Below, piece after piece: positions 1 to 64,000 of a stretch of 64,000 nucleotides of DNA (position 1 is the stretch's first letter; each line of letters opens with the position of its first letter). Both the position numbers and the translations under genes were made by a program. The notes under the pieces are model-generated. The model saw only the letters and a program-made list of their open reading frames with translations, was not told the origin of the DNA and did not search any database. This stretch comes from Halosimplex rubrum (GTDB lineage Archaea > Halobacteriota > Halobacteria > Halobacteriales > Haloarculaceae), in assembly GCF_013415885.1 (NCBI RefSeq), contig NZ_CP058910.1, positions 124,001 through 188,000 of the forward strand, given 5' to 3'.

Positions 1-798
<798 letters not shown>

Positions 799-905
799 CG
801 AGGCGCGAGCGGAGCGAGCGCCTCGAAACAGCGAGCGGGGAGGAACGACCCGCGAGCAGCGTGAGCGGAGCGGAGCGAATCCCCCGCAGCAAACGCCCGA
901 CCCGT
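799..905. repeat. Hairpin chain directly after thiC
   Basis: The first base after the thiC stop begins a perfect 8-bp stem (CGAGGCGC at 799-806 with GCGCCTCG at 818-825). A weaker 5-bp stem (GCGGG 835-839 with CCCGC 849-853) follows in sequence rich in AGCG/GAGCG words. A T-run follows at 924-928. This could act as a transcription terminator or be a member of the hairpin repeat family also seen at 15111-15197 and 54433-54678. Function is inferred. Confidence 0.6.
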
Positions 906-971
906 TTCCCGGCGTGCTACGCACCTTTTTGCGCCTCCGGCCCCCCACTAGAGGTATGGTACCTACCCGCG

Positions 972-1035
972 CGCCGGAGGCCGAGACGACCGACGGACCC
1001 ACACGCCGGAGGCCGAGATGACCGACGGACCCACC
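972..1035 (+). repeat. 32-bp tandem duplication across a start codon
   Basis: Bases 972-1003 and 1004-1035 are two adjacent 32-bp copies. They differ at the codon that is ATG in copy 2 (1018-1020) and ACG in copy 1 (986-988), and at the last base. Because 32 is not a multiple of 3, an upstream ATG at 956 that would be in frame without the duplication now runs into a stop. Confidence 0.9.
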
Positions 1036-2028
1036 CGCGACGCCTTCCTACCCGTCGCCGCCCAGCCGTCGGTCGACACCCTCGTGGCGTACGCACAGGA
1101 GGCCGAGGAGTTGGGCTACGACCGGGCCTGGATCCCCGAGACCTGGGGCCGGGACGCCGTGACGACGCTGACGGCCATCGCCGAGCGCACCGACTCGATC
1201 GGTATCGGCACCTCGATCGCCAACGTCTACTCCCGCTCGCCCGCGCTGATCGGCCAGACCGCCGCGACCCTGCAGGAGGTCTCCGAGGGCCGACTCCGCG
1301 TCGGTCTCGGCCCGAGCGGTCCCGCCGTCGTCGAGGGGTGGCACGGCGCCGACTACGACCGCCCGCTCCGGCGTACCCGCGAGACTATCGATATCGCCCG
1401 CCTCGTGCTCTCGGGCGAGCGCGTCGAGTACGACGGCGACATCTTCCAGCTCTCGGGACTGCGTCTACGCTGTGATCCACCGGATACGCTCCCGGGGATC
1501 GACGCCGCCGGGATGGGACCCAAATCCGTCGAGCTGGCGGGGCGGTTCGCAGACGGCTGGCACGCGCTCATGCTGACTCGGGAAGGACTGCGCGACCGGC
1601 TCGCGGACCTGAAACGGGGGGCGGACCTGGGCGACCGCTCGGTCTCGGACCTGCGCGTGACGCTCTCGCTGCCCTGCATCGCGCTGGACGACCGCGAGCG
1701 CGCCCGACAGTTGGCCCGCAACCACCTGGCGTTCTACGTCGGGGCGATGGGCACCTTCTATCGGGAGGCGCTCGAGCGACAGGGCTACGAAGACGAGGCC
1801 GTCGAGATAGCAAGCGAGTGGGCCAACGGCGACCACGAAGCGTCGATGGCGGCCGTCTCCGACGAACTGCTCGATGACCTGGGTATCGCCGGGACGCCCG
1901 CGGAGTGTCGCGAGCGCTACGCCGAGTGGGAAGCCATCGACGGCGTCGACGCCGTCTCCGTCTCCGTCCCCCGCGGCGCCGACCCCGACGAGATATCGGC
2001 GACGATGCGCGCGCTGGCGCCGGAGTAG
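1018..2028 (+). CDS. LLM-class (luciferase-like) F420/flavin-dependent oxidoreductase
   Basis: The 336-residue protein has the luciferase-like TIM-barrel features: an N-terminal strand (DAFLPVAAQPSVDTLVAYAQ), TERTDSIGIGTSI-type segments, and a central GLGPSGPAVVEGWHG region typical of F420-dependent monooxygenases and reductases. It probably transfers hydride between coenzyme F420 or FMN and an unknown substrate in the cytoplasm. The start at 1018 is the only ATG that opens this frame. It lies in the second copy of a 32-bp tandem duplication, and the upstream ATG at 956 (MVPTRAPEAE...) is now out of frame, so the protein may have lost about ten N-terminal residues. The best-defined relatives are haloarchaeal F420-type oxidoreductases; substrate unknown. 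Confidence 0.85.
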   Translation: MTDGPTRDAFLPVAAQPSVDTLVAYAQEAEELGYDRAWIPETWGRDAVTTLTAIAERTDSIGIGTSIANVYSRSPALIGQTAATLQEVSEGRLRVGLGPSGPAVVEGWHGADYDRPLRRTRETIDIARLVLSGERVEYDGDIFQLSGLRLRCDPPDTLPGIDAAGMGPKSVELAGRFADGWHALMLTREGLRDRLADLKRGADLGDRSVSDLRVTLSLPCIALDDRERARQLARNHLAFYVGAMGTFYREALERQGYEDEAVEIASEWANGDHEASMAAVSDELLDDLGIAGTPAECRERYAEWEAIDGVDAVSVSVPRGADPDEISATMRALAPE

Positions 2029-2093
2029 GGACCGAGCAGGCGGCCTCGGGATCTGCGGGACCTGGCGGTATCAGATAGCGAAACAGGTCGGGC

Positions 2094-2102
2094 AAATTTA
2101 TG
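2094..2102 (+). promoter_or_regulatory. TATA-like box of the pilin-like gene
   Basis: AATTTATG-type AT-rich stretch in GC-rich surroundings, about 32 nt before the ATG at 2130. Spacing fits a haloarchaeal promoter with a very short leader. Confidence 0.55.
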
Positions 2103-2129
2103 TAATCTGACGGCAACCAACGAACAGCG

Positions 2130-3065
2130 ATGGCCGCCGAGTCGAAATCGGAGACGGACGGAACCACCGACCGGGCCACGGCCTCAGTCCTGTCGGTCCT
2201 CCTGCTGGTCGCGGTGACGCTCGTGGTTTCGATGGTGCTCGTCGTGGGGACGCTGACGTTCCTGCCGAGCGAGGGCGAGGAGTCGGTCCGCCCCCAGGCC
2301 GACTTCGGCGTCGAGCGCGACGACGGGACCGTCGTCGTCGACCCGCAGTACATGGAGGAAGGCGTCCCGTTCACGCTCCTCATCAACGGCCGCGAAGCGT
2401 ACTCGTGGGAGGGGGCCCACACCGAGGAGGTGCGGCGACTGCGCTGTCTGAACGAGGGCGACACCGTTCGGGTCCGCGCCGAGGCGGGCGACGACCGCAC
2501 GTATCTGATCGAGGACTTCGACGTGCGGACACGGACCGAGTGCGACCTCTCCGGGTCGGCCGCCCGGTTCACTTACGCGCAGGTGGGGAGTCGACAGGTT
2601 CCGCTCGCCGACGCCGACCACGAGTTCACGCTCGCGATCGACCCCGACGGTCCGAACAGCGTCAACGGCGACACCGACTTCCCGACGACGAACCCGTGGG
2701 TGTACGTCGAGCGCTACGACCGGGCCCTCGAAGGGCTCGGGTCGCCAGTCTACCTCGTCGTCTTCGCGGACAACGTCGGGAGCGTCGCCGACTGGCGCTC
2801 GCCCCCATCGGACGACGAACGCGACGAGATGGCCGACGCCTTCGAGGTCGACGGCGACAGCGTGCGGGTGACCGCGGGCGGGGTCGAACCGACCGACGAC
2901 GTGTACATGCTGTTCGAACCCGGCTGTTCGGAGAGCCGGTTCAAGTTCCTCCGGATGCAGGGCGGGTACAACAACCAGATCCTGATCGACGGCACCGAAC
3001 TGTTCCGCACCGACGACGCCACTACCGGCCAGGTCTACACCGGCCCCGGCGTCGACTGTGCGTGA
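2130..3065 (+). CDS. Type IV pilin-like secreted protein
   Basis: The 311-residue protein begins with a short hydrophilic stretch ending in TDRATAS, followed by one long hydrophobic helix (residues about 18-45). This resembles the class III prepilin signal of archaeal type IV pilins, in which a prepilin peptidase cleaves just before the hydrophobic segment. The rest is an extracellular-type acidic domain with conserved-looking Cys residues (RLRCLNEG, RTECDLSG, EPGCSES, GVDCA), possibly disulphide-bonded. At 311 residues it is longer than major pilins (about 120-160), so a minor pilin or pilin-like adhesin is more likely than a fibre subunit. No pilus assembly genes (pilB/pilC) are nearby. Function is inferred from the N-terminus only. 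Confidence 0.6.
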   Translation: MAAESKSETDGTTDRATASVLSVLLLVAVTLVVSMVLVVGTLTFLPSEGEESVRPQADFGVERDDGTVVVDPQYMEEGVPFTLLINGREAYSWEGAHTEEVRRLRCLNEGDTVRVRAEAGDDRTYLIEDFDVRTRTECDLSGSAARFTYAQVGSRQVPLADADHEFTLAIDPDGPNSVNGDTDFPTTNPWVYVERYDRALEGLGSPVYLVVFADNVGSVADWRSPPSDDERDEMADAFEVDGDSVRVTAGGVEPTDDVYMLFEPGCSESRFKFLRMQGGYNNQILIDGTELFRTDDATTGQVYTGPGVDCA

Positions 3066-3101
3066 CCCGGCGCCGCGTACTCGCGACGACCAGGTCCCGG
3101 G

Positions 3102-4487
<1,386 letters not shown>

Positions 4488-4619
4488 GGGCGAGATGCGG
4501 GGCCGCGGGGGCTTAGCTCCGTCGGCGTCCGTCGGGAGCGGCTCGCAGGCACCCGGTCCACGATCGACACGACTCGCCCAAGAGTTACGGGCGGACGGAG
4601 CGAACCGGCGGTCGAGACG

Positions 4620-5048
4620 ATGGACGCGACCCGAGTTCTCGTCGGACGGGACACGGCGTGCAGGCGACGCTGGCTCGTCGCCGGCGTCGCGGCCGGCGCC
4701 GGCTGTTCCGCGCTACTCGGGGCGGCGCTACCGGTTCCCGGGGTGCCGTGGTACGTCGGCGTTCCCGCGCAGGCCCTCTTGATCGCGGCCTCGGTCGCGC
4801 TACTGGCGCTGGGCTTCGGCGTCGGCGTCGTCCTCCTCGCCGACTTCGCGCTGCTGTTGCCGGCGTACTACGTCCGGGCTCAGGAGGTCGGGGTCGGTTT
4901 CAGGACACCGATGGAGCACGCGCTCCCGCAGGCGGTCGCGGACGCGGCCGTACTCGGGATCGTCGGGGTCGGCCTCTGGCTCGTCGTGCGGCGAGTCGCC
5001 GATCCCGCGGATCTCGACCGACTGGTCGTGCGGGTACGCTCCGAGTAG
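4620..5048 (+). CDS. Small polytopic membrane protein, function unknown
   Basis: The 142-residue product has three to four hydrophobic segments: about 18-37, two in 45-85, and one at 105-125 near the C-terminus. The start is placed at ATG 4620, right before the first helix (MDATRVLVGRDTACRRRW); longer in-frame extensions are antisense to the upstream oxidase and are unlikely to be coding. A TATA-like AGAGTTACGG lies about 40 nt upstream. I do not recognise the family. It sits alone between a divergent GlcD-type oxidase and a convergent kinase-fold gene, so context gives no functional clue. Confidence 0.6.
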   Translation: MDATRVLVGRDTACRRRWLVAGVAAGAGCSALLGAALPVPGVPWYVGVPAQALLIAASVALLALGFGVGVVLLADFALLLPAYYVRAQEVGVGFRTPMEHALPQAVADAAVLGIVGVGLWLVVRRVADPADLDRLVVRVRSE

Positions 5049-5093
5049 GAACCGGGTCCACGGGGCCGCTTTGCCGCGCCGCTGTCGGCCGCC

Positions 5094-6191
5094 TCAGGAG
5101 TCCACACCCGGCACGCGTTCGGCGAGAAACGTCCGGTGTTCGGCCGCCCGTTCGTCGCGCTCGGCGGGCGTCGCGTCCTCGTACCACAGCGGCAGACAGG
5201 CCATCGCGTCGAGTCGGTCGGTCAGCCGGTAGACCGCCATCCGCTCCAGCGTCGGCTCGTCGAACGCCCAGCTCTCGCGACCCTCGGCGTAGGCCGAACG
5301 GAAGGTCTCCCGCAGTTCGGCCGTCCGCTCGGGGTCGTCGCGGACGGGCTTCAACAGCGAGAACTCGACCTTCGCGAGATTGTAAGCGGGGTCGGCCGAC
5401 GAGAGGTTCGCCCAGTCGAGCACCGCGTTCGTCTCGCCGGTCTCGGGGTCGAGCAGGAGGTTGCCGTAGCGGTAGTCCCAGTGGTTGTACGTCGGTGGGT
5501 CGGGTTCGGACAGTTCGGGGATCGCGTCGCGCAGGCGCTCGCGGACGGGTTCGACGAGGTCGGCGAACCGCTCGGGGTCGTCGGCCAGGTCCGGGAAGTA
5601 GCCGCCCTCGGTGAGCACGTCCAGCGTCCGCTCGGCGTCCGCCAGCAGCCGCTCGCGGAAGTCGTCGGCCCGCGGGTGGTCGTCGGTGTCGAGCACCGTC
5701 AGCTCGCCGCGGGCGACGCCGACGCTCCCGACCGCCGGGAGCGGGCCGAGCTCGTGCAACTCGACGAGGTTCCGGCCGGCGTCGCGAACCACTCGCTCGC
5801 GGGCCGGCGGAGAGAGCGACTCCGGGTCGTCCTCCAGATTTACCCCGTCGACGTGCTCGACGAGGTAGAACGGAGCGGGAAAATCGTCGTGAGCGTCGCG
5901 GTACCCGAACACCTCGGGGACCGGGATCGTCGTCTCCCGCCCGACGAGTTCGAACAGCCGCGGTTCCGAGCGGGCGATCGGCGGGTCGACCAGATCGGCG
6001 GTGGTCGCCTTCAGGACGACGGTACGCGGGCCGTCGGGCGTCCGCACGTCGAGCGTCGCCACGAAGTCGGTCCCGTGCGGACTCCGCTCGATCGATTCGA
6101 CCGACCACGCGGGTTCGAGCGCGGCGACCATCCCGCGGACCGCCTCGTCGGACACCTCGCTGTCGGTCGGCGAGCCGGGTTCGGGGGTCAT
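5094..6191 (-). CDS. Aminoglycoside-phosphotransferase-fold (APH) family kinase
   Basis: The 365-residue protein contains the APH/choline-kinase-like catalytic loop NHWDYRYGNLLLD, matching the HxDxxxxN Brenner motif, followed by VLDWANLSSADPAYNL, which corresponds to the metal-binding D-W segment. An N-lobe lysine candidate lies in RTVVLKATT and a hinge-like sequence FYLVEHVDG follows. Such enzymes phosphorylate small molecules, not necessarily antibiotics; in archaea the physiological substrate is mostly unknown. The start at 6191 (MTPEPGSPTDSE) is preferred because the 34 in-frame residues before it are Arg/Ser-rich and unlike the acidic proteome. It is followed in the convergent direction by the small membrane gene ending at 5048. 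Confidence 0.82.
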   Translation of the reverse strand: MTPEPGSPTDSEVSDEAVRGMVAALEPAWSVESIERSPHGTDFVATLDVRTPDGPRTVVLKATTADLVDPPIARSEPRLFELVGRETTIPVPEVFGYRDAHDDFPAPFYLVEHVDGVNLEDDPESLSPPARERVVRDAGRNLVELHELGPLPAVGSVGVARGELTVLDTDDHPRADDFRERLLADAERTLDVLTEGGYFPDLADDPERFADLVEPVRERLRDAIPELSEPDPPTYNHWDYRYGNLLLDPETGETNAVLDWANLSSADPAYNLAKVEFSLLKPVRDDPERTAELRETFRSAYAEGRESWAFDEPTLERMAVYRLTDRLDAMACLPLWYEDATPAERDERAAEHRTFLAERVPGVDS

Positions 6192-6303
6192 GGATCCACT
6201 CGCGCGAGGAGCGACAGAAGGCTTGCGGTCGACCGACCTGCGTCGACGCGGACGACGGCTCGGTCGGCCGCACGCGGCCGACGACCGCGCCATCGCGACG
6301 CCG

Positions 6304-7086
6304 TCACACCGGCAACGCCGACTCGTCGATGCCGTCGCGACGGCCGTCCAGCACGGCGAAGCGGTCGCCGCGGCGGATCTCCAGCCACCTGAGCAGCCGC
6401 TCGGCCCAGGCGAGCTTGCGCGCTTTCAGCGGGTCCACGTCCGGGTCGTCGAAGTCCCAGCCAGCGAAGACGAGTTCGCCGGCGCCGCAGTGGTCGGCGA
6501 GGAACGCCGCGCGGTCGCCGTCGGTGAACCCACCCGTGTTGACCACCGGGCCGGCGGGCGCGGCCTGGGTGGTCGGCAGCACCCACTCGACCGCGAGGCG
6601 AGGGACCCGCTCGCGCAGCGCCGGGCGGTTGTCGCCGTGGGCGTGGACCGCCACGGGCGTCCCCTCGGCGGTCAGTTCGCGGGCCACGTCCCCCTGTTCG
6701 TCCAGATCGGTGACCATGCAGTCGACGGGCAGGCCGGCCGCCCGCACCACCGTCGCCGCGTCGGAGGCCGCGACGACGTTGTCGGCCGCTCGAACGACAC
6801 CCAGTTCGTCACTGAGCGACGGTCCCGCGCCGACGACGGCGACCGTCTCGCCGCCGAAGTCGAGGTCCGCGAGCGCGAGCGGGGGCGCGTCCTCGCCGGT
6901 GCGTCTCGACGGATCGCCGTCGCCGTCTGACGCGGGCGCGCCTCGCCCGGGGTCGCCCTCTCCCCCGCCGGCGCCGTCGCTGACGAGGTCGGCGAGCAGG
7001 TCGCGAGCCCGTTCGTCGCCGCCCCGGTCGAACCCCATATCGGCCAGGATCGCGCCGTAGACGGGTTCCCAGTCGTGAAAATCCAT
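6304..7086 (-). CDS. mptE: 6-hydroxymethyl-7,8-dihydropterin pyrophosphokinase, MptE family
   Basis: MptE transfers pyrophosphate from ATP to 6-hydroxymethyl-dihydropterin, the archaeal counterpart of bacterial FolK (family formerly DUF115). The 260-residue protein has the characteristic nucleotide-binding glycine loop ETVAVVGAGPSLSDE (80-94), followed by ASDAATVV, MVTDLDE (124-130), VHAHGDN and FAGWDFDD. A Gly/Asp/Arg-rich low-complexity segment (about 37-67) separates the N-terminal helix from the core and looks like a lineage-specific insertion. It lies just downstream of folP on the same strand, consistent with consecutive steps. The start at 7086 lies about 29 nt after a TATA-like box (7111-7119), suggesting a leaderless transcript of its own. 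Confidence 0.92.
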   Translation of the reverse strand: MDFHDWEPVYGAILADMGFDRGGDERARDLLADLVSDGAGGGEGDPGRGAPASDGDGDPSRRTGEDAPPLALADLDFGGETVAVVGAGPSLSDELGVVRAADNVVAASDAATVVRAAGLPVDCMVTDLDEQGDVARELTAEGTPVAVHAHGDNRPALRERVPRLAVEWVLPTTQAAPAGPVVNTGGFTDGDRAAFLADHCGAGELVFAGWDFDDPDVDPLKARKLAWAERLLRWLEIRRGDRFAVLDGRRDGIDESALPV

Positions 7087-7110
7087 AGCAGTGACTACCC
7101 GAGTTGCGCC

Positions 7111-7119
7111 CCAATAAAC
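7111..7119 (-). promoter_or_regulatory. TATA-like box of mptE
   Basis: The minus-strand sequence GGTTTATTG lies centred about 29 nt before the mptE ATG, the distance expected for a leaderless haloarchaeal gene. Confidence 0.55.
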
Positions 7120-7126
7120 CGGATTA

Positions 7127-7173
7127 GCCGAAATGGCACGTACAAGGTACCCCTACCCAGGTGCCCTTTCGGC
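7127..7173. promoter_or_regulatory. 13-bp inverted repeat between folP and mptE
   Basis: GCCGAAATGGCAC (7127-7139) and GTGCCCTTTCGGC (7161-7173) are reverse complements with one mismatch, separated by 21 nt. The structure sits immediately upstream of the mptE TATA box and downstream of the folP stop. It could be a folP terminator or an operator for mptE. Confidence 0.6.
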
Positions 7174-7212
7174 CTTCACCCACCCGTTTTGGCGCATCCG
7201 GTATAAGTTTTC

Positions 7213-8406
7213 TCACCTGTCACCCCAGCCGCCGCCCGGCAGCGTCCGGGCGAGCGCCCGTGGCACGTCGGTTCTGGTCGCCAGGTCGGCCAGCGCGCCG
7301 GCCGATCCCCACAAAAACCCCTCCTCGTCGCCGGCGACGAACCGGCAGTCCGTCGCGGCCGCGGCCGACCGCAGCGCCTCGCGAGCGGGCTCGTCGAGCC
7401 CACCGACCGCGTAGAGGCGGCCGACGGCCGCGGCGGGGTCGGCCGCGACGCCCGCTCGCTCGAAGTGCCGCGCCGCCTCTCCCGGCGTCGTCACGTCGAG
7501 TTCCGCCGCGCTGAGTTCACCGTCCTCACCGGTGCTGCGACCTCGTTCCGGGGCGAACGCGTCGCCGACGAGCGCGGCGTCGCGCGTCTCGCTCACGTCG
7601 TGAGTGCGGATGACGTGGGCGCCGCGCTCGACGGCCATCGACGTGGCCGCGAGGCTGACCGGCAACGCCTCCTCCGTCGAGCGGTCGGCAAGCGATCTGA
7701 GGAACGTCTTGCGGTTGATCGAGACGAGCGTCGGCGCGCCGAGCCCGCGGAACTCCCGCAGCCGGCGGAAGGTCTCGCGGTCGTCCGCGACGGTCTGGTT
7801 CTCGGACCAGCGGCCGAAGGCGGGGTCGACGATGGTCTTGTCCGTCAGCCCGTTCTGTTTGAGCGCCTCGTACACCTGGTCGACGTAGTCGGCCGACTCG
7901 GCCCACGACTCGGACGTGCGCTCGGCCCACGGCGTCGCCCGCACGGCCCCCGGTTTCGTGATGTCCGGCGGGCTGGCCATCTTCGCGACGGCCACGTCGT
8001 ACTCGCGACACACCTCGGGCATCTCCGGGTCGGCGAAGCCCGCGATGTCGTTGACCATGTCGAACCCCCGATCGAGGGCGGCCTCGGCCACCTCGGCGTA
8101 GCGCGTCTCGATGCTCCAGACGGCGTCGCCGGACGTCGATTCGAGCGTCTCGACCGCCGTGTCGAGCCGGTCGATCTCCTGGGCCGCCGAGAGCACGTCG
8201 AACTTCTTGTTGGCCGACTCGAGGCCCACGTCGACGATATCGCATCCCTCGTCGATCAGCTCGTCGTCGACGTACGCCGCGGCCTCGCCGGGGTCGTCGA
8301 AGACGCTCGGGTCGTAGGGCGACTCCTCGCTGACGTTGAGCACGCCCATGATGCGCGGCGGGTGGTCGTCCCCGATCCCGAGGCCCGCGGCGTCGACGTT
8401 CTGCAT
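7213..8406 (-). CDS. folP: Dihydropteroate synthase, archaeal FolP type
   Basis: FolP joins the pterin pyrophosphate made by MptE/FolK to p-aminobenzoate. The 397-residue protein shows the pterin-binding TIM-barrel signature IMGVLNVSEESPYDP (19-33), then EGCDIVDVGLES, FDMVNDIAGFADPEM, TIVDPAFGRWSENQ and LVSINRKTFLRSL. The Lys of the last motif matches the pterin-binding loop. The barrel ends near residue 275; about 110 further residues form an extra C-terminal domain (DVTTPGEAARHFERAG... GFLWGSAGALADLA) absent from bacterial FolP. Together with mptE downstream and pabABC at 37.8-41.2 kb, this window holds several folate/pterin steps. The start at 8406 gives the usual N-terminus before the first barrel strand. 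Confidence 0.92.
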   Translation of the reverse strand: MQNVDAAGLGIGDDHPPRIMGVLNVSEESPYDPSVFDDPGEAAAYVDDELIDEGCDIVDVGLESANKKFDVLSAAQEIDRLDTAVETLESTSGDAVWSIETRYAEVAEAALDRGFDMVNDIAGFADPEMPEVCREYDVAVAKMASPPDITKPGAVRATPWAERTSESWAESADYVDQVYEALKQNGLTDKTIVDPAFGRWSENQTVADDRETFRRLREFRGLGAPTLVSINRKTFLRSLADRSTEEALPVSLAATSMAVERGAHVIRTHDVSETRDAALVGDAFAPERGRSTGEDGELSAAELDVTTPGEAARHFERAGVAADPAAAVGRLYAVGGLDEPAREALRSAAAATDCRFVAGDEEGFLWGSAGALADLATRTDVPRALARTLPGGGWGDR

Positions 8407-8526
8407 GCGCGGGGGTGAGGACTACGGGTCCAAAAGCGGTGCGGTGCGTCCGCGGCCGGCGGCGCGGCGACCCGGCCGCCGGTCCATCGAGCCGATCCGG
8501 TCGCGGCCTCCGCGGCGACGCCCGCG

Positions 8527-8835
8527 CTACTGCTCGTCGAAGAGCGTGTTGACGGTCCGCGTGTCCCGTTCGTAGCGGGAGTCGGGGAGCTTCGCCGAGC
8601 AGTTCCGGCAGACGGTGTAGTCTGGGTCGTTGTTCGTCTCGCACTCCGGGCAGTAGCCCGGGTACTTCGACGGCGTCGTGTGGACGAGCGTCGAGTAGTG
8701 CGACGGCATCGACGCCTCCTTCCGCGGCGACAGCGACGCCAACCGGCCGAGCGCCGTCGCCCCCACGAACGCGACCAGTCCCAGCGCCAGCGACGCCAGC
8801 GCCGCGAACACGATGACCGCCACGAAACTGACCAT
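8527..8835 (-). CDS. Membrane-anchored zinc-ribbon protein
   Basis: The product (102 residues) has a single N-terminal transmembrane helix (MVSFVAVIVFAALASLALG, 1-19, extending to about 30) and a C-terminal zinc ribbon, YCPECETNND...YTVCRNCSAKL, with two CxxC pairs. The start at 8835 is chosen because ATAAATCG on the opposite strand (8861-8868) forms a TATA-like box about 29 nt upstream; an in-frame GTG/ATG further upstream would add Arg-rich residues. It is divergent from the gene at 8956 and 120 nt beyond the folP start. Such haloarchaeal zinc-ribbon membrane proteins are common but functionally uncharacterised. Confidence 0.72.
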   Translation of the reverse strand: MVSFVAVIVFAALASLALGLVAFVGATALGRLASLSPRKEASMPSHYSTLVHTTPSKYPGYCPECETNNDPDYTVCRNCSAKLPDSRYERDTRTVNTLFDEQ

Positions 8836-8955
8836 GTGTGACAGTCTGAACCACACCGTCATAAATCGTCGGATCAGCTGGCTGACCGGACCGCGCCCGG
8901 CGGGTGTCGGTCCCAACACGGGCGCTTTTTGTCGACCGACCGTCTACGACCGGCC

Positions 8956-9483
8956 ATGGGAAAGGTCTCGATCGGGCTCCGCGGCTGGCGGTTCGACGAG
9001 GAGGCGGTGTTCGCCGCCGACGGGACGATCCGTCCGCTGGCGAACATGGACGCCGAGACGCGCGAGCGGATCGTCCGCCTCTCGGCGATGATGGGCGAGC
9101 CCTGCGACTGCTGTTACCTGGTCCACGGCGATGAGGAGATCCAGCGGTGCAACCCCGCACAGGCCATCTACGGGGAGGCGCTCGGCGAGGTCCTCCTCTG
9201 TGACGACCACGAGGCCGACTTCGTCTACTGGTTCCAGGAGGCGGGCGGCAAGCGCCACGCCGGCGAGCGCGACCTGAAAGACCGCTTTCACCAGTGGTTC
9301 GTCGACGGCGGCCGCGCCCCCGAGGGGTTCGAACTCGAACACGTCGAGGAGGACCCCGACGACGTGCCCGAGGCGCCCGACCCCGACGAGGAGCTACCCG
9401 GGCTCGAGGAGGAGATCGAGGAGATGGACGACGACGAACTCGACGCGCTCGACATGGACCTGTCGGACATCGACTTCGACTGA
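8956..9483 (+). CDS. Conserved haloarchaeal Cys-rich acidic protein, function unknown
   Basis: The 175-residue protein has a compact N-terminal half with four or more Cys/His ligands ([16 protein letters not shown]...[10 protein letters not shown]) that could bind zinc. Its C-terminal tail of about 60 residues is extremely acidic ([16 protein letters not shown]... [15 protein letters not shown]). The ATG at 8956 begins the conserved-looking [13 protein letters not shown] and lies about 25 nt after a T-rich element (GCGCTTTTTG). The stop codon overlaps the ATG of the RNA methyltransferase (TGATG), so the two are translationally coupled, pointing to a role near RNA or ribosome metabolism. I do not recognise a defined biochemical function. 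Confidence 0.75.
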
Positions 9484-10241
9484 TGAGCGAGCATGACCAC
9501 TCCGTCTCGGTCGCGGTCGTCGACGCCGAGACTTCGGGCAACGTCGGCACGATCGCCCGCTCGATGAAGAACTTCGGTCTCTCGGACCTCCTGCTGGTCG
9601 ACCCGCCCGACATCGGCCCGGACAGCGAGGCCTACGGCTTCGCCGGCCAGGCCCGCGAGGACATCCTGCCGTCGGCTCGGGAGGTCTCCTTCGACTACCT
9701 GGTCGAGAACTTTCACACCGTCGGCTGCACGGCGGTCACCAACGAGGACGAGCGCAGCCACACCCGCTACCCCTTCAGGACGCCCGCCGGTCTGGCCGAC
9801 AGCCTCCGCGGCGTCGACGCCGACACCTGCGTCGTCTTCGGCCGCGAACGGGTCGGGCTCACCAACGAGGAGCTCGCCCGCCTCGACGAGGTGTGTTCGA
9901 TCCCCGCCTCCGGGGAGTACCCCGTCCTCAACCTCGGTCAGGCCGCCACTGTCGTGCTGTACGAACTCCGCGATCTGACCGTCGAGGAGACCCAGCACCC
10001 AGACAGTCGCCACCAGCGCGCAGACGAGCGCGCCGTCGAGGGGCTGCACGAGCAGTTCGGCGAGTTCCTCGACGCCGTCGACCACCCCGAGGAGAAGCGT
10101 GCGAAGGCCCGGCGGCTCTGGCGACGGTTCGTCGGGCGCGCCCATCCCACCGGCCGCGAGGCCAAGACCCTGCGGGGGATCTTCAGGCGGGCCGGGCAGA
10201 AGATCGACCGGAGCGAAGGCGACGACGGGGACCGGCGCTGA
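9483..10241 (+). CDS. trmJ: SPOUT-class tRNA/rRNA 2'-O-methyltransferase, TrmJ type
   Basis: The 252-residue protein has the SpoU/TrmH fold. Motif 1 is in AETSGNVGTIARSMKNFG, motif 2 is FGRERVGLTNEEL and motif 3, forming the SAM-binding knot, is PVLNLGQAATVVLYEL. The N-terminal NxGTIARSMKNFG and overall length match TrmJ, which methylates the ribose at tRNA position 32 (archaeal enzymes act on C32). The C-terminal helices (EQFGEFLDAVDHPEEKRAKARRLWRRF) resemble the TrmJ C-terminal extension. The start overlaps the preceding stop by one base. The gene converges with the small hydrolase-like membrane gene at 10287. Function is confident at family level; target position is inferred. Confidence 0.88.
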   Translation: MSEHDHSVSVAVVDAETSGNVGTIARSMKNFGLSDLLLVDPPDIGPDSEAYGFAGQAREDILPSAREVSFDYLVENFHTVGCTAVTNEDERSHTRYPFRTPAGLADSLRGVDADTCVVFGRERVGLTNEELARLDEVCSIPASGEYPVLNLGQAATVVLYELRDLTVEETQHPDSRHQRADERAVEGLHEQFGEFLDAVDHPEEKRAKARRLWRRFVGRAHPTGREAKTLRGIFRRAGQKIDRSEGDDGDRR

Positions 10242-10286
10242 CTCGGCGGTCGCCGGCCCGATACGGGCGGGAGTCGGCGCGGTCGG

Positions 10287-10721
10287 TCACCGCTCGCGGT
10301 CGACGGCCGACCGCTCGACCACGACGCCCGCCCGCGTCGTCGAGACGAGGTCGGCGAGGACGTGCGCGTACAGGGCTGCGGCGACCAGGCCGGCGACGTA
10401 CGGCGACCGCAGCCACAGCAGCGGGACGGCGACGCCGCCGGCGAGCACGTGGCTCAGCAACCGATTCAGCGCGCCGACGGACCCCTCGTCGAAGATCTCG
10501 TCCTGTGCGACGAAGACGATCCGCGGGTCGCGGAGACAGCGCCGGACCGGGTCCAGGCTCCCGGTGTTGTACCACGCAAGCAGGAAGTGGTCGACGTCGA
10601 TGCCGACGCCGACGACGAGCGCGACGGCGACGACCGCCCACGCGGGGATCGGCGGTGTCGTGACGAGGAGGGCGGCGACGGCGACGGCCAGCGAGACGGC
10701 GGCGTGGCTGGCCGATTTCAT
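10287..10721 (-). CDS. Membrane protein resembling YdjM/DUF457 putative metal-dependent hydrolase
   Basis: The 144-residue product starts MKSASHAAVSLAVAVAAL and continues with GVGIDVDHFLLAW. The early His and later DxDH pattern resembles the LexA-regulated YdjM family of membrane-bound, metal-dependent hydrolase-like proteins. Three to four helices are predicted by eye (about 8-25, 32-50, 92-125). The ATG overlaps the stop of the upstream membrane gene by 4 nt (10718-10721), showing a coupled operon gatE - 10718 gene - this gene. Whether it is catalytically active is unknown; the link to Gln-tRNA synthesis through gatE may be only positional. Confidence 0.65.
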   Translation of the reverse strand: MKSASHAAVSLAVAVAALLVTTPPIPAWAVVAVALVVGVGIDVDHFLLAWYNTGSLDPVRRCLRDPRIVFVAQDEIFDEGSVGALNRLLSHVLAGGVAVPLLWLRSPYVAGLVAAALYAHVLADLVSTTRAGVVVERSAVDRER

Positions 10722-11719
10722 CGCGTCGAGCGAGAGTCGTCGACCGGCGCGTCGCGCCCGCGAGCGCCGGGTTCGGACTCGGGGACGGTCCGCTGGACGA
10801 CCGAGAGCCCGACCGCGCCGGCGAGGAAGGCGCCGGTCGCGAGCAGTTGCGTCCACGAGTCCGGCGCGGGCCACAGGCCCATCCCGGCGGCCTCGACGGC
10901 GCCCATCGGCGTCACCGTCGCGCCGACGAGCGCCACGCCGAGCGCCGCGCTCAGGACCGCGACCGCGATGCCGCCGACGACGAGGACCAGCCAGACGACG
11001 GCCGTCCCGCCGACGACCGTCCGGATGTCCGCCCCGTCGACGGCGAGGACGAGGAACGCGACGGCCAGGATCCCGTAGTCGACGGCGCCGCCCAGCGCCG
11101 CGACGGTCGCGTCGGCGGCCGCCAGCCAGACGTACGGGACGCCCAGCGACAACTGCGTCGCGAGTTCGACGCCGAGCCACAGCGCCGCGACGACGCCCAG
11201 CACCCGCGCGACCCGGACCACCGCTCGGGGTTCGACCCGCGGGAGCCGGCGCTCGCTCGGCGCTATCGGCAGCCCCGCCCGGGCTTCGTCGCCGAGCGCC
11301 TCGCGGAGCGCCGCGCCGCCCGCCGCCGTCGCGGCGACGAGCCCGGCCGCGAACAGCCCGCTCTGGACCGCCTCGGCGCCCCCCTCCACGAGCGCCGTCG
11401 TCGCGACGGGGTCGGACTCGACGACGAGCCGCGCGAGCGGCGACGCCTCGATGGCGGCCGCGCCGACGAACACCGCGAGGGTCAGCCGGCGGACGCTCGC
11501 CCGCGTCACCGACCCGTCGCCGGTGGCGACGCGCTCGGCCAGCGCGAGCAGCGCGACGACGGCCAGCCAGTCGGTCGCGACCCGCAGCCCCAGCGAGCCG
11601 ACGAGCGTCACGACGCTCCGGAGCGGCCGCGGCGGCACCGACGCCAGCGCCAGCGTCGCCGCCGCCAGCGCCAGCGTCGCGACGAGCGCGGCCAGCCCCC
11701 GGCGGCGGGTCGCCTCCAT
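10718..11719 (-). CDS. Polytopic membrane protein, function unknown
   Basis: The 333-residue protein is almost entirely hydrophobic helices rich in Ala, Val and Leu. I count about seven to eight segments, the first at 9-27 (GLAALVATLALAAATLALA) and the last at about 285-305 (LLATGAFLAGAVGLSVV). It ends in a charged Asp/Arg-rich tail. It begins one nucleotide after the gatE stop codon and overlaps the next gene by 4 nt, so it is co-transcribed with gatE. No family motif is recognisable; topology suggests an integral membrane protein of unknown role. Confidence 0.72.
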   Translation of the reverse strand: MEATRRRGLAALVATLALAAATLALASVPPRPLRSVVTLVGSLGLRVATDWLAVVALLALAERVATGDGSVTRASVRRLTLAVFVGAAAIEASPLARLVVESDPVATTALVEGGAEAVQSGLFAAGLVAATAAGGAALREALGDEARAGLPIAPSERRLPRVEPRAVVRVARVLGVVAALWLGVELATQLSLGVPYVWLAAADATVAALGGAVDYGILAVAFLVLAVDGADIRTVVGGTAVVWLVLVVGGIAVAVLSAALGVALVGATVTPMGAVEAAGMGLWPAPDSWTQLLATGAFLAGAVGLSVVQRTVPESEPGARGRDAPVDDSRSTR

Positions 11720-11720
11720 G

Positions 11721-13595
11721 TTACGCTCGCTCCTGGATCTCCTCGCGGAGGACGCTGCTGACCGTGTCCCCGTCGGCCTTCCCGCGCAGTTCGCCCATGC
11801 ACTCGCCCATCAGGCCCGAGAAGGCGCCCATGCCCTCCGCCTCGACCTGCTCGGCGTTGCGCTCGACGACGCGCACGACCGCCTCGCGCACCTCGGCCTC
11901 GCCGACGCCGCCCAGGTCCTCCTGCTCGACGGCCGCCTCGGCGGTGAGTTCGGGGTCGGCCGCCAGCGCGCGCAGCAGGTCGTCGAGCCCCTCCTGGGGC
12001 ACCTCGCCGGTGTCGACGAGCCCGAGCGCCTCGGCGAGGTGGTCGTCGGTCAGCCGGTCGACCGCCACGTCGTCGCGGCGCAGTTCGGTCAGCGTCGACT
12101 CGAACGTCGTCGCCGCCAACGTCGGGTCGACCCCTTCGCCGACGACCCGCTCGAACAGCGGCATGTACTCGCCGTAGGCGACCTGCTCGGCCAGTCCCGA
12201 ATCGAGGTCGTACTCGGCCTCGTAGCGTTCGACCTTCTCGGTCAGCAGTTCCGGCCGGTCGACCTCGCTGGGGTCGGGTTCGACGGGGGGAACGTCCGTC
12301 TCGGGGTACATCCGCGCCGCGCCGGGCAGGGGCCGCAGGTAGCGGGTCGTCCCCTCCTCGGTGGCGTCGCGGGTCTCCTCGGGCACTTCCGCCATCGCCG
12401 CCTCGGCCCGCTCGACGACGGCGTCGATAGCCAGTTCGGTCGTCTCCGCGTCGTCGGCGACCAGCGCGACCGCGTCCTCGGGCCCGGCGTCGACGGCCTC
12501 GCGCAGATCCGCGACCTCCGCCTCGGTGACGCCGTAGGCCGGCAGTTCGTCGGTGTGGAAGATGCCGCCGGCGCCGTGGCGCTTGGCGTGGTCGGAGAAC
12601 TCCGTGCCCAGTCGGCGGTCGGGCTGGATCTCCCGGCCGACGAGCCCGTCGAAGCCCTCTAATCGGACCGCCATGACGTTGCCCCCACTGGAGAGCGCGC
12701 CGCCGATGACTCCCGAGTCCGTGTCCTCGAACACGTCGGTCACGTCCGCGGGCTCGCCGACGCTCGCGTCTCGATCGCCGAGCTCCTCGGCGATGTCGAG
12801 CAGTTCGACCTGCCGGCGGACCTCGTTGCGGACGATGTCGTCGATGTCGTCGAGGCTCTGGACGCCCTTGATCTCGACGCGGGCGCCCTCGGCGATGGAG
12901 ACGTTCACGTCCTGGCGAATAGTACCTAAGCCGCGCTTGACCTGCCCCGTCGAGCGCAGGAGCATCCCGATGCGCTCGGCGGCGTCGCGGGCCTGCTCGG
13001 GCGAACGGATGTCCGGCTTCGTCCCGATCTCCACGAGCGGGATGCCCAGCCGATCCAGGGAGAATCGGACGCCCGAATCGGTCTCCGCGACGCGCTGGGC
13101 GGACTCCTCCTCGAGCATGAGGTCCTCGATCCTGACCTGCCCCTCGTCGGTGCGAATCGCGCCCTCGCCGGCGACGCGCATCGTCCGCTGGAAGCCCGTC
13201 GTGTTCGAGCCGTCGACGACGATCTTCCGCATGACGTGGACCTGGTCGGCGACGCTCGCGTCGAGCAGCTGGGCGATCTCCATGGTCACGTCCATCGCCT
13301 CCCGATCCACGCGGTGGGGTGGCTCGTCGTCCTCTTCGACGAGGCAGGTGGTGTCGTAGGAGAGGTACTCGAACTCGCGGTCGACCATGCTCTCCTCCAG
13401 CGCCGCCTCGTCGATCTCGCCGAGTTCGCTCTTGGTCGGGTGGAGATAGCGAGTGAACGTCCGCTGGGCGTCCTCCGGCTCCCGGAGTTCGGTCGGACAC
13501 GGGCAGAACAGCTTGGTCGCCGTGTCCAGCTGCTGGTGGATCTCCAGCCCTGCCACCAGCCCCAGGTCCTCGTAGTCGTAGTCGGCGTCGCTCAT
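11721..13595 (-). CDS. gatE: Glu-tRNA(Gln) amidotransferase subunit E
   Basis: GatE with GatD forms the archaeal-specific transamidosome that converts Glu-tRNA(Gln) to Gln-tRNA(Gln). The 624-residue length fits the family. The N-terminal GatB-like cradle starts GLVAGLEIHQQLDTATKLFCPCPTEL and contains ATKLFC and SFSLDRLGIPLVEIGTKPD-type segments. The middle (about 290-420) has the inserted AspRS-like domain, and the end (about 480-624) is the YqeY-like tail (GLMGECMGELRGKADGDTV). Start 13595 (MSDADYDYEDLGL) is chosen; 35 upstream in-frame residues are Arg/Pro-rich and not acidic. GatD is not in the window. Two membrane-protein genes follow in the same operon. Confidence 0.95.
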   Translation of the reverse strand: MSDADYDYEDLGLVAGLEIHQQLDTATKLFCPCPTELREPEDAQRTFTRYLHPTKSELGEIDEAALEESMVDREFEYLSYDTTCLVEEDDEPPHRVDREAMDVTMEIAQLLDASVADQVHVMRKIVVDGSNTTGFQRTMRVAGEGAIRTDEGQVRIEDLMLEEESAQRVAETDSGVRFSLDRLGIPLVEIGTKPDIRSPEQARDAAERIGMLLRSTGQVKRGLGTIRQDVNVSIAEGARVEIKGVQSLDDIDDIVRNEVRRQVELLDIAEELGDRDASVGEPADVTDVFEDTDSGVIGGALSSGGNVMAVRLEGFDGLVGREIQPDRRLGTEFSDHAKRHGAGGIFHTDELPAYGVTEAEVADLREAVDAGPEDAVALVADDAETTELAIDAVVERAEAAMAEVPEETRDATEEGTTRYLRPLPGAARMYPETDVPPVEPDPSEVDRPELLTEKVERYEAEYDLDSGLAEQVAYGEYMPLFERVVGEGVDPTLAATTFESTLTELRRDDVAVDRLTDDHLAEALGLVDTGEVPQEGLDDLLRALAADPELTAEAAVEQEDLGGVGEAEVREAVVRVVERNAEQVEAEGMGAFSGLMGECMGELRGKADGDTVSSVLREEIQERA

Positions 13596-13770
13596 TGGGC
13601 GTGTCTGCGACCGGGTGGACAAAAAGGACTCCGTCTCGGCGCCTCGCCGCGGTCGCGGGACCGGAGCCCCCGGGACGCCCGTGTCCAGGACGTGCGACAC
13701 GCGACAGAGCCATCGACAAGTCAGCGGAACTGATTTACGCGCTCGAGATCACTTCCGACGCATCCACACG

Positions 13771-13967
13771 ATGTCGGAATCGGCGAAACAGCGGCTGATC
13801 ACGTTCGTCGCCTCGGTGTGGGGGATACTGACCGCGTACATATCTACGTGGTGCTGGGGTATCCCGCCGAGTTCCCTCAGATAATGATACTCTTCAACCT
13901 AGTCGTCGTCTGCCAGCTCGCGACGTTGCTCCCGATCTATCGGTACGTCGGGTGGGAGTTCAGATGA
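13771..13967 (+). pseudogene. Small two-helix membrane protein gene split by a frameshift
   Basis: Two overlapping short frames make up this locus. The first, 13771-13884, encodes 37 residues (MSESAKQRLITFVASVWGILTAYI...). The second, 13884-13967, encodes 27 residues (MILFNLVVVCQLATLL...). The second frame is open upstream to at least 13839 and reads YVVLGYPAEFPQI before its ATG, which looks like natural membrane-protein sequence. Joining the frames near 13838 gives a plausible protein of about 65 residues with two transmembrane helices. The simplest reading is a one-base loss (or two-base gain) in an intact ancestor. Alternatives are a sequencing error, a real -1 frameshift, or two separate micro-proteins coupled by the TAATG overlap. 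Confidence 0.55.
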
Positions 13968-14140
13968 GCGAACGAGACTACGACGGGACGGCCGGCGCGG
14001 TCGGGGGTGCGGCCGGCGCAGTGGTCGGAACCGTCTTCACCAACCTGACCTCGTTCACGCCCGGACACCTGCTCGCGGCCGCGATCGTCGGCGGAGCGAC
14101 CGCCTACCTCGGCTATCGTCTCGTCCGCGCAGTCCGCTGA
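13964..14140 (+). CDS. Small Gly/Ala-rich membrane protein
   Basis: The 58-residue product (MSERDYDGTAGAVGG...) has one or two hydrophobic stretches: a glycine-zipper-like AGAVGGAAGAVVGTVF (10-25) and LLAAAIVGGATAYLGYRLV (about 36-54). Its ATG overlaps the stop of the preceding small frame (ATGA at 13964-13967), so translation is coupled to the frameshifted two-helix gene and the pair probably formed a small membrane module. I do not recognise a family. It may be a holin-like or pore-associated micro-protein, but this is speculation from composition alone. Confidence 0.6.
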   Translation: MSERDYDGTAGAVGGAAGAVVGTVFTNLTSFTPGHLLAAAIVGGATAYLGYRLVRAVR

Positions 14141-14205
14141 GTGTGGCCCGGCCACGCGACGACCGCCGCCGAGGTGTTTTGCCGGTCCGGGCCGTACCCG
14201 AGACC

Positions 14206-15081
14206 ATGGACGGGCGTGCGCTGGTCGTCGTCGGCCTCGTCGTGCTGGCGGGCTGCTCGATCGTCGCCGACGGCGGCGAGTCCGAGGACCCCGTCGAGAC
14301 GCTGACGCCCGCACCGGTGCCGACGACCGCGCCGACAGACACCGCCTCGCCCTCGCCGCTCCCGCCGGGCGTGACGACCGGCGGGACGATCAGCCCGAGT
14401 GCGCTCGCGTCCGCGCACGTGCGAGAAGTGACGGGCCGCTCGTACGTCTGGGCGGAGCGCCGGCGGACGCTGACCGCGACCGGCGACGGCAACTGGACCG
14501 AAGCGCGCAACCGCACTCGAACCGTGCGGCTCGAAGAGGGCGACACCTACCGCTGGAGCCGCTCGCGGCGGGTCGTCTGGACCGGTCTCACGCTCGGGTA
14601 CCAGCCCGCGATCGAACGGTACGCCGACGGCGACACCCGCTACGTCCGCGAACAGGACGTGGACGGCCCCCTCTATCGCACCCGGCCTGCGACCAACGAC
14701 AGTCAGGTCGTCGCGCTCGTCGCCGCCAACCGGATCCAGTCGTACCTGTCGCTCAGGAACGTCTCCGTCTCGGTCGGTCGGATCGACGGCGAGCGGCGCT
14801 ACTGGGTCGAGAGCCGCGGCGGCGGCGTCGTCGACGGCGAGTACGCCGCCAACTACTCCGTCGGCGCCGTCGTCACCTCCGAGGGGTTCGTCCGCCGGCT
14901 CTCGGTCAGCTACACCACCGAACGCCATGGGACCGCGACCCGCATCGAGTACGAGTTCGCCTACCGGCAGGTTGGGACCGTCTCGGTCTCGCCGCCCGAC
15001 TGGCTGCCCGAAGCCCGCGCGACCGTCGGGGAGGAGAACGGTTCCGCAGCGACCGCAAACGCGACCGCTCGGACCCCCTGA
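14206..15081 (+). CDS. Haloarchaeal lipoprotein, function unknown
   Basis: The 291-residue protein starts MDGRALVVVGLVVLAGC, a short signal peptide ending in a lipobox (LAGC, Cys at 17), so it is probably lipid-anchored outside the membrane. A Thr/Pro-rich linker (about 30-65, ETLTPAPVPTTAPTDT) leads to a beta-rich domain with repeated Arg/Tyr/Trp pairs (SYVWAERRRTLT, GDTYRWSRSRRVVW). Its layout matches the lipoprotein at 16679, which also lies beside fumC on the other side, suggesting distant paralogy. The function is unknown. The start at 14206 is the ATG directly before the signal sequence. A hairpin chain follows its stop. Confidence 0.75.
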   Translation: MDGRALVVVGLVVLAGCSIVADGGESEDPVETLTPAPVPTTAPTDTASPSPLPPGVTTGGTISPSALASAHVREVTGRSYVWAERRRTLTATGDGNWTEARNRTRTVRLEEGDTYRWSRSRRVVWTGLTLGYQPAIERYADGDTRYVREQDVDGPLYRTRPATNDSQVVALVAANRIQSYLSLRNVSVSVGRIDGERRYWVESRGGGVVDGEYAANYSVGAVVTSEGFVRRLSVSYTTERHGTATRIEYEFAYRQVGTVSVSPPDWLPEARATVGEENGSAATANATARTP

Positions 15082-15110
15082 TAGCTCGGGAGTTCGCCGC
15101 TCGCTATAAC

Positions 15111-15197
15111 GTGGCCCTCACTCCGTTCGGGCCACGCTACTCGCGGTTCCCTGCGGTCACCGCTCGTGTTGACGAGGTCTCCCTACGGTCGACCTCG
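15111..15197. repeat. Hairpin chain between convergent lipoprotein and fumC genes
   Basis: Three stems lie in line: GTGGCCC (15111-15117) with GGGCCAC (15129-15135); GCGGT with ACCGC in about 15142-15162; and CGAGGTC (15173-15179) with GACCTCG (15191-15197), which abuts the fumC stop. The position between convergent genes suits a bidirectional terminator. The loops share TCACTCCGTTCG/TACTCGCGG words with other hairpins in the window. Confidence 0.6.
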
Positions 15198-16607
15198 CTA
15201 CTCGTCCCCGAGAATCACTCGCTCGGTCATCTTCGCCGGGTCGAGCACCTCGTCGGCTTCGTCCTCGCTCAGGTAGCCCTCGGCGACGACGACCTCCTTG
15301 ATGGTCTTGCCCTCGGCCATCGCCTGCTTGGCGACCTTGCTGGCCTTGTCGTAGCCGATGGCGGGGTTCAGCGCGGTCGCCAGCGCCATCGACTGCTGGA
15401 CGCGCTCCGCGCAGTGCTCGCGGTCGGCTTCGAGCTTCGCGACGAACTTCTCGGCGAAGACCTCGCTGCCATTCGAGATCAGCCGCGCCGACTGGAGGAA
15501 GTCGTTCGCCAGGACCGGCTTGTAGAGATTGAGGTCGATCTGGCCCTCCGCGGCGCCCGCCGAGACTGCGGCGTCGTTGCCGACGACCTGCTTGTGGACC
15601 TGGTTGACGGCTTCGGCGACCACGGGGTTGATCTTCCCGGGCATGATGGAGGAGCCGGGCTGGTTCTCCGGCTGGTCGATCTCGCCGAGCCCGTTCCGGG
15701 GACCCGAGGCGAGCAGCCGCAGGTCGTTGGCGATCTTGTTGAGGCTGCCCGCCACCGTCCGCAGCGCGCCGTGGGCCTCGCTCATCGCGTCGTGGGCGGC
15801 CTGGGCCTCGAAGTGGTTGTCGGCCTCGCGGAACTCGACGCCGGTCTCCTCGCTGATGTACTCGGCGGCCTTCGCGGGGAACTCGGGGTGAGTGTTGAGG
15901 CCGGTCCCGACCGCCGTCCCGCCGAGCGCCAGTTCGCTCAGGTGCGGGCGGACGTTCTCGACGCGCTCGATGCCCTTCTCGATCTGGGTGCGGTAGCCCG
16001 AGAACTCCTGGCCGAGGGTAATGGGGGTGGCGTCCTGCAGGTGGGTGCGACCGGTCTTGACCACGTCGTCGAACTCGTCCGCTTTCTCGCCGAGCGCGTC
16101 GGCGAGCGTCTCGAGAGCCGGGAGCACGTCCTTCTCGACGGCTTCGAGGCTCGCGACGTGCATCGCCGTCGGGATCACGTCGTTGGACGACTGGCCGTAG
16201 TTGACGTGGTCGTTGGGGTGGATGGTTCGAGAGCCGACCTCGGCGCCGTAGATCTCGCTGGCGCGGTTGGCGATGACCTCGTTGGCGTTCATGTTCGAGG
16301 AGGTGCCCGAGCCGGTCTGGAACACGTCGACGGGGAACTGGTCGTCGTGTTCGCCGGCGATGACCTCGTCGGCCGCCTCGACGATGGCCTCGACTTTCTC
16401 CGACTCGACGAGGTCGAGATCGTCGTTGGCCAGCGCCGCCGACTTCTTGACGACGCCGAGCGCGCGGACGAAGCGCCGTCCGAACGTCTCCTCGCTGATC
16501 GGGAAGTTCTCGACGGCGCGCTGTGTCTGGGCGCCCCAGTAGGCGTCGGCCGGGACCCGCATCTCGCCGAGGCTGTCCTCCTCCGTTCGGAACTCGTCGT
16601 CTGACAT
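15198..16607 (-). CDS. fumC: Class II fumarate hydratase
   Basis: FumC interconverts fumarate and malate in the TCA cycle. The 469-residue length and motifs are those of the fumarase/aspartase superfamily: SGTSSNMNANEVIANRA and QSSNDVIPTAMH in the N-terminal and central parts, TGRTHLQDATPITLGQEFSGY, and the signature loop GSSIMPGKINPVV carrying the catalytic Ser. The segment PKINPV-type loop plus HPNDHVN supports fumarase over argininosuccinate lyase or aspartase. The start at 16607 matches the common MSDDEFRTEEDSLGEMRVP N-terminus. It is divergent from the lipoprotein at 16679. Confidence 0.95.
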   Translation of the reverse strand: MSDDEFRTEEDSLGEMRVPADAYWGAQTQRAVENFPISEETFGRRFVRALGVVKKSAALANDDLDLVESEKVEAIVEAADEVIAGEHDDQFPVDVFQTGSGTSSNMNANEVIANRASEIYGAEVGSRTIHPNDHVNYGQSSNDVIPTAMHVASLEAVEKDVLPALETLADALGEKADEFDDVVKTGRTHLQDATPITLGQEFSGYRTQIEKGIERVENVRPHLSELALGGTAVGTGLNTHPEFPAKAAEYISEETGVEFREADNHFEAQAAHDAMSEAHGALRTVAGSLNKIANDLRLLASGPRNGLGEIDQPENQPGSSIMPGKINPVVAEAVNQVHKQVVGNDAAVSAGAAEGQIDLNLYKPVLANDFLQSARLISNGSEVFAEKFVAKLEADREHCAERVQQSMALATALNPAIGYDKASKVAKQAMAEGKTIKEVVVAEGYLSEDEADEVLDPAKMTERVILGDE

Positions 16608-16678
16608 ACCCGGAACGTCGCGGCGAGAGGCGTAAAAGCCACCGAAGACACTTGACGCCGGCCGCCCACCGCCCCGCC

Positions 16679-17437
16679 ATGGATCGGCCCGCCCTCCACC
16701 TCGCGATCGCCGCCTGCCTCGTCCTCGCAGGCTGTTCCGCGCTCGGTCCGGACCACACCCGCGACGACCGCGCCGAGTCCGCGCTCGCCGACGCCCGCGA
16801 CGCCGTCAACGCGACCGACACCTACCGCTTCGACGGCGACCTGCGCGTCGTCGCGACCGCCGACCGTCGGACCGAACGCGTCGCGATAGACGTGAACGGC
16901 AGCGTCGACGCCGCCGAGCACCGGATGCACTCGACGGCCGTCCGCGACGGCGAGGCCTACGAGTCCTACGTGATCGACCGGACGGCCTACCGCCAGTGCG
17001 GCGGCCCGATGGGGATGGACCTGTGGGGCGTCGAGAACGTGACCGCCGACGACTGGACGACGCAGACGCCCGCCGCGCGCCAGCTGGCGCTGCTGGAGTC
17101 CGGGTCGATCTACTACAACGGCACTCGCACACTCGACGGGCGGGAGGCGGTCCTGCTCGTCGGCCGACCGACCACCGAAGCGCTCACGAAGTACCAGGAA
17201 CGGCGCGACCGGTCGCTGCTGAGCGGCCCGATCGTCGAGAACGCCACGGTCCGCGTCTGGCTCGACCCCAAGACGAGCCGCCCGCTGCGGTCGGCGGTCC
17301 GGTTCGAGGTGAGCCAGGGCGACAACGCCGCGAGCGCGACCGTCGACGTACGGTTCGACGACTACGATTCCGGTCTGTCGGTCGACGTGCCCGTGATCCC
17401 TTCCGAGAAGCGGTCGGACCTGGGCTGCCCAGGGTGA
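16679..17437 (+). CDS. Haloarchaeal lipoprotein, function unknown
   Basis: The 252-residue protein has a short signal peptide with lipobox (MDRPALHLAIAACLVLAGC, Cys at 19). It is followed directly by a helical DDRAESALADARDAVNATDTYRF segment and a beta-rich domain that alternates RVVATADRRTERVAIDV and EAYESYVIDRTAY-like strands. The layout recalls LolA/LppX-like lipid-binding lipoproteins, but the resemblance is only structural in impression and I make no firm claim. It is divergent from fumC (71 nt) and convergent with fen1 (32 nt). Several N-x-S/T sequons suggest exposure outside the cell. Confidence 0.75.
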   Translation: MDRPALHLAIAACLVLAGCSALGPDHTRDDRAESALADARDAVNATDTYRFDGDLRVVATADRRTERVAIDVNGSVDAAEHRMHSTAVRDGEAYESYVIDRTAYRQCGGPMGMDLWGVENVTADDWTTQTPAARQLALLESGSIYYNGTRTLDGREAVLLVGRPTTEALTKYQERRDRSLLSGPIVENATVRVWLDPKTSRPLRSAVRFEVSQGDNAASATVDVRFDDYDSGLSVDVPVIPSEKRSDLGCPG

Positions 17438-17469
17438 GACCGTGGGGCCGCCGCGGCGGGGCCGCCCCG

Positions 17470-18450
17470 TCAGGTCCAGCGGTCGAGGCCGGTCTGGACG
17501 ACCGACTGCTCGATGCGCTCGAAGCCGCGTTCGACCTCCTCGGCGGCGACCTCCCACTCCTCGCAGACGAAGGCTCGCGCCGCTTCGAGGTCGGGTTCGA
17601 CCTCGCGGTCGAGGTCGTAGTCGTCGGTGACGGCGGGGTTCAGGAACAGGTCACGGATGCGGTCGGCGTTCTCGACGTACACGTCCTCGGCCTCGAAGAC
17701 CGTCCAGATGTCGCCGTGTTCGCGGACCGCCGTGACGGCGGTCTTGGGCCCGTACCCCGAGACGCCCTCGTTGAAGTCGGTCCCCATCAGGATCGCGGCG
17801 TCGACCAGTTGCTCCCAGGTGATCCCGTGGTCGTCGAGGGTGGCCTCGAAGTCCATCAGCTCCGGGTCGCCCTTGCTGGTGAGCTGGCGCAGCGTCAGCG
17901 GCGCCCCCAGCAGGAGCGCGTCGTAGTCCTCCGTGCCGACGTAGTCGACCGCACCCTCGCGAGCCATGTGCGTCGCCTGGGCCTCCCCCTCCGCAGGCGC
18001 CTCGATAACCGGCACGTCGAGCAGTTCGAGCACCTCGCGGGTGGTCGAGAGGATCGTCTCGGTGAGCCGCTGAGTCTGGGACTCCAGTCGCGCGACGGCG
18101 ATCGCGTCCCCCTCCTCGCGGGCCTGTTCCAGCTGTTCCTCCCGCTTCTCGCGTTCCTCCCGGCGCTGCTCGACCTCGTCGTCCTTGAGCGAGACGACGC
18201 TCCCGTCGAAGACGAACACGGGCGTGATGTCGTGTTCGAAGAACTTCGGGAGCCCCTGGACGACGCCGACGAGGTTCGCGACCTCCTCGCCGTCGGCGGT
18301 CGTGTATATCGAGTCGTTCGTCCAGCGGACGGTCGTCGTCAGGTACCGGTAGAGCCAGTTGTGCGCGTCGACGGCGACGACCGACCCCGACAGGTCGTCG
18401 AACGGCACCTCGTCGATGGCGGCCAGGTCCCGGAGGTCTGCGTTTCCCAT
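17470..18450 (-). CDS. fen1: Flap endonuclease 1
   Basis: FEN1 removes 5' flaps during Okazaki fragment maturation and repair. The 326-residue protein shows the N-domain ([26 protein letters not shown]), the metal-binding Asp in [11 protein letters not shown], the I-domain [14 protein letters not shown], then [11 protein letters not shown] and the helix-hairpin-helix region [17 protein letters not shown]. The last residues, QTGLDRWT, match a PCNA-interacting (PIP) box with a final Thr in place of the usual Phe. ATG 18450 is preferred to the GTG at 18453 because MGNADLR is the usual mature N-terminus. A TATA-like TTCAAATCGG (18474-18483) lies about 28 nt upstream. Confidence 0.95.
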
Positions 18451-18601
18451 CACGCCCCGTTAGGTCGACCCCCGATTTGAATCCCCCGACCGCCCCCGTC
18501 CGCCGGCGGTCGTGATCGCGCGAGAACCGATCACCCGTTTATCACGATCGTGTTTTCAGCCGTCCGTCACATTCAATTCGGTCGGGCGTGAACGGGGAGG
18601 T

Positions 18602-19552
18602 ATGCTGGGGTCACTCGTGACGCGGCTGCGCCGCCCGGAGTACACGGGCGAGAACCGCTGTCTGCCGTGTACAGTACTCAACGTCGGGATCGCGTCGGCC
18701 GGGGCGACGCTGCTGGGGGCCTGGCTCGTCGCCGCCGGCTACGAGACGGCCGCCGCCGGGGTCGCGACGGCCGTCCTCGTCGTCTCGCTGGCGACGATCT
18801 GGCTACGGGGGTACCTCGTCCCCGGGACGCCGACGCTGACGAAACGGCACCTGCCCGCCCCGGTGCTGGCGGCCTTCGGGAAGACGCCGGACGGGTCGCC
18901 CGAGGGGATCGCGGCGGGCGTCGACGCCGGCGGAGAGACGGGCTCGGCCGCGGGCGGCGAGACAGCCGGTCCGAGTGACCCGGCCGAAGCGACCGAGGGG
19001 GGCGCCGCAGGGGCCGCCGAGGCCGAGCCCGAGCGGCTCGATCCGGAGGCGCTGCTCGAACGCGCCGGCGCGATCGAGCCGTGTCGCGGCGACGACCGCT
19101 GCCTGACCGACGACTTCGAGCGGGCGTGGCGCGAAGAGGTCGACGCGGTCCGGGACGGCGACGACCTCGGCGCCTGGCTCGAACGGTTCGGCCTGGACGA
19201 CGGCGAGGTGACGACGAAAGCGGTGGGCAACTCCTTCGCGGTCAGCGTCGACGGCGGGCGGGTCGGCTCCTGGGAGTCCCGGGCGGCGTTCCACGCCGAC
19301 CTCGCGGGGGCGGCACTGCTCGGTGACCGGCTCCCAGACTGGGAATCGCTGTCGGCCCGGGACCGCGGGCAGGTCTGCAACGGCCTGCGGATCTTCCTCG
19401 AGACCTGCCCCGACTGCGACAGTCCGGTGTCGTTCGGCACCGAGACCGTCGAGTCGTGCTGTACCAGTCGCACCGTCGCCGCGGTCACCTGCGACGACTG
19501 CGGCGCCCGCGTCTTCGAGTCGCCCGTCGACGACGGGGAAGTCGCCGCCTGA
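18602..19552 (+). CDS. Membrane protein with C-terminal zinc-ribbon-like domain
   Basis: The 316-residue protein has two N-terminal hydrophobic helices (about 28-48 and 51-68), preceded by a conserved-looking GENRCLPCTVLN with a CxxC. A low-complexity Gly/Glu/Ala-rich linker (about 103-150) follows. The C-terminal soluble domain contains several Cys pairs (CRGDDRC, CPDCDSPV, CCTSRT, CDDCGARVF) typical of haloarchaeal zinc-ribbon proteins. It probably places a cytoplasmic metal-binding domain at the membrane. I know this layout as a conserved haloarchaeal protein of unknown function. The ATG at 18602 gives the MLGSLVTRLRRPEYTGENRC start just before the CxxC. Confidence 0.75.
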   Translation: MLGSLVTRLRRPEYTGENRCLPCTVLNVGIASAGATLLGAWLVAAGYETAAAGVATAVLVVSLATIWLRGYLVPGTPTLTKRHLPAPVLAAFGKTPDGSPEGIAAGVDAGGETGSAAGGETAGPSDPAEATEGGAAGAAEAEPERLDPEALLERAGAIEPCRGDDRCLTDDFERAWREEVDAVRDGDDLGAWLERFGLDDGEVTTKAVGNSFAVSVDGGRVGSWESRAAFHADLAGAALLGDRLPDWESLSARDRGQVCNGLRIFLETCPDCDSPVSFGTETVESCCTSRTVAAVTCDDCGARVFESPVDDGEVAA

Positions 19553-19574
19553 CGCGGGACCGACCCGCGACTCG

Positions 19575-20198
19575 TCAGCCCCGGGAGTCGACGGGCACGG
19601 GCGGATCGGACCCCGCTTTCTCCGCCAGGAACTCGCGTTCGTCCGCCGAGAGACTCGGGCCGTCGTCGGCGTCGGCGCGCTCGCGGTAGATATCGAGACC
19701 GGTCTGGTACGTCTCGCGCGCGCGATCGCTCGTCTGCTCCTCGGCGCCGCTCCCCTCGCCCAGCGGTCGGTCGAGGACGAGTTCTGCGACCCCGGTCTCC
19801 TCCCCGGTGAACCGGAAGCCGGCCCGGTACAGCGCCTGGTAGGCGAAGGGGTTGTTGACGGCGATGCGAGCGCGGTCGTATCCCCGGTCGCGGGCGCGAG
19901 CGGCGACGAACGCCGCCAGGTCCGGACCGATCCCCTCGCCGCGTCGGTCCTCGCGGACGGTGATATAGCGGATCCAGCAGACCGACGAGTCGGTGCGGTC
20001 CTCGTTGAACGCCGCCGCGGCGACGATATCGGCGGCCGCCGCCCCGTCGTCGCCCACCGGCGGTCCCGTCGCCTCGCCGGTCCGGACGAGGGCCTTCCCC
20101 GTGTTCGACATCACGAACTTGCCGGCGTAGCTGAACGACCGCCAGTCCAGCGTCAGCGTCGGCCCCGCCTCGGGCCACCCCAGCAGGACGTGTTCCAT
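19575..20198 (-). CDS. GNAT-family N-acetyltransferase
   Basis: The 207-residue protein has the GNAT core. The strand ICWIRYITVREDRRGEGIGPDLAAFVAARARDRG contains the acetyl-CoA-binding R-x-x-G-x-G/A loop (REDRRGEGIG), and the following NPFAYQALYRAGFRFTGEE is the usual end-of-domain helix-strand. The substrate could be a small amine or a protein N-terminus and cannot be read from sequence. An additional acidic C-terminal helix (SADEREFLAEKAGSD) is present. It converges with the zinc-ribbon membrane gene 22 nt away and is divergent from the methyltransferase at 20305. Confidence 0.85.
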   Translation of the reverse strand: MEHVLLGWPEAGPTLTLDWRSFSYAGKFVMSNTGKALVRTGEATGPPVGDDGAAAADIVAAAAFNEDRTDSSVCWIRYITVREDRRGEGIGPDLAAFVAARARDRGYDRARIAVNNPFAYQALYRAGFRFTGEETGVAELVLDRPLGEGSGAEEQTSDRARETYQTGLDIYRERADADDGPSLSADEREFLAEKAGSDPPVPVDSRG

Positions 20199-20304
20199 CG
20201 GTCGCGACTACCGGACGCGCCCTCTTGTAGGACGCGGTGGACGGACGGCGACCGTCGTTCCCCCGGCGCTCATCGTTATCCCGCGGGCGACCGTAGTCGC
20301 CGGT

Positions 20305-20910
20305 ATGGCACTCGGCGACGTGGGCGTCTTCCACCGGTTCGCCCGTTTGTACGACCGGGCGATGTACGCGGCCGAGCCCGAGACGCTGACGGCGGGGCTG
20401 GATCTGGCCGAGCGGCCGGTCGAGCGGCTGCTGGACGCGGGCGGCGGGACCGGTCGCGCCTCGCGCGCGCTGGACGTACCGCGACCGGTCGTCGTCGACG
20501 CGGCCCGGGGGATGCTCCGGGAGGCGCGCGGTCACGGTCTGGAAACCGTGCAGGGCGACGCCGCTCGGCTCCCGGTCGCCGAGGAGTCCGTCGACGCGGT
20601 GGTGGTCGTCGACGCGCTCCACCACATGGCCGATGTCGACGGCGTGATCGAGGCGGCCCACCGCGTGCTTCGGCCGGGCGGCGCGCTCGTGGTCCGGGAG
20701 TTCGACCCGACGACGCTCCGGGGGCGAGGGCTGGTCGCGGCCGAACACCTCGTCGGCTTCGACTCGCGCTTTCTCGCCGCCGACGCGCTGGCCGAGCGCG
20801 TGACCGCCGGCGGGTTCCGCGCGTCGATCCCCGACCGCGGGTTCGGCTACACCGTGGCGGGCGTCAAACCCGCGGTCGGTGAGGGAACCGCCGGCTCACC
20901 GAACCAGTGA
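20305..20910 (+). CDS. Class I SAM-dependent methyltransferase
   Basis: The 201-residue protein has the Rossmann-fold methyltransferase motifs: motif I VERLLDAGGGTGRASRAL, an acidic residue pair in VVVDAARGMLREAR, and motif IV-like VDAVVVVDALHHMADVDG followed by VLRPGGALVVREFD. This resembles UbiE/MenG-like methylases acting on small molecules. The acceptor is unknown. An N-terminal segment (HRFARLYDRAMYAAE) resembles the start of many methyl-quinone or sterol-type enzymes, hinting at lipid-soluble substrates, but this is weak. It precedes the DUF3054-like membrane gene by 27 nt on the same strand, so the two may be co-transcribed. Confidence 0.88.
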   Translation: MALGDVGVFHRFARLYDRAMYAAEPETLTAGLDLAERPVERLLDAGGGTGRASRALDVPRPVVVDAARGMLREARGHGLETVQGDAARLPVAEESVDAVVVVDALHHMADVDGVIEAAHRVLRPGGALVVREFDPTTLRGRGLVAAEHLVGFDSRFLAADALAERVTAGGFRASIPDRGFGYTVAGVKPAVGEGTAGSPNQ

Positions 20911-20937
20911 AGGGGCGGCGACGCCTCCGTCCGAGTG

Positions 20938-21369
20938 ATGACATCCGTCCGCACGGCGCTCGGCCATCGCGTGGACCCGGCGCCGTTCACGGCGCTGGTC
21001 GCGCTCGGTGACCTGGCGTGTATCGCCGCGTTCGTCCTGCTGGGCGTGACGGTCGGCCACGAGAGCATCGACCCGACGGCGAACCCGGGCCGCGTCGCGG
21101 CCGTGGTACTCACGTTCGCCGCGGGTTGGGCGGTCACCGCCCTGCTCGGCGGACTCTACGCGGCCGAGACCTACAGCTCCGCGAGACGCGCGGTCGCGCT
21201 GACGGTGCCCGCCTGGATCGGCGCGGCGCTGATCGCGCAGGCGCTCCGGGCGACCGCGGTCGTCCCGGGCGGTGCCGCGGTCACCTTCTTCGTCGTCTCG
21301 GTCCTCGTCACGCTCGCGCTGCTGGTCCCGTGGCGCGTCGCGGTGAGCGTCCTCGCGCCGGACGGCTGA
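20938..21369 (+). CDS. DUF3054-like four-helix membrane protein
   Basis: The 143-residue product has four hydrophobic segments (about 15-35, 50-72, 85-105 and 110-132) with little loop between them, as in the DUF3054 family of small archaeal and bacterial membrane proteins. The start is taken at ATG 20938; a GTG three bases upstream is possible. It lies 27 nt after the methyltransferase gene on the same strand. Its 3' end faces the small minus-strand genes across a G-rich gap at about 21456-21508. Function is unknown. Confidence 0.7.
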   Translation: MTSVRTALGHRVDPAPFTALVALGDLACIAAFVLLGVTVGHESIDPTANPGRVAAVVLTFAAGWAVTALLGGLYAAETYSSARRAVALTVPAWIGAALIAQALRATAVVPGGAAVTFFVVSVLVTLALLVPWRVAVSVLAPDG

Positions 21370-21455
21370 CCGCGTCGCGTCACCGGACGCGTGCAGCGTC
21401 ACTGAAGCGACGGGAAAAGCGGCGCGGCGAACGGCCGCGCCCGACAGTACCGCAC

Positions 21456-21508
21456 AGGGGTGGAAAACGCAGGGGGTAGACCGCAGGGGTGGGGGTGGAT
21501 GTGGGGGG
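21456..21508 (+). other. G-rich tract, candidate G-quadruplex between convergent genes
   Basis: Runs of 4, 5, 4, 5 and 6 consecutive G occur at 21456-21459, 21471-21475, 21486-21489, 21491-21495 and 21503-21508. The last four runs have loops of 10, 1 and 7 nt and could form a four-tetrad G-quadruplex on the plus strand. Nothing in this stretch looks coding. Confidence 0.55.
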
Positions 21509-21577
21509 TCAGTTTGCCTCGCGATACCGGAGGGTGACGCCCGCGCCGGGGGCGGCCCCGTCGGGATCCGTCGTCAC
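21509..21577 (-). CDS. Possible 22-residue coupled micro-ORF
   Basis: A GTG at 21577-21575 overlaps the stop codon of the upstream small gene (GTGA) and opens a 22-residue frame, VTTDPDGAAPGAGVTLRYREAN, to a stop at 21509. The overlap geometry fits translational coupling, and composition is haloarchaeal-like, but nothing else supports it. It may be a chance frame. Confidence 0.25.
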   Translation of the reverse strand: MTTDPDGAAPGAGVTLRYREAN

Positions 21578-21744
21578 TGCGACTCCTCGACCGGAACGGC
21601 GACTGTCGACTGGATCCACGCCTCGTGGTTCTCGCGGTCGTAGATGACGAACTCCTCGTCGCCGATGTTGAGCTCGGCGTAACGTCGCCGTTCCTCGTCC
21701 GATTCGGTCCGTCCGTCGGGGTCGTCCGTTGCGTCTGGCGTCAT
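21574..21744 (-). CDS. Small acidic haloarchaeal protein, function unknown
   Basis: The 56-residue protein (MTPDATDDPDGRTESDEE...) has a disordered acidic N-terminus and a C-terminal half, ELNIGDEEFVIYDRENHEAWIQSTVAVPV. That half resembles a widespread haloarchaeal small-protein family that shares an E-W-I/V-Q-S core after an I/V-Y-D-x-E-N motif. A TATA-like CTTATGG on the minus strand (about 21803-21809) would give a leader of about 35 nt. Function is unknown. It ends in an overlap with a possible micro-ORF. Confidence 0.7.
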   Translation of the reverse strand: MTPDATDDPDGRTESDEERRRYAELNIGDEEFVIYDRENHEAWIQSTVAVPVEESQ

Positions 21745-22174
21745 TGTATCGTAGTCGGCGCACGCCGACTCTCCCTCCACCCCCACCTTGCCGGTACCCC
21801 ACCATAAGCACATGTGCCAGAGTATCACATAGAATAACGAGCGTCCAAGCGACGCTACGGCGGACACGGGACGTTTAATCCGCCGAGAGGACCGGTTCAC
21901 GAACCGGTCCCGAACGCAGTCACTTTCGATGGCGATAACGGATGTGCGGGGCGCGCGACGCCGCCGGCCGGCGACGGCGTCGCGCCGACGGTCGACAGTC
22001 GAGCGCTCGGTCGACTCGGTGACACCGCACCTCGATCCCTCGCGGCCGAGAGGTCGACATCCGCGGACACGCGGCCGCCGATCTCGCGGTCCTCGTGGGG
22101 TTCGCACCGCCGATATCGCTTTATAAGTTATTAAAATATTTTGAGTTAGTTACGAGGGGGCGACAGAACAAATA
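21745..22174. other. Non-coding divergent region with an 18-bp palindrome
   Basis: About 500 nt separate the small minus-strand gene (start 21744) from the plus-strand gene at 22253; this entry covers the part before the inverted-repeat operator. It holds the minus-strand TATA-like element, a perfect palindrome ACCGGTTC-AC-GAACCGGT (21891-21908), then GC-rich sequence with no credible gene. An abrupt AT-rich block follows at about 22119-22174 (TTTATAAGTTATTAAAATATTTTGAG near 22123-22145), probably a promoter. Confidence 0.5.
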
Positions 22175-22238
22175 TACAGGGGTAATATAGAATGGTATCC
22201 ACGCATTTTGGGAAATGCTTATGTATTACTACCCTGTA
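22175..22238. promoter_or_regulatory. Nested inverted repeat overlapping the promoter of the 73-residue membrane protein
   Basis: TACAGGG (22175-22181) pairs with CCCTGTA (22232-22238) and TAATA (22183-22187) with TATTA (22224-22228). Inside lies a second hairpin, GCATTT (22203-22208) with AAATGC (22213-22218). The right outer arm covers the best TATA-like sequence (TTATGTATTA, about 22219-22228), 27 nt before the start codon, so this looks like an operator that masks the promoter or a cruciform-forming control element. Confidence 0.55.
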
Positions 22239-22252
22239 TTTTCTCGTAAATT

Positions 22253-22474
22253 ATGACTGGATACTACGACCTCGTTCTCGGCCTGATCCCGCTCGCGCTC
22301 GGTGGCATCACGACCCTGCTCACCGTCTTCGGCTTCGCGCTCACGACGGCCATCCCGGTCGCGTCCGTCGTGGCCGTCGGCCTCATCGGTCACGCGATGT
22401 TCGTCAACGGCCCCGTCGACTCGACCCCGCGCTCGGCCGCGGCCGACGACGGCGGCTTCCAGGCCGCCGACTGA
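22253..22474 (+). CDS. Small two-helix membrane protein
   Basis: The 73-residue product has two hydrophobic helices (about 7-28 and 30-50), MTGYYDLVLGLIPLALGG and FGFALTTAIPVASVVAVGLIG, and a short polar tail ending DDGGFQAAD. Similar tiny two-helix proteins with a proline-serine tail are common in haloarchaea and uncharacterised. Its upstream region is the most AT-rich and structured in the window, suggesting tight or stress-dependent control. The gene stands alone, 102 nt before the cyclodeaminase-family gene. Confidence 0.7.
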   Translation: MTGYYDLVLGLIPLALGGITTLLTVFGFALTTAIPVASVVAVGLIGHAMFVNGPVDSTPRSAAADDGGFQAAD

Positions 22475-22576
22475 GCCGTTCGGACCGCCGTCTTCTTCGC
22501 TCCTTCTCGACTCTCCCTTCTCTCACCGTCTTCGCGTTCCCACACCCATAAGCCGCCGCTGGTCCTATCGGGCGAT

Positions 22577-23578
22577 ATGACGGACGACGGGACGCTGTTC
22601 CTGACCAGCGACGATGTGCGCGGACTCGCGACGCCCGGAGAGTACGTCGACGCGGTCCGCGAGGGGTACCGCGAACGCGGCGAGGGCGCGCCGGCACGCC
22701 CGCGCACGCGCCTCACCGGCGGCGACCCGCCGGGGATGCTCACCGGCTACACGGCGATGCTCCCCGAGACGGGCGCCATGGGCGGCTACATGTACACCGG
22801 CGGCTTCGGCTCCGGCGACGCCCACTTCGTCCTCCCGCTGTTCGACGCCGACACCGGCGCGCCGCTGGCCGTGTTCGACGGCGCGAGCCTCAACCCGTTC
22901 AAGACGGGCGCGACCGGCGCGGTCGGGATCGACGCCCTCGCCCGCGACGACGCGACCGATCTCGCGGTGATCGGGAGCGGCTCGCAGGCCCGCGGTCAGC
23001 TGCGGGCGGCCGTCACCGTCCGCGAGTTCGACACCGTTCGCGTCTTCTCGCCCACGCCGGAGAGCCGCGAGTCGTTCGCCGCGGCGATGGACGCGGAACT
23101 CGATCCCGCGGTTCGGGCCGTCGACGCCAGCGCGGACGCGGTCGCCGACGCCGACGTGGTCGTCACCGCCACGACCGCCGCCGAGCCCGTGTTCGACGGC
23201 GAGGATCTGGCCGACGGCGCCCACGTCACCTGCATGGGACAGTACGACCCGGAGAAGCGAGAGGTCGACGGCGAGACGGTCGCCCGGGCGACGTACGTCC
23301 CGGACCTGCGCGAGCGCGTCGAGCGCGACGCCGGCGCGTTCCTGCTGGCGCGCGCCGAGGGCGCGATCGGCGACGACCACGTCCACGCGGAACTCGGCGA
23401 GGTCGTCGCCGGCGTCGAACCCGGCCGGACCCGCGACGACGAGGTGACACTGTTCGACAGCGGCGGCACCGCCATCGAGACGGTCGCCGCCGCCCACATG
23501 CTCTACGAGCGAGCCGTCGACGCCGGGCTGGGTCGCGAGATCGAGTTCCTGCCCGCGAGCCGGGCGTTCGAGGAGTGA
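22577..23578 (+). CDS. Ornithine cyclodeaminase / mu-crystallin family NAD(P)-dependent enzyme
   Basis: The 333-residue protein follows the OCD/mu-crystallin plan: an N-terminal substrate domain with RPRTRLTGGDPPGMLTGYTAMLP and MYTGGFGSGD, the KTGATGAVGIDALAR linker, a Rossmann fold beginning LAVIGSGSQARGQLRAA, and the C-terminal return GGTAIETVAAAHMLYERA. In archaea this family includes alanine dehydrogenase as well as ornithine cyclodeaminase and lysine cyclodeaminase-like enzymes, so the substrate is uncertain. The gene is monocistronic in appearance, followed by a small minus-strand zinc-ribbon gene. Confidence 0.88.
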   Translation: MTDDGTLFLTSDDVRGLATPGEYVDAVREGYRERGEGAPARPRTRLTGGDPPGMLTGYTAMLPETGAMGGYMYTGGFGSGDAHFVLPLFDADTGAPLAVFDGASLNPFKTGATGAVGIDALARDDATDLAVIGSGSQARGQLRAAVTVREFDTVRVFSPTPESRESFAAAMDAELDPAVRAVDASADAVADADVVVTATTAAEPVFDGEDLADGAHVTCMGQYDPEKREVDGETVARATYVPDLRERVERDAGAFLLARAEGAIGDDHVHAELGEVVAGVEPGRTRDDEVTLFDSGGTAIETVAAAHMLYERAVDAGLGREIEFLPASRAFEE

Positions 23579-23652
23579 GCGGGTCGGAACGGCCGAGTCG
23601 GTCGCCGACACGCTCGGGGGCCGACCGCCGATAGTCGTGCTGTGTCCCTCTG

Positions 23653-23823
23653 TCAGGCCGCTTCGCCGCAACTCCGACAGCGGGCGCGGTCCGCACTCGG
23701 GTCGAACGCCAGCGCCACGTCGCCGCAGTGGGGACAGCCGCGGTCGCTCCCGGCACGGAAACTGAGTCGCGGCGCGGCCGAGCGCTCCGGACCGCTCGCA
23801 GTCGATAGTTCGCTCTTGCTCAT
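23653..23823 (-). CDS. Small zinc-ribbon protein
   Basis: This 56-residue frame reads MSKSELSTASGPERSAAPRL... and ends with CPHCGDVALAF...RCRSCGEAA, two CxxC pairs 17 residues apart that fit a treble-clef or rubredoxin-like zinc ribbon. The codon third-position bias is GC-rich as in neighbours. It converges with the cyclodeaminase gene, 74 nt away. Comparable small zinc-ribbon proteins occur throughout haloarchaea with unknown function. Confidence 0.7.
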   Translation of the reverse strand: MSKSELSTASGPERSAAPRLSFRAGSDRGCPHCGDVALAFDPSADRARCRSCGEAA

Positions 23824-23937
23824 CGTGTCTGTCGCGGGGTCTCACACCCCCTAAAGCGTTGTGTGCATACGTCACCGAACTCCCTAATATTCTGTATATT
23901 CGTATTCAGCTGTCGCAGAGACCGGGAGGATCGATCC

Positions 23938-23954
23938 GTTTCGACCGTCGAAAC
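23938..23954. repeat. 17-bp palindrome before the presenilin-type gene's 3' end
   Basis: GTTTCGAC-C-GTCGAAAC is a perfect inverted repeat with a one-base centre, 27 nt downstream of the protease stop codon (minus strand). It may form a terminator or bind a dimeric regulator of the divergently placed small zinc-ribbon gene. Confidence 0.45.
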
Positions 23955-23980
23955 CGACCGACGGGGTCCGGCGGGCAGGC

Positions 23981-25063
23981 CTACAGATACGGGGCGATCC
24001 CGGTCGCCTGGGCGAGCGAGAGCCCGCTGGCGACGGCGCCGAGGAGGTAGCCGGCGATGGTCCCGCCGTTGAGCAGGGGGAGCCCGGCGTGGGCGCGACC
24101 TTTGAGGACCATCCACAGCAGGACGACCAGCCCGGCGGTCGTCCCGACCATCGCGGTCAGCGCCGGGACGGTCGCGGGGATCCCCAGCAGGTCGACCGTC
24201 GGAACGCCATCCGGCGCGAAGAAAGCCGCGCTCGCGACCAGCACCGTCGGGATGACGGCGTCGCCGAGGCCGATGAACAGCGCCTCGCGGTCGAGTTCGA
24301 GGTCGGCGTCCTCGGCGTCCGCGTCCGTCTCGGAGCGGTCGGCGGCGCCGCCGTTGGCAGCGGCCGCCGTGTCCGCGCCGCCCTCGTCGCCGTCGACCGA
24401 CCGTCGCTCGGCGTCGCCCTCGTCGCCGACAGCGGCGGGCGTCCCGGAGTCGAGGTAGGAGTACGACAGCGACAGCGGGACGACGAGGACGATCGGGACC
24501 TTGAGTTCCATCACGCCGGAGGCCAGCGTCAGCATGTGCTCGGTGCCGTAGACGCTGATGGCGTCGTAGACGGCGAGGACGACCAGGAGGACGAGCGCCG
24601 GGAGGACACCGAAGCTGATGCCGAACAGACCCGCCGCCCCGGCGCCCATCACGATCCCCGCGGCGTCGATGACGTACCACTCGGGGTGGACCCACAGCGC
24701 GACGCCGAGGAGCAGTCCCCCGCCCCAGGCGATCGCGTTGAGCGAGAATCCACCGACGGGGACCGTCAGGACGGGCGGGACGAGCACCCGGAGGACGAAC
24801 AGACCGATGTACGCGCCGGTCCCGACGAGCAGGAGCCGGAGCAGCCAGTCCACGTCGAAGCGGATGATCGCCAGCATCACCCCGGTCATCACGAGGATGA
24901 AGGCGACGTAGACGAGGCTGTTCGTCGGGTCCTGGGGGTCGGCGGTGGCCTGGTAGCCCGCCGACTGGAACGGGCCGACCAGCGCGAGCGCCCCGAGCTG
25001 GACGAGCAGGAAGATGCCGACGATGGCCCCCGAAGCGACGTACGCGCGCGACCGCTGGTCCAT
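23981..25063 (-). CDS. Presenilin-family intramembrane aspartyl protease
   Basis: The 360-residue protein has the two catalytic aspartates of GxGD proteases: Asp167 in VYDAISVYG and Asp268 in IGLGDAVIPT. The third signature, LPLLNGG (329-335), replaces the presenilin PAL-type sequence. About nine hydrophobic helices are visible. A long acidic Asp/Ala/Gly-rich loop (about 205-258) joins the two catalytic helices, as in archaeal presenilin homologues of the PSH class. It probably cleaves membrane proteins within the bilayer or clears signal peptides. It lies just upstream (same strand) of nothing recognisable, with a PAP2 gene ending 42 nt before its start side. Confidence 0.93.
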   Translation of the reverse strand: MDQRSRAYVASGAIVGIFLLVQLGALALVGPFQSAGYQATADPQDPTNSLVYVAFILVMTGVMLAIIRFDVDWLLRLLLVGTGAYIGLFVLRVLVPPVLTVPVGGFSLNAIAWGGGLLLGVALWVHPEWYVIDAAGIVMGAGAAGLFGISFGVLPALVLLVVLAVYDAISVYGTEHMLTLASGVMELKVPIVLVVPLSLSYSYLDSGTPAAVGDEGDAERRSVDGDEGGADTAAAANGGAADRSETDADAEDADLELDREALFIGLGDAVIPTVLVASAAFFAPDGVPTVDLLGIPATVPALTAMVGTTAGLVVLLWMVLKGRAHAGLPLLNGGTIAGYLLGAVASGLSLAQATGIAPYL

Positions 25064-25105
25064 GCCGATACCTCGGCCACGACGCGTTTGAGGGTTACGT
25101 TGCGC

Positions 25106-26011
25106 TCACACCGCGCGCTCGCCCAGCAGCGGCGCACCGACGGCACCGCCGACGGCGACCGCGGCCCCGGCGAACACGAGCGCCAGCGACGGCTCGAACG
25201 CTTCGAGCGCGGCGAACAGGAGCCCAGCACCCGCGAGGACGGCGAACCCCGCGAGGACCTCGCCGCGGTTCGTCGGACGGGCCGGGGTCGAGTCGGCGAC
25301 CGCCCGCCAGACGACCCAGCCGCCGAGAGCGCCGCCGATCGCCGCCACGCTGTCGAACGTGAGCCCGTTGAACAGTCCGAGGACGCCCACCCCGACCGCG
25401 ACCCCGAGGACGCGACTGGGGTCGGTCCCCGACTCCGAAAACCGGTAGAGCGCGCCGAGCAGGACCACGCCGACCGCGCTCCCGACGACGACGTCGACGA
25501 GGTAGTGGACGCCCAGGACGAGCCGCGAGAGCGAGACGAGCCCGATAACTCCGGCGACGCCGACGGCCCGCTGGCGGGCGGTCCCCCAGTCGACGACCAG
25601 CGCCAGCCCGCCCCAGACCATCGTCGTCCCGAGCGCGTGGCCGCTCGGGAACCCGGGGCCGTCGGCCGTCGTGGCGCTCTCCAGCAGCGGCGCCAGCGCT
25701 GCCGGGACCCAGGCCAGGTCCAGTGGCTCCATCGCCCCCGGCGGCCGACCGAGCCCGAAGAAACCCTTGAGCGCGCCGATGACCGCCACGTAGGTGAGCG
25801 CGAGGCCGAAGACGAACAGCGCGCGACGGCGATCGATACCCAGGACGGGGAACTCCTCGCCGGCGACGAACAGCGCGCCGCCGAGGACGAACAGGAACCA
25901 GCCGTCGCCGAGCTGGGTGACCAGCCCGAACAGCAGTATCGCGGGCCACTCCGCCAGCCCGTGGAGCGCTTCCGTGACGCCGACGCTACGCCCGTTCGGG
26001 AAGGGTCGCAT
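25106..26011 (-). CDS. PAP2-superfamily membrane phosphatase
   Basis: The 301-residue protein has the three PAP2 motifs: KGFFGLGRPPG (K-x6-R-P), PSGHALGTT (P-S-G-H) and SRLVLGVHYLVDVVVG (S-R-x5-H-x3-D), with five to six membrane segments. PAP2 enzymes dephosphorylate lipid phosphates such as phosphatidate or polyprenyl pyrophosphate (undecaprenyl/dolichyl type) at the outer face of the membrane. In haloarchaea a role in recycling dolichyl phosphate is plausible. The start at 26011 gives MRPFPNGRSVGVTEALHG. It is in the same orientation as the presenilin-type gene (gap 42 nt) and gar1. Confidence 0.88.
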   Translation of the reverse strand: MRPFPNGRSVGVTEALHGLAEWPAILLFGLVTQLGDGWFLFVLGGALFVAGEEFPVLGIDRRRALFVFGLALTYVAVIGALKGFFGLGRPPGAMEPLDLAWVPAALAPLLESATTADGPGFPSGHALGTTMVWGGLALVVDWGTARQRAVGVAGVIGLVSLSRLVLGVHYLVDVVVGSAVGVVLLGALYRFSESGTDPSRVLGVAVGVGVLGLFNGLTFDSVAAIGGALGGWVVWRAVADSTPARPTNRGEVLAGFAVLAGAGLLFAALEAFEPSLALVFAGAAVAVGGAVGAPLLGERAV

Positions 26012-26135
26012 CCGCCCCGGCGTTGGGCCCGGAGCCGTGTAAGCCGTGTGGCGTCAGACGCAGGGGAGCGCGGCGCTCGAACGGGCGCGATCGGTCGTCG
26101 CGACTCCCGGCGGACCGCCACGCGGGACGGACCGT

Positions 26136-26363
26136 TCAGCGGGCGTACAGCGCCGACCCGACCAGCGCCGGCAGATGCACCTCGTCGTCGGTCGTGACGG
26201 CCAGATAGGGCCGCTCGACCGGACCGAACACGTCGACGACCCGACCCAGATCGTCGAGGTCCTCGTCGACGACGGGCGTGCCGATGTCGACGTGGTCGGC
26301 GTCGGGCGCGCGGACGACCGCGAGGTGCTGGGCGATCCGGACGACCTCGCCGACGCGTTTCAC
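26136..26363 (-). CDS. gar1: H/ACA RNP protein Gar1
   Basis: Gar1 is the small RNA-binding beta-barrel protein of H/ACA small RNPs, which guide pseudouridylation of rRNA and tRNA. At 75 residues (MKRVGEVVRIAQHLAVVRAPD...) it is close to minimal archaeal Gar1 length, and the sequence IGTPVVDEDLDDLGRVVDVFGPVERPYLAV follows the conserved Gar1 fold, including the DEDL and FGPV segments. It begins 19 nt after the srp19 stop on the same strand, so srp19 and gar1 form a short operon, a pairing I recall as usual in haloarchaea. Confidence 0.88.
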   Translation of the reverse strand: MKRVGEVVRIAQHLAVVRAPDADHVDIGTPVVDEDLDDLGRVVDVFGPVERPYLAVTTDDEVHLPALVGSALYAR

Positions 26364-26382
26364 CGCGATCCCTCCACCGCGG

Positions 26383-26661
26383 TCACTCCCGGATGACGCC
26401 GAGGTAGGCGGCGACGGCCCCCAGCAGGTCGGTCTTGCTCGCGTCGTCGGCGTCCTTGACGAGGACGCGTCCGCGGGGTTCGTACTCCCGAGGATACGTC
26501 TTCTCGCGCTCGATGACGGCGTCGTAGCCCACCTGCTGGACGGCCTGTGCGATCTCGTCGACCGTCGGCTCCGGGACCGCGAGGTCCGACGCCACCCGAC
26601 GCCCCTCGCTGCGCGTGCAGGAGGCGTCGAGCGCCGCCGGCCAGATGACGTTCTCGACCAT
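26383..26661 (-). CDS. srp19: Signal recognition particle protein SRP19
   Basis: SRP19 binds the SRP RNA and helps load SRP54 for co-translational targeting. The 92-residue length matches archaeal SRP19. The sequence has the typical [19 protein letters not shown] start (conserved W-P followed by G-R-R-V) and the C-terminal [24 protein letters not shown] (conserved P-x-x-x-x-R-G-R-V). The conserved R/K-rich loop contacts the RNA tetraloop in the family. It is the first gene of the srp19-gar1 pair; upstream is the repeat-rich gap to 27120. Confidence 0.93.
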
Positions 26662-26781
26662 ACCCGACGGTGAGCACCCGGCTACGTAAGGGTCTTTCCG
26701 GTCGCCGCGATGGAACGTACGGGTTCGATCGCTCGGCGTGGATTCGGACGTGGTGCAACAGGCCGCAACGAACGGGGTCCA

Positions 26782-26877
26782 GCCACCGCGAACGGCGTCG
26801 ATCCTGCAACCGCGAACCGCGACGATCCTGCAACCGCGAACCGCGACGATCCTGCAACCGCGAACGGCGTGAAAGCC
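26782..26877. repeat. Four tandem 24-bp repeats in a non-coding gap
   Basis: Units of 24 bp start at 26782, 26806, 26830 and 26854, each beginning GC(C/A)ACCGCGAAC. Units 2 and 3 are identical; the first and last are diverged at their ends, and the last merges into the boundary of the inverted-repeat element at 26869. A plus-strand frame through it (repeating PATANRDD) lacks coding features and probably is not a gene. Confidence 0.75.
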
Positions 26878-27039
26878 CCGACGCGTTCACCTCCCGCGGC
26901 TCGTTGCGCTCCTCGGGCTTCGCCCTGCGGTGCTTACGTCGCCGGGGTTCGGCGAACGCGTCGCCCCTTTCGTTCCCACCCGGTTCGGCTGGGCGGGCAG
27001 TCTGTGCGGGCGGGAATGAAAGCGGCCGGAGGCTTTCAC
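26869..27039. repeat. 171-bp element with two nested inverted repeats
   Basis: Outer arms are GTGAAAGCC (26869-26877) and GGCTTTCAC (27031-27039). Inner arms are GACGCGTTC (26880-26888) and GAACGCGTC (26954-26962). A local stem TGAAAGC (27017-27023) with GCTTTCA (27032-27038) overlaps the right end. The start (GAAAGCCCCGACGCG) resembles the repeats at 63824 and 63881. There is no transposase; it may be a non-autonomous repeat of an unknown family. The rest of 26662-27120 shows no convincing gene. Confidence 0.55.
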
Positions 27040-27120
27040 GCTGTCTGCGGTCGCGGTCACTCGTGATTCGTCGCGGTACTCGCGCGCTCCGGTCGAAAAA
27101 ATCGCAGTTCGGTCGCGTTC

Positions 27121-28401
27121 TTACCGACGGTGTCGAGCGACGAGCGCGCCCGCGAGCAGTGCGACGAGCGCGGTCATCGGGCCGAAGCCGGGGCCGTCGC
27201 CGCTGGTGGTCGTCCCGACGGGCGAAGCCGCGCCGTCCTCGGACTCGGCGGTCGGCGTCGCGGTCCCGTCGGCGTCCATCATCGTCGCCGTCACGGTCCC
27301 GTCGGCGTCCATCCCGGCCGTCGCGGTCGGCGTCACGTCCTCGGTTCCGCCGGGCGTGGGCGTCGCGGTCGGCGTCGGCGTCGAACACGTCGCTGGCTGG
27401 GGCGTCTCGACCGCCGAGAAGTCGACCGCCTCGTAGGCCTCGGGGTGGAGCGCCTGGGCGATGGTCTTCAGCGCCTCGACGTTCTTCGGCCCGTTCTGGG
27501 TCATGAAGTTCCGGTTCACCCGGACGACGTTCCCCTCCCGAACCGCGGTCGTCTCGTTGAACGTCGGGGTCTTCGGGACCGACCCGAACTGGCCGTTCTG
27601 GACGATCCACTCGGGGTCCTTCTGGGTGATTATCTCGTTGCTGAGCGTGCCGTAGTTGTTGCTGGTGTTGATCTCGCCGGCGGCGATGTTGTCCCCGCCC
27701 GCCGCGGCGACGATCTGGCCGACGAACGTGTCCTCGGCGGCGGTCCAGCCGCCGCCGAGGTGGAAGAACACGCGTGGGTTGTTCTCGTCGCCCACGGCGT
27801 CGCGGATCGCCTGCACCTGGCCCCGCATCTCGGCGCTCGTCTGTCCCGCGGCGTCGTAGTTACCGGTCAGCCGGCCGTACAGCTCGATCTTGGCGGCCAC
27901 GTCTTCGAGGTTCGACGCCGCCTCGAACTTGTAGACCGTCAGACCGCTGTTGCGCAGGGCCTGGACGGTCTCGTTGGGGACGACGTTCGGCGCGAGCACC
28001 AGGTCGGGCTGGGCGCCGACGACCGCTTCGGTGACGACCGAACCGTCGTCGTTGACCACGTCGGTCTTGCCCTCCGTGTCGTTCAGATAGTCGAGGTAGT
28101 AGTCCTGGGGCATCGCGACCGTCTCGTCGTCCGCGCCGATGCTCCAGAGGATCTGGGCCGCACTGGGAGCCAGCGCGGCGAGCCGGTCGGGGTCCTCGTC
28201 GATCGTTACCTCCGTTCCCGTCGCGTCGGTGACGGTCATCTCGTACGTGCAGTGGGTGTCCGCGAGCGTACCCGCGTCCGCGCTCGCCGCACTCGCACCC
28301 GATGAACCCGTCGCCGCGCCGGCGCCGGCCGCGGCGGGCACCGCGCCCACCGCCGCCAGCACGACCAGCGCGGCACCGACGACTGCCGTCGCGTCTCTCA
28401 T
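27121..28401 (-). CDS. btuF: BtuF-like ABC substrate-binding protein with PGF-CTERM anchor
   Basis: The 426-residue protein has an N-terminal signal peptide ([26 protein letters not shown]), then a helical-backbone binding-protein domain (about 55-340) of the BtuF/FepB class: [25 protein letters not shown] and [23 protein letters not shown] Thr/Pro-rich linker follows, and the end, [25 protein letters not shown], is a PGF-CTERM signal (GPGF, helix, basic tail) recognised by archaeosortase A. The protein is thus probably tethered by a lipid after C-terminal processing, unlike the usual N-terminal lipobox. It is divergent from the BtuC permease, sharing a 64-nt promoter region, and probably supplies cobalamin or a corrinoid-like ligand. 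Confidence 0.87.
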
Positions 28402-28465
28402 GGCGTCTGTGGCTGTGCCCCTTTGCAATAAATATTTACCTACTGCAACCAGACTTGATGTCAGC
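28402..28465. promoter_or_regulatory. Shared divergent promoter with inverted repeat
   Basis: The 64 nt between btuF and btuC contain AATAAATATTTA (28427-28438), AT-rich on both strands, consistent with back-to-back TATA boxes. It is flanked by TTGCA (28423-28427) and TGCAA (28444-28448), a 5-bp inverted repeat that could bind a dimeric regulator controlling both genes together. Confidence 0.5.
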
Positions 28466-29569
28466 ATGGCAGTCCGGACGCGGACCGTGGGGTGGTCGAC
28501 GGGACTGACCGGCCTGCTGGTGGCCGTCGCGCTCGTCAGCGCCACGGTCGGCCCGGTCAGCGTCCCCCTGTCGACGGTCGCGAGAGCGGCGCTCAACGCC
28601 GTCGGCGTCCCGACGGGCGTCTCCGTCGGCAGCGGGACCGTCGCGCTGTTCGGCGCCTCGGCGACCGTGCCGGTCCCGGACCTCTCCTACACCTACCTGT
28701 TCTCGTTCCCGGTCGACGCGACGAGCGAGACGATCGTCCGGCGGATCCGCTTGCCACGGATCGCGCTGGCGGCGACGGTCGGCTTCGCCCTGGCCGCCGC
28801 CGGCACCGTGATGCAGGGGTTCTTCCGCAACCCGATGGCCGACCCCTCCATCATCGGCGTCTCCTCGGGCGCCGCCGTCGGCGCCGTCGCGACCATCGCC
28901 CTCTCCTTCTCGGGACCGTACGCCCTCCAGACGGCCGCGTTCGTCGGCGCCGTCGTCAGCGCGTTCGCCGTCTACCTGATCGCCACCGAGGGCGGGCGAA
29001 CGCCCACCGCGACGCTGCTGCTGGCGGGCGTCGCGATCCAGACCTTGCTCGGTGCGGTCGTCTCCTACCTGCTCCTTCGGGCCGGCGAGAGCCTCGAACA
29101 GGCGCTGTACTGGCTGATGGGCGGGCTGCTCCGCAACGCCGTCTGGACGGACGTGGCCGTCACCGTCCCCGTCGCGGCGGTCTGCTTCGGCGTCCTGCTG
29201 GCCTACGGTCGCGATCTGAACGTCCTCCTGCTCGGCGAAGCAGACGCCCACACGCTCGGCATCGAGGTCGAGCGCACCAAACGAATCTTGCTGGCGGTCT
29301 CCAGCGTCGTCACCGCGGCGGCCGTCGCCGTCGCCGGCTCGATCGGGTTCGTCGGCCTCGTCGTCCCCCACGTGATGCGGCTGCTCGTCGGCCCCGACCA
29401 CCGGATCTTGCTGCCGACGAGCGCCGTCGCCGGCGGCGCCTTCCTCGTCGCGACCGACACCGTCGCCCGCTCGGGGGGCGTCGAGGTCCCCGTCGGCATC
29501 GTCACCGCCGCCCTGGGCGCGCCCTTCTTTCTCTATCTCCTCCGCACCCGGGAGGTGCATTCGCTGTGA
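28466..29569 (+). CDS. btuC: BtuC-family (FecCD) ABC permease
   Basis: The 367-residue protein is a typical FecCD permease with about ten helices. Visible family motifs are [46 protein letters not shown] (conserved R-L-P-R, G-x-x-x-Q, N-P-L/M-A-D-P, G-x-S-x-G-A) and [21 protein letters not shown], the loop that contacts the ATPase. In this family the permease imports vitamin B12, heme or ferri-siderophores. The ATG at 28466 is the first in frame with the membrane segments. Its stop overlaps the GTG start of the ATPase (GTGA). Confidence 0.93.
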
Positions 29570-30990
29570 CACCCGACCTCGCGACCGACGCTCTGGACGC
29601 GCTCGGCGGACTCGTCGGCGACGACGAGGACCGCCCGACGGACGGTACGGCGGCGACCGGGAACGGGGCGACCGGTGCCGACCCGACGGCGACCGCCGCC
29701 GGCCCCCTGATCGAGGTCGAGGACCTGTCGCTGTCTTACGGTGACCTGTCGGTCCTCGCCGAGGTGTCGCTGTCGGTGGAGTCGGGGGAGTTCGTCGGCC
29801 TCGTCGGGCCGAACGGCGCCGGGAAGACGACGCTGTTGGGGGCGATCAACGGCGTCCTCGAACCCGGTTCGGGGCGCGTCCGCGTCGGCGGGGAGCGGGT
29901 CGCGGACCTGTCCTCGCGGGCGGCGAGCCGCCTGGTCGCGACGGTGCCCCAGGACACGACGGTCGCGTTCGACTTTTCGGTCGAGGATATCGTCGAGATG
30001 GGCCGGACGCCGTACCACCGACGGTTCGGCGGCGACCCCGACGCCGCGGCGGCGGTCGACCGCGCGCTCGAACGGACCGAGACCGAGCGCTTCCGCGACC
30101 GGTCGGTCGCCTCGCTCAGCGGCGGCGAGCGCCAGCGGGTCGTGCTCGCCCGCGCGCTCGCTCAGGAGACGCCGGCGCTCGTCCTCGACGAGCCGACGGC
30201 CAGCCTCGACGTGAACCACCAGGTCCGGACGCTCGAACTCGTCGCCGACCTGGTCGACGCCGAGGGGAAGGCGGCGCTGGCGGCGATCCACGACCTGGAC
30301 CTCGCGGCTCGCTTCTGCGACCGGCTGGCCGTCCTCGCCGACGGCGAACTGCTCGCGGTCGGCCCGCCCGCCGAGGTGCTGACCGCCGAGACCGTCGGGA
30401 CCGCCTTCGACACCGACGCCGCCGTCCTCCCGAACCCGGTGACCGGGACGCCGGCCGTGACGCCCCTGCCGGCGCCCGGCGAACTGGACCTGCGGGTCCA
30501 CGTCGTCGGCACCGGCACGGCCGCCGCCCGGGTCGTCTCGACACTGGTGGCCGCGGGCGCGACGGTGACCGTCGGCGCGCTCCCCGACGGGGACGTGGCC
30601 GCCGAGACGGCCCGGGAACTCGCCGCGGAGGTCGTGACCGCGCCCGCGTTCGGCGGGCTCGACGGCGAACCCGAGGCGGCCGCTCGCGACTGCCTGGCGG
30701 CGGCCGACGCGGTCGTCGTCGTCGACCCGCTCGCCCCCTCGCTCCGGGCGCTCGTCCGCGACCAGGAGCCGGTCGTCCGCGTCGCGGCCGACGACGCCGC
30801 GAGTGCGGCGGCCGAACTCGGCGGCGGGACCGCGGACGACCGCGGGCGCGACCGGTCGCCCGGCCCCGGTACGGGACGAGGCGCCGAGCGCGACTCAGCG
30901 ACGGTCGACGCCGCCGCGCGAGCGACGCCGGAGACGGTCGCGCTCGGGGTGCGACGGGCGCTCGACCGGCCGGCCTCGGCCGACGACTGA
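29566..30990 (+). CDS. btuD: BtuD-like ABC ATPase with a C-terminal extra domain
   Basis: The 474-residue protein starts with a GTG overlapping the btuC stop. A low-complexity start (to about 44) precedes the ATPase domain: Walker [11 protein letters not shown]-loop, signature LSGGERQR and Walker [13 protein letters not shown], followed by the switch His in AAIHDLDLA. It fits the FecE/BtuD group. Past the ATPase domain (about residue 280) is a further domain of about 190 residues. It begins [29 protein letters not shown], resembles a Rossmann-like module and is followed by an acidic tail. The extension may bind a cofactor or regulate import; haloarchaeal cobalamin importers are known to have such tails. 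Confidence 0.9.
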
Positions 30991-31098
30991 GGCGACCCGG
31001 ACGCCGAGTCGAGCGTCGCGGGGACACTCCCGAGCGCCGGCCGTTCTCGTTCGTCCCGTGGACACAACAGTTATTGGCGGCCGTACAGACTCCCGACT

Positions 31099-31926
31099 AT
31101 GGTGGACGTGAACGTGAACAAACCGACGCTGCTGGTCGCGGGGGGCGGCGCGGTCGCGCTGGTCGTCGTCGCGGTACTCGTCGGTGCCGCCTTGAGCCAG
31201 CCGAACGCGCCGGTGACGGGGGACCCGTCGACGGCGACGGCGGTCGACGCGACCGACTTGCCGACGCTGGCGCCGACGACGACGGGGACGGCGGCGGGGA
31301 CGGCGGCCGCGACGACCGGGACATCGACTACGACGCCGACGCCGTACCCGACGCTCACACCGACGCCGACGCCGACACCCACGCCGACCGCGACGCCGGC
31401 GCTGACGGACCTGCCGGCCGACGCGTTCGACGAACGGGAGATCGAACGCCTGGTCGGCGAGTACATCAACGACCGGCGGGCGAGCGAGGGGCTCGACCCG
31501 CTGACAGTCGAGGGCCAGGGGGTCGACCGCCTCACCGAGATGGCCAGGGGCCACAGCGTCCAGATGGCCGATCAGGGCGAAGCGATCCACAGGATCGACG
31601 GCGTGACCAGCGCCGAGCGCTACCGCGACCACCAGCTCTACGACCGCTGCAAGTGGTCGTCGCCGGACGGTAACACGCTCCGGACCGCCGACGACAACGC
31701 CTTCGAAGCCGTCGGGCGGACGGTCGCCGGTGACCCGGACCATCGGGTCAACGGGAGCCGTCAGTTCAACGGCGACGAGAGCGCCGTGGCCCGCGCGGTC
31801 GTCGAGTCGTGGTGGAACACCTCGACCTACCCGCCGCGGCTGACCTACCCGAACGCCGACGAGGTCGGCGTCGGCGTCGAGATCACCCGCCGCAACGACG
31901 TGTTCGTCACCGCCAACGTCTGTTGA
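31099..31926 (+). CDS. Secreted or anchored CAP-domain (SCP-like) protein
   Basis: The 275-residue protein has an N-terminal hydrophobic helix (about 10-32, an uncleaved anchor or signal), a Thr/Pro/Ala-rich linker (about 40-95 with TPTPTP repeats) and a CAP-like domain. In the latter, EIERLVGEYINDRRASEGLDPLTV and MARGHSVQMADQ (a conserved H in the helix) and GESWWNTSTYPPRL-like WW-x-S segments match the family. Cysteines at CKWSS and the terminal NVC may pair. The active-site His is present. Bacterial and archaeal CAP proteins are cell-surface with unknown catalytic role. The gene has its own upstream TATA-like GTTATTGGC about 30 nt before the ATG. Confidence 0.75.
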   Translation: MVDVNVNKPTLLVAGGGAVALVVVAVLVGAALSQPNAPVTGDPSTATAVDATDLPTLAPTTTGTAAGTAAATTGTSTTTPTPYPTLTPTPTPTPTPTATPALTDLPADAFDEREIERLVGEYINDRRASEGLDPLTVEGQGVDRLTEMARGHSVQMADQGEAIHRIDGVTSAERYRDHQLYDRCKWSSPDGNTLRTADDNAFEAVGRTVAGDPDHRVNGSRQFNGDESAVARAVVESWWNTSTYPPRLTYPNADEVGVGVEITRRNDVFVTANVC

Positions 31927-31934
31927 ACGGCCGC

Positions 31935-32510
31935 TCACTCGGCGTGGCGGCTGATCTCGTTGAACGCGGCCTGGAAGTCGTCGAACTCGGCGAGCGCCTC
32001 GTCCATCTCGGTCTGGATCGACGCGGCGCGGTCGCGCAGCCGGGCGACCTCGTCGCTGTCGTCGAGTTCGGCCTCGGTCTTCTCGGCCTCCAGGAGGGCG
32101 ATCTTGGAGGTGATCTCCAGATACTCGGTGAGTCGGTCGTCGTAGCGGCTGGCGGTGAGCTGCTGTTCGATGGCGGCGACCAGGTCCGCTTTCTGGACGG
32201 GCTTGCAGAGGTAGTCGTCGAACGGCATGTCGACGATGTCGAAGTCCGGGTCGACCGCAGTGATCATGATGACCCGCGTGTCGAGTCCGCGCTCGCGGAT
32301 CGTCGACAGCACGTCGTCGCCCGACACCTGGGGCATCCGGCGGTCGAGCAGGACCACGTCGACGGCCTCGTCGACCGCTTCGAGCGCCTCCTCTCCACCG
32401 TACGCCGTCTCCGTGTCGTACTCGTCGCGGAGGCGCAGCGCGTACACGTCGGCGACCTCCGCCTCGTCGTCGACGATGAGGACCCGCGGCTCGGTGCTCG
32501 TCTCGTTCAC
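31935..32510 (-). CDS. HalX-type response regulator
   Basis: The 191-residue protein has an N-terminal receiver domain. Its acidic pocket is RVLIVDDEAEVAD, the phospho-acceptor Asp is in VVLLDRRMPQVSG, the conserved Thr/Ser is in IMITAVD, and the Lys lies in CKPVQKADL. The C-terminal part (about 120-191) is a coiled-coil-forming helical region with EISSKIALLEAEK and FDDFQAAFNEISRH, characteristic of the HalX domain. Such regulators pair with unlinked histidine kinases. The GTG at 32510 is the start; a minus-strand TATA-like TTACATAG lies about 27 nt upstream, giving a leaderless transcript. It converges with the CAP-domain gene. Confidence 0.88.
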   Translation of the reverse strand: MNETSTEPRVLIVDDEAEVADVYALRLRDEYDTETAYGGEEALEAVDEAVDVVLLDRRMPQVSGDDVLSTIRERGLDTRVIMITAVDPDFDIVDMPFDDYLCKPVQKADLVAAIEQQLTASRYDDRLTEYLEITSKIALLEAEKTEAELDDSDEVARLRDRAASIQTEMDEALAEFDDFQAAFNEISRHAE

Positions 32511-32761
32511 GCCGTGATCTGACGCAGTGGTCCTATGTAAGTGCGTGGGTGCCGGCCAACGGTCACCGGTTTTCAGGCGTTCTACGGGCTGTCCGCGCGG
32601 GGCGGGCGGCCCCAGAGGGACGAACAGGTTCGTCACGGCGCCGCGCGCCCGGCTGGCCGGGCCGGCCCGATCGGCAGCGTCGCGAGGGCGAAGCGGGGTC
32701 TGGCCGCCAGTAGGGTGATCCAAACACAATCCCTTTGCCCGTACCCTTCCAAGACCGGGTA

Positions 32762-33703
32762 ATGTCGAGGTGCGACGAGTGCGGCAAGCAGGAGAACATG
32801 CCGTACCAGTGTCGCCACTGCGGCGGCACGTTCTGTGCGGAACATCGGCTCCCGGAGAACCACGGCTGTCCGGGGTTGGACAGCTGGGACGACCCCGGCG
32901 GCGTCTTCGAGAGCGGCTTCGACGACAGCGTCGCCGACGACTCCGGCGGCGGTGGCCTGAGCGACCGCCTCGGGATCGACACCGGCCCCGGCGGCCCGCT
33001 GGGCTACTTCCGCGGCAACATGACCTACGCCTTCCTCGGGCTCATGTGGATCACCTTCTTCCTGCAGCTGGTGACCCAGGTGGTCGCGCCCGGCCTGGTC
33101 GAGCCCATCTTCGTGCTCTCGCCGGCCCACCCCGAGTACGTCTGGACCTGGTTCACCTCCATCTTCGCCCACGGCGGCTTCGGGCACATCGCCATCAACA
33201 GCATCGTGATATTCTTCTTCGGCCGTCTGGTCGAGGACTACGTCGGCTCGCGCGATTTCACCGTCCTCTTCCTCGCCAGCGGGGCGCTCGCCGGCCTCGG
33301 CCAGGTCGGCTTCCAGATCTACCAGTACGGCGGGATCCCGGCGCCGGGCCCCGGTGTCGCCGGCGTCATCGGCGCCAGCGGCGCGGGCCTGGCCATCATG
33401 GCCGTGCTCACCGTCCTCAACCCCAACCTCACGGTGTACCTGTACTTCCTGCTCCCGGTGCCGCTGTGGCTGCTGACCGTCGGCTACACCGGCTACACCG
33501 CCTTCCTGATCCTCTCGACCGGCATCGGCGCCGGCGGCACCGCACAGCTCGCCCACCTCCTCGGGCTCGGGATCGGCCTGTTGTACGGTCAACACGTCAA
33601 GGGTCGCCGTCGCGTCCCCGACCAGTTGCAGTTCGGCGCCGGCGGTCGCGGTCCGGGCGGCCCCGGTGGCCCGGGCGGCCCCGGCGGTCGCGGCCCGTTC
33701 TGA
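32762..33703 (+). CDS. AN1-zinc-finger rhomboid intramembrane serine protease
   Basis: The 313-residue protein has an N-terminal AN1-like zinc finger (CDECGKQ... CRHCGGTFC.EHRLPENHGC, residues 4-36) and an acidic Gly-rich linker. A rhomboid domain with about six to seven helices follows. It carries the conserved FAHGGFGHIAIN loop (His137 and 142), the catalytic Ser206 in GVIGASGA and His265 in AQLAHLLGLG. The C-terminus is a Gly/Pro-rich tail (GGPGGPGGPGG). Archaeal rhomboids with AN1 fingers are known. It probably cleaves membrane-anchored substrates, while the finger could bind ubiquitin-like or regulatory partners. The endonuclease V gene follows after 13 nt. Confidence 0.93.
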   Translation: MSRCDECGKQENMPYQCRHCGGTFCAEHRLPENHGCPGLDSWDDPGGVFESGFDDSVADDSGGGGLSDRLGIDTGPGGPLGYFRGNMTYAFLGLMWITFFLQLVTQVVAPGLVEPIFVLSPAHPEYVWTWFTSIFAHGGFGHIAINSIVIFFFGRLVEDYVGSRDFTVLFLASGALAGLGQVGFQIYQYGGIPAPGPGVAGVIGASGAGLAIMAVLTVLNPNLTVYLYFLLPVPLWLLTVGYTGYTAFLILSTGIGAGGTAQLAHLLGLGIGLLYGQHVKGRRRVPDQLQFGAGGRGPGGPGGPGGPGGRGPF

Positions 33704-33719
33704 TGGAGGTCCGCTGATG
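33701..33719 (+). repeat. Short tandem duplication between rhomboid and endonuclease V genes
   Basis: The 14-base TGATGGAGGTCCGC (33701-33714) is followed at once by TGATGGAGGTCG (33715 on). The first copy holds the rhomboid stop TGA and a five-codon frame MEVR-stop from ATG 33702; the second holds the start ATG 33717 of the next gene. The duplication probably separated an originally overlapping TGATG junction. Confidence 0.7.
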
Positions 33720-34589
33720 GAGGTCGTCCGCCCCGAGTTCGTCCCCGACGCCTCGCTCTCCCACGAGGACATGGAAGCGCTCCAGCGCGGGATCGCCGAG
33801 ACCGCCGTCTTCGAGGACGACCTCCCCGTCGACCCCGCACGAGTCTGCGGTGGGAGCGGCGGGGCCAGCGAGCCCGCGACCGACGACGCACAGACCAGCC
33901 TCGCCGACGCGACCGACAGCGGGGACGCGGCGACCGCGACCGACAGCGGAGTGCCGGCCGAGGCCCCGCCGCTGGTCGCTGGCGTCGACCAGGCGTTCGT
34001 CGACGACCACGCCGTCAGCGCTGTCGTCCTCCTGCGCGGCGGCGAAGTGATCGAGCGCGTCTACGCCGTCGAACCCGTCGAGATCCCCTACATCCCGGGC
34101 CTGCTGAGCTTCCGGGAGGGGACCGCGATCCTCTCGGCGTTCGACGCGCTCTCTCGCGATCCCGATCTCGCCCTCGTCGACGGCAGCGGCCGCATCCACT
34201 TCCGGGAGGCCGGCATCGCGACTCACGTCGGCGTCACGCTCGACCTGCCGACGGTGGGCGTCGCCAAGAGCCTGCTCTGTGGCGCCCCACGGGAGTCGCT
34301 CGACCGGAAACTCCCCCAGGGCGCACGCGTCGCCATCGAGGCCGACGGGGACGTGGCGACCGCCGAGCCCGGGACCCGGATCGGCGACGCCGTCCAGACC
34401 CGACAGTTCGAGAACTCGGATCGATACGTGAATCCCCTGATCGTCAGCCCCGGCCACCGCGTCGGCGCCGACACCGCCGCCGACGCGGTGCTGGCCTGTG
34501 CGGCGGGCTACAAGCTCCCCGAACCCACCCGACTGGCCGACCAGTACGCCGACGAGGTCAAAGCCGAGGTCCGCGAGGAGCTGGACTGA
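33717..34589 (+). CDS. nfi: Endonuclease V
   Basis: Endonuclease V cleaves at deoxyinosine or mismatched sites in DNA repair. The 290-residue protein has the family segments LVAGVDQAFVDDHAVSAVVLL (catalytic Asp), EIPYIPGLLSFREG and LALVDGSGRIHFREAGIATHVGVTLDLPTVGVAKSLLCG. The last has Phe where many homologues have Pro. It is longer than the usual ~225 residues because of an acidic/Ser/Thr-rich insertion at about 44-80 (SGGASEPATDDAQ... DSGVPAEAPP), which looks like a haloarchaeal linker. Start ATG 33717 is used. It follows the rhomboid gene directly and could be co-transcribed with it. Confidence 0.9.
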   Translation: MEVVRPEFVPDASLSHEDMEALQRGIAETAVFEDDLPVDPARVCGGSGGASEPATDDAQTSLADATDSGDAATATDSGVPAEAPPLVAGVDQAFVDDHAVSAVVLLRGGEVIERVYAVEPVEIPYIPGLLSFREGTAILSAFDALSRDPDLALVDGSGRIHFREAGIATHVGVTLDLPTVGVAKSLLCGAPRESLDRKLPQGARVAIEADGDVATAEPGTRIGDAVQTRQFENSDRYVNPLIVSPGHRVGADTAADAVLACAAGYKLPEPTRLADQYADEVKAEVREELD

Positions 34590-34607
34590 CCCGTCTGACC
34601 CGTTCGG

Positions 34608-35171
34608 TCAGTCCCCGTCGAGCGTCGCGACGAACAGGAACGTCTCCGAGCGAGTCGCTCGAAACGCCACGGAGAAGCCGGCCGCCTCGAACGCCGCGGC
34701 GGCGTGGTCGGCGTCGTAGCGCTCGTCGGCCGGCGGCCCGCGCTCGCCCGGCCCCTCGGCGGTCCAGTCGACGACCGCGACCCGCCCGCCCGGTCGCAGG
34801 ACGCGAGCGAGTTCGTCGACGGTTTCGGCGGGGAGTTCGTGGTAGGTCATCGTCGCGAACGCGCCGTCCAGCGCGTCGTCGTCGAACGGCAACTCGTCGG
34901 CGCCGCTCGTGACGAGTTCGACGTTCTCGGGGACGCCCTTCTCGCGGTAGCGGTCGTGCATCGCCGCCTGCACATCGAGGGCGTAGACCGTGCCGGCGTG
35001 CGGTGCCACGTCGTCGGTGAAAAAGCCCGTACCGCTGCCCACGTCGACGACCGCGTCGTCGGGAGCGGGGTCGAACGCCCAGAGCAGTTCTTCCGCCGAG
35101 CAGCTGCGATAGCGGCGCGCGGCGTCCTCCAGTCGGTCGGCGTCCGCGGCGGGGAAGGTGTGGTGGCCCAT
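34608..35171 (-). CDS. Class I SAM-dependent methyltransferase
   Basis: The 187-residue protein has the motif I AVVDVGSGTGFFTDDVAPHAG, an acidic residue in ALDVQAAMHDRYREKG, and DGAFATMTYHELPAETVDELARVLRPGGRVAVVDW. The last resembles UbiE/COQ5-like enzymes that include a His before the Glu-Leu. The start is set at ATG 35171 (MGHHTFPAADADRL) because the longer in-frame N-terminus (to 35351) is Arg/Pro-rich and overlaps the next gene. It converges with the endonuclease V gene 18 nt away. The substrate is unknown. Confidence 0.85.
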   Translation of the reverse strand: MGHHTFPAADADRLEDAARRYRSCSAEELLWAFDPAPDDAVVDVGSGTGFFTDDVAPHAGTVYALDVQAAMHDRYREKGVPENVELVTSGADELPFDDDALDGAFATMTYHELPAETVDELARVLRPGGRVAVVDWTAEGPGERGPPADERYDADHAAAAFEAAGFSVAFRATRSETFLFVATLDGD

Positions 35172-35268
35172 CGCTTCGAGGTTGCGGTCGCCCGGGGAAA
35201 TAGGTCCGGTCCCGGCCGGCGACGGGCTCGGTCGTTCGCGTAGCGGGTGCGATCCGGGCCGGTCCCGC

Positions 35269-36537
35269 TCAGAACTCCCCGTCGACGATGTCCGCGACCA
35301 CCCCGCGGTCGAACAGCCGTTCCTCGGCGGGGATGTCGGGATAGGCTTCACCGTCGACGTAGCCCGGCCACTCGCCGAACCGCTCCGGATAGAACTGCTT
35401 GGCGGTCATCTCTAGCTGGAAGAGGTTCATCAGCGGGCCCTGCCGCGGGTTGCCGGACGCGTAGAGGCGGTCGTTCCGGACGGCCGCCAGTTCCGATCCC
35501 ACGCCGTGGTCGCGGATGGACGCTTTCGCGTCGGCGACGTCGTAGTACGACGAGATCCCGTGGTTCATGATGACGACGTCCGGGTCCGCATCGAGCATCG
35601 CCTCGTAGTCGACGAGCTTGCCGCCGTACTCGCCCGTCTCGATGTCCGCGAAGACGTCGACGGCGTCCAGCGGGCGAGTGTGCGCGAAGAAGTACCCCGG
35701 CTGGTTGAGCTTGTGGACGTAGAACGCGTCCTCCGAGAGCCGGGGGTACACCATCCCGACCGTGGGCCGGTCGTCCGGCGACGGGAGCTTCGATCGCACG
35801 TGGCGCAGGAGCCCCTCTTTGACCTCGTGCAGTCGCTCGAATCGGTCCCGTTCCCGCAACACCGCGGCGTACTTCTCGGTGAGCTCCCACAGCGTGTAGT
35901 ACCGATACGAATCGCGCCAGGACTCGGGCGGTCGGCGGTGTTTTCGACTGTACATGTTACCGAAGAACGGTCCGACGGTCCCCGCGACCTCGTCGATGTC
36001 GGATCCGCTCCACCCGTCGAGCGAACTGACGTACGCCGGATCGAGGAAGTGGACGTCACTGTCCAGTTCGTACAGCGTCTCCTTGCTGAAATTGCCCGCC
36101 TCCCGGAAGTCGATCCAGTCGTTCGAGGTGTCCAGCGCGGAGTAGTAGAACTCCAGCGAGGGGACGGACGACGACGGACGCGACGTCGATTTCACCGCAG
36201 CGCCGTGGCCGAGAGCCGCCGCGATATCGATTTCGACCGTCGAACTCGCCAACACGTCCCGCGGAACGGCCTCGAACGTCACCGTTCCCATCGGCGCCAT
36301 CGTCACCGAATACGAGCCGTCGTCGGGCGCGTCCGTCTCGGTGGTCGCCGGCGTCTCGGTGGTCGTCGCAGTCCCGGTGGCCGCCGCCGTCTCAGCCTCC
36401 GTGTCGTTCGAAGTTGACGCCGATCCGCGGGCGTCACTCGGACACCCCGCGAACAGGCCACCGCCGATGACCGCGCCGCCGTATTTCACGTACTCCCGCC
36501 GCGTCGGTGCTTCGTGACCGCTGTCGTCGTCTGCCAT
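35269..36537 (-). CDS. Tat-exported lipoprotein, ferri-siderophore ABC binding protein
   Basis: The 422-residue protein carries a Tat-type signal (TRREYVKYGGAVIGGGLFAGC: twin Arg then lipobox with Cys at 32), a Thr-rich linker (about 42-72) and a FepB/BtuF-type helical-backbone domain with FEAVPRDVLASSTVEIDIAAAL and VTMAPMGTVTF. The tail PERFGEWPGYVDG and LYASGNPRQGPLMNLFQLEMTAKQFYP match haloarchaeal iron-siderophore binding proteins. No permease or ATPase is adjacent, so partners are encoded elsewhere. Two DtxR-type palindromes upstream (36543-36592) imply iron-repressed expression. The ATG at 36537 is about 30 nt after a TATA-like element on the minus strand. Confidence 0.9.
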   Translation of the reverse strand: MADDDSGHEAPTRREYVKYGGAVIGGGLFAGCPSDARGSASTSNDTEAETAAATGTATTTETPATTETDAPDDGSYSVTMAPMGTVTFEAVPRDVLASSTVEIDIAAALGHGAAVKSTSRPSSSVPSLEFYYSALDTSNDWIDFREAGNFSKETLYELDSDVHFLDPAYVSSLDGWSGSDIDEVAGTVGPFFGNMYSRKHRRPPESWRDSYRYYTLWELTEKYAAVLRERDRFERLHEVKEGLLRHVRSKLPSPDDRPTVGMVYPRLSEDAFYVHKLNQPGYFFAHTRPLDAVDVFADIETGEYGGKLVDYEAMLDADPDVVIMNHGISSYYDVADAKASIRDHGVGSELAAVRNDRLYASGNPRQGPLMNLFQLEMTAKQFYPERFGEWPGYVDGEAYPDIPAEERLFDRGVVADIVDGEF

Positions 36538-36542
36538 GCGAA

Positions 36543-36592
36543 TTAGGCTCGCCTAAAGACTGATAATGGCTTCGATTCTTAGGCAGGCCTAA
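36543..36592 (-). promoter_or_regulatory. Two DtxR/SirR-type operators flanking a TATA box
   Basis: TTAGGCTCGCCTAA (36543-36556) and TTAGGCAGGCCTAA (36579-36592) are perfect palindromes (TTAGGC-N2-GCCTAA), 36 bp centre to centre. Between them lies CATTATCAG on the minus strand, the likely TATA box about 30 nt before the start at 36537. The palindromes match the binding-site type of DtxR-family iron-dependent repressors. Binding of an iron-loaded dimer at both sites would block transcription. Confidence 0.8.
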
Positions 36593-36700
36593 AACGTGTG
36601 AACGGTCGAACGTTCGCCCGCCCCGAACGGGGGGACCGGGCGGTGACCGGCCGCGCGGTCGACCCCCACCCTTAACCCTCCCTCCGGCGAACCCGCAGTC

Positions 36701-37816
36701 ATGGCCGACCTGCTCGTCTACGGTTCGTACGGCTACACCGGGCGACTCGTCGTCGACGAGGCGACCGACCGCGGGCTCGACGTGGTCGTCGCCGGTCGCG
36801 ACCGCGACGCCGTCGAGAACCAGGCGATCCGGCAGGGCTGCGAGGAGCGCGTGTTCGCGCTCGACGAGCCGCGACTGCTCGACCTGGCGCTGGAGGAGGT
36901 CGAAGCCGTCCTCAACTGCGCGGGTCCGTTCGCCCGGACGGCCGAACCGGTGGTCGAGGGGTGTCTGCGGACCGGCACGCACTACCTCGATATCACCGGG
37001 GAGATCGAGGTGTTCGAGCGCCTCGCCGCCGAGGACGAGCGGGCCGAGAAGGCGGGGATCACGGTCCTCCCCGGCGTCGGTTTCGACGTGGTCCCGACGG
37101 ACTGCCTGGCGGCCCACCTCGCAGAGCGACTCCCCGAGGCCGACCGGCTCGCGCTCGGGTTCGAGGCGTCGGGCGGGATCTCACCGGGCACCGCGAAGAC
37201 GGCCGTCCGCGGGCTCGGCGGCGGCGGCGCCGTCCGGCGCGACGGGCGCATCGAATCGGCACCCATTGGCGGAGACACCCGCCGGATCGACTTCGGCCGG
37301 GGCGAGCGGACCGCGATGGCGGTCCCCTGGGGCGACGTGTCGACGGCGTACCACACCACCGGGATCGGCGACGTCGCGGTCTACACCGCCGTCCCCTCGT
37401 GGGCGCCGCGCGCGGCTCGCGTCGCCGGGATCGTCGGTCCGCTCGCCGGTTCCGGCCCGGTCCAGTCGCTGCTCGAATCGCTGATCGACGCCCGCGTCGA
37501 CGGCCCCGACGAGCGCGTGCGCCGCGAGGGCGAGAGCTACGTGTGGGGCGAGGCGCGACGACTGGACGCGCCTCGAAGCGAGCGGCAGGGCCGCGAGCAG
37601 GTCGAGACCGACGACGGCGAGCGGGCGGTCTCCCGGCTCGTCGCTCCCGAGACCTACCGGCTGACGAGACTCGCCGCGGTCGAGATCGCCGAGCGCGTCG
37701 TCGCCGGCGACGCGCCGACCGGCTTCCGGACGCCGGCGGGCGCGTTCGGCCCCGACCTGGTCCTCGATATCGAGGGCGTCGAGCGGACGGACGAGCCCGT
37801 CGAGACGGGACCGTAG
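36701..37816 (+). CDS. Saccharopine-dehydrogenase-family oxidoreductase (trans-acting enoyl reductase-like)
   Basis: The 371-residue protein has an N-terminal Rossmann fold (LLVYGSYGYTGRLVVDEATDRGLDVVVAGRD), VEAVLNCAGPFARTAEPVVEGCLRTGTHYLDITGE and ITVLPGVGFDVVPTDCLAAHLAERLP. This pattern is shared by saccharopine dehydrogenase-like enzymes and mycobacterial trans-acting enoyl reductases. The C-terminal half continues with SGGISPGTAKTAVRGL. In archaea the substrate is unknown; lipid or polyprenyl-type reductions are possible. A short serine/arginine-rich insert (RRLDAPRSERQGREQ, about 284-298) has codons resembling the hairpin repeats. It converges with pabC at a gap of only 5 nt. Confidence 0.83.
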   Translation: MADLLVYGSYGYTGRLVVDEATDRGLDVVVAGRDRDAVENQAIRQGCEERVFALDEPRLLDLALEEVEAVLNCAGPFARTAEPVVEGCLRTGTHYLDITGEIEVFERLAAEDERAEKAGITVLPGVGFDVVPTDCLAAHLAERLPEADRLALGFEASGGISPGTAKTAVRGLGGGGAVRRDGRIESAPIGGDTRRIDFGRGERTAMAVPWGDVSTAYHTTGIGDVAVYTAVPSWAPRAARVAGIVGPLAGSGPVQSLLESLIDARVDGPDERVRREGESYVWGEARRLDAPRSERQGREQVETDDGERAVSRLVAPETYRLTRLAAVEIAERVVAGDAPTGFRTPAGAFGPDLVLDIEGVERTDEPVETGP

Positions 37817-37821
37817 CCGAA

Positions 37822-38817
37822 CTACTCCTCGGTGGGCGCGTCGCCGTCGGTGGCTCCGCCACCGTAGTGTTCGCGCTCGACGCGCTCGTCGAACAGCCGC
37901 GAGAGCAGTCGCGTCATCGGGCCGACGCTCACGTCGATGCCGTCGACGCTCGTGACCGGGCGGATCTCCCACGTCGAGTTCGTGAGAAACACCTCGTCGG
38001 CGTCGCGCAGGTCGTCGAGCGTGTATCTCCCCGTCCGGACGGAGAACCCCTCCGATTCGGCCAGTTCGATCGCGGCCGACCGGGTCACGCCGGGGAGGAT
38101 CGGCAGGTCGTCACTGGGGGTCTTCAGCGTCCCGCCGTCGACGAAGAAGAGATTGCTCGTCGCGCCCTCGGCGAGGTCGTCGTCGGTCGTCCGCATCACG
38201 GCCTCGTCGGCGGCGAAGTCGTCGGTGGCGGCCCGCCGGAGTTCGAGGCGAGCGAGGATCCCCGGGAGGTAGTTGTGCGTCTTGGCGTCGGCCGGCAGCG
38301 ACTCGGCGGGCGGGCGCCGGGTTCGGACGGTCTGGACCGTCGCCGGCCCGTCCCACACGGGGTCGCCGTCGACGCCGCCGCGACCGAGCGGCGCGACGTA
38401 GACGACGACCGTCGGGTCCACGTCGGAGTCGGGCGTGAGTTTCCCCGGCTGGACGCCGCGGGTCACCGACACCTTGCAGTAGGCCTCGTCGAGGTCGTTG
38501 GCCGCGAGCGTGGCGTCGACACGCTCGCGCAGATCGTCGGGGACCGCCTCGCCGAACCCCAGCGTCTCGGCGGTCCGCCGGAGTCGGTCGCGGTGGGCCG
38601 CCCACTCGAAGGGGTCGCCGCCGTACACGCGCAGGGTCTCGAAGGCGCCGTCGCCGTACATGAATCCGCGGTCGCGGACGGAGACGGTCGCCACGTCGGC
38701 GGGGACGAGGTCTCCGTTCACGTGGTAGGTGAGGGGGTCGTCGCCGCGGTCGGCCGCGCCCGTTCCGTCGTCGCCGTCGCCCGGCTCGTCGCTCTCCGGG
38801 GTCGCGTCGTCGCTCAC
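37822..38817 (-). CDS. pabC: Class IV aminotransferase, PabC-like (aminodeoxychorismate lyase)
   Basis: The 331-residue fold-type IV PLP protein has the usual N-terminal YHVNGDLVPADVATVSVRDRGFMYGDGAFETLRVYGGDPFEWAAHRDRLRRTAE segment. The active-site Lys lies probably in AYCKVSVTRGVQPGKLT, with the C-terminal EGATSNLFFVDGGTLKTP and SEGFSVRTGRYTLDDLRDADEVFLTNSTWEIRPV. Position directly downstream of pabA (4-nt overlap) supports release of p-aminobenzoate from aminodeoxychorismate rather than branched-chain transamination, though both share the fold. It ends in an acidic tail. Last gene of the pabB-pabA-pabC operon. Confidence 0.85.
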   Translation of the reverse strand: MSDDATPESDEPGDGDDGTGAADRGDDPLTYHVNGDLVPADVATVSVRDRGFMYGDGAFETLRVYGGDPFEWAAHRDRLRRTAETLGFGEAVPDDLRERVDATLAANDLDEAYCKVSVTRGVQPGKLTPDSDVDPTVVVYVAPLGRGGVDGDPVWDGPATVQTVRTRRPPAESLPADAKTHNYLPGILARLELRRAATDDFAADEAVMRTTDDDLAEGATSNLFFVDGGTLKTPSDDLPILPGVTRSAAIELAESEGFSVRTGRYTLDDLRDADEVFLTNSTWEIRPVTSVDGIDVSVGPMTRLLSRLFDERVEREHYGGGATDGDAPTEE

Positions 38818-39608
38818 AGCGACCCCTCCAGCGCCATCCGGCAGAACGTCTCGACCATCTGTTTGCCGTGTTCGGTGAGGATGCTCTCGGGGTGGAACTG
38901 GACGCCGACGTGGGGCCGTTCGCGGTGGCGCACACCCATGAGGACGCCCGCTTCACCGTCGAACTCGCTTCGCTCGTCAGACGAGCCTCCGGTCGCTTCG
39001 CTCCCGGAGACGCCGCCGGTGTGGGCCGTCTCGATCAGGGAGTCGGGCAGGTCCGCACGCTCGACGGCCAGGGAGTGATAGCGCCCGACCTCGAAGCGGT
39101 CGGGGAGCGCCCGGAAGAGCCCGCGGCCGTCGTGGCCGATCGTCGAGGGCTTGCCGTGGACGACCGCCTCGGCGTGGCCGACCGGCGCACCGGCGACCGC
39201 ACACAGCGCCTGGTGGCCGAGACAGACCCCGAGCGTCGGATAGTCGAGTTCGCGGAAGATCGGCATCGAGACGCCCGCCTCCTGCGGGGTCCCCGGGCCG
39301 GGCGAGACGACGATCGCGTCGGGGTCGATCTCGCGGACGCCCGCTACGTCGACCGCGTCGTTCCGGCGGACGAGTACCTCGCCGTCGACGACCTCGGGGA
39401 GCCAGTCGGTCGTCGTGACGACTTCCCCCACGTACTGGACGAGGTTGTAGGCGAAGGAGTCGTAGTTGTCGACGACGAGCACGGTCAGCCCCCCGGTGCG
39501 GTCGACCGCGGTCGCGTCGGCGGCGAGGCGGTCGTCGTCGGTGGCGGAGCCGGCGTCGGGATCGACCGACGGGACGCTCCCGACGCCGGGCGCGGAGGGC
39601 TCAGTCAT
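38814..39608 (-). CDS. pabA: Glutamine amidotransferase, PabA/TrpG type, with an in-frame insertion
   Basis: PabA supplies ammonia to PabB for aminodeoxychorismate. The 264-residue protein has the class I amidotransferase features: [31 protein letters not shown], the nucleophile Cys in [13 protein letters not shown], and the catalytic His-Glu pair in [12 protein letters not shown]. Between [11 protein letters not shown] and [11 protein letters not shown] there is an insertion of about 22 residues ([19 protein letters not shown]) whose DNA (38951-39021) contains hairpins like those in the window's intergenic repeats. A Ser/Thr-rich N-terminal extension (to about 35) is also present. It overlaps pabB by 8 nt and pabC by 4 nt. 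Confidence 0.9.
38987..39009. repeat. Hairpin repeat inserted in frame in pabA
   Basis: CTCCGG (38987-38992) pairs with CCGGAG (39004-39009) around TCGCTTCGCTC, the same loop words seen in the 3' hairpin chains. The surrounding 38951-39021 encodes the extra residues absent from typical PabA, so this appears to be an inserted repeat that stayed in frame. Confidence 0.5.
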
Positions 39609-41193
39609 GGTCCCCCACGGTGAAGGCGGCGCGGTCGCCGAGCGCCGCGTCGACGGCGGTCACGAGCGCCCGCCCCTTGTCGAGCGTCTCCTCGAACTCC
39701 CGGTCGGGGACGGAATCGTGGACGATCCCTGCCCCCACGCGGAGGTGGTACTCCTCGCCGTCGCGCACGAGCGTCCGGATGACGATGTTCAGCGTCGCCC
39801 GGCCGTCGAACCCGAATATCCCGACGCTCCCGGTGTAGGGCCCCCGCCGTGTCGATTCGACCTCGTCGATGATCTCCATCGTCCGGGGCTTGGGCGCGCC
39901 GGTGATGGTGCCGCCGGGGAAGACCGCCGCGATAGCGTCGCCGAGGTCGTGTTCCGGCCGCAGGCGGCCCTCGACGAGCGAGACGAGGTGCATCACCTCC
40001 GAGTAGCGGTCGACGCGGCGGTACTCGCTCACTTCGACGGAGCCGTACTCGCTGACCTTCCCCAGGTCGTTGCGTTCGAGGTCGACCAGCATCGCGTGCT
40101 CGGCGCGTTCCTTCTCGTCGCTGGTGAGGTCCTCGGCCAGAAAGTCGTCTTCCTCCGGCGTGTCCCCGCGCGGGCGCGTGCCGGCGATGGGTTCGGTCAG
40201 GAGTCGGTCGCCCTCGCCGCTCGCGGCCGTGTCGCTCGTTCCATCCGAGGCCTCACTTCGTTCGACCTCGCGCTCCAGCAGGAGTTCGGGGCTCGCGCTC
40301 ACCAGGTCGACGCCGGGGAACTCCAACAGGGCGGAGTAGGGAGCGGGGTTGACGGCCCGGAGCGCGTCGAAGGCGGCGACCGGGTGGACCGCGGCGGGTG
40401 CGGTGAGCCGCTGGGAGACGTTCGCCTGGAACGTGTCGCCGTCGCGGACGTACTCCTTGACCCGGCGCACGCGGTCGGCGAACGCTTCGCGGCCGCAGTC
40501 GCTCTCGAAGCGGGCCTCGTCGGTCTCGACCGGCGGGTCCCCGACCGCGGGGTCGCCCTCGACGGCCGCGCGGGCGAGTTCGAGCGCCCGCTCGCGGCCG
40601 CGCTCGTAGGCGTCCGCGGGGGTATCGCCGACCGCGCCGGCGGCGCCGTCGGCCGCGGCGCCGTCCGCGCCGACGCGCGGACAGGCCGTGATCCGCAGCG
40701 TCGTCTCGTCGCTCTCGCGTGGTTCCTCCCACGCCGCGATCCGGTCGTAGACGCCGAGCTGGAGGCGCGGCAGCTCGCGGTCGCGGTCGGCCGAGTCGGG
40801 CAGGCGCTCCAGTTCGCGGGCGACGTCGTAGGAGAGCCAGCCGACGGCGCCACAGGGGTAGGGCACGTCGCAGCCGCCGCGGACCAGCGACTCGTCGGCG
40901 AGTCGGTCGACGAGCGCGTCGATGCTCGGCGATTCGCCGACGGGAGCGCCGGCGGTCTCGTCGGCGGCGACGGTGAGGCGGTCGATCGGGTCGACGCCGA
41001 AGTAGCCCCAGCCGGACTGGCCGCCGGTGGTTTCGAGGTGGAACCCGCCGGGGCCGTCGCGGGCGCGCCGGTAGGCGTCGAAGGGGTCGACGACGGGCAC
41101 GCGGACCTCGACGGGGACGCGGGCGCCGGCCGGCGCGTCCGCCGCGGTCCGCTCGAAGGCGACCCGGTCGGTCGCGACCCTGGGCGTCGTCAT
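39601..41193 (-). CDS. pabB: Aminodeoxychorismate synthase component I (PabB/TrpE family)
   Basis: The 530-residue protein belongs to the chorismate-utilising family. The C-terminal domain shows [34 protein letters not shown]-type sequence, [41 protein letters not shown] and [21 protein letters not shown], the conserved anthranilate/aminodeoxychorismate synthase motifs. The neighbouring pabA and pabC and the RPRGDT motif favour p-aminobenzoate over anthranilate synthesis. The start at 41193 ([13 protein letters not shown]) avoids an Arg/Pro-rich extension. A Ser/Glu/Thr-rich insert ([18 protein letters not shown]) again overlaps hairpin-like DNA at about 40247-40269. Upstream is the helix-hairpin-helix protein gene, 57 nt away. 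Confidence 0.9.
40247..40269. repeat. Hairpin-type sequence inside pabB
   Basis: GAGG (40247-40250) and CCTC (40266-40269), extendable through GAGGCC / GACCTC with one mismatch, surround TCACTTCGTTCG, matching the loop words of the gap repeats. The encoded [13 protein letters not shown] segment looks like an insertion in the conserved N-terminal half of the catalytic domain. Confidence 0.4.
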
Positions 41194-41250
41194 TACGTCG
41201 GGACAGGCGCGGGGAGGGTAACCGGTTTTCGGTCCCCGCAAAGGGAGTCG

Positions 41251-41853
41251 TCAGTAGAGCTTCGCCTGTTCGACCCAGTTCTCGACGCGCGACTCGGCGA
41301 TGTCGGTCTCCTCGGCCAGCGCCGCGGGGTCGGCCTCGGCCAGGTCGCCGACGCCGTCGACGCCCGCCTCGCGCAGGCGCTCGGCGTAGGTCGGCCCGAT
41401 CCCCTTGATGTCTTCCAGCTCCGCGTCCGGCGCCGGGTCGGTCGGCGCGTCCGCCGAGGAGTCGTCGGCCTCCGCGTCGGCACCCCCCGCGTCGCCGGCC
41501 TCGGCGTCTCCCGGCTCTCCGGCCTCCGCGTCGTCCGTCTCCTCGGCTCCGGCCCCGTCGGCTCCCGCGTCGTCGGTTCCGGTGTCGACGCCGACGTCGG
41601 TCGAGTCCGTCGGTTCGGTCGCGGTCGTCGACCCGCCCTCGGTCGCGGTGTCGGTGCCCTTGACCGCGTCTTCGCTGGCGGTCGCGGGTTCGTGCTCGAC
41701 GGTCACGTCGACGCCGTCGTCGGACGCGCCGTCGCCGGTCGCCCCCGGATCGTCGCCCGGGGACGGACCGTCGGTGGAGGACGCCGCGGGCTGAGAAGTC
41801 GAAGAGGACGCGCCCAGCCCGAGTGCAGACTTGATACGCTCGATGAGCCCCAT
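41251..41853 (-). CDS. Acidic protein with C-terminal helix-hairpin-helix
   Basis: The 200-residue protein opens with MGLIERIKSALGLGASSS, then a very long low-complexity region (about 20-140) rich in Asp, Ala, Gly, Ser and Thr. The last 55 residues, LEDIKGIGPTYAERLREAGVDGVGDLAEADPAALAEETDI, hold an HhH repeat (IKGIGPTYAERL) typical of DNA-binding or topoisomerase/ligase-associated domains. Haloarchaeal proteins of this layout (helix-hairpin-helix domain plus acidic linker) are common and of uncertain role; DNA binding at the C-terminus is inferred. The start at 41853 places Met before GLIERI. No operon partner is obvious; pabB lies 57 nt downstream. Confidence 0.75.
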   Translation of the reverse strand: MGLIERIKSALGLGASSSTSQPAASSTDGPSPGDDPGATGDGASDDGVDVTVEHEPATASEDAVKGTDTATEGGSTTATEPTDSTDVGVDTGTDDAGADGAGAEETDDAEAGEPGDAEAGDAGGADAEADDSSADAPTDPAPDAELEDIKGIGPTYAERLREAGVDGVGDLAEADPAALAEETDIAESRVENWVEQAKLY

Positions 41854-42025
41854 AGGGAGCAATAGCGGACCCCATCACTTAACGTCTTTCTGCGCTCCGG
41901 ACGGCGACGAGACCGGTCGTTCTCGCCGACGGCTCGCCCGTCGGCCGGGCGTCGGCCGCCGGAGCCACCCCTCCGGACGGGCCGGGGGAGCCCACGCCGC
42001 GGTTCGGAGCCGCTCGCGTCCCGAC

Positions 42026-42856
42026 TCAGAGCCGCCCGCGGAGCGCCTCGTCCATCGCGTCGACCGGCGCCTCGCGGCCGGTCCAGCGCTCGAACGCCGC
42101 GACGCCCTGGTAGAGCAGCATCCAGGCGCCGTCGACGGTCGTCGCGCCCGCGGCGGCGGCGTCACGCAGGAGGCGCGTCTCCAGGGGCCGATACACCGCG
42201 TCGAGCACGCCCAGGTCGCCGTGGAGCGCGTCGGCCGGGACCGGCGTCTCCTCGGACTCCATCCCGACGCTGGTGGCGTTGACCAGCACGTCCGCGTCGG
42301 CCAGCAACTCGGGTACGGCGTCGAGTCCGTGGCCCGTCGCGTCGGCGCTCGCCTCGCCCGATTCGCGCCCGTCGCCGCGCACGTCCGCGGCGAGGGCGTT
42401 CGCTTTCGACTGGGTGCGGTTGGCGATCCGGACGGCCATCCCCTCGTCGGCGAGGCCGAACGCGACCGCGCGGCCGGCGCCGCCGGCGCCGACGACGACG
42501 GCCGTCCCCGACAGGTCCACGTCGTGTGCCCGGAGCGCTCGCGTGGCGCCGACGGCGTCGGTGTTGTGCCCCGTCGGCCGCTCCCCCGAGAAGTCGACCG
42601 TGTTGACCGCGCCGATGCGGCGCGCGAGCGGGTCCGGGTCGACGGCCGCAAGCACGTCCTGCTTGAACGGGATCGTGACGTTGAGCCCCGCGACCCCCAG
42701 GTCGGCGGCGCCCTCGACCGCCGTGGCGGCGCCGTCTTTCGGCGGTTCGAACGTGACGTAGCGGGCGTCGAGGCCCAGCGCCTCGTAACCCGCCTCGTGC
42801 ATCGGCGGCGACAGCGAGTGGCCCACCGGGTTGCCGATGAGTCCGTAGATGTCCAT
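42026..42856 (-). CDS. aroE: Shikimate 5-dehydrogenase
   Basis: AroE reduces 3-dehydroshikimate to shikimate with NADPH, in the pathway that ends in chorismate, the substrate of PabB. The 276-residue protein contains [19 protein letters not shown] (substrate site), [10 protein letters not shown] (catalytic Lys of the motif), [19 protein letters not shown] and [19 protein letters not shown] (NADP loop), followed by [10 protein letters not shown]-terminal [14 protein letters not shown] matches the family. The start at 42856 ([12 protein letters not shown]) is preferred over an extension with a Pro-rich start. Divergent from the Na+/Ca2+ exchanger gene. Confidence 0.95.
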
Positions 42857-42922
42857 ACCGACTCCAGCGCTCGGGGGGACATAAACGGCCGCGCTCCGGG
42901 CCGGCGGGCCGTTCCGCAACTG

Positions 42923-42929
42923 TTTCAAA
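42923..42929 (+). promoter_or_regulatory. TATA-like box of the exchanger gene
   Basis: TTTCAAA lies about 27 nt before the chosen GTG start at 42953 and supports that start over the GTGs at 42935 and 42938, which are too close to the box for a leaderless transcript. Confidence 0.45.
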
Positions 42930-42952
42930 CGGACGTGGTGAGTGTTGAGCTA

Positions 42953-44365
42953 GTGAGCCGACTCAGTCACCCACTGGCGCAGGTCGCGGGGGCGCTGGCG
43001 CTGACCCTCGGCTGGGTCCTCGTCTTCTTCGGCGGCGCCGCGCTCCCGGTCGTCCCGACCTACGAGCAACTGGGCGTGGTCCTGACGGTCGGCGTCAGCG
43101 GCGTCGCGGTGCTGGGCGCCTCCTTCCTGCTCGCGTGGGGCGCAGAGACCGCCGAGAAGGACGTGCCGCGGGCGTTCGCCATCGCCGTGCTGGCGGTGCT
43201 GGCCGTCGCCCCCGAGTACGCCGTCGACGCGCTGTACGCCTGGAACGCCGGGGCCGGCGGCGCGACGACCGCCGCCTGTGGCGACCTCTCGACCGCGGCC
43301 GTCCAGGCCGGCGAAACCGAACTCGCCCGCGCCTGCCACGACGCCAACCTCGCCGTCGCGAACATGACCGGCGCCAACCGCATCCTCATCGGCATCGGCT
43401 GGGCCGGCATCGCCGTCTTCACCGTCTACCGGGCCGCCAAGACCCAGGACGCGGCCGTCAGGGATCGCGAGGGCTGGCTGGCCGACGCGGTCACGCTCGA
43501 CCGGGACATCGCCACGGAGATCACCTTCCTGTTCATGGCGACCGTCTGGGCGTTCCTGGTGCCGCTGGGCGGCGGCATCGACATCCTCGACACGCTCGTC
43601 CTCGTCGGGATCTACGTCCTCTACATCGGGATCATCATCCGCGGCGACGTGGAGGCCACGGAGGATCAGGTGGGCGTCCCCCACTACTTCCAGCAGTGGT
43701 CGCTGCCCTGGCGGCCGCTGGTCGTCCTCGGCCTGTTCGCCTACTCCGGCGTGATGATCTTCACCGCCGTCGAGCCGTTCGCCCACGGCCTCGAGACCAT
43801 CGGCCTCAACAACGGCATCCCCGAGTTCTTCATGATCCAGTGGATCGCGCCGCTGGCCAGCGAGTCGCCCGAACTCATCGTCGTCGTCGTCCTCGTCAAC
43901 AAGGCCCGCTCGACCGCGGGGTTCAACGCGCTGATCTCCTCGAAACTCAACCAGTGGACGCTGCTGATCGGGACGCTGTCGGTCGTCTTCTCGCTGGCTT
44001 ACGGTCAGTACGGCGTCCTCCCCTTCGACTCCAAGCAGGCCGCCGAGATCTGGATCACCGCCGCCCAGTCCTATTTCGCGCTGGCCATCCTGGTCGACTT
44101 CGAGATCAGCGTCCGCGAGGCCATCTCCATCTTCGCCCTGTTCATCTCGCAGGTGATTCTGGAGTTCCTGCTCATCCGCGAGGCCATCGCGCTGCCGGTC
44201 GACAGCGAGGAGTTACTGCTCGTCTACACGGCCGTCTACGTCGTCATCGGGACCGCGCTGTTCGTCAAGCGCCGGGCGGCCCTGCGTGAGATGATCGGCC
44301 TCGCCGCCGACGCGGGCCGCACCGCCATCGGCCGCGACCCCGTCCACACGGAGTTCGCCGACTGA
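42953..44365 (+). CDS. Sodium/calcium exchanger family membrane antiporter
   Basis: The 470-residue protein has about ten to eleven helices with two alpha-repeat-like regions, AVAPEYAVDALYAW and ASESPELIVVVVLVNKARSTAG (the S-P-E/D-L motif that binds the transported cation in the CaCA family), and a hydrophilic acidic loop between them. It probably extrudes Ca2+ with Na+ influx, suited to a salt-in organism. GTG 42953 (MSRLSHPLAQ) is taken as start because of the TATA box 27 nt upstream; 42935 or 42938 would add VVSVEL. The stop codon abuts dtdA (1-nt gap), so the two genes are in one transcription unit. Confidence 0.88.
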   Translation: MSRLSHPLAQVAGALALTLGWVLVFFGGAALPVVPTYEQLGVVLTVGVSGVAVLGASFLLAWGAETAEKDVPRAFAIAVLAVLAVAPEYAVDALYAWNAGAGGATTAACGDLSTAAVQAGETELARACHDANLAVANMTGANRILIGIGWAGIAVFTVYRAAKTQDAAVRDREGWLADAVTLDRDIATEITFLFMATVWAFLVPLGGGIDILDTLVLVGIYVLYIGIIIRGDVEATEDQVGVPHYFQQWSLPWRPLVVLGLFAYSGVMIFTAVEPFAHGLETIGLNNGIPEFFMIQWIAPLASESPELIVVVVLVNKARSTAGFNALISSKLNQWTLLIGTLSVVFSLAYGQYGVLPFDSKQAAEIWITAAQSYFALAILVDFEISVREAISIFALFISQVILEFLLIREAIALPVDSEELLLVYTAVYVVIGTALFVKRRAALREMIGLAADAGRTAIGRDPVHTEFAD

Positions 44366-44366
44366 G

Positions 44367-45863
44367 ATGCTCGCGATCGCCGTCTCCCGCGACGACTCCG
44401 CGTCGGTCCACATCGGCGAGCGCCTCCGCGATATCGCCGACTGGACGGAACACACCGACGGCTCCCGCCCCGGCGCCGACGGCGGCGGGACCGTCTACCG
44501 GACCGACTCGGTCGAACTCCGCGAGTTCGACGACCTGCACCTCGAACTCGACGGCGTGGCCGACGCGTTCGGCCGCGTCGACGGGGTCGAGGGGCGGACC
44601 GACCCGACCCTGCTCGTCTTCGCCTCCCGGCACGCCGGCGAGACCGGGCCGCTGCTGACCGCCCACCACACCGGCAACGTCGGCCCCGCCGAGTACGGCG
44701 GGGAACCCGGCGCGTTCGCCCGGGCCTGTCCGAACGCCCACCGGCGCGTCCTCGCGGCTCTGCGCGAACACTCGCCCGACGGCTACGAGGTGGGGATGGA
44801 GGCCACCCACCACGGACCGACCGACGTGGGCGTCCCCTCGATGTTCGTCGAGGTCGGCAGCGACGAGCCGCAGTGGGACGACCCCGACGCGGCCGGCGCG
44901 GTCGCGCGCGCCGTCCTCGCGCTCGCCGACACCGACCCCGACGCCCCCGACGAGAACGGGACGCGACGGCACCTCGTCGGGTTCGGCGGCGGCCACTACG
45001 CGCCGCGGTTCGAGCGGATCGTCACCGAGACCGACTGGGCGGTCGGCCACGTCGCTCCCGACTGGGGGCTCGACGCGATGGGCGACCCCGACGCGAATCG
45101 CGACGTGATCCGCCGCGCCCTCGAGGCGAGCGCCGCCGACTACGCCGTCGTCGAGGGCGACCGTCCCGACCTGAAGCGCGTCGTCGACGACCTGGGCTAC
45201 CGCGCGGTGAGCGAGACGTGGGTCCGCGAGACGACCGGCGTTCCCCTGCACCTCGTGGAGACCGTCGAGGACCGACTGGGGAGCGTCGACGACGGCGTCC
45301 GCTTCGGCGAGCGCGCGAGCGAGTACGGGAGCGGTGCGGACGGTGACGGCGGCGCCCTCGGGGTCGTCGCACTCCCCGACGACCTCCTCGCCGAGGCCCA
45401 GGGGATCGACGGCGAGGCGGCCCGCGCGGCGGTCGAGCGGGCGACGGTCGCCTTCGAGACGAGCGAGAGTGGGACTCGCGCCGGGGGTCGGGCGCTCGTC
45501 GCCGCCGATGAAGACGGGGCGGCGTCCGTCGCCGCCGATGAAGACGGGGCGGCGTCCGTCGCCGCCGGTGAAGACGGGGCGGCGTCCGTCGCCGCCGGTG
45601 AAGACGGGGCGGCGCTCGTCGACGACCTCGCGGCCGTGCTCGACGCGAAGTACGAGACCGTCGAGCGGACCGACGGAGCGGTCGTTGCCCGCGAATCGGC
45701 GTTCGACCCGGAACGCGCCCGCACGCTCGGCGTCTCCGACGGCCCGAAGCTCGGCAGACTCGCCGAGGGCGAACCGGTCACCGTCGGCGGCGACGAGATC
45801 GACCCCGCCGTCGTCCGCGTCGAACGCGAACACCGCTTCCCCGTCGACGACCCGACGGGGTGA
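44367..45863 (+). CDS. dtdA: D-aminoacyl-tRNA deacylase, archaeal type
   Basis: DtdA removes D-amino acids from mis-charged tRNA. The 498-residue protein has the archaeal DtdA core: MEATHHGPTDVGVPSMFVEVGSDEPQWDDP and VGFGGGHYAPRFE (metal-binding GGHY), then a divergent C-terminal region. Within that region residues about 379-418 are four copies of a ten-residue unit (AADEDGAASV, twice AAGEDGAASV-like), from 4 x 30 bp tandem repeats at 45501-45620. The repeats expand an already variable linker and leave the frame intact. Typical DtdA is about 440-460 residues, so the repeats explain the excess. It follows the exchanger directly and lies upstream of ftsZ1. Confidence 0.9.
   Translation: MLAIAVSRDDSASVHIGERLRDIADWTEHTDGSRPGADGGGTVYRTDSVELREFDDLHLELDGVADAFGRVDGVEGRTDPTLLVFASRHAGETGPLLTAHHTGNVGPAEYGGEPGAFARACPNAHRRVLAALREHSPDGYEVGMEATHHGPTDVGVPSMFVEVGSDEPQWDDPDAAGAVARAVLALADTDPDAPDENGTRRHLVGFGGGHYAPRFERIVTETDWAVGHVAPDWGLDAMGDPDANRDVIRRALEASAADYAVVEGDRPDLKRVVDDLGYRAVSETWVRETTGVPLHLVETVEDRLGSVDDGVRFGERASEYGSGADGDGGALGVVALPDDLLAEAQGIDGEAARAAVERATVAFETSESGTRAGGRALVAADEDGAASVAADEDGAASVAAGEDGAASVAAGEDGAALVDDLAAVLDAKYETVERTDGAVVARESAFDPERARTLGVSDGPKLGRLAEGEPVTVGGDEIDPAVVRVEREHRFPVDDPTG
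45501..45620 (+). repeat. In-frame minisatellite, four 30-bp units, inside dtdA
   Basis: Units 45501-45530 and 45531-45560 are identical (GCCGCCGATGAAGACGGGGC followed by GGCGTCCGTC). The third differs by one base (GATG to GGTG) and the fourth additionally by GCTCGTC at the end. All four are in frame and encode AA(D/G)EDGAA(S/L)V. Such repeats can vary in copy number by slippage. Confidence 0.85.
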
Positions 45864-46121
45864 GACCCGGCGGTCGACGCCCACCGTTCGGCGGTCGACC
45901 GGCCACCGCTCGCGACCGCGCCCCGTCGCTATCCGATGGCGATCCGGTACGTACTCGAAACGCACCCGAAACGCACTCCGCGAGTACCCCGGCGAGCCAT
46001 CGTTTCACCTGGAGATCGGCCGAGACAGCCACTCGCGGGAGTAAGGGGCGCTTACGCGGGTGAACGGCGGAGTACGGGCGTGCTACCGTGCGTCAGTCAG
46101 GCGTCTGACGCGCGGGAGAAG

Positions 46122-46130
46122 CTTAATAAA
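46122..46130 (+). promoter_or_regulatory. TATA-like box of ftsZ1 and nearby inverted repeat
   Basis: CTTAATAAA lies about 32 nt before the ATG at 46158. Upstream, CGTCAG (46091-46096) and CTGACG (46105-46110) form an inverted repeat that could be a regulator site. The rest of 45864-46120 shows no gene. Confidence 0.5.
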
Positions 46131-46157
46131 TGTTGGCCAGCAACGGAAACTTAAAAT

Positions 46158-47330
46158 ATGGACTCTATAATCGATGACGCGATCGACGAGGCCGAGGCCG
46201 AGCGGGAGGAGACGGCCCAGCAGGACGTACAGGGGGGACAGGACGCGGCGGGGTCGACGGGGACAGACGAGATGTCCACCTCGGGGCAGATGTCCGACGA
46301 GGAACTGGCCGACGTCGTCAAAGACCTGGAGACGAAGATCACCGTCGTCGGCTGCGGGGGCGCCGGCGGCAACACCGTCACGCGGATGATGGAAGAGGGG
46401 ATCCACGGGGCGAAGCTCGTCGCCGCCAACACGGACGCCCAGCACCTCGCCGACGAGGTGAAAGCCGACACGAAGATCCTCATCGGGCGCAAGCGCACCG
46501 GCGGCCGCGGCGCCGGGTCGGTCCCGAAGATCGGCGAGGAGGCCGCCCAGGAGAACATCGAGGACATCCAGCAGTCCATCGACGGCTCGGACATGGTGTT
46601 CGTCACCGCCGGCCTCGGCGGCGGGACCGGCACCGGTTCGGCCCCCGTGGTCGCCCAGGCCGCCCAGGACCAGGGCGCGCTGACCATCTCGATCGTCACC
46701 ATCCCCTTCACCGCGGAGGGCGAGCGCCGGCGGGCCAACGCCGACGCCGGCCTCGAACGCCTGCGTGCGGTCTCGGACACCGTCATCGTCGTCCCGAACG
46801 ACCGCCTGCTCGACTACGCGCCGTCGATGCCCCTGCAGGACGCGTTCAAGATCTGCGACCGCGTCCTGATGCGCTCGGTCAAGGGCATGACCGAACTGAT
46901 CACCAAGCCCGGCCTCGTCAACGTCGACTTCGCCGACGTTCGGACCATCATGGAGAACGGCGGCGTCGCCATGATCGGTCTCGGCGAGTCCGACAGCGAG
47001 AACAAGGCCCAGGACTCCATCCGCTCGGCGCTTCGCTCGCCGCTGCTGGACGTGGAGTTCGACGGCGCCAACTCCGCACTCGTCAACGTCGTCGGCGGCC
47101 CCGACATGTCCATCGAGGAGGCCGAGGGCGTCGTCGAGGAGATCTACGACCGCATCGATCCCGACGCCCGCATCATCTGGGGCGCCAGCGTCAACCAGCA
47201 GTTCGAGGGCAAGATGGAGACGATGATCGTGGTGACGGGCGTCGAGAGCCCCCAGATCTACGGCAAGAGCGAGGCGGAGCAGGAACGGGCTGCCAAGGAA
47301 CTCGGCGACGACATCGACTACGTCGAGTAA
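46158..47330 (+). CDS. ftsZ1: Cell division GTPase FtsZ1
   Basis: FtsZ polymerises at mid-cell. The 390-residue protein has a short N-terminal extension (1-57) typical of haloarchaeal FtsZ1 ([16 protein letters not shown]) and the GTPase core. It shows [38 protein letters not shown] (tubulin signature, GGGTGTG at 154-160), [19 protein letters not shown], and the T7 catalytic loop near [16 protein letters not shown]. The C-terminal domain ends [19 protein letters not shown], without the long FtsZ2 tail. FtsZ1 is usually close to secE-spt5; here the three are separated by the 6.5 kb PGF-CTERM/MBL/channel block. The upstream dtdA is in the same direction. Confidence 0.93.
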
Positions 47331-47460
47331 TCGCTCCCGGGATTCTCCGCGGTTTCTTTTCCTGAGCGTCTGCTCACGTCTTCCAGCCCCGTAGCCTCGC
47401 GAGCGGCGGACTGACTAATCAGCCACAAGACACTTCCCGGGTGGTAGTGAACGCGGGGCT

Positions 47461-49425
47461 ATGGTTGCCGCTCGTTCGCCCTCTCGTCGCGGAGTCGTTG
47501 CGACGCTGTTCGCCGCCCTCACGGTGCTCGCGGTCACCGCCGGCGGTACCGCGGCGACCGGCTCGCACGTCGCCATCGAGGAGGACGCGGTCGAACAGGC
47601 CCACGGGGACGTGGCGGAGTTCACGGTGTCTGTCCCGCGAGGGGAGTCGGCCACGCTGGTCGTCGGGAACGGTTCGGACCGCCACCGACTGACGCTCACC
47701 GACAGGATCGCGGACGGCGAGGTCTCGGTGTCGGCGAACACCCACCTCGCCGGACCCAACGCAACCGCGAGCGAGGTCTACGCCGCCGACGGTCGGGACA
47801 CGGTGACGGCCGTCTCGAACGGGACGGCGGCGCTCGGGCCGGGCACCCATCGAGTCGCGGTCTACGCCAACGAGACCGACGAGGAGCCGGCCGACACCGC
47901 GACGCTGCGGCTGACGGATCCGGGGCCGGTGAACGCCAGCGTGTTGGTCGCGCCGGGCGAGGCGGCCGACCGCCTCGATTCGCTGTCCGCCGTCGAACGG
48001 GGTCGCGAGGGCGGCTGGGTGACCCCGGCCGACCGGGTCGCCGAGACCGACACGGTCGTGCTCGCGCTGACGGTCCCGGGCATCGCCGGCGCGGTGGCGA
48101 ACGAGACGGGCATCACCACCGAGATGCGGTTCCGGAGCTTCCTCGACCGGCCGAACGTCTCACTGACGGCCGTCCAGCGCACGCACGGCCCCGAGCGCAA
48201 CCCCCAGCACTTCCTGTTCGACGGGACGAACGTGAGCGCGGTCGCCGCCGACCCCGACGACGACACCTACTACGTGTCGGCGCGACTGGTCGACCTGCCG
48301 TACTTCTACGCGGACTCGGACCGGTGGACCGACGACGGGGACCTGCGGACCGACCAGCCGAACCTCTACGACGACGTGCTGGTCCCCCGGTTGACGGTCG
48401 ACGGGATCCACCGCCTCAACCCCGGGGACCTCTACGAGGGGAACCACACGGCCGCGTTCGCCGCCACCTGGCCGGAGGCGACGCTCTCCCGGTCGAAGGA
48501 TCACCTGCTCGAACCCGGCTACGCCGCGGGACCGAACCAGACCGTCGTCGGCTACACGAACGTCGCGCCCGGGACCGAAGTGACCGTCAGCGTCACCGGC
48601 GCCGTGGGCATCGAGACCCCCCGGAACGCCACCGGCGTCGTGACCCGCGAGCGCGTTCCGATGGTCGCCGACTACGAGCCACCGCGGTACGTCGTCCGCG
48701 CGTCGCTAAACCTCAGCGGCGTCGAACCCGGTACGGAGATCGACCTCGCGCTGGCGCCGGCCGACCGCGACCGCGCCGGCGAGTACCGGTTCGACGAGCA
48801 CCGCGCGCCGGTCGACTCCCCGCTCGCCGGCCTGTCGCTGGCCGACGACCCCCTGGCCAACGGGACGGTCCGCGTCGCCAACGCGACCCTCCCGAGCGGC
48901 GGGTTCGTGGTCGTCGAGCGGGCCGACGACGGCGTCGTCCTTGCCAGCAGCGACCGCATCGATCCGGGAACTCACGAGAATATCGCCGTGAACGTGAGCG
49001 GACAGGTCTCGGGGTCGCTCCGTGTCTCGCTCGCCCACGACTCCGACGGGAACGGTCGCTACACCCGCGAGGCCGACCGATCCTACGCCGACGGGATGGA
49101 GTCCGTCGGCGTCACCGTCCCCGACCCGACGAGTGCGACGCCCACACCGAGTTCGGCGTCCACGTCGACCGAGCTACCGACGGCCACCTCCTCGCCCACC
49201 CCGTCGTCGACGGTGGCGGACCCCACCGTGCCGCCGACGTCGACGGTCACCGTTCACTCCGATCCACCGCTCACGGCCACACCCACGCAGGCGACCGGCA
49301 CGGGTAGCCCCGACGGGACGACCGCGAGCGACGGCCCTGGGTTCGGCGCGGTCGCGGCGCTGGCCGCCGTCGCCCTCGCTGGAACGTTGCTCCTCGCCCG
49401 CCGAGGGAGAGTGACCGATGACTGA
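47461..49425 (+). CDS. PGF-CTERM surface glycoprotein A
   Basis: The 654-residue protein has a signal peptide (MVAARSPSRRGVVATLFAALTVLAVTAGGTAATG), a long extracellular part with many N-x-S/T sequons, a Ser/Thr/Pro-rich linker (about 575-620) and a C-terminal DGPGFGAVAALAAVALAGTLLLARRGRVTDD, a PGF-CTERM anchor. Segment IEEDAVEQAHGDVAEFTVSVPRGESATLVV is repeated, in diverged form, at the same place in the next gene, and SGGFVVVERADDGVVLASSDRIDPGTHENI resembles the domain common in haloarchaeal surface proteins. Role unknown; probably a cell-surface structural or adhesion protein. Its 3' end overlaps the next gene's start by 8 nt. Confidence 0.8.
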   Translation: MVAARSPSRRGVVATLFAALTVLAVTAGGTAATGSHVAIEEDAVEQAHGDVAEFTVSVPRGESATLVVGNGSDRHRLTLTDRIADGEVSVSANTHLAGPNATASEVYAADGRDTVTAVSNGTAALGPGTHRVAVYANETDEEPADTATLRLTDPGPVNASVLVAPGEAADRLDSLSAVERGREGGWVTPADRVAETDTVVLALTVPGIAGAVANETGITTEMRFRSFLDRPNVSLTAVQRTHGPERNPQHFLFDGTNVSAVAADPDDDTYYVSARLVDLPYFYADSDRWTDDGDLRTDQPNLYDDVLVPRLTVDGIHRLNPGDLYEGNHTAAFAATWPEATLSRSKDHLLEPGYAAGPNQTVVGYTNVAPGTEVTVSVTGAVGIETPRNATGVVTRERVPMVADYEPPRYVVRASLNLSGVEPGTEIDLALAPADRDRAGEYRFDEHRAPVDSPLAGLSLADDPLANGTVRVANATLPSGGFVVVERADDGVVLASSDRIDPGTHENIAVNVSGQVSGSLRVSLAHDSDGNGRYTREADRSYADGMESVGVTVPDPTSATPTPSSASTSTELPTATSSPTPSSTVADPTVPPTSTVTVHSDPPLTATPTQATGTGSPDGTTASDGPGFGAVAALAAVALAGTLLLARRGRVTDD

Positions 49426-51043
49426 CCGACGCTCCCGGCGAACCGTCGCGGTCGCGGCGGTGGTCGTGCTCTGTCTCACCGCCGTCGCGCTCGCCGCTGG
49501 CGGTACCGCGGCCGCGGACTCACACGTCACCATCCAGGAGGACGCGGTCGAACAGGCCCACGGCGACGTCGCCGAGTTCACGCTCTCGGTCCCCCGCGGC
49601 GAATCGGCGACGGTCGTCTTCGAAGGCGCCGGAACCGGTCGCACACGGCTGGGCCTCACCGACGCCAGCACCGACGGCAGCGTCACACTGGCCATCAACA
49701 CCTACCTCGCCGCGCGGAACGCCAGCGCGGGCGAGGTGTACCGCGTCGCCGGCGAGGACGAACTCTCGATCGGCGACGACGCCACGAGTCGACTCCCGTT
49801 CGGATCCTACCGCGTCGCGGCGTACGCGAACGGGACCGACGGCGAAGCCGCCGACACCGCCGGGCTCACGATCACCGACCCCGGCCTCGGCAACGCCACG
49901 GTGATGGTCGCGCCGAATGGATCGCGAGAACGGCTCGACTCGCGGGCGGCGGTCCGCCGGGCGCAGGAACGGGGCTGGCTTACTCGGACGAACGAGGTCG
50001 CTGTCGGCGACACGTTCGTCCTCCGACTCGACGTGCCCGGGATCGCCGGCGCCGTGGCGAACCGGTCGGGCGAGACCGACGAGGCGCGCTTCCAGCGGCT
50101 GCTCGGAACGCCGAACGCGTCGCTCCTGGTGAGCGAGCGGATGCCCGGTCCCTCGCGTCCGCGCCAGCACCTCTCGCTCGACTGGGCGAACACGACGACG
50201 GTCGTCGCCGACCCCGACAACGACACCTACTACGTCGCGGCCGACCTGCGGGCGCTCCCGTGGGGGTACGGTCACGACCGCGAGGTCGACGAGTGGTCGT
50301 TCGGCGAGTTCGGCTTGATCGACGGGACCGACTACGTCCCCCGGTTCGTCGTCGGCGACCAGCGGCTGAACCCGGGTGACATCTCCGAGGGGGGTCGGAC
50401 CGGGGGGTTCGTCGCGGTCGAACCGGACGCGGTCGTCACGTACCCTCCCAAGCGGAGTGGGACGCTTCGGGTGGCGCCGGCGTCCGACCAGGTCGTCGCC
50501 GGATGGACGACCGTCGCGCCGGGGTCGACGGTGACGGTCGAACTGTCGAACGGCGAGGGCGAGCCGTTCCCGGCGACCCGGACCGTCCAGGTCGTACGAG
50601 AGCGGCCACCCAGCGCGGAGGGGGCCGTCTACCGCTATCGGGCCGAGTTCGACCTCCGCGAGGCCGCTCCGGGGACCACGTTCGACGTCGACATCCGGTC
50701 GAACGGGACGCAACTCAATCCGCGAGACTCCTGGGACGAGGGGGACAGGGGCCTCGTCGACCCCGGACTCGCGCCGACGGCAACCGAGACGCCGACGACG
50801 ACTCACTCCCAGACCGCGGCTCTGACTCCGACCGATCCGTCCGCACAGGCGCCGACAGCGACGAAAACACCGACGGCGACGCCCCACGTGGACCCGCCCG
50901 TGACGCCGGACTCGACGGAGAGTCCGACCGCGACCGAGACGACCGCCGGTGACGGTCCCGGATTCGGAGCGCTCGCCGCGCTGGTCGGACTCCTGGCGTT
51001 CGCCGCGGTCGGCGCGCGACGACCCGACCGTCGGCGTCGGTGA
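49418..51043 (+). CDS. PGF-CTERM surface glycoprotein B, paralogue of A
   Basis: The 541-residue protein has a signal peptide (MTDRRSRRTVAVAAVVVLCLTAVALAAGGTAAADS), a Cys-poor sequon-rich domain that resembles that of gene A over its first 500 residues (HVTIQEDAVEQAHGDVAEFTLSVPRGESATVVF; FVAVEPDAVVTYPPKR), a Thr/Pro linker and an end (DGPGFGALAALVGLLAFAAVGARRPDRRRR) that is a PGF-CTERM signal. It overlaps gene A by 8 nt. Together A and B look like tandem duplicates processed by archaeosortase A. Gene B lacks the second DUF-like domain present near the end of A. Confidence 0.8.
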   Translation: MTDRRSRRTVAVAAVVVLCLTAVALAAGGTAAADSHVTIQEDAVEQAHGDVAEFTLSVPRGESATVVFEGAGTGRTRLGLTDASTDGSVTLAINTYLAARNASAGEVYRVAGEDELSIGDDATSRLPFGSYRVAAYANGTDGEAADTAGLTITDPGLGNATVMVAPNGSRERLDSRAAVRRAQERGWLTRTNEVAVGDTFVLRLDVPGIAGAVANRSGETDEARFQRLLGTPNASLLVSERMPGPSRPRQHLSLDWANTTTVVADPDNDTYYVAADLRALPWGYGHDREVDEWSFGEFGLIDGTDYVPRFVVGDQRLNPGDISEGGRTGGFVAVEPDAVVTYPPKRSGTLRVAPASDQVVAGWTTVAPGSTVTVELSNGEGEPFPATRTVQVVRERPPSAEGAVYRYRAEFDLREAAPGTTFDVDIRSNGTQLNPRDSWDEGDRGLVDPGLAPTATETPTTTHSQTAALTPTDPSAQAPTATKTPTATPHVDPPVTPDSTESPTATETTAGDGPGFGALAALVGLLAFAAVGARRPDRRRR

Positions 51044-51120
51044 CCGACGGTTCCAGCGGCCGTCCGACCTCGGCCGCTCGCGTCGGAAGGTTTACCCGCC
51101 CACCACGGGACCGGTCGCGC

Positions 51121-51168
51121 ATGCACGCTCACAGTGAGACCGACGCCGCCGGCCGGAGGATCCGATGA
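51121..51168 (+). CDS. Possible 15-residue leader peptide coupled to the MBL hydrolase
   Basis: ATG 51121 opens MHAHSETDAAGRRIR and stops at 51166-51168, overlapping the MBL start ATG at 51165 (ATGA). A TATA-like GGTTTACCC (about 51088-51096) lies about 28 nt upstream, so a leaderless mRNA would start at this frame. It could couple or regulate translation of the hydrolase. Evidence is positional only. Confidence 0.3.
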   Translation: MHAHSETDAAGRRIR

Positions 51169-52019
51169 CGATCACCAGCGACTGGGGCGAGTGGTGGGCC
51201 CGCGAGGAGCTGTTCGGCCCGGACGTAGAGGGCGTGTCGCTGTGGTTCCTGGGCGTGACCGGGTGGGCGATCCGGACGCCCGAGACCACCCTCTTTATCG
51301 ACCCCTACTTCAGCACCGAGCGCGACCGCGAGTACATCGCGCGGATGCCGCCGGTGCCGATGGAACCGGCGTGGGCCGAGGCCTGCGACGCCGTCTTCTG
51401 CACGCACGACCACCGCGACCACTTCTGGCCGCCCTCGTTCGGCCCGCTGCTCGACCACGACGGGGCCGCGGTCCACGCGCCCGCGGCGTGTTACGAGAAC
51501 CACGACGTGAGCGACATGCCCGACGACAGTCAGGAAGTCGTCGAACCCGGCGACAGCTACGAGGTCGGCGACCTGACGATCCACGTCCGGGGCGGGCGCG
51601 ATCCCGACGCGGACGGCAGCGTCACCTACGTCCTCGAACACGAGGCGGGGACGATCTTCCACGGCGGCGACAACCGCCCCTGCGACGCCTTCGAGGCGGT
51701 CGGCGAGGAGTTCGACGTGGACATGGGGATGCTCTCCTACGGGACGAGCGCGCGCCTCTACCAGGACGGCGAGGTCGTCCGGCGGAAGCTGTACAACGAC
51801 GCCCAGGACGTGATCGACGCCGCGAACATGGTCGGGATCGAGCGGCTCGTCCCGACCCACTGGCGGCGCTGGCGGGCGATCCAGGCCGACCCCGGCGCGC
51901 TCGCGAAGGCCGCGACGACCTTCGAGTACCCGCGGATCATCGAGGAGATAGAGGTCGGCGACCGCCTGCGACTGGACCGGCCGGGGGTCGTCACGCCGAC
52001 GCGTCTCGACGGCGAGTGA
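51165..52019 (+). CDS. Metallo-beta-lactamase-fold hydrolase
   Basis: The 284-residue protein has the MBL-fold metal motif THDHRDHFWPP (H-x-D-H, here CTHDHRDHF), LFIDPYFSTERDREYI before it, YENHDVSDMPDDSQE, the later HGGDNRPC and THWRRW. It resembles UlaG/YcbL-like hydrolases of unknown physiological substrate. The start at 51165 is taken because of the overlap with a short upstream frame and the lack of a convincing upstream extension. It is on the same strand as the PGF-CTERM genes, with a 121-nt gap that contains its own TATA-like element. Confidence 0.83.
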   Translation: MTITSDWGEWWAREELFGPDVEGVSLWFLGVTGWAIRTPETTLFIDPYFSTERDREYIARMPPVPMEPAWAEACDAVFCTHDHRDHFWPPSFGPLLDHDGAAVHAPAACYENHDVSDMPDDSQEVVEPGDSYEVGDLTIHVRGGRDPDADGSVTYVLEHEAGTIFHGGDNRPCDAFEAVGEEFDVDMGMLSYGTSARLYQDGEVVRRKLYNDAQDVIDAANMVGIERLVPTHWRRWRAIQADPGALAKAATTFEYPRIIEEIEVGDRLRLDRPGVVTPTRLDGE

Positions 52020-52067
52020 CCGACCGGATGCGGCCGGTCGGGCGGTGCGACCGCCGCGGGGTGGCAC

Positions 52068-53702
52068 TCACCCGAACACTTCGGTGAACCGATTGGTGGC
52101 CTCGTCGGGGCCGGCGACGACGAGTTCGTCGCCCTCGCGGACGCGGAAGTCGGGGCCCAGGTCCGTCACCACGTCGCCGTCGCGCTCGACGGCGACGACG
52201 GTGACGCCGGTGCGGGCGCGCACGTCGGCGTCGCCGAGCGAGGTGCCGACGAGTCCGGACGCGCGCGTGCGGACGACCTCGACCTGCGTATCGAGCGAGA
52301 TCACGTCCTCGTCCTCCAGCACGGCGGAGGCGACCATGCGACCGGTGACGGTCCCGAGCGCGAGGACGTAGTCGGCGCCGGCGCGGTACATCTTCTGGAC
52401 GGCCTCGGCCTCCTCGGCGCGGGCGACGATCTCGACCCGCCGACTCTCGTCGCGGACCACGAGGGTGGCGAACTCCGCGGCGGTGTCGTCGGGGATAGCG
52501 AGGATGACCGACCGCGCCGACGCCAGTCCGGCCCGCTCCAGCACCTCGGGGTCGGTGGCGTCGCCGACCACGTCGACCCCCGGCGCCTCGTCCCTGTCGA
52601 CGACGGTGTAGGGCAGGCCGGCGTCGTCGAGCACGTCGGTGACCGTGCGGCCGACCTCGCCGTAGCCGACGACGATGGTCTCCCCGGACGTGTGGCGGCG
52701 CACCTCCGAGCGCGTGCGGTCGGCCAGCGCCTCCAGTCGGTCGTCGCGGCCGGTCATCAGCAGGACCGTCCCGGGTTCGATGACCGAGTCCGGTTCGGGC
52801 GGGCTCTCGAACTCGCCGTCGAACCAGGCGCCGATGACGTTGACGCCGGCCCGCTCGCGGAGGCCGCTCTCGGCGAGGGTGCGCCCGGCCACGTCGGCGC
52901 CCCGGTGGACCGGGAGTTCCGCGATGTCGAAGTCTTCGCCGACCTCGACCGTGCTTCCCAGGTCGGTCGAGACGCTGGCGGTGATCTTCCGGGCGAGACT
53001 CTCGCCGAGCAGCGGGCGGGGGGAGAGCACCGCGTCGGCGCCGGCCAGTTCGTGGTAGCGCGACCGGTCGGGCTCCTCGACGACGCTGACGACGCGGACA
53101 GACTCGTCGATCTCCTTGGCGGTGAGGACGATGCTGGCGTCGACCTGGTCGGACACGTCGGCCACGAGCGCCCGCGCGTCGGTGAAGTTCGCGGCGCGGA
53201 GCCCGTCGGCGGAGTCGGGGTCGTTGTGGATCACGTCGTACCCGTCCTCGTAGAGGTCCGTCGCGCGGTCGCGGTCCGGTTCGACGATGACCCAGTCCAC
53301 CCCCCGAGAGTCGAGTTCGCCGATGAGCGTCTCGACGCGGGGCGTGTAGGTGGCGACGATCACGTGGTCCTCGTGGCCGTTCTCGACCGCCGTGGGGACC
53401 GTCGTCGACAGCGCCTCCTCGAAGGCGGGGAACGCCACCACCGGCAGCGCCAGGAAGATCATCACGGTCCCGGTGACGTCCATGACGATGACGAGCACGA
53501 GCATCGCGGCCGAGTCCCACCCCGCCTGGGAGCCGTAGCCGGTCGTCGTGAACGTCTCGACGACGAACTGCAGCGCCTCCAGGAACGTCTTGGGGTCGCC
53601 CTCGAAGGCCGCCATCCCGTACTGGTAGACGACCGTGAACGCGTACATCGAGAGGGCGAGCACGCCGGTGTAGACGACCGACCGGCGCTGCCACGTGTTC
53701 AT
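52068..53702 (-). CDS. Potassium channel with two RCK domains
   Basis: The 544-residue protein begins with a two-helix pore module (YTGVLALSMYAFTVVYQ at about 11-27 and SAAMLVLVIVMDVTGTVMIFLALPVVAFPAF, about 65-95) surrounding a K+ selectivity filter TTTGYG (52-57). Two RCK (TrkA-N/TrkA-C) regions follow: EDHVIVATYTPRVETLIGEL with DVIHNDPDSADGL and AVLSPRPLLGES, then ETIVVGYGEVGRTVTDVLDDAG with DVVGDATDPEVLERAGL. The layout is MthK-like but with both RCK units in one chain. It may set K+ levels or respond to ligands. Start 53702 (MNTWQRRSVVYTGV) is used. Divergent from secE. Confidence 0.88.
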   Translation of the reverse strand: MNTWQRRSVVYTGVLALSMYAFTVVYQYGMAAFEGDPKTFLEALQFVVETFTTTGYGSQAGWDSAAMLVLVIVMDVTGTVMIFLALPVVAFPAFEEALSTTVPTAVENGHEDHVIVATYTPRVETLIGELDSRGVDWVIVEPDRDRATDLYEDGYDVIHNDPDSADGLRAANFTDARALVADVSDQVDASIVLTAKEIDESVRVVSVVEEPDRSRYHELAGADAVLSPRPLLGESLARKITASVSTDLGSTVEVGEDFDIAELPVHRGADVAGRTLAESGLRERAGVNVIGAWFDGEFESPPEPDSVIEPGTVLLMTGRDDRLEALADRTRSEVRRHTSGETIVVGYGEVGRTVTDVLDDAGLPYTVVDRDEAPGVDVVGDATDPEVLERAGLASARSVILAIPDDTAAEFATLVVRDESRRVEIVARAEEAEAVQKMYRAGADYVLALGTVTGRMVASAVLEDEDVISLDTQVEVVRTRASGLVGTSLGDADVRARTGVTVVAVERDGDVVTDLGPDFRVREGDELVVAGPDEATNRFTEVFG

Positions 53703-53795
53703 ACCCGCTTGGTTACCGCTTGCCCGTAAAACGGTTCTGGGAGGCGGGTCCGGACCCGCCGGCGACGCCGTCCGGCGGCCGACCCGATCGCCATC

Positions 53796-53806
53796 AATAG
53801 ATAGAA
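53796..53806 (+). promoter_or_regulatory. TATA-like box of secE-spt5
   Basis: AATAGATAGAA lies about 30 nt before the secE ATG at 53832. It suggests that secE-spt5 have their own promoter rather than reading through from ftsZ1. Confidence 0.5.
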
Positions 53807-53831
53807 AAGCCCGCGGGGGCAACTGCCGGTC

Positions 53832-54005
53832 ATGAACGTTCCCTACGACCTGAACTCCTACGTCCGCGTGCTGAAACTGGCCAGCACGCCGTCGTGGGAA
53901 GAGTTCTCGCAAGTCGCGAAGATCGCCGGGGCCGGCATCATCCTCGTCGGCATCCTCGGCTTCCTGATCTTCGTGATCATGAACTTCGTGCCGGGGGGGC
54001 CCTGA
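53832..54005 (+). CDS. secE: Protein translocase subunit SecE
   Basis: SecE (Sec61-gamma type) is the small clamp of the SecY channel. The 57-residue protein has an N-terminal amphipathic helix ([26 protein letters not shown]) with the conserved V-R-V-L-K/A-x-x-S/T-P-S-W pattern, and one C-terminal transmembrane helix ([20 protein letters not shown]). The ATG at 53832 is the only suitable start. Its stop codon is followed by one nucleotide and then the spt5 ATG, so the two are coupled as in other archaea. Confidence 0.93.
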
Positions 54006-54006
54006 G

Positions 54007-54444
54007 ATGGGCATCTTCGCCGTCAAGACCACGGCCAGCCAGGAGCGTACCGTCGCCGACATGATCATGAACCGCGAGGAAGAGTCGATCCACGCCGCGC
54101 TCGCCCCGGACTCGCTGACCTCCTACGTCATGGTCGAGGCCGACGAGTCGGCCGTCTTCGAGCGCATCTCCGACGAGATCCCTCACATGCGCGGCGTCGT
54201 CCCCGGGAAGTCGGGCATCGCCGAAGTCGAGCACTTCCTCTCGCCCAAGCCCGACGTGGAGGGTATCGCCGAGGGGGACATCGTCGAACTCATCGCCGGC
54301 CCGTTCAAGGGCGAGAAGGCCCAGGTCCAGCGCATCGACGAGGGCAAAGACCAGGTCACCGTCGAGCTGTACGAGGCAACCGTCCCGATCCCGGTCACCG
54401 TCCGCGGCGACCAGATCCGCGTGCTGGACTCCGAAGAGCGGTAG
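54007..54444 (+). CDS. spt5: Transcription elongation factor Spt5 (archaeal NusG)
   Basis: The 145-residue protein has the NGN domain ([21 protein letters not shown]... [16 protein letters not shown]) and the KOW domain ([45 protein letters not shown]). Spt5 with Spt4 stabilises elongating RNA polymerase and couples transcription to translation. It is the last gene of the secE-spt5 unit. Its final codons (DSEER-stop) lie inside the first hairpin of the 3' array, and this 47-bp segment is repeated 127 bp downstream. Confidence 0.95.
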
Positions 54445-54600
54445 ACCCGCTCTTCGTGCTCTCGTTCGCTTCGCTCACGAGAATAGCGAGGAACGCTGAG
54501 CGCAGCGAAGCGTTCCTCGGACCACGTGAACGGGCGCACCGCGCCCGTGAACTGACTCCGAAGAGCGGTAGACCCGCTCTTCGTGCTCTCGTTCGCTTCG
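54427..54600 (+). repeat. 47-bp direct repeat including the spt5 stop codon
   Basis: Bases 54427-54473 and 54554-54600 are identical over 47 bp (from GACTCCGAAGAGCGGTAGAC to TTCGCTTCG). Copy 1 contains the last five spt5 codons and the stop; copy 2 lies in non-coding sequence 127 bp further on. Each copy carries the same 9-bp stem. Confidence 0.92.
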
Positions 54601-54710
54601 TCTTCGCGCGGCAGTACCGCGCGAATGGCCCGAGAGACCGACGGTCTCTCGCGACTCACGAGGACGCAGCGAGTCGCGCTTTTGCGCTTTTTGCCCCATC
54701 TTTTTCGAGG
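54433..54710 (+). terminator. Array of seven hairpins and T-tracts after spt5
   Basis: Stems are 54433-54455 (GAAGAGCGG/CCGCTCTTC, spt5 stop in the loop), 54487-54519 (CGAGGAACGCT/AGCGTTCCTCG, 11 bp), 54530-54548 (ACGGGCGC/GCGCCCGT), 54560-54582 (copy of the first), 54603-54625 (TTCGCGCGG/CCGCGCGAA), 54631-54651 (CGAGAGACCG/CGGTCTCTCG, one-base loop) and 54650-54678 (CGCGACTC/GAGTCGCG). T-rich GCTTTTGCGCTTTTTGCCCC-like sequence follows to about 54710. The rest of the gap to 54797 shows nothing further. Confidence 0.75.
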
Positions 54711-54797
54711 CGAGTACCCGCGGTGAGTGCGGGGCCGACCGAAGGGAGGCTCCGAGGCGAACGGCGAACGGAGTGAGCCGTGAGCGGCGCGCCCGCT

Positions 54798-55661
54798 TCA
54801 CCGTCGGATCCACGCGGCGACGCGGTCGGTCCAGCGCGCGTCCGGGCCGCCGGACGCCGAGCGCGACTCGTCGGCGGCGCCGGCGACGAGACCGCCGACC
54901 GCGACCGCGACCGCCGCGAGCACGGCGCCGGCGACCACGTCGGTCGCCCAGTGGATGCCGAGGTACATCGTCGAGACGGCGATCGACGCGGCGAGGGCGG
55001 CGGCGACGGGGTACCAGCGCGGGAAGCTGTCGCGGTAGCGAGCGGCGACGAGCGCGACCGTCACCGACAGCGAGGTGTGCAGCGACGGGAAGACGTTCGT
55101 GTTCCGGTTGACGCGACCGGTCAGCAGCTGCGCCTGGGGCCAGTTCGCGTACAGCAGCGACTCGACGGCCTCGGGCGTGACGTTTCGGGGCCCGTAGGAG
55201 ATGAAGAGGACGTAACAGACGAGCCCGAGCGCGTAGTTGACCGCGTAGGCGACCAGCAGCGTCCGGACGGGGCGGTCGTCCTCGCAGGCGAGGTAGGCGA
55301 CGACGGGGAACGTCAGCAGGAAGGCGTAGCCGAAGACGTAGACGGCGCTGAAGTAGGCGGTCAGCGGCGGCGAGGCGAACGACTGGAGCCAGGCGACGAA
55401 CCCGCCTTCCAGCGCGTAGATCGCCCCGGTGATGTTCACGCCGATGAGCCAGGAGAGCTCGACGCCCACGTCGCGGACGACGCCGTTGACGGCGAGGACG
55501 ACGACCAGCAGGCCGAGCGTCGGCGCGACCGACCGGAAGTTCGCCCGAACCCGTGCGGGGGCGCCGAACAGGCCGTCGCGGCCGACGACCGCGACGAGTC
55601 CGAGCAGGTGCAGCGCGACGACGACGGCGGCGACCTGCGCGAGGACGGTGACCAGCCCCAT
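54798..55661 (-). CDS. PAP2-like phosphatase, second copy
   Basis: The 287-residue protein has about six helices and PAP2 signatures: FPSLHTSLSVTVAL (P-S-x-H) and MYLGIHWATDVVAGAV (x-H-x3-D). The N-terminal K-x6-R-P motif is weak, so it may be closer to the PAP2-3/inositol phosphorylceramide-synthase group than to the classic lipid phosphatase at 25106. Its ATG overlaps the stop of the peptide-binding protein gene by one base (TGATG), which suggests a common transcript. Possible role: removal of phosphate from a lipid-linked intermediate. Confidence 0.8.
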   Translation of the reverse strand: MGLVTVLAQVAAVVVALHLLGLVAVVGRDGLFGAPARVRANFRSVAPTLGLLVVVLAVNGVVRDVGVELSWLIGVNITGAIYALEGGFVAWLQSFASPPLTAYFSAVYVFGYAFLLTFPVVAYLACEDDRPVRTLLVAYAVNYALGLVCYVLFISYGPRNVTPEAVESLLYANWPQAQLLTGRVNRNTNVFPSLHTSLSVTVALVAARYRDSFPRWYPVAAALAASIAVSTMYLGIHWATDVVAGAVLAAVAVAVGGLVAGAADESRSASGGPDARWTDRVAAWIRR

Positions 55662-57523
55662 CAGTCCCGCTCCACGAGGGTGCCGTCGTCGTACTCGTAG
55701 CCGGCGTCGCGGAACGCCGCCCGCGCGGCGTCGGCGTCCACCGTGCCGTCCGATCCGAAGAAGGGCGTCACCGGGTGTTCGCCGTCGAACTGGAGGTCCG
55801 AGGGGACCAGCCCGGACCCGACCAGCGCGCTCGCCGCGGGCCAGGCGTAGCCGTCGAACACGTCCTCGACCAGCGCCCGCCGGTCGATCAGGTGCCCGAG
55901 CGTGTGCCGGAACCGGGGGTTCGTCAGCGGCGGCCGGCGCGTGTTGTAGCCGACGACGTACGGCGAGGGGGACCGCCCGACGACCAGGTCGACTCCCTCC
56001 GAGCGGCCGATCCGCGGGATCGTCTCGGCGCCGACGGCGGTCCCGGTCACGTCCGCGTCGCCGCTCGTGACCATCGAGACGGCCGTCTCGTCGGCGCCGA
56101 CGACGGTCACGTCGATCCGCTCGTACGGTGGAAACCCGTCCACGCCGCCGGGGAGGTCGGCGGGCGGATCGGTCGCGAGGAAGTGGTCGTCGAAGCGCTC
56201 GAACACGAGGCGGTCGCCGGGGACGTTGCGTTCGAAGGCGAACGGGCCGCTCCCGACGGGCGGGACGTTGTTGGTCACGAGCGCCTCCGAGGTGGCGCCG
56301 AAGTCGACGCCGCCGACCGAGGCCGGACCGGTCCGCTCGCGCCAGACGTGCTCGGGCAACACCGGGACCGTGAACGCGCCCGCCGCGACCGCGGCGGTGC
56401 AGTCGGCGAACCGGACCTCGACGGTCCGCCGGTCGAGCACCTCGGCGTCGGCGACGAGACTGCTCCGGCCCCGGAAGCGGGGGGCTGCCACGGCCGCGTC
56501 GCTGTCGGTCGCGGTGTCGGTCCCCTCGGTGGTCCGACCGAGCGTCACGTCAGAGAGCAGCGCGTAGGTGAGCGCCACGTCCGCTGCCGTCACCGGTTCG
56601 CCGTCGTGCCAGGTGAGCCCCTCGCGGAGCCGCACCCGCGCCCGGGGTCGCCCGTCGACGGTCTCGAACTCCCAGCCGTCGGCCAGCCACGGCTCGACCC
56701 CGCCGGACTCCGTCTCGTACCCCAGCGGGTCGTACAGCAGCCCGGTGAGGACGCCGGCCCACCGGAACTCCGCGGCCAGCGGGTTGAGGTTCTCGGTGGG
56801 TCGCCGGTCGGTGATAACCGTCCGGAGCGTCGCGGGGTCGGCGGGGGTGGCCGTGGCGGTCGCGGTGGCGCCCTCGCCGGCGGACTCCCGCCAGCCCTCG
56901 TCGAGGGAGAGATACCCCAGCGGCGAGCCGTAGTCGCTCCGGTGCCACCCGGTGAACCGCTCGCCGCGGACGGCCCGGATCTCGTCGGGGAACGCGACCA
57001 GCGAGAACGGCTGGGTCCGGGCGACGCTCCGCTGGATATCCGCCAGCGCCTCGCGCCGCGTCTCGCCGGTCGCGGTGCGCTGGTCGGCCAGCCGGTCGTC
57101 GACGTCGAGGTTCGCGTAGCCGAAGGGGTTCTGCCAGCCCGGCTCGGAGCCAAAGCGCGAGTGCAACAGCGCGTAGAGGCCGTCGCCGTCGCGGAGGCGA
57201 GCGGGGACCCGCCCGACGAACGCGTCGAAGTCGTTCCGGAGGAGCACCTGCCGGTACAGCTCCTCGGGGGCGACGGGCGTGACCGTCGATTCGAGGCCGC
57301 CAGCCCGGAACCACTCGGCGACCGACTGGGCGACCCGGAGCGCGTAGGGGTCGGCGTCGGCCGGGAGCGTCTTGATCCCGACCGACACCGGCGCCACCGA
57401 CTCCCAGCCGGTGGCCGCGCGCAGCCGGCGCATGCACCCGGCGGTCCCGAGGGTCGCCCCGGCGGCCAGCGACCGGAGCAGACGGCGACGGCGGCTCGAG
57501 GTCGGTTCGGATGACTCCCCCAT
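55661..57523 (-). CDS. ABC peptide/solute-binding lipoprotein, SBP_bac_5 type, Tat-exported
   Basis: The 620-residue protein starts with a Tat-type signal (SRRRRLLRSLAAGATLGTAGC: Arg-rich, hydrophobic, lipobox Cys at about 30). The rest follows the family 5 solute-binding plan: TLRTVITDRRPTENLNPLAAEFRWAG..., GLLYDPLGYETESGGVEPWLADGWEFE, VRLREGLTWHDGEPVTAADVALTYALL and PVGSGPFAFERNVPGDRLVFERFDDH. Such proteins bind oligopeptides, nickel or other solutes. No permease or ATPase is adjacent. The start at 57523 is favoured by the Tat signal; upstream in-frame sequence is Arg-rich. It is divergent from the arylsulfotransferase-like gene. Confidence 0.85.
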   Translation of the reverse strand: MGESSEPTSSRRRRLLRSLAAGATLGTAGCMRRLRAATGWESVAPVSVGIKTLPADADPYALRVAQSVAEWFRAGGLESTVTPVAPEELYRQVLLRNDFDAFVGRVPARLRDGDGLYALLHSRFGSEPGWQNPFGYANLDVDDRLADQRTATGETRREALADIQRSVARTQPFSLVAFPDEIRAVRGERFTGWHRSDYGSPLGYLSLDEGWRESAGEGATATATATPADPATLRTVITDRRPTENLNPLAAEFRWAGVLTGLLYDPLGYETESGGVEPWLADGWEFETVDGRPRARVRLREGLTWHDGEPVTAADVALTYALLSDVTLGRTTEGTDTATDSDAAVAAPRFRGRSSLVADAEVLDRRTVEVRFADCTAAVAAGAFTVPVLPEHVWRERTGPASVGGVDFGATSEALVTNNVPPVGSGPFAFERNVPGDRLVFERFDDHFLATDPPADLPGGVDGFPPYERIDVTVVGADETAVSMVTSGDADVTGTAVGAETIPRIGRSEGVDLVVGRSPSPYVVGYNTRRPPLTNPRFRHTLGHLIDRRALVEDVFDGYAWPAASALVGSGLVPSDLQFDGEHPVTPFFGSDGTVDADAARAAFRDAGYEYDDGTLVERD

Positions 57524-57643
57524 CTCCCCGCGGGTTCGGGAGCGACGGCTAAGTTCCTTCGGTCTGCACACGACGAGCGACGCCGTACGCCGGCCGCAGC
57601 CGCCAGCGATCCATCTTAGTAGCCCGGCGTCGTCCAACCGAGC

Positions 57644-59029
57644 ATGTCCGACCGACGGACCGTCCGACTGTCGCTGGCCGCGGTCGTACTCCTCGCAGCG
57701 GGGACCGTCGCGGTCGGATACGTCGCGGCCGAGCGGTCGAGCGACCGGGTGACCGGCGACCCGTCGGTCGAGCAGGCGCTGCGGTCGGGAGACAACTCGC
57801 CGGTCGTCGGCCCCCGCGACAACCGCACCGTGGTCGCGACCGACTCGAACGCCTTCGTCAGCGACGAGAACGACGGCCCGCGCGCCCAGGCCGAACTCGT
57901 CGCGTTCGACCGCGACGGGAGCGTCTACTACCACGAGAACGACCACACCCGCTACTGGGACGTCGACCCCGTCGCCGGGACGAACTCGACGGTCGAGTTC
58001 GTCTACGCCGACCACCTCGACGCCGAGGAGTGCGACGGCTCCGTCTGCACGCGCAACGGCGTCGAGCGCGTCAACCTCACCACCGGCGAGTCGACCGACG
58101 TATTCAGCCGCGTCACGCCCGGCAAGCACTCGACCCGCTGGCACGACGTCGACCGGATCGACGACGAGCGCCTGCTCGTCGCCGACATCGACCGCGACCG
58201 CGTCTTCGTCGTCAACACGACGACGGAGCTGATCACCTGGGAGTGGGGCGCCCAGGCCGCCTTCGACGTCGACAGCGGCGGCCCCTTCCCCGCCGACTGG
58301 ACGCACCTCAACGACGTGGAACACGTCGAGATAGCGGGTCGCGACGCCGCGATGGTCAGCCTCCGCAACCACGACCAGGTCGCCTTCGTCGACTTCGAGC
58401 GGGGGCTGATGGAGAACTGGACGCTCGGCGAGGACGGCGACCACGACACCCTCTACGAGCAGCACAACCCCGATTACGTCCCGCCCGAGCGGGGCGGCCC
58501 CGCCCTCCTCGTGGCCGACTCCGAGAACGGCCGCGTCGTCGAGTACCAGCGCGAGGACGGGGAGTGGAACCGGTCGTGGACCTGGAGCGACGCGCGCATG
58601 CAGTGGCCGCGGGACGCCGACCGCCTGCCGAACGGCCACACGCTGGTCACCGACTCCAACGGCGACCGGGCCTTCGAGGTGGACCGGTCGGGCGAGGTGG
58701 TGTGGACCGCCACGATCGGGTTCCCCTACGAGGCCGAACGGCTGGGGACCGGCGCGGAGAGCGCGGGCGGCCGGAGCGCGGCCACGCTCGACCTGCCGAG
58801 TCGGGAGCCGGACCGGGCGAACCTGTCGCTGTCCGGCCGCGCCATGGCGTCGCTGCCGCCGTCGGTCGAAAACGGGATCGCCTACGTCTTCCCGCGCTGG
58901 GTCGGCCCCCTCGAAGGGGTCGCCGTCGTCGCGCTCGTCGCCGCCGTCCTCCTCTGGGCCCGCCTGGAGTACCGCTGGTCGAACGCGTCGGTCGGGATCC
59001 GGAACCCGCTCCGGATCGAACGGAGATGA
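57644..59029 (+). CDS. Arylsulfotransferase-like membrane-anchored protein
   Basis: The 461-residue protein has an N-terminal membrane helix (about 7-27), a repetitive beta-propeller-type domain with SVYYHENDHTRYWDVDP, GKHSTRWHDVDRIDDERLLVADIDRDRVFVVN, WTHLNDVEHVEIAGRDAAMVSLRNHDQVAFVD and WPRDADRLPNGHTLVTDSNGDRAFEVD, and a C-terminal helix (about 427-447). This matches the ASST/arylsulfotransferase (PQQ-like propeller) family, where a His transfers sulfate between phenolic compounds. Outside-facing location is likely. Its 3' end overlaps the next gene (ATGA). Whether it is a sulfotransferase or a non-enzymatic propeller is open. Confidence 0.75.
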   Translation: MSDRRTVRLSLAAVVLLAAGTVAVGYVAAERSSDRVTGDPSVEQALRSGDNSPVVGPRDNRTVVATDSNAFVSDENDGPRAQAELVAFDRDGSVYYHENDHTRYWDVDPVAGTNSTVEFVYADHLDAEECDGSVCTRNGVERVNLTTGESTDVFSRVTPGKHSTRWHDVDRIDDERLLVADIDRDRVFVVNTTTELITWEWGAQAAFDVDSGGPFPADWTHLNDVEHVEIAGRDAAMVSLRNHDQVAFVDFERGLMENWTLGEDGDHDTLYEQHNPDYVPPERGGPALLVADSENGRVVEYQREDGEWNRSWTWSDARMQWPRDADRLPNGHTLVTDSNGDRAFEVDRSGEVVWTATIGFPYEAERLGTGAESAGGRSAATLDLPSREPDRANLSLSGRAMASLPPSVENGIAYVFPRWVGPLEGVAVVALVAAVLLWARLEYRWSNASVGIRNPLRIERR

Positions 59030-60609
59030 CGGCGGCCGACACCATCGACCGCGACCGGTCGCTCGCGCTGGCCGCTCGACTGCGCCACGCGACACCGCTG
59101 GACGGGCGCGACGCGCGGTGGCTGGGACTGGCGCTGCTCCCGGGCGTCGTCGTCGTCGCCGTCTACCTGACGACCAACCCCTATCCGGCCTACGGCGGCG
59201 GGCTGTACGCGCGGATCGCCGCCGCGATCGCCGCGAACGGGTACGCCCCGCCCGCGACGGTCGACGGCTACGCGGTCACCGTCCCCTTCGCGTACCCGCC
59301 GCTGGGGTTCTACGTCTTCGCGCTCGCCCTCGACCTGGGGTTCGACCCCGTCACCGTCACCCGGTTTCTGCCCTCCCTCGCCGTCGTCGCGGCGCTGGTG
59401 CCGGCGTACCTGCTCGGACGGGACCACACCGACTCGCGTCCGGCCGGGACCGCGACCGCGGCGCTGATAGCGCTGAACCCGCAGGTGCTGGAGTGGCACG
59501 TCTCCGCGGGCGGCGTCGTCCGCGGGTTCGCCTTCCTGTACGCCCTGACCGCGGTCTACGCCGGGTATCACGTCTTCACCGGCGGCGGTCGGCGAGCGCT
59601 GCTGGGGGGCGCCGTCGCGGTCGCGCTAACGGGGCTCACCCACCCGACCTACACCCTGTTCGTCGTCGCGAGCTATCTCGTGTTCTGGGGCGGGCTCGAC
59701 CGGACGCTCGGGGGACTCGCCCGGGGGACGGCCGTCGGCGTCGGCGCGCTCGCGCTGGCGAGCCCCTGGCTCGGCTGGGTCGTCGCGACCCACGGCCCCG
59801 GCGTCTTCACCGCGGCCGCCGGGACCCACGGCGGGCTCGGCGGCGGCCTCGACGCCCTCCTCGCCGGTCCCTCGTGGGTCAGGCTCGTTCCGCTCGCGCT
59901 CGCCGGCGGGGCGCTGGCGCTCCGCCGCGACGCGACGGTGGCGGCCTGGGTCGTCGTCGCGACGCTGCTGTTCTTCCAGGTCCGGTTCGCCTACGCCGTC
60001 GGCGCCCTGGCGGTAGCGGTCGCGGGCGTCGGCGTCGCCGAGCGCCTCGCCCGGCGGGAGGGGAGCGCGTTCGCCTCGCCGGACCGCCGCGCCGCCGCTG
60101 CCGCGGCGCTCGTCGCCCTCGCGACCGTCGCCGGCGGGGCGTCCTTCGCCGCGGCGACGACGTCGACGACCGACGCGACCACGCCCTCGTTCCTGGACGA
60201 CGAGTCGGTCGCGGCCGCCGAGTGGGCGGCCGCCGAGACGCACGCTGGCGCGCGATTCCTCGTGCTCGGCGACGCCGCCGAGTGGTTCCCCGCGCTGTCG
60301 GACCGGTCGATCGCCGTCGGCCCGTGGGGCGTCGAGTGGGTCAGCGCGACCGCCTACGACCGCCAGTTGGCCGCGTTCAGGGCCGCCTCGACGTGCGACA
60401 GCGCCGCCTGCGTCGCGTCGGCGGTCGCGACCGTCGACGCCGACCCCGACTACGTCGTCGTCCCGAAGGGCCGCTACACCGTCCGCGGCGTCGGTGTCGT
60501 TCAGTTCGGCACGCTCGACCGCTCGTTCGCGGTCGCCGACGGGTGGACGCGCGTCCACGGGAACGACGGGGTCGCGATCTATCGAGCGACTCCCGACGCC
60601 GACGAGTGA
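59026..60609 (+). CDS. Polytopic GT-C-like membrane glycosyltransferase candidate
   Basis: The 527-residue protein has ten or more membrane helices (for example LLPGVVVVAVYL, PYPAYGGGLYARIAAAIAANGYAPP, LTGLTHPTYTLFVVASYLVFW, AVAVAGVGVAERL) and a soluble C-terminal domain (about 400-527) after YDRQLAAFRAAS. The topology and the early acidic-poor loop resemble lipid-linked-sugar glycosyltransferases of the GT-C fold, but no DxD or E motif is unmistakable. ATGA overlap with the arylsulfotransferase-like gene shows coupling. Together they may modify an extracellular glycan or lipid, one adding sugar and the other sulfate. This is inference from topology and context. Confidence 0.6.
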   Translation: MTAADTIDRDRSLALAARLRHATPLDGRDARWLGLALLPGVVVVAVYLTTNPYPAYGGGLYARIAAAIAANGYAPPATVDGYAVTVPFAYPPLGFYVFALALDLGFDPVTVTRFLPSLAVVAALVPAYLLGRDHTDSRPAGTATAALIALNPQVLEWHVSAGGVVRGFAFLYALTAVYAGYHVFTGGGRRALLGGAVAVALTGLTHPTYTLFVVASYLVFWGGLDRTLGGLARGTAVGVGALALASPWLGWVVATHGPGVFTAAAGTHGGLGGGLDALLAGPSWVRLVPLALAGGALALRRDATVAAWVVVATLLFFQVRFAYAVGALAVAVAGVGVAERLARREGSAFASPDRRAAAAAALVALATVAGGASFAAATTSTTDATTPSFLDDESVAAAEWAAAETHAGARFLVLGDAAEWFPALSDRSIAVGPWGVEWVSATAYDRQLAAFRAASTCDSAACVASAVATVDADPDYVVVPKGRYTVRGVGVVQFGTLDRSFAVADGWTRVHGNDGVAIYRATPDADE

Positions 60610-60701
60610 CGGATCGGTACGGCGCCGCCCAATCGCGTCGGCGCTCGCCCAACGAAAAAACACTTACATCGGCCCCGTGTTCCGGGTGACGAGTACGACA
60701 C

Positions 60702-61667
60702 ATGCCCTCCATCCAGACGAACGGACTGACGAAGACCTTCGGCGAGGACGTGGTCGCCGTCGACGACCTCGACCTCACTATCGAGGAAGGCGAGATCTTC
60801 GGCTTCCTCGGGCCCAACGGCGCGGGGAAGTCGACGACGATCAACATGCTGCTCGACTTCATCCGGCCGACCGCGGGGTCGGCCCAGGTGTTCGGCATGG
60901 ACGCCCAGCGCGAGTGCGCCGCCATCCGCGAGCGCATCGGCGTCCTCCCCGAAGGGTACGGCTTCGACGACTACCTCACCGGCCGCGAGTACATGGAGTG
61001 GGCCGTCGAGACCAAGGACGCCGACGACGACCCCGAACGGCTGCTCGACCTCGTGGGCATCCGCGACGACGCGGGCCGCGTGGCCGCCGGCTACTCGAAG
61101 GGGATGCAACAGCGCCTCGCGTTCGGGATGGCGCTGGCCGACGACCCCGATCTGTTGATCCTCGACGAGCCCTCGACGGGGCTGGACCCCAACGGCATCC
61201 AGCACATGCGGTCGGTCATCCGCGACCGCGCCAGTGAGGGGACGACCGTCTTCTTCTCCAGTCACATCCTCTCGGAGGTCGAGGCGGTCTGTGACCGCGT
61301 CGGCGTGATGAACGAGGGGGAACTGGTCGCCATCGACTCCATCGAGGGGCTGCGCGAGAGCGCGACCGGCCAGGCCACCATCGAACTGGAGTGCGCCGAG
61401 GCGCCGCGAGCCGACGGGGTCGCCGACATCCCGGGCGTCTCGGCGGTCGACGTGGCCGACACGACGCTGACCGCCGAGTGTTCCGACCCGAGCGCGAAGG
61501 TCGAGGTGGTCAAGCGAGTCGACGAGCGGGTCGAGGTCGTCGACATCCTCGCGGACAACACCTCGCTGGAGGAGCTGTTCAACCAGTTCACCGGCGGCGG
61601 CCGCGACGGCGACGGCTCGGTCGGCGAGGGGATCGACCTCGAAGACGCCCAGGGGGCCTCGGCATGA
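60702..61667 (+). CDS. ABC transporter ATP-binding protein
   Basis: The 321-residue protein is a typical ABC-2 partner ATPase: Walker A FLGPNGAGKSTTINML, signature YSKGMQQRLAFGMALADDPDLLILDEPSTGLDPNG (signature plus Walker B), D-loop, and the switch His in VFFSSHILSEVEAVC. A C-terminal region (about 230-321) with MNEGELVAIDSIEGLRES and TTLTAECSDPSAKVEVVKRVDE resembles the DUF4162-type C-terminal domain. It exports an unknown substrate with the downstream permease, whose ATG overlaps its stop by 4 nt. Upstream AAAAAACACTTACATC (60654-60669) may be its promoter. Confidence 0.9.
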   Translation: MPSIQTNGLTKTFGEDVVAVDDLDLTIEEGEIFGFLGPNGAGKSTTINMLLDFIRPTAGSAQVFGMDAQRECAAIRERIGVLPEGYGFDDYLTGREYMEWAVETKDADDDPERLLDLVGIRDDAGRVAAGYSKGMQQRLAFGMALADDPDLLILDEPSTGLDPNGIQHMRSVIRDRASEGTTVFFSSHILSEVEAVCDRVGVMNEGELVAIDSIEGLRESATGQATIELECAEAPRADGVADIPGVSAVDVADTTLTAECSDPSAKVEVVKRVDERVEVVDILADNTSLEELFNQFTGGGRDGDGSVGEGIDLEDAQGASA

Positions 61668-62545
61668 GTACGGTCACGGTCGCCAAGAAGGACTTCAAGG
61701 CCGCCCGCCGGTCGAAGCTGCTCTGGGCGGCGGCGATCGTCCTCGGCCTGATCGCGGCGTTCGTCGGCTACGTCTCCGGGAACGCGTCCGGCGGCGACGC
61801 CGCGCAGGTCCGGGCGCTCTTTCGCGTCCTGACGCTGCTGCTCGCCGTCCTCCTGCCGATCGTCGCGCTGGTGGCGAGCTATCTCGCCATCGCGGGCGAG
61901 CGCGAGGGCGGCGGGATCAAGTTCCTGCTCTCCCTGCCGAACACCCGCCGGAGCGTCTTCGTCGGGAAGCTGCTGAGCCGCAACGGCATCGTCGCCGGCG
62001 GCGTCGCGTTCATGTACGTCGCGGCGATCAGCACGGCGCTGACCCGCCACGGGGCGTTCCCGGCCGCCGTCGTCTTCGGGACGCTGCTGATAACGCTCGC
62101 CTACGGGTCGACGTTCGTCAGCATCGCGCTGGCGATGTCCTCGGCGGCCGCCTCCCGCAGCCGCGCCATCGCCGGCGCCTTCGGGACGTACTTCCTGCTG
62201 GTCATCCTCTACGTCTTCCCGGTCGCGTCGGTCGGCGACATCGCCCGCTGGCTCCACACGACCCTGCTCGGCGCCAGTCCGAACCCCGACCTGTACAACG
62301 CCGTCCAGTACACCAGCCCGTATCTGGCCTACCGCAAGGCCGTCAACCTCGTGATGCCGGCCGAGATGCGCCAGATCGTCTTCTATTCGAGCCTGCCCGA
62401 CGACATCAGCTACGGGTCGCCGGCGGCCAACGAGGTGTTGCCGCTGTACCTGCAGGACCAGGCCTCGCTGGTCGTCCTCGCCTTCTGGCTGGTGGTACCG
62501 CTCGCGATCGGCTACGCGCTGTTCGAGAGGGCTGATCTCGAATGA
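61664..62545 (+). CDS. ABC-2 type permease
   Basis: The 293-residue protein has six hydrophobic segments (about 20-42, 53-75, 98-118, 127-150, 158-180, 265-285). ABC-2 features are visible in KDFKAARRSKLLWAAA and LAIAGEREGGGIKFLLSLPNTRRSVFVGKL, where the S-L-P-x-x-R-x-x-x-F-x-G-K loop is typical of ABC-2 exporters. It is encoded between the ATPase and the 192-residue partner, both with 4-nt ATGA overlaps, so all three form one operon. The substrate is unknown; many haloarchaeal ABC-2 systems export drugs, lipids or copper-site maturation factors. Confidence 0.9.
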   Translation: MSTVTVAKKDFKAARRSKLLWAAAIVLGLIAAFVGYVSGNASGGDAAQVRALFRVLTLLLAVLLPIVALVASYLAIAGEREGGGIKFLLSLPNTRRSVFVGKLLSRNGIVAGGVAFMYVAAISTALTRHGAFPAAVVFGTLLITLAYGSTFVSIALAMSSAAASRSRAIAGAFGTYFLLVILYVFPVASVGDIARWLHTTLLGASPNPDLYNAVQYTSPYLAYRKAVNLVMPAEMRQIVFYSSLPDDISYGSPAANEVLPLYLQDQASLVVLAFWLVVPLAIGYALFERADLE

Positions 62546-63120
62546 ACCGGCGAAGCCAACTCGGCACGGGGCTGGCGGTCCTGGCGGTCGTGCTGTTCGC
62601 CGTCCCCGCCTTCTTCCCGGTCCAGCCGATGCTGACCCACGACACCGGGGAGACCGCGCCGGCCCCGCCGGACGAACTGCGACAGCAGGGCTACGAGATC
62701 GTCGCCTACGAGAACCTCTCCGAGCGCGGCCAGGAGCTGTACGTGACGACCCTGGAGAACGACGGCGAGTACCGCGTCGCCCTCGGCGAGGGCGCCGACG
62801 ACTTCGGCTACCCGACCGACGGGGAAGTCCGCGCGATGTACGACAACGGGACCGAGCCGGGGATCGTCGTCGAACGCCCCGAGGACGCGGAGTCGCTGCC
62901 GCCCTCGGACGAGCGGTTCTACGGCTACCCGAGCGACGACGAGGGGCTGAACGAGTCCCAGGCCGAACAGCGCAGACAGCAGATCGAGCGCTACGACGCG
63001 ATGAGCACCCGGACCGCGGAGCCGCCGCTGGGCGCGACCCCGCAGCTGATCCGCCTCGTCTCGGTCCTGCTGGCGGTGCTGTCGCTCGGCGTCGGCGGCT
63101 ACCTGCTCTCCTCGAAGTAG
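62542..63120 (+). CDS. Two-helix extracellular-loop membrane protein of the ABC-2 operon
   Basis: The 192-residue protein has a helix near each end (about 8-28 and 168-189) and a hydrophilic loop between them with conserved-looking DELRQQGYEIVAYENLSERGQELYVTTLENDGEYRV and DERFYGYPSDDEGL. The ends suggest that the loop is outside. Its ATG overlaps the permease stop (ATGA), so it is probably a third component of the exporter, perhaps binding substrate on the outside. I know no named family for it. Confidence 0.72.
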   Translation: MNRRSQLGTGLAVLAVVLFAVPAFFPVQPMLTHDTGETAPAPPDELRQQGYEIVAYENLSERGQELYVTTLENDGEYRVALGEGADDFGYPTDGEVRAMYDNGTEPGIVVERPEDAESLPPSDERFYGYPSDDEGLNESQAEQRRQQIERYDAMSTRTAEPPLGATPQLIRLVSVLLAVLSLGVGGYLLSSK

Positions 63121-63220
63121 GCGTCGCCGACTCCGCCTGTTTTCGGTCCGATCCGGTACCAGGACACGGTCGACCCCAAGGGATTTCACCGGCGGACGCG
63201 AGTCGGCTATCGACTCAGAG

Positions 63221-63388
63221 ATGTCCACCGAACGAAACGAAGACGGCAAACGGAACTCGCGGATACTGCTGGCGATCTACGTCGTTCTGTGCGGAGAGTT
63301 ACTGTTCGGCGACGGGTGGCCCGTCGTCTACTCGCTGTTGGTCCTCTCGGTGAGCCTAGTGATTCTGGTCACGGCCTACTTCGACTGA
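63221..63388 (+). CDS. Small two-helix membrane protein
   Basis: The 55-residue protein, MSTERNEDGKRNSRILLAIYVV..., has a charged start followed by two helices, LLAIYVVLCGELLF (about 16-29) and VVYSLLVLSVSLVILVTAYF (about 35-54). It lies 100 nt after the ABC-2 operon on the same strand and could be an accessory subunit, but has its own AAGGGATTTCACC promoter-like stretch at about 63178-63190. No family is recognised. Confidence 0.6.
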   Translation: MSTERNEDGKRNSRILLAIYVVLCGELLFGDGWPVVYSLLVLSVSLVILVTAYFD

Positions 63389-63402
63389 CCCGGTCGCGGG
63401 TC

Positions 63403-63708
63403 TCAGATAGCGCCGCTACCGCCTTCGAGTCGGTCGATGACCTCGCGGATGTCGGCTTCGTCCTCGATGGTCTCCTTGGCGTTTTCGCGGCGGCGGACCT
63501 CCTTGGCGGTGGCGTCGTAGGCCCGGACGTACTCCGCGCGGCTGTGCTCGTCGAAGGCGTGACGGATCGCGAAGTAGCCGTCCGGGAGGACGGTCCCGCA
63601 GACCTTGCACTCGATGCGCTCGTGTGCCGTCGACTGATGGACGATCAGGTCCTCGACCCGCTCGAACTGTTCGTCGTCGCCGTCGATCGCACACTCCCAG
63701 GAGGCCAT
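63403..63708 (-). CDS. Small zinc-binding haloarchaeal protein
   Basis: The 101-residue protein (MASWECAIDGDDEQFERVEDLIVHQ...) contains ERIECKVCGTVLPDGYFAIRHAFDEHSRAEYVRAY. C-x2-C followed by H-x5-H-like spacing resembles a C2H2 zinc finger. It then ends in a helical charged tail (EVRRRENAKETIEDEADIREVIDRLEGG). The first Met at 63708 is chosen: 77 in-frame residues upstream are Arg/Ser-rich and overlap the repeat region. Widely conserved haloarchaeal small-protein type; role unknown. It converges with the 55-residue membrane gene. Confidence 0.75.
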   Translation of the reverse strand: MASWECAIDGDDEQFERVEDLIVHQSTAHERIECKVCGTVLPDGYFAIRHAFDEHSRAEYVRAYDATAKEVRRRENAKETIEDEADIREVIDRLEGGSGAI

Positions 63709-64000
63709 GATACCCGAGTGATGCCCGCCGCTCAGTAAAAGCGTTCCCCCTCCTAGTCGATAGACGCTCTCGAATACTCCCAACTCGCTCTCTAGGAGGA
63801 ACCGTGACTGCAGTCGACAGCAAGCGCTGAAAGCCCTCGACCCGCTCGCTAGGAGTTGGATCTGCCGCCGAGAACAACAGGCGTTGAAAGCCCTCGACCC
63901 GCTCGCGGTCGCTGACCGGGATATCCGCGCTCTCCGCACCGCCCGCGCGGATAGTGCCCGCTCAGACGACTAAACTGTACGCGAGCGCGCCTCGCCCTTT
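63709..64000. repeat. Non-coding end region with dispersed repeats and a hairpin
   Basis: A 26-bp sequence starting GCGCTGAAAGCCCTCGACCC (63824-63849) returns with one mismatch at 63881-63906, 57 bp on. It resembles the boundary of the element at 26869. Further on, ATCCGCGC and GCGCGGAT at about 63922-63951 form an 8-bp stem. No gene is visible in this stretch; the end may be the promoter side of a gene beyond the window. Confidence 0.55.

Follow-up and report, generated by a model that had tools for sequence, protein, structure and literature searches.

The data point to an undescribed haloarchaeal two-gene membrane system, encoded within a 64,000-nucleotide stretch (the window) of the haloarchaeal chromosome of Halosimplex rubrum, which measures 4.48 Mb. 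The core of this system would consist of a Tat-exported, circularly permuted solute-binding lipoprotein which captures a ligand for, or gates, an integral membrane enzyme of the PAP2_3/Aur1-like type, a reading to which we assign a probability of about 0.5. Among the open-access papers searched, none turned up that describes permuted family-5 solute-binding proteins (SBPs) or a pairing of an SBP with a PAP2 enzyme. The locus is organized as follows.

54798..55661, minus strand: P0001, PAP2_3/Aur1-like integral membrane enzyme, 287 aa (Pfam PAP2_3)
55661..57523, minus strand: Tat lipoprotein of circularly permuted family-5 solute-binding type, 620 aa (SBP_bac_5, profile order tests, AlphaFold2)
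57524..57643, no strand: divergent intergenic region of 120 bp between the lipoprotein and ASST-like genes
57644..59029, plus strand: P0003, 461 aa, ASST-like beta-propeller carrying a hydrophobic anchor at either terminus (PF14269)
59026..60609, plus strand: P0004, polytopic membrane protein of predicted GT-C fold, 527 aa (AlphaFold2 and structure matches)

Both co-directional gene pairs overlap, by 1 nt for the PAP2 and lipoprotein genes and by 4 nt for those of the propeller and the GT-C protein, and the locus is therefore likely to comprise two bicistrons in divergent orientation. In the intergenic region, CTTAG-like motifs noticed by eye ~25-30 bp 5' of both divergent start codons are candidate TATA elements. 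Gene calls recover all four proteins listed by the first-pass annotation as it described them (54798-60609), including an arylsulfotransferase-like propeller with membrane anchors overlapping a GT-C-like protein. The range it assigned to them, 55661-60609, holds the lipoprotein, the propeller and the GT-C protein and leaves the PAP2 gene (54798-55661, minus strand) just outside. Genes for an ABC ATPase and for a membrane protein of ABC-2-like type lie 3' of the GT-C gene (60702-63120); the membrane protein is seen beside the GT-C gene within the genus only, and both are probably unrelated to the SBP.

The lipoprotein is homologous to the core of family-5 SBPs, scoring 160 bits against SBP_bac_5 (PF00496, cut-off 32.4). 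Its AlphaFold2 model (pLDDT 85, pTM 0.83) matches family-5 SBP structures with Z values of ~20-22, which indicates a shared fold at the level of the prediction. The best Pfam stretch, covering positions 2-284 of the 368 of the profile, falls in the lipoprotein's C-terminal part. An alignment of 33 homologues from many haloarchaeal families delimits the following segments.

57434..57523, minus strand: twin-arginine signal and lipobox Cys30 (33 relatives, all with R12, R13, G29 and C30)
56906..57394, minus strand: N-terminal segment, homologous to the last third of the chain in ordinary family-5 SBPs (profile A2)
56834..56905, minus strand: low-complexity linker bridging the original C- and N-termini (pLDDT and lengths in relatives)
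55664..56833, minus strand: C-terminal segment, homologous to the first two thirds of the chain in ordinary family-5 SBPs (profile A3)

This order of segments is circularly permuted with respect to the canonical one. Profile A2, built from the N-terminal ~163 residues, retrieved 32 PDB sequences, every one of family-5 SBP fold and always matched in its C-terminal part (chain residues ~340-578), while profile A3, built from the rest of the protein, matched chain residues ~20-340. With VIA and chain order kept, only residues ~227-620 of the model align, onto chain residues ~1-370. Residues 213-227 of the linker have pLDDT values below 50 in the AlphaFold2 model, and the length of the linker differs among relatives. 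As an order control, the lipoprotein profile was built twice, once with the segments in native order and once rotated. L184, a canonical SBP of haloarchaea, is matched end to end by the rotated profile with 158.7 bits versus 108.7 bits for the native one, and permuted relatives favour the native order (for instance, 241.2 versus 177.5 bits). For the canonical proteins L188, L074 and L080 the two profiles tied, and the control is therefore supportive and not uniform. A gene-calling artefact was rejected as the cause of the permutation, as all 33 homologues are single-frame proteins running from a Tat signal and lipobox to a common short tail, AGYRYDxxGxL. Opp/Dpp/Nik proteins (family 5, cluster C) share the fold and the sequence family (PF00496) of the lipoprotein, whereas their segments follow the opposite order and permease and ATPase genes normally adjoin them.

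Among haloarchaea, the permutation extends beyond the lipoproteins linked to PAP2 enzymes. Permuted SBPs are also encoded in complete or near-complete permease-permease-ATPase-ATPase operons (L040:9145-10860 and the SBP genes of most of L169-L187), a set picked by collinear alignment to the permuted profile which consequently documents existence and not frequency. A restriction of the permutation to the PAP2-linked clade was thus discarded. As to a single origin of the permutation, in a tree of the core region the permuted ABC-linked sequences are not separated from the canonical ones. Among 197 genomes sampled from the phylum, no full-length match was obtained outside haloarchaea at E <= 1e-30.

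The second line of evidence comes from inheritance. Among 146 haloarchaeal genomes, the lipoprotein is encoded in 79, 78 of which also contain the PAP2 orthologue, as compared with 0/67 of the genomes lacking the lipoprotein; in the lone exception (G048) the gene runs up to the final base of the contig. This co-occurrence corresponds to a Fisher p of ~2e-41, a value which ignores phylogeny and hence overstates independence, the pattern still spanning many families. The PAP2 gene directly follows that of the lipoprotein in 30 of the 36 neighbourhoods first inspected, with unrelated genes beyond, and in 76/80 named loci from GTDB genomes, the gap being mostly -4 to +8 nt. The four exceptions are L090, where the start of the PAP2 gene lies before a contig end, L097 and L101, which have no nearby PAP2 gene, and L158, where it is ~2 kb away; G055 and G058 are among the few genomes holding the two genes apart. 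PAP2-linked lipoproteins form a single clade in the tree (support 100/97), and within the window no ABC permease or ATPase gene shares an operon with the pair. The lipoprotein and the PAP2 enzyme are thus a tight bicistron and an obligate unit. Duplicated arrangements, SBP-PAP2-SBP or PAP2-SBP-PAP2, are found in some haloarchaea (L029, L030, L152, L161 and similar loci). In addition, a co-directional gene immediately 5' of that for the permuted SBP encodes a membrane protein of ~407 aa without Pfam match (designated C2) in 31 of the 80 named loci, such as L052, L048 and L051; this protein may represent a third component in some lineages.

The partner enzyme, P0001, was assigned to PAP2_3 (PF14378) with 67.3 bits (cut-off 27), and all 30 aligned relatives match this family. 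It carries three conserved motifs.

55182..55196, minus strand: PAP2 motif 1, YGPRN, residues 156-160 (G157, P158, R159 and N160 invariant in 30 sequences)
55077..55091, minus strand: PAP2 motif 2, FPSLH, residues 191-195, with the putative catalytic His195 (invariant)
54939..54974, minus strand: PAP2 motif 3, STMYLGIHWATD, residues 230-241, with the putative His237/Asp241 (H237 and D241 invariant)

Motif 2 aligns with FPSGH of the phosphatase PgpB and with FPSLH of the inositol phosphorylceramide synthase AUR1, and the H237/D241 motif aligns with both membrane enzymes as well. The third motif of the PgpB type, SRxxxxxHxxxD, is found incomplete, an invariant Thr (Thr231) standing at the position of the Arg in the PgpB alignment, as is likewise the case in Aur1. 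All motif residues are kept in the 30 diverse sequences. Judging from an estimate of loop charges, the motifs appear to face the extracytoplasmic side, and membership in PAP2_3 would fit a phosphatase or a transferase alike.

We infer a physical partnership between the two proteins, together with its substrate and chemistry, along the following lines. The lipoprotein, Tat-exported and lipid-anchored, and the catalytic residues of the PAP2 enzyme would share the same outer compartment. The lipoprotein would capture a putative ligand, such as a lipid head group, a phosphorylated solute or an acceptor, and either present it to the PAP2 enzyme or gate the latter, which would transfer or remove a phosphate-containing group in the outer leaflet. 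In the simplest reading, a binding protein devoid of transporter would have become the dedicated partner of a membrane enzyme acting on phosphate groups. The more specific proposal of a two-component machine, with the permuted lipoprotein delivering the substrate to the PAP2 enzyme or controlling it as an SBP-dependent lipid phosphotransferase or phosphatase without a transporter, is a tentative one, to be held at slightly less than even odds.

A precedent for such a role is provided by LpqW, a lipoprotein acting in mycobacterial PIM/lipomannan synthesis, which has been suggested to regulate the balance between higher PIMs and lipomannan, opposite the GT-C enzyme PimE (PMC3229680). LpqW (PDB 2grv) is also a lipid-anchored protein of family-5 SBP fold; it was matched by profile A2 and by structure comparison (Z 19.4), a likeness at the profile and fold level. 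Unlike the lipoprotein studied here, it shows the normal segment order in these profiles, and a PAP2 partner has not been described for it. By analogy, LpqW illustrates how a lipoprotein of this fold may function in glycolipid synthesis and not in transport, and the lipoprotein would most likely, in a comparable manner, capture a ligand for the PAP2 enzyme or regulate it at the outer membrane face. Natural permutation has also been reported in Tp0684/MglB-2 from Treponema pallidum, a lipid-anchored ABC-type binding protein (PMC4990184). In contrast to the haloarchaeal lipoprotein, Tp0684/MglB-2 has a glucose-binding fold of Type I/cluster B with a different permutation site and is ascribed to an ABC transporter, not paired with a PAP2 enzyme.

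A transport function was weighed in two forms. Classification as an ordinary Dpp/Opp protein was ranked below the preferred reading because adjacent ABC genes are lacking. Alternatively, it could be a permuted SBP of an ABC importer whose permeases are encoded at a distance, the PAP2 enzyme dephosphorylating the ligand before uptake or performing an unrelated lipid chore. Family-5 binding proteins are able to feed ABC transporters encoded elsewhere, about a dozen further SBP_bac_5 genes occur in this genome, AccA sugar-phosphate binders are among the structure matches of the lipoprotein, and permuted SBPs do occur in full ABC operons, as described above. However, the PAP2-linked lipoproteins form a clade of their own, ABC parts lie within 5 kb of the pair in just 5/80 named loci, and one-to-one inheritance links the lipoprotein to a membrane enzyme and not to a transporter. 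Distant permeases are a serious possibility which we nevertheless regard as rather unlikely.

A broader proposal, which was that of the first-pass annotation, is that all four genes form an extracellular system for modifying glycans or lipids, in which sugars would be transferred, sulfate groups added, lipid phosphates recycled and solutes bound. In 14/80 named loci the pair has both an ASST-like and a GT-C gene next to it, with the divergent arrangement the same in most of them, and all four genes are present in Halosimplex, Halobellus, Halolamina, Halegenticoccus, Halorussus, Halorarius, Haladaptatus and other genera; the GT-C gene alone accompanies the pair in 5 loci. P0003 exceeds the cut-off of PF14269 (29.7 versus 27 bits) and falls under that of PF05935; each of the 19 relatives aligned also matches the ASST family. 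A propeller without the catalytic His had been named as grounds for refuting the proposal, and these grounds do not arise: H101, H124, H162, H167, H221 and H274 are conserved, several being invariant, including those within WTHxND and EQHNP, and they are candidates for a counterpart of the catalytic His of E. coli ASST. A PDB profile search with the ASST-like set matched no solved ASST. These propellers are a multi-copy haloarchaeal family, with 6 matches in this genome and 16 in G006.

Regarding P0004, its GT-C score lies below Pfam cut-offs, though the structure prediction bears out the proposed class: the AlphaFold2 model (pTM 0.87) matches Pmt4, STT3, AglB and ArnT with Z values of 19-22, and the predicted fold is clearly GT-C, as in these enzymes and in GPI transamidase subunit U (PIG-U). 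Active Pmt/OST/ArnT enzymes have an acidic catalytic residue in their first extracytoplasmic loop, which corresponds here to the following segment.

59167..59301, plus strand: residues 48-92 of P0004, its first extracytoplasmic loop (alignment of 24 relatives)

In contrast to active Pmt4, STT3, AglB and ArnT, this loop (NPYPAYGxGLY ... FAYPPL) contains no conserved Asp or Glu within residues 48-92 in 24/24 sequences, and the lack of an acidic catalytic residue, which had been named as refuting the proposal, thus holds for the usual position. Owing to this absence, P0004 may lack activity or work differently from other proteins of GT-C fold, as is assumed for PIG-U.

The distribution of these genes also argues against a four-gene system. 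Most of the 80 named loci with the pair have neither an ASST-like nor a GT-C gene, and among the 146 genomes the GT-C gene is found in 16/79 with the pair versus 20/67 without it (p = 0.25). Its presence is not tied to the lipoprotein-PAP2 pair, and the genes for the propeller and the GT-C protein form an accessory module that can be separated from it, present here and in some other lineages. Since the GT-C gene fails to co-occur with the pair, a four-gene sulfation cluster was dropped as the main reading and is now improbable, the predicted GT-C fold and the conserved propeller histidines notwithstanding. From the initial proposal, action outside the cytoplasm stays plausible, while glycan sulfation by four genes is mostly unsupported, nothing having been seen that links sulfation or sugar transfer to the pair; the permutation, and the fact that the lipoprotein-PAP2 half alone is obligate, had been overlooked. 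Finally, transporter-less binding proteins are known as sensors, but a sensing unit, in which the lipoprotein would sense an external ligand with the PAP2 protein as a passive or moonlighting membrane partner, is very improbable given the full retention of the PAP2 motif residues and the lack of any consistently linked receptor or kinase in the neighbourhoods examined.

If the two-gene reading holds true, solute-binding proteins would have membrane lipid enzymes as a second type of partner, and circular permutation would have rewired the widespread fold of Opp/Dpp binding proteins in haloarchaea. It would also suggest that the annotation 'peptide ABC transporter substrate-binding' conceals an unnoticed topology in many haloarchaeal proteins and, for the PAP2-linked clade, that the annotated function in peptide ABC transport is possibly wrong. 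The pair would also turn the remodelling of the archaeal outer leaflet into a genetically testable question.
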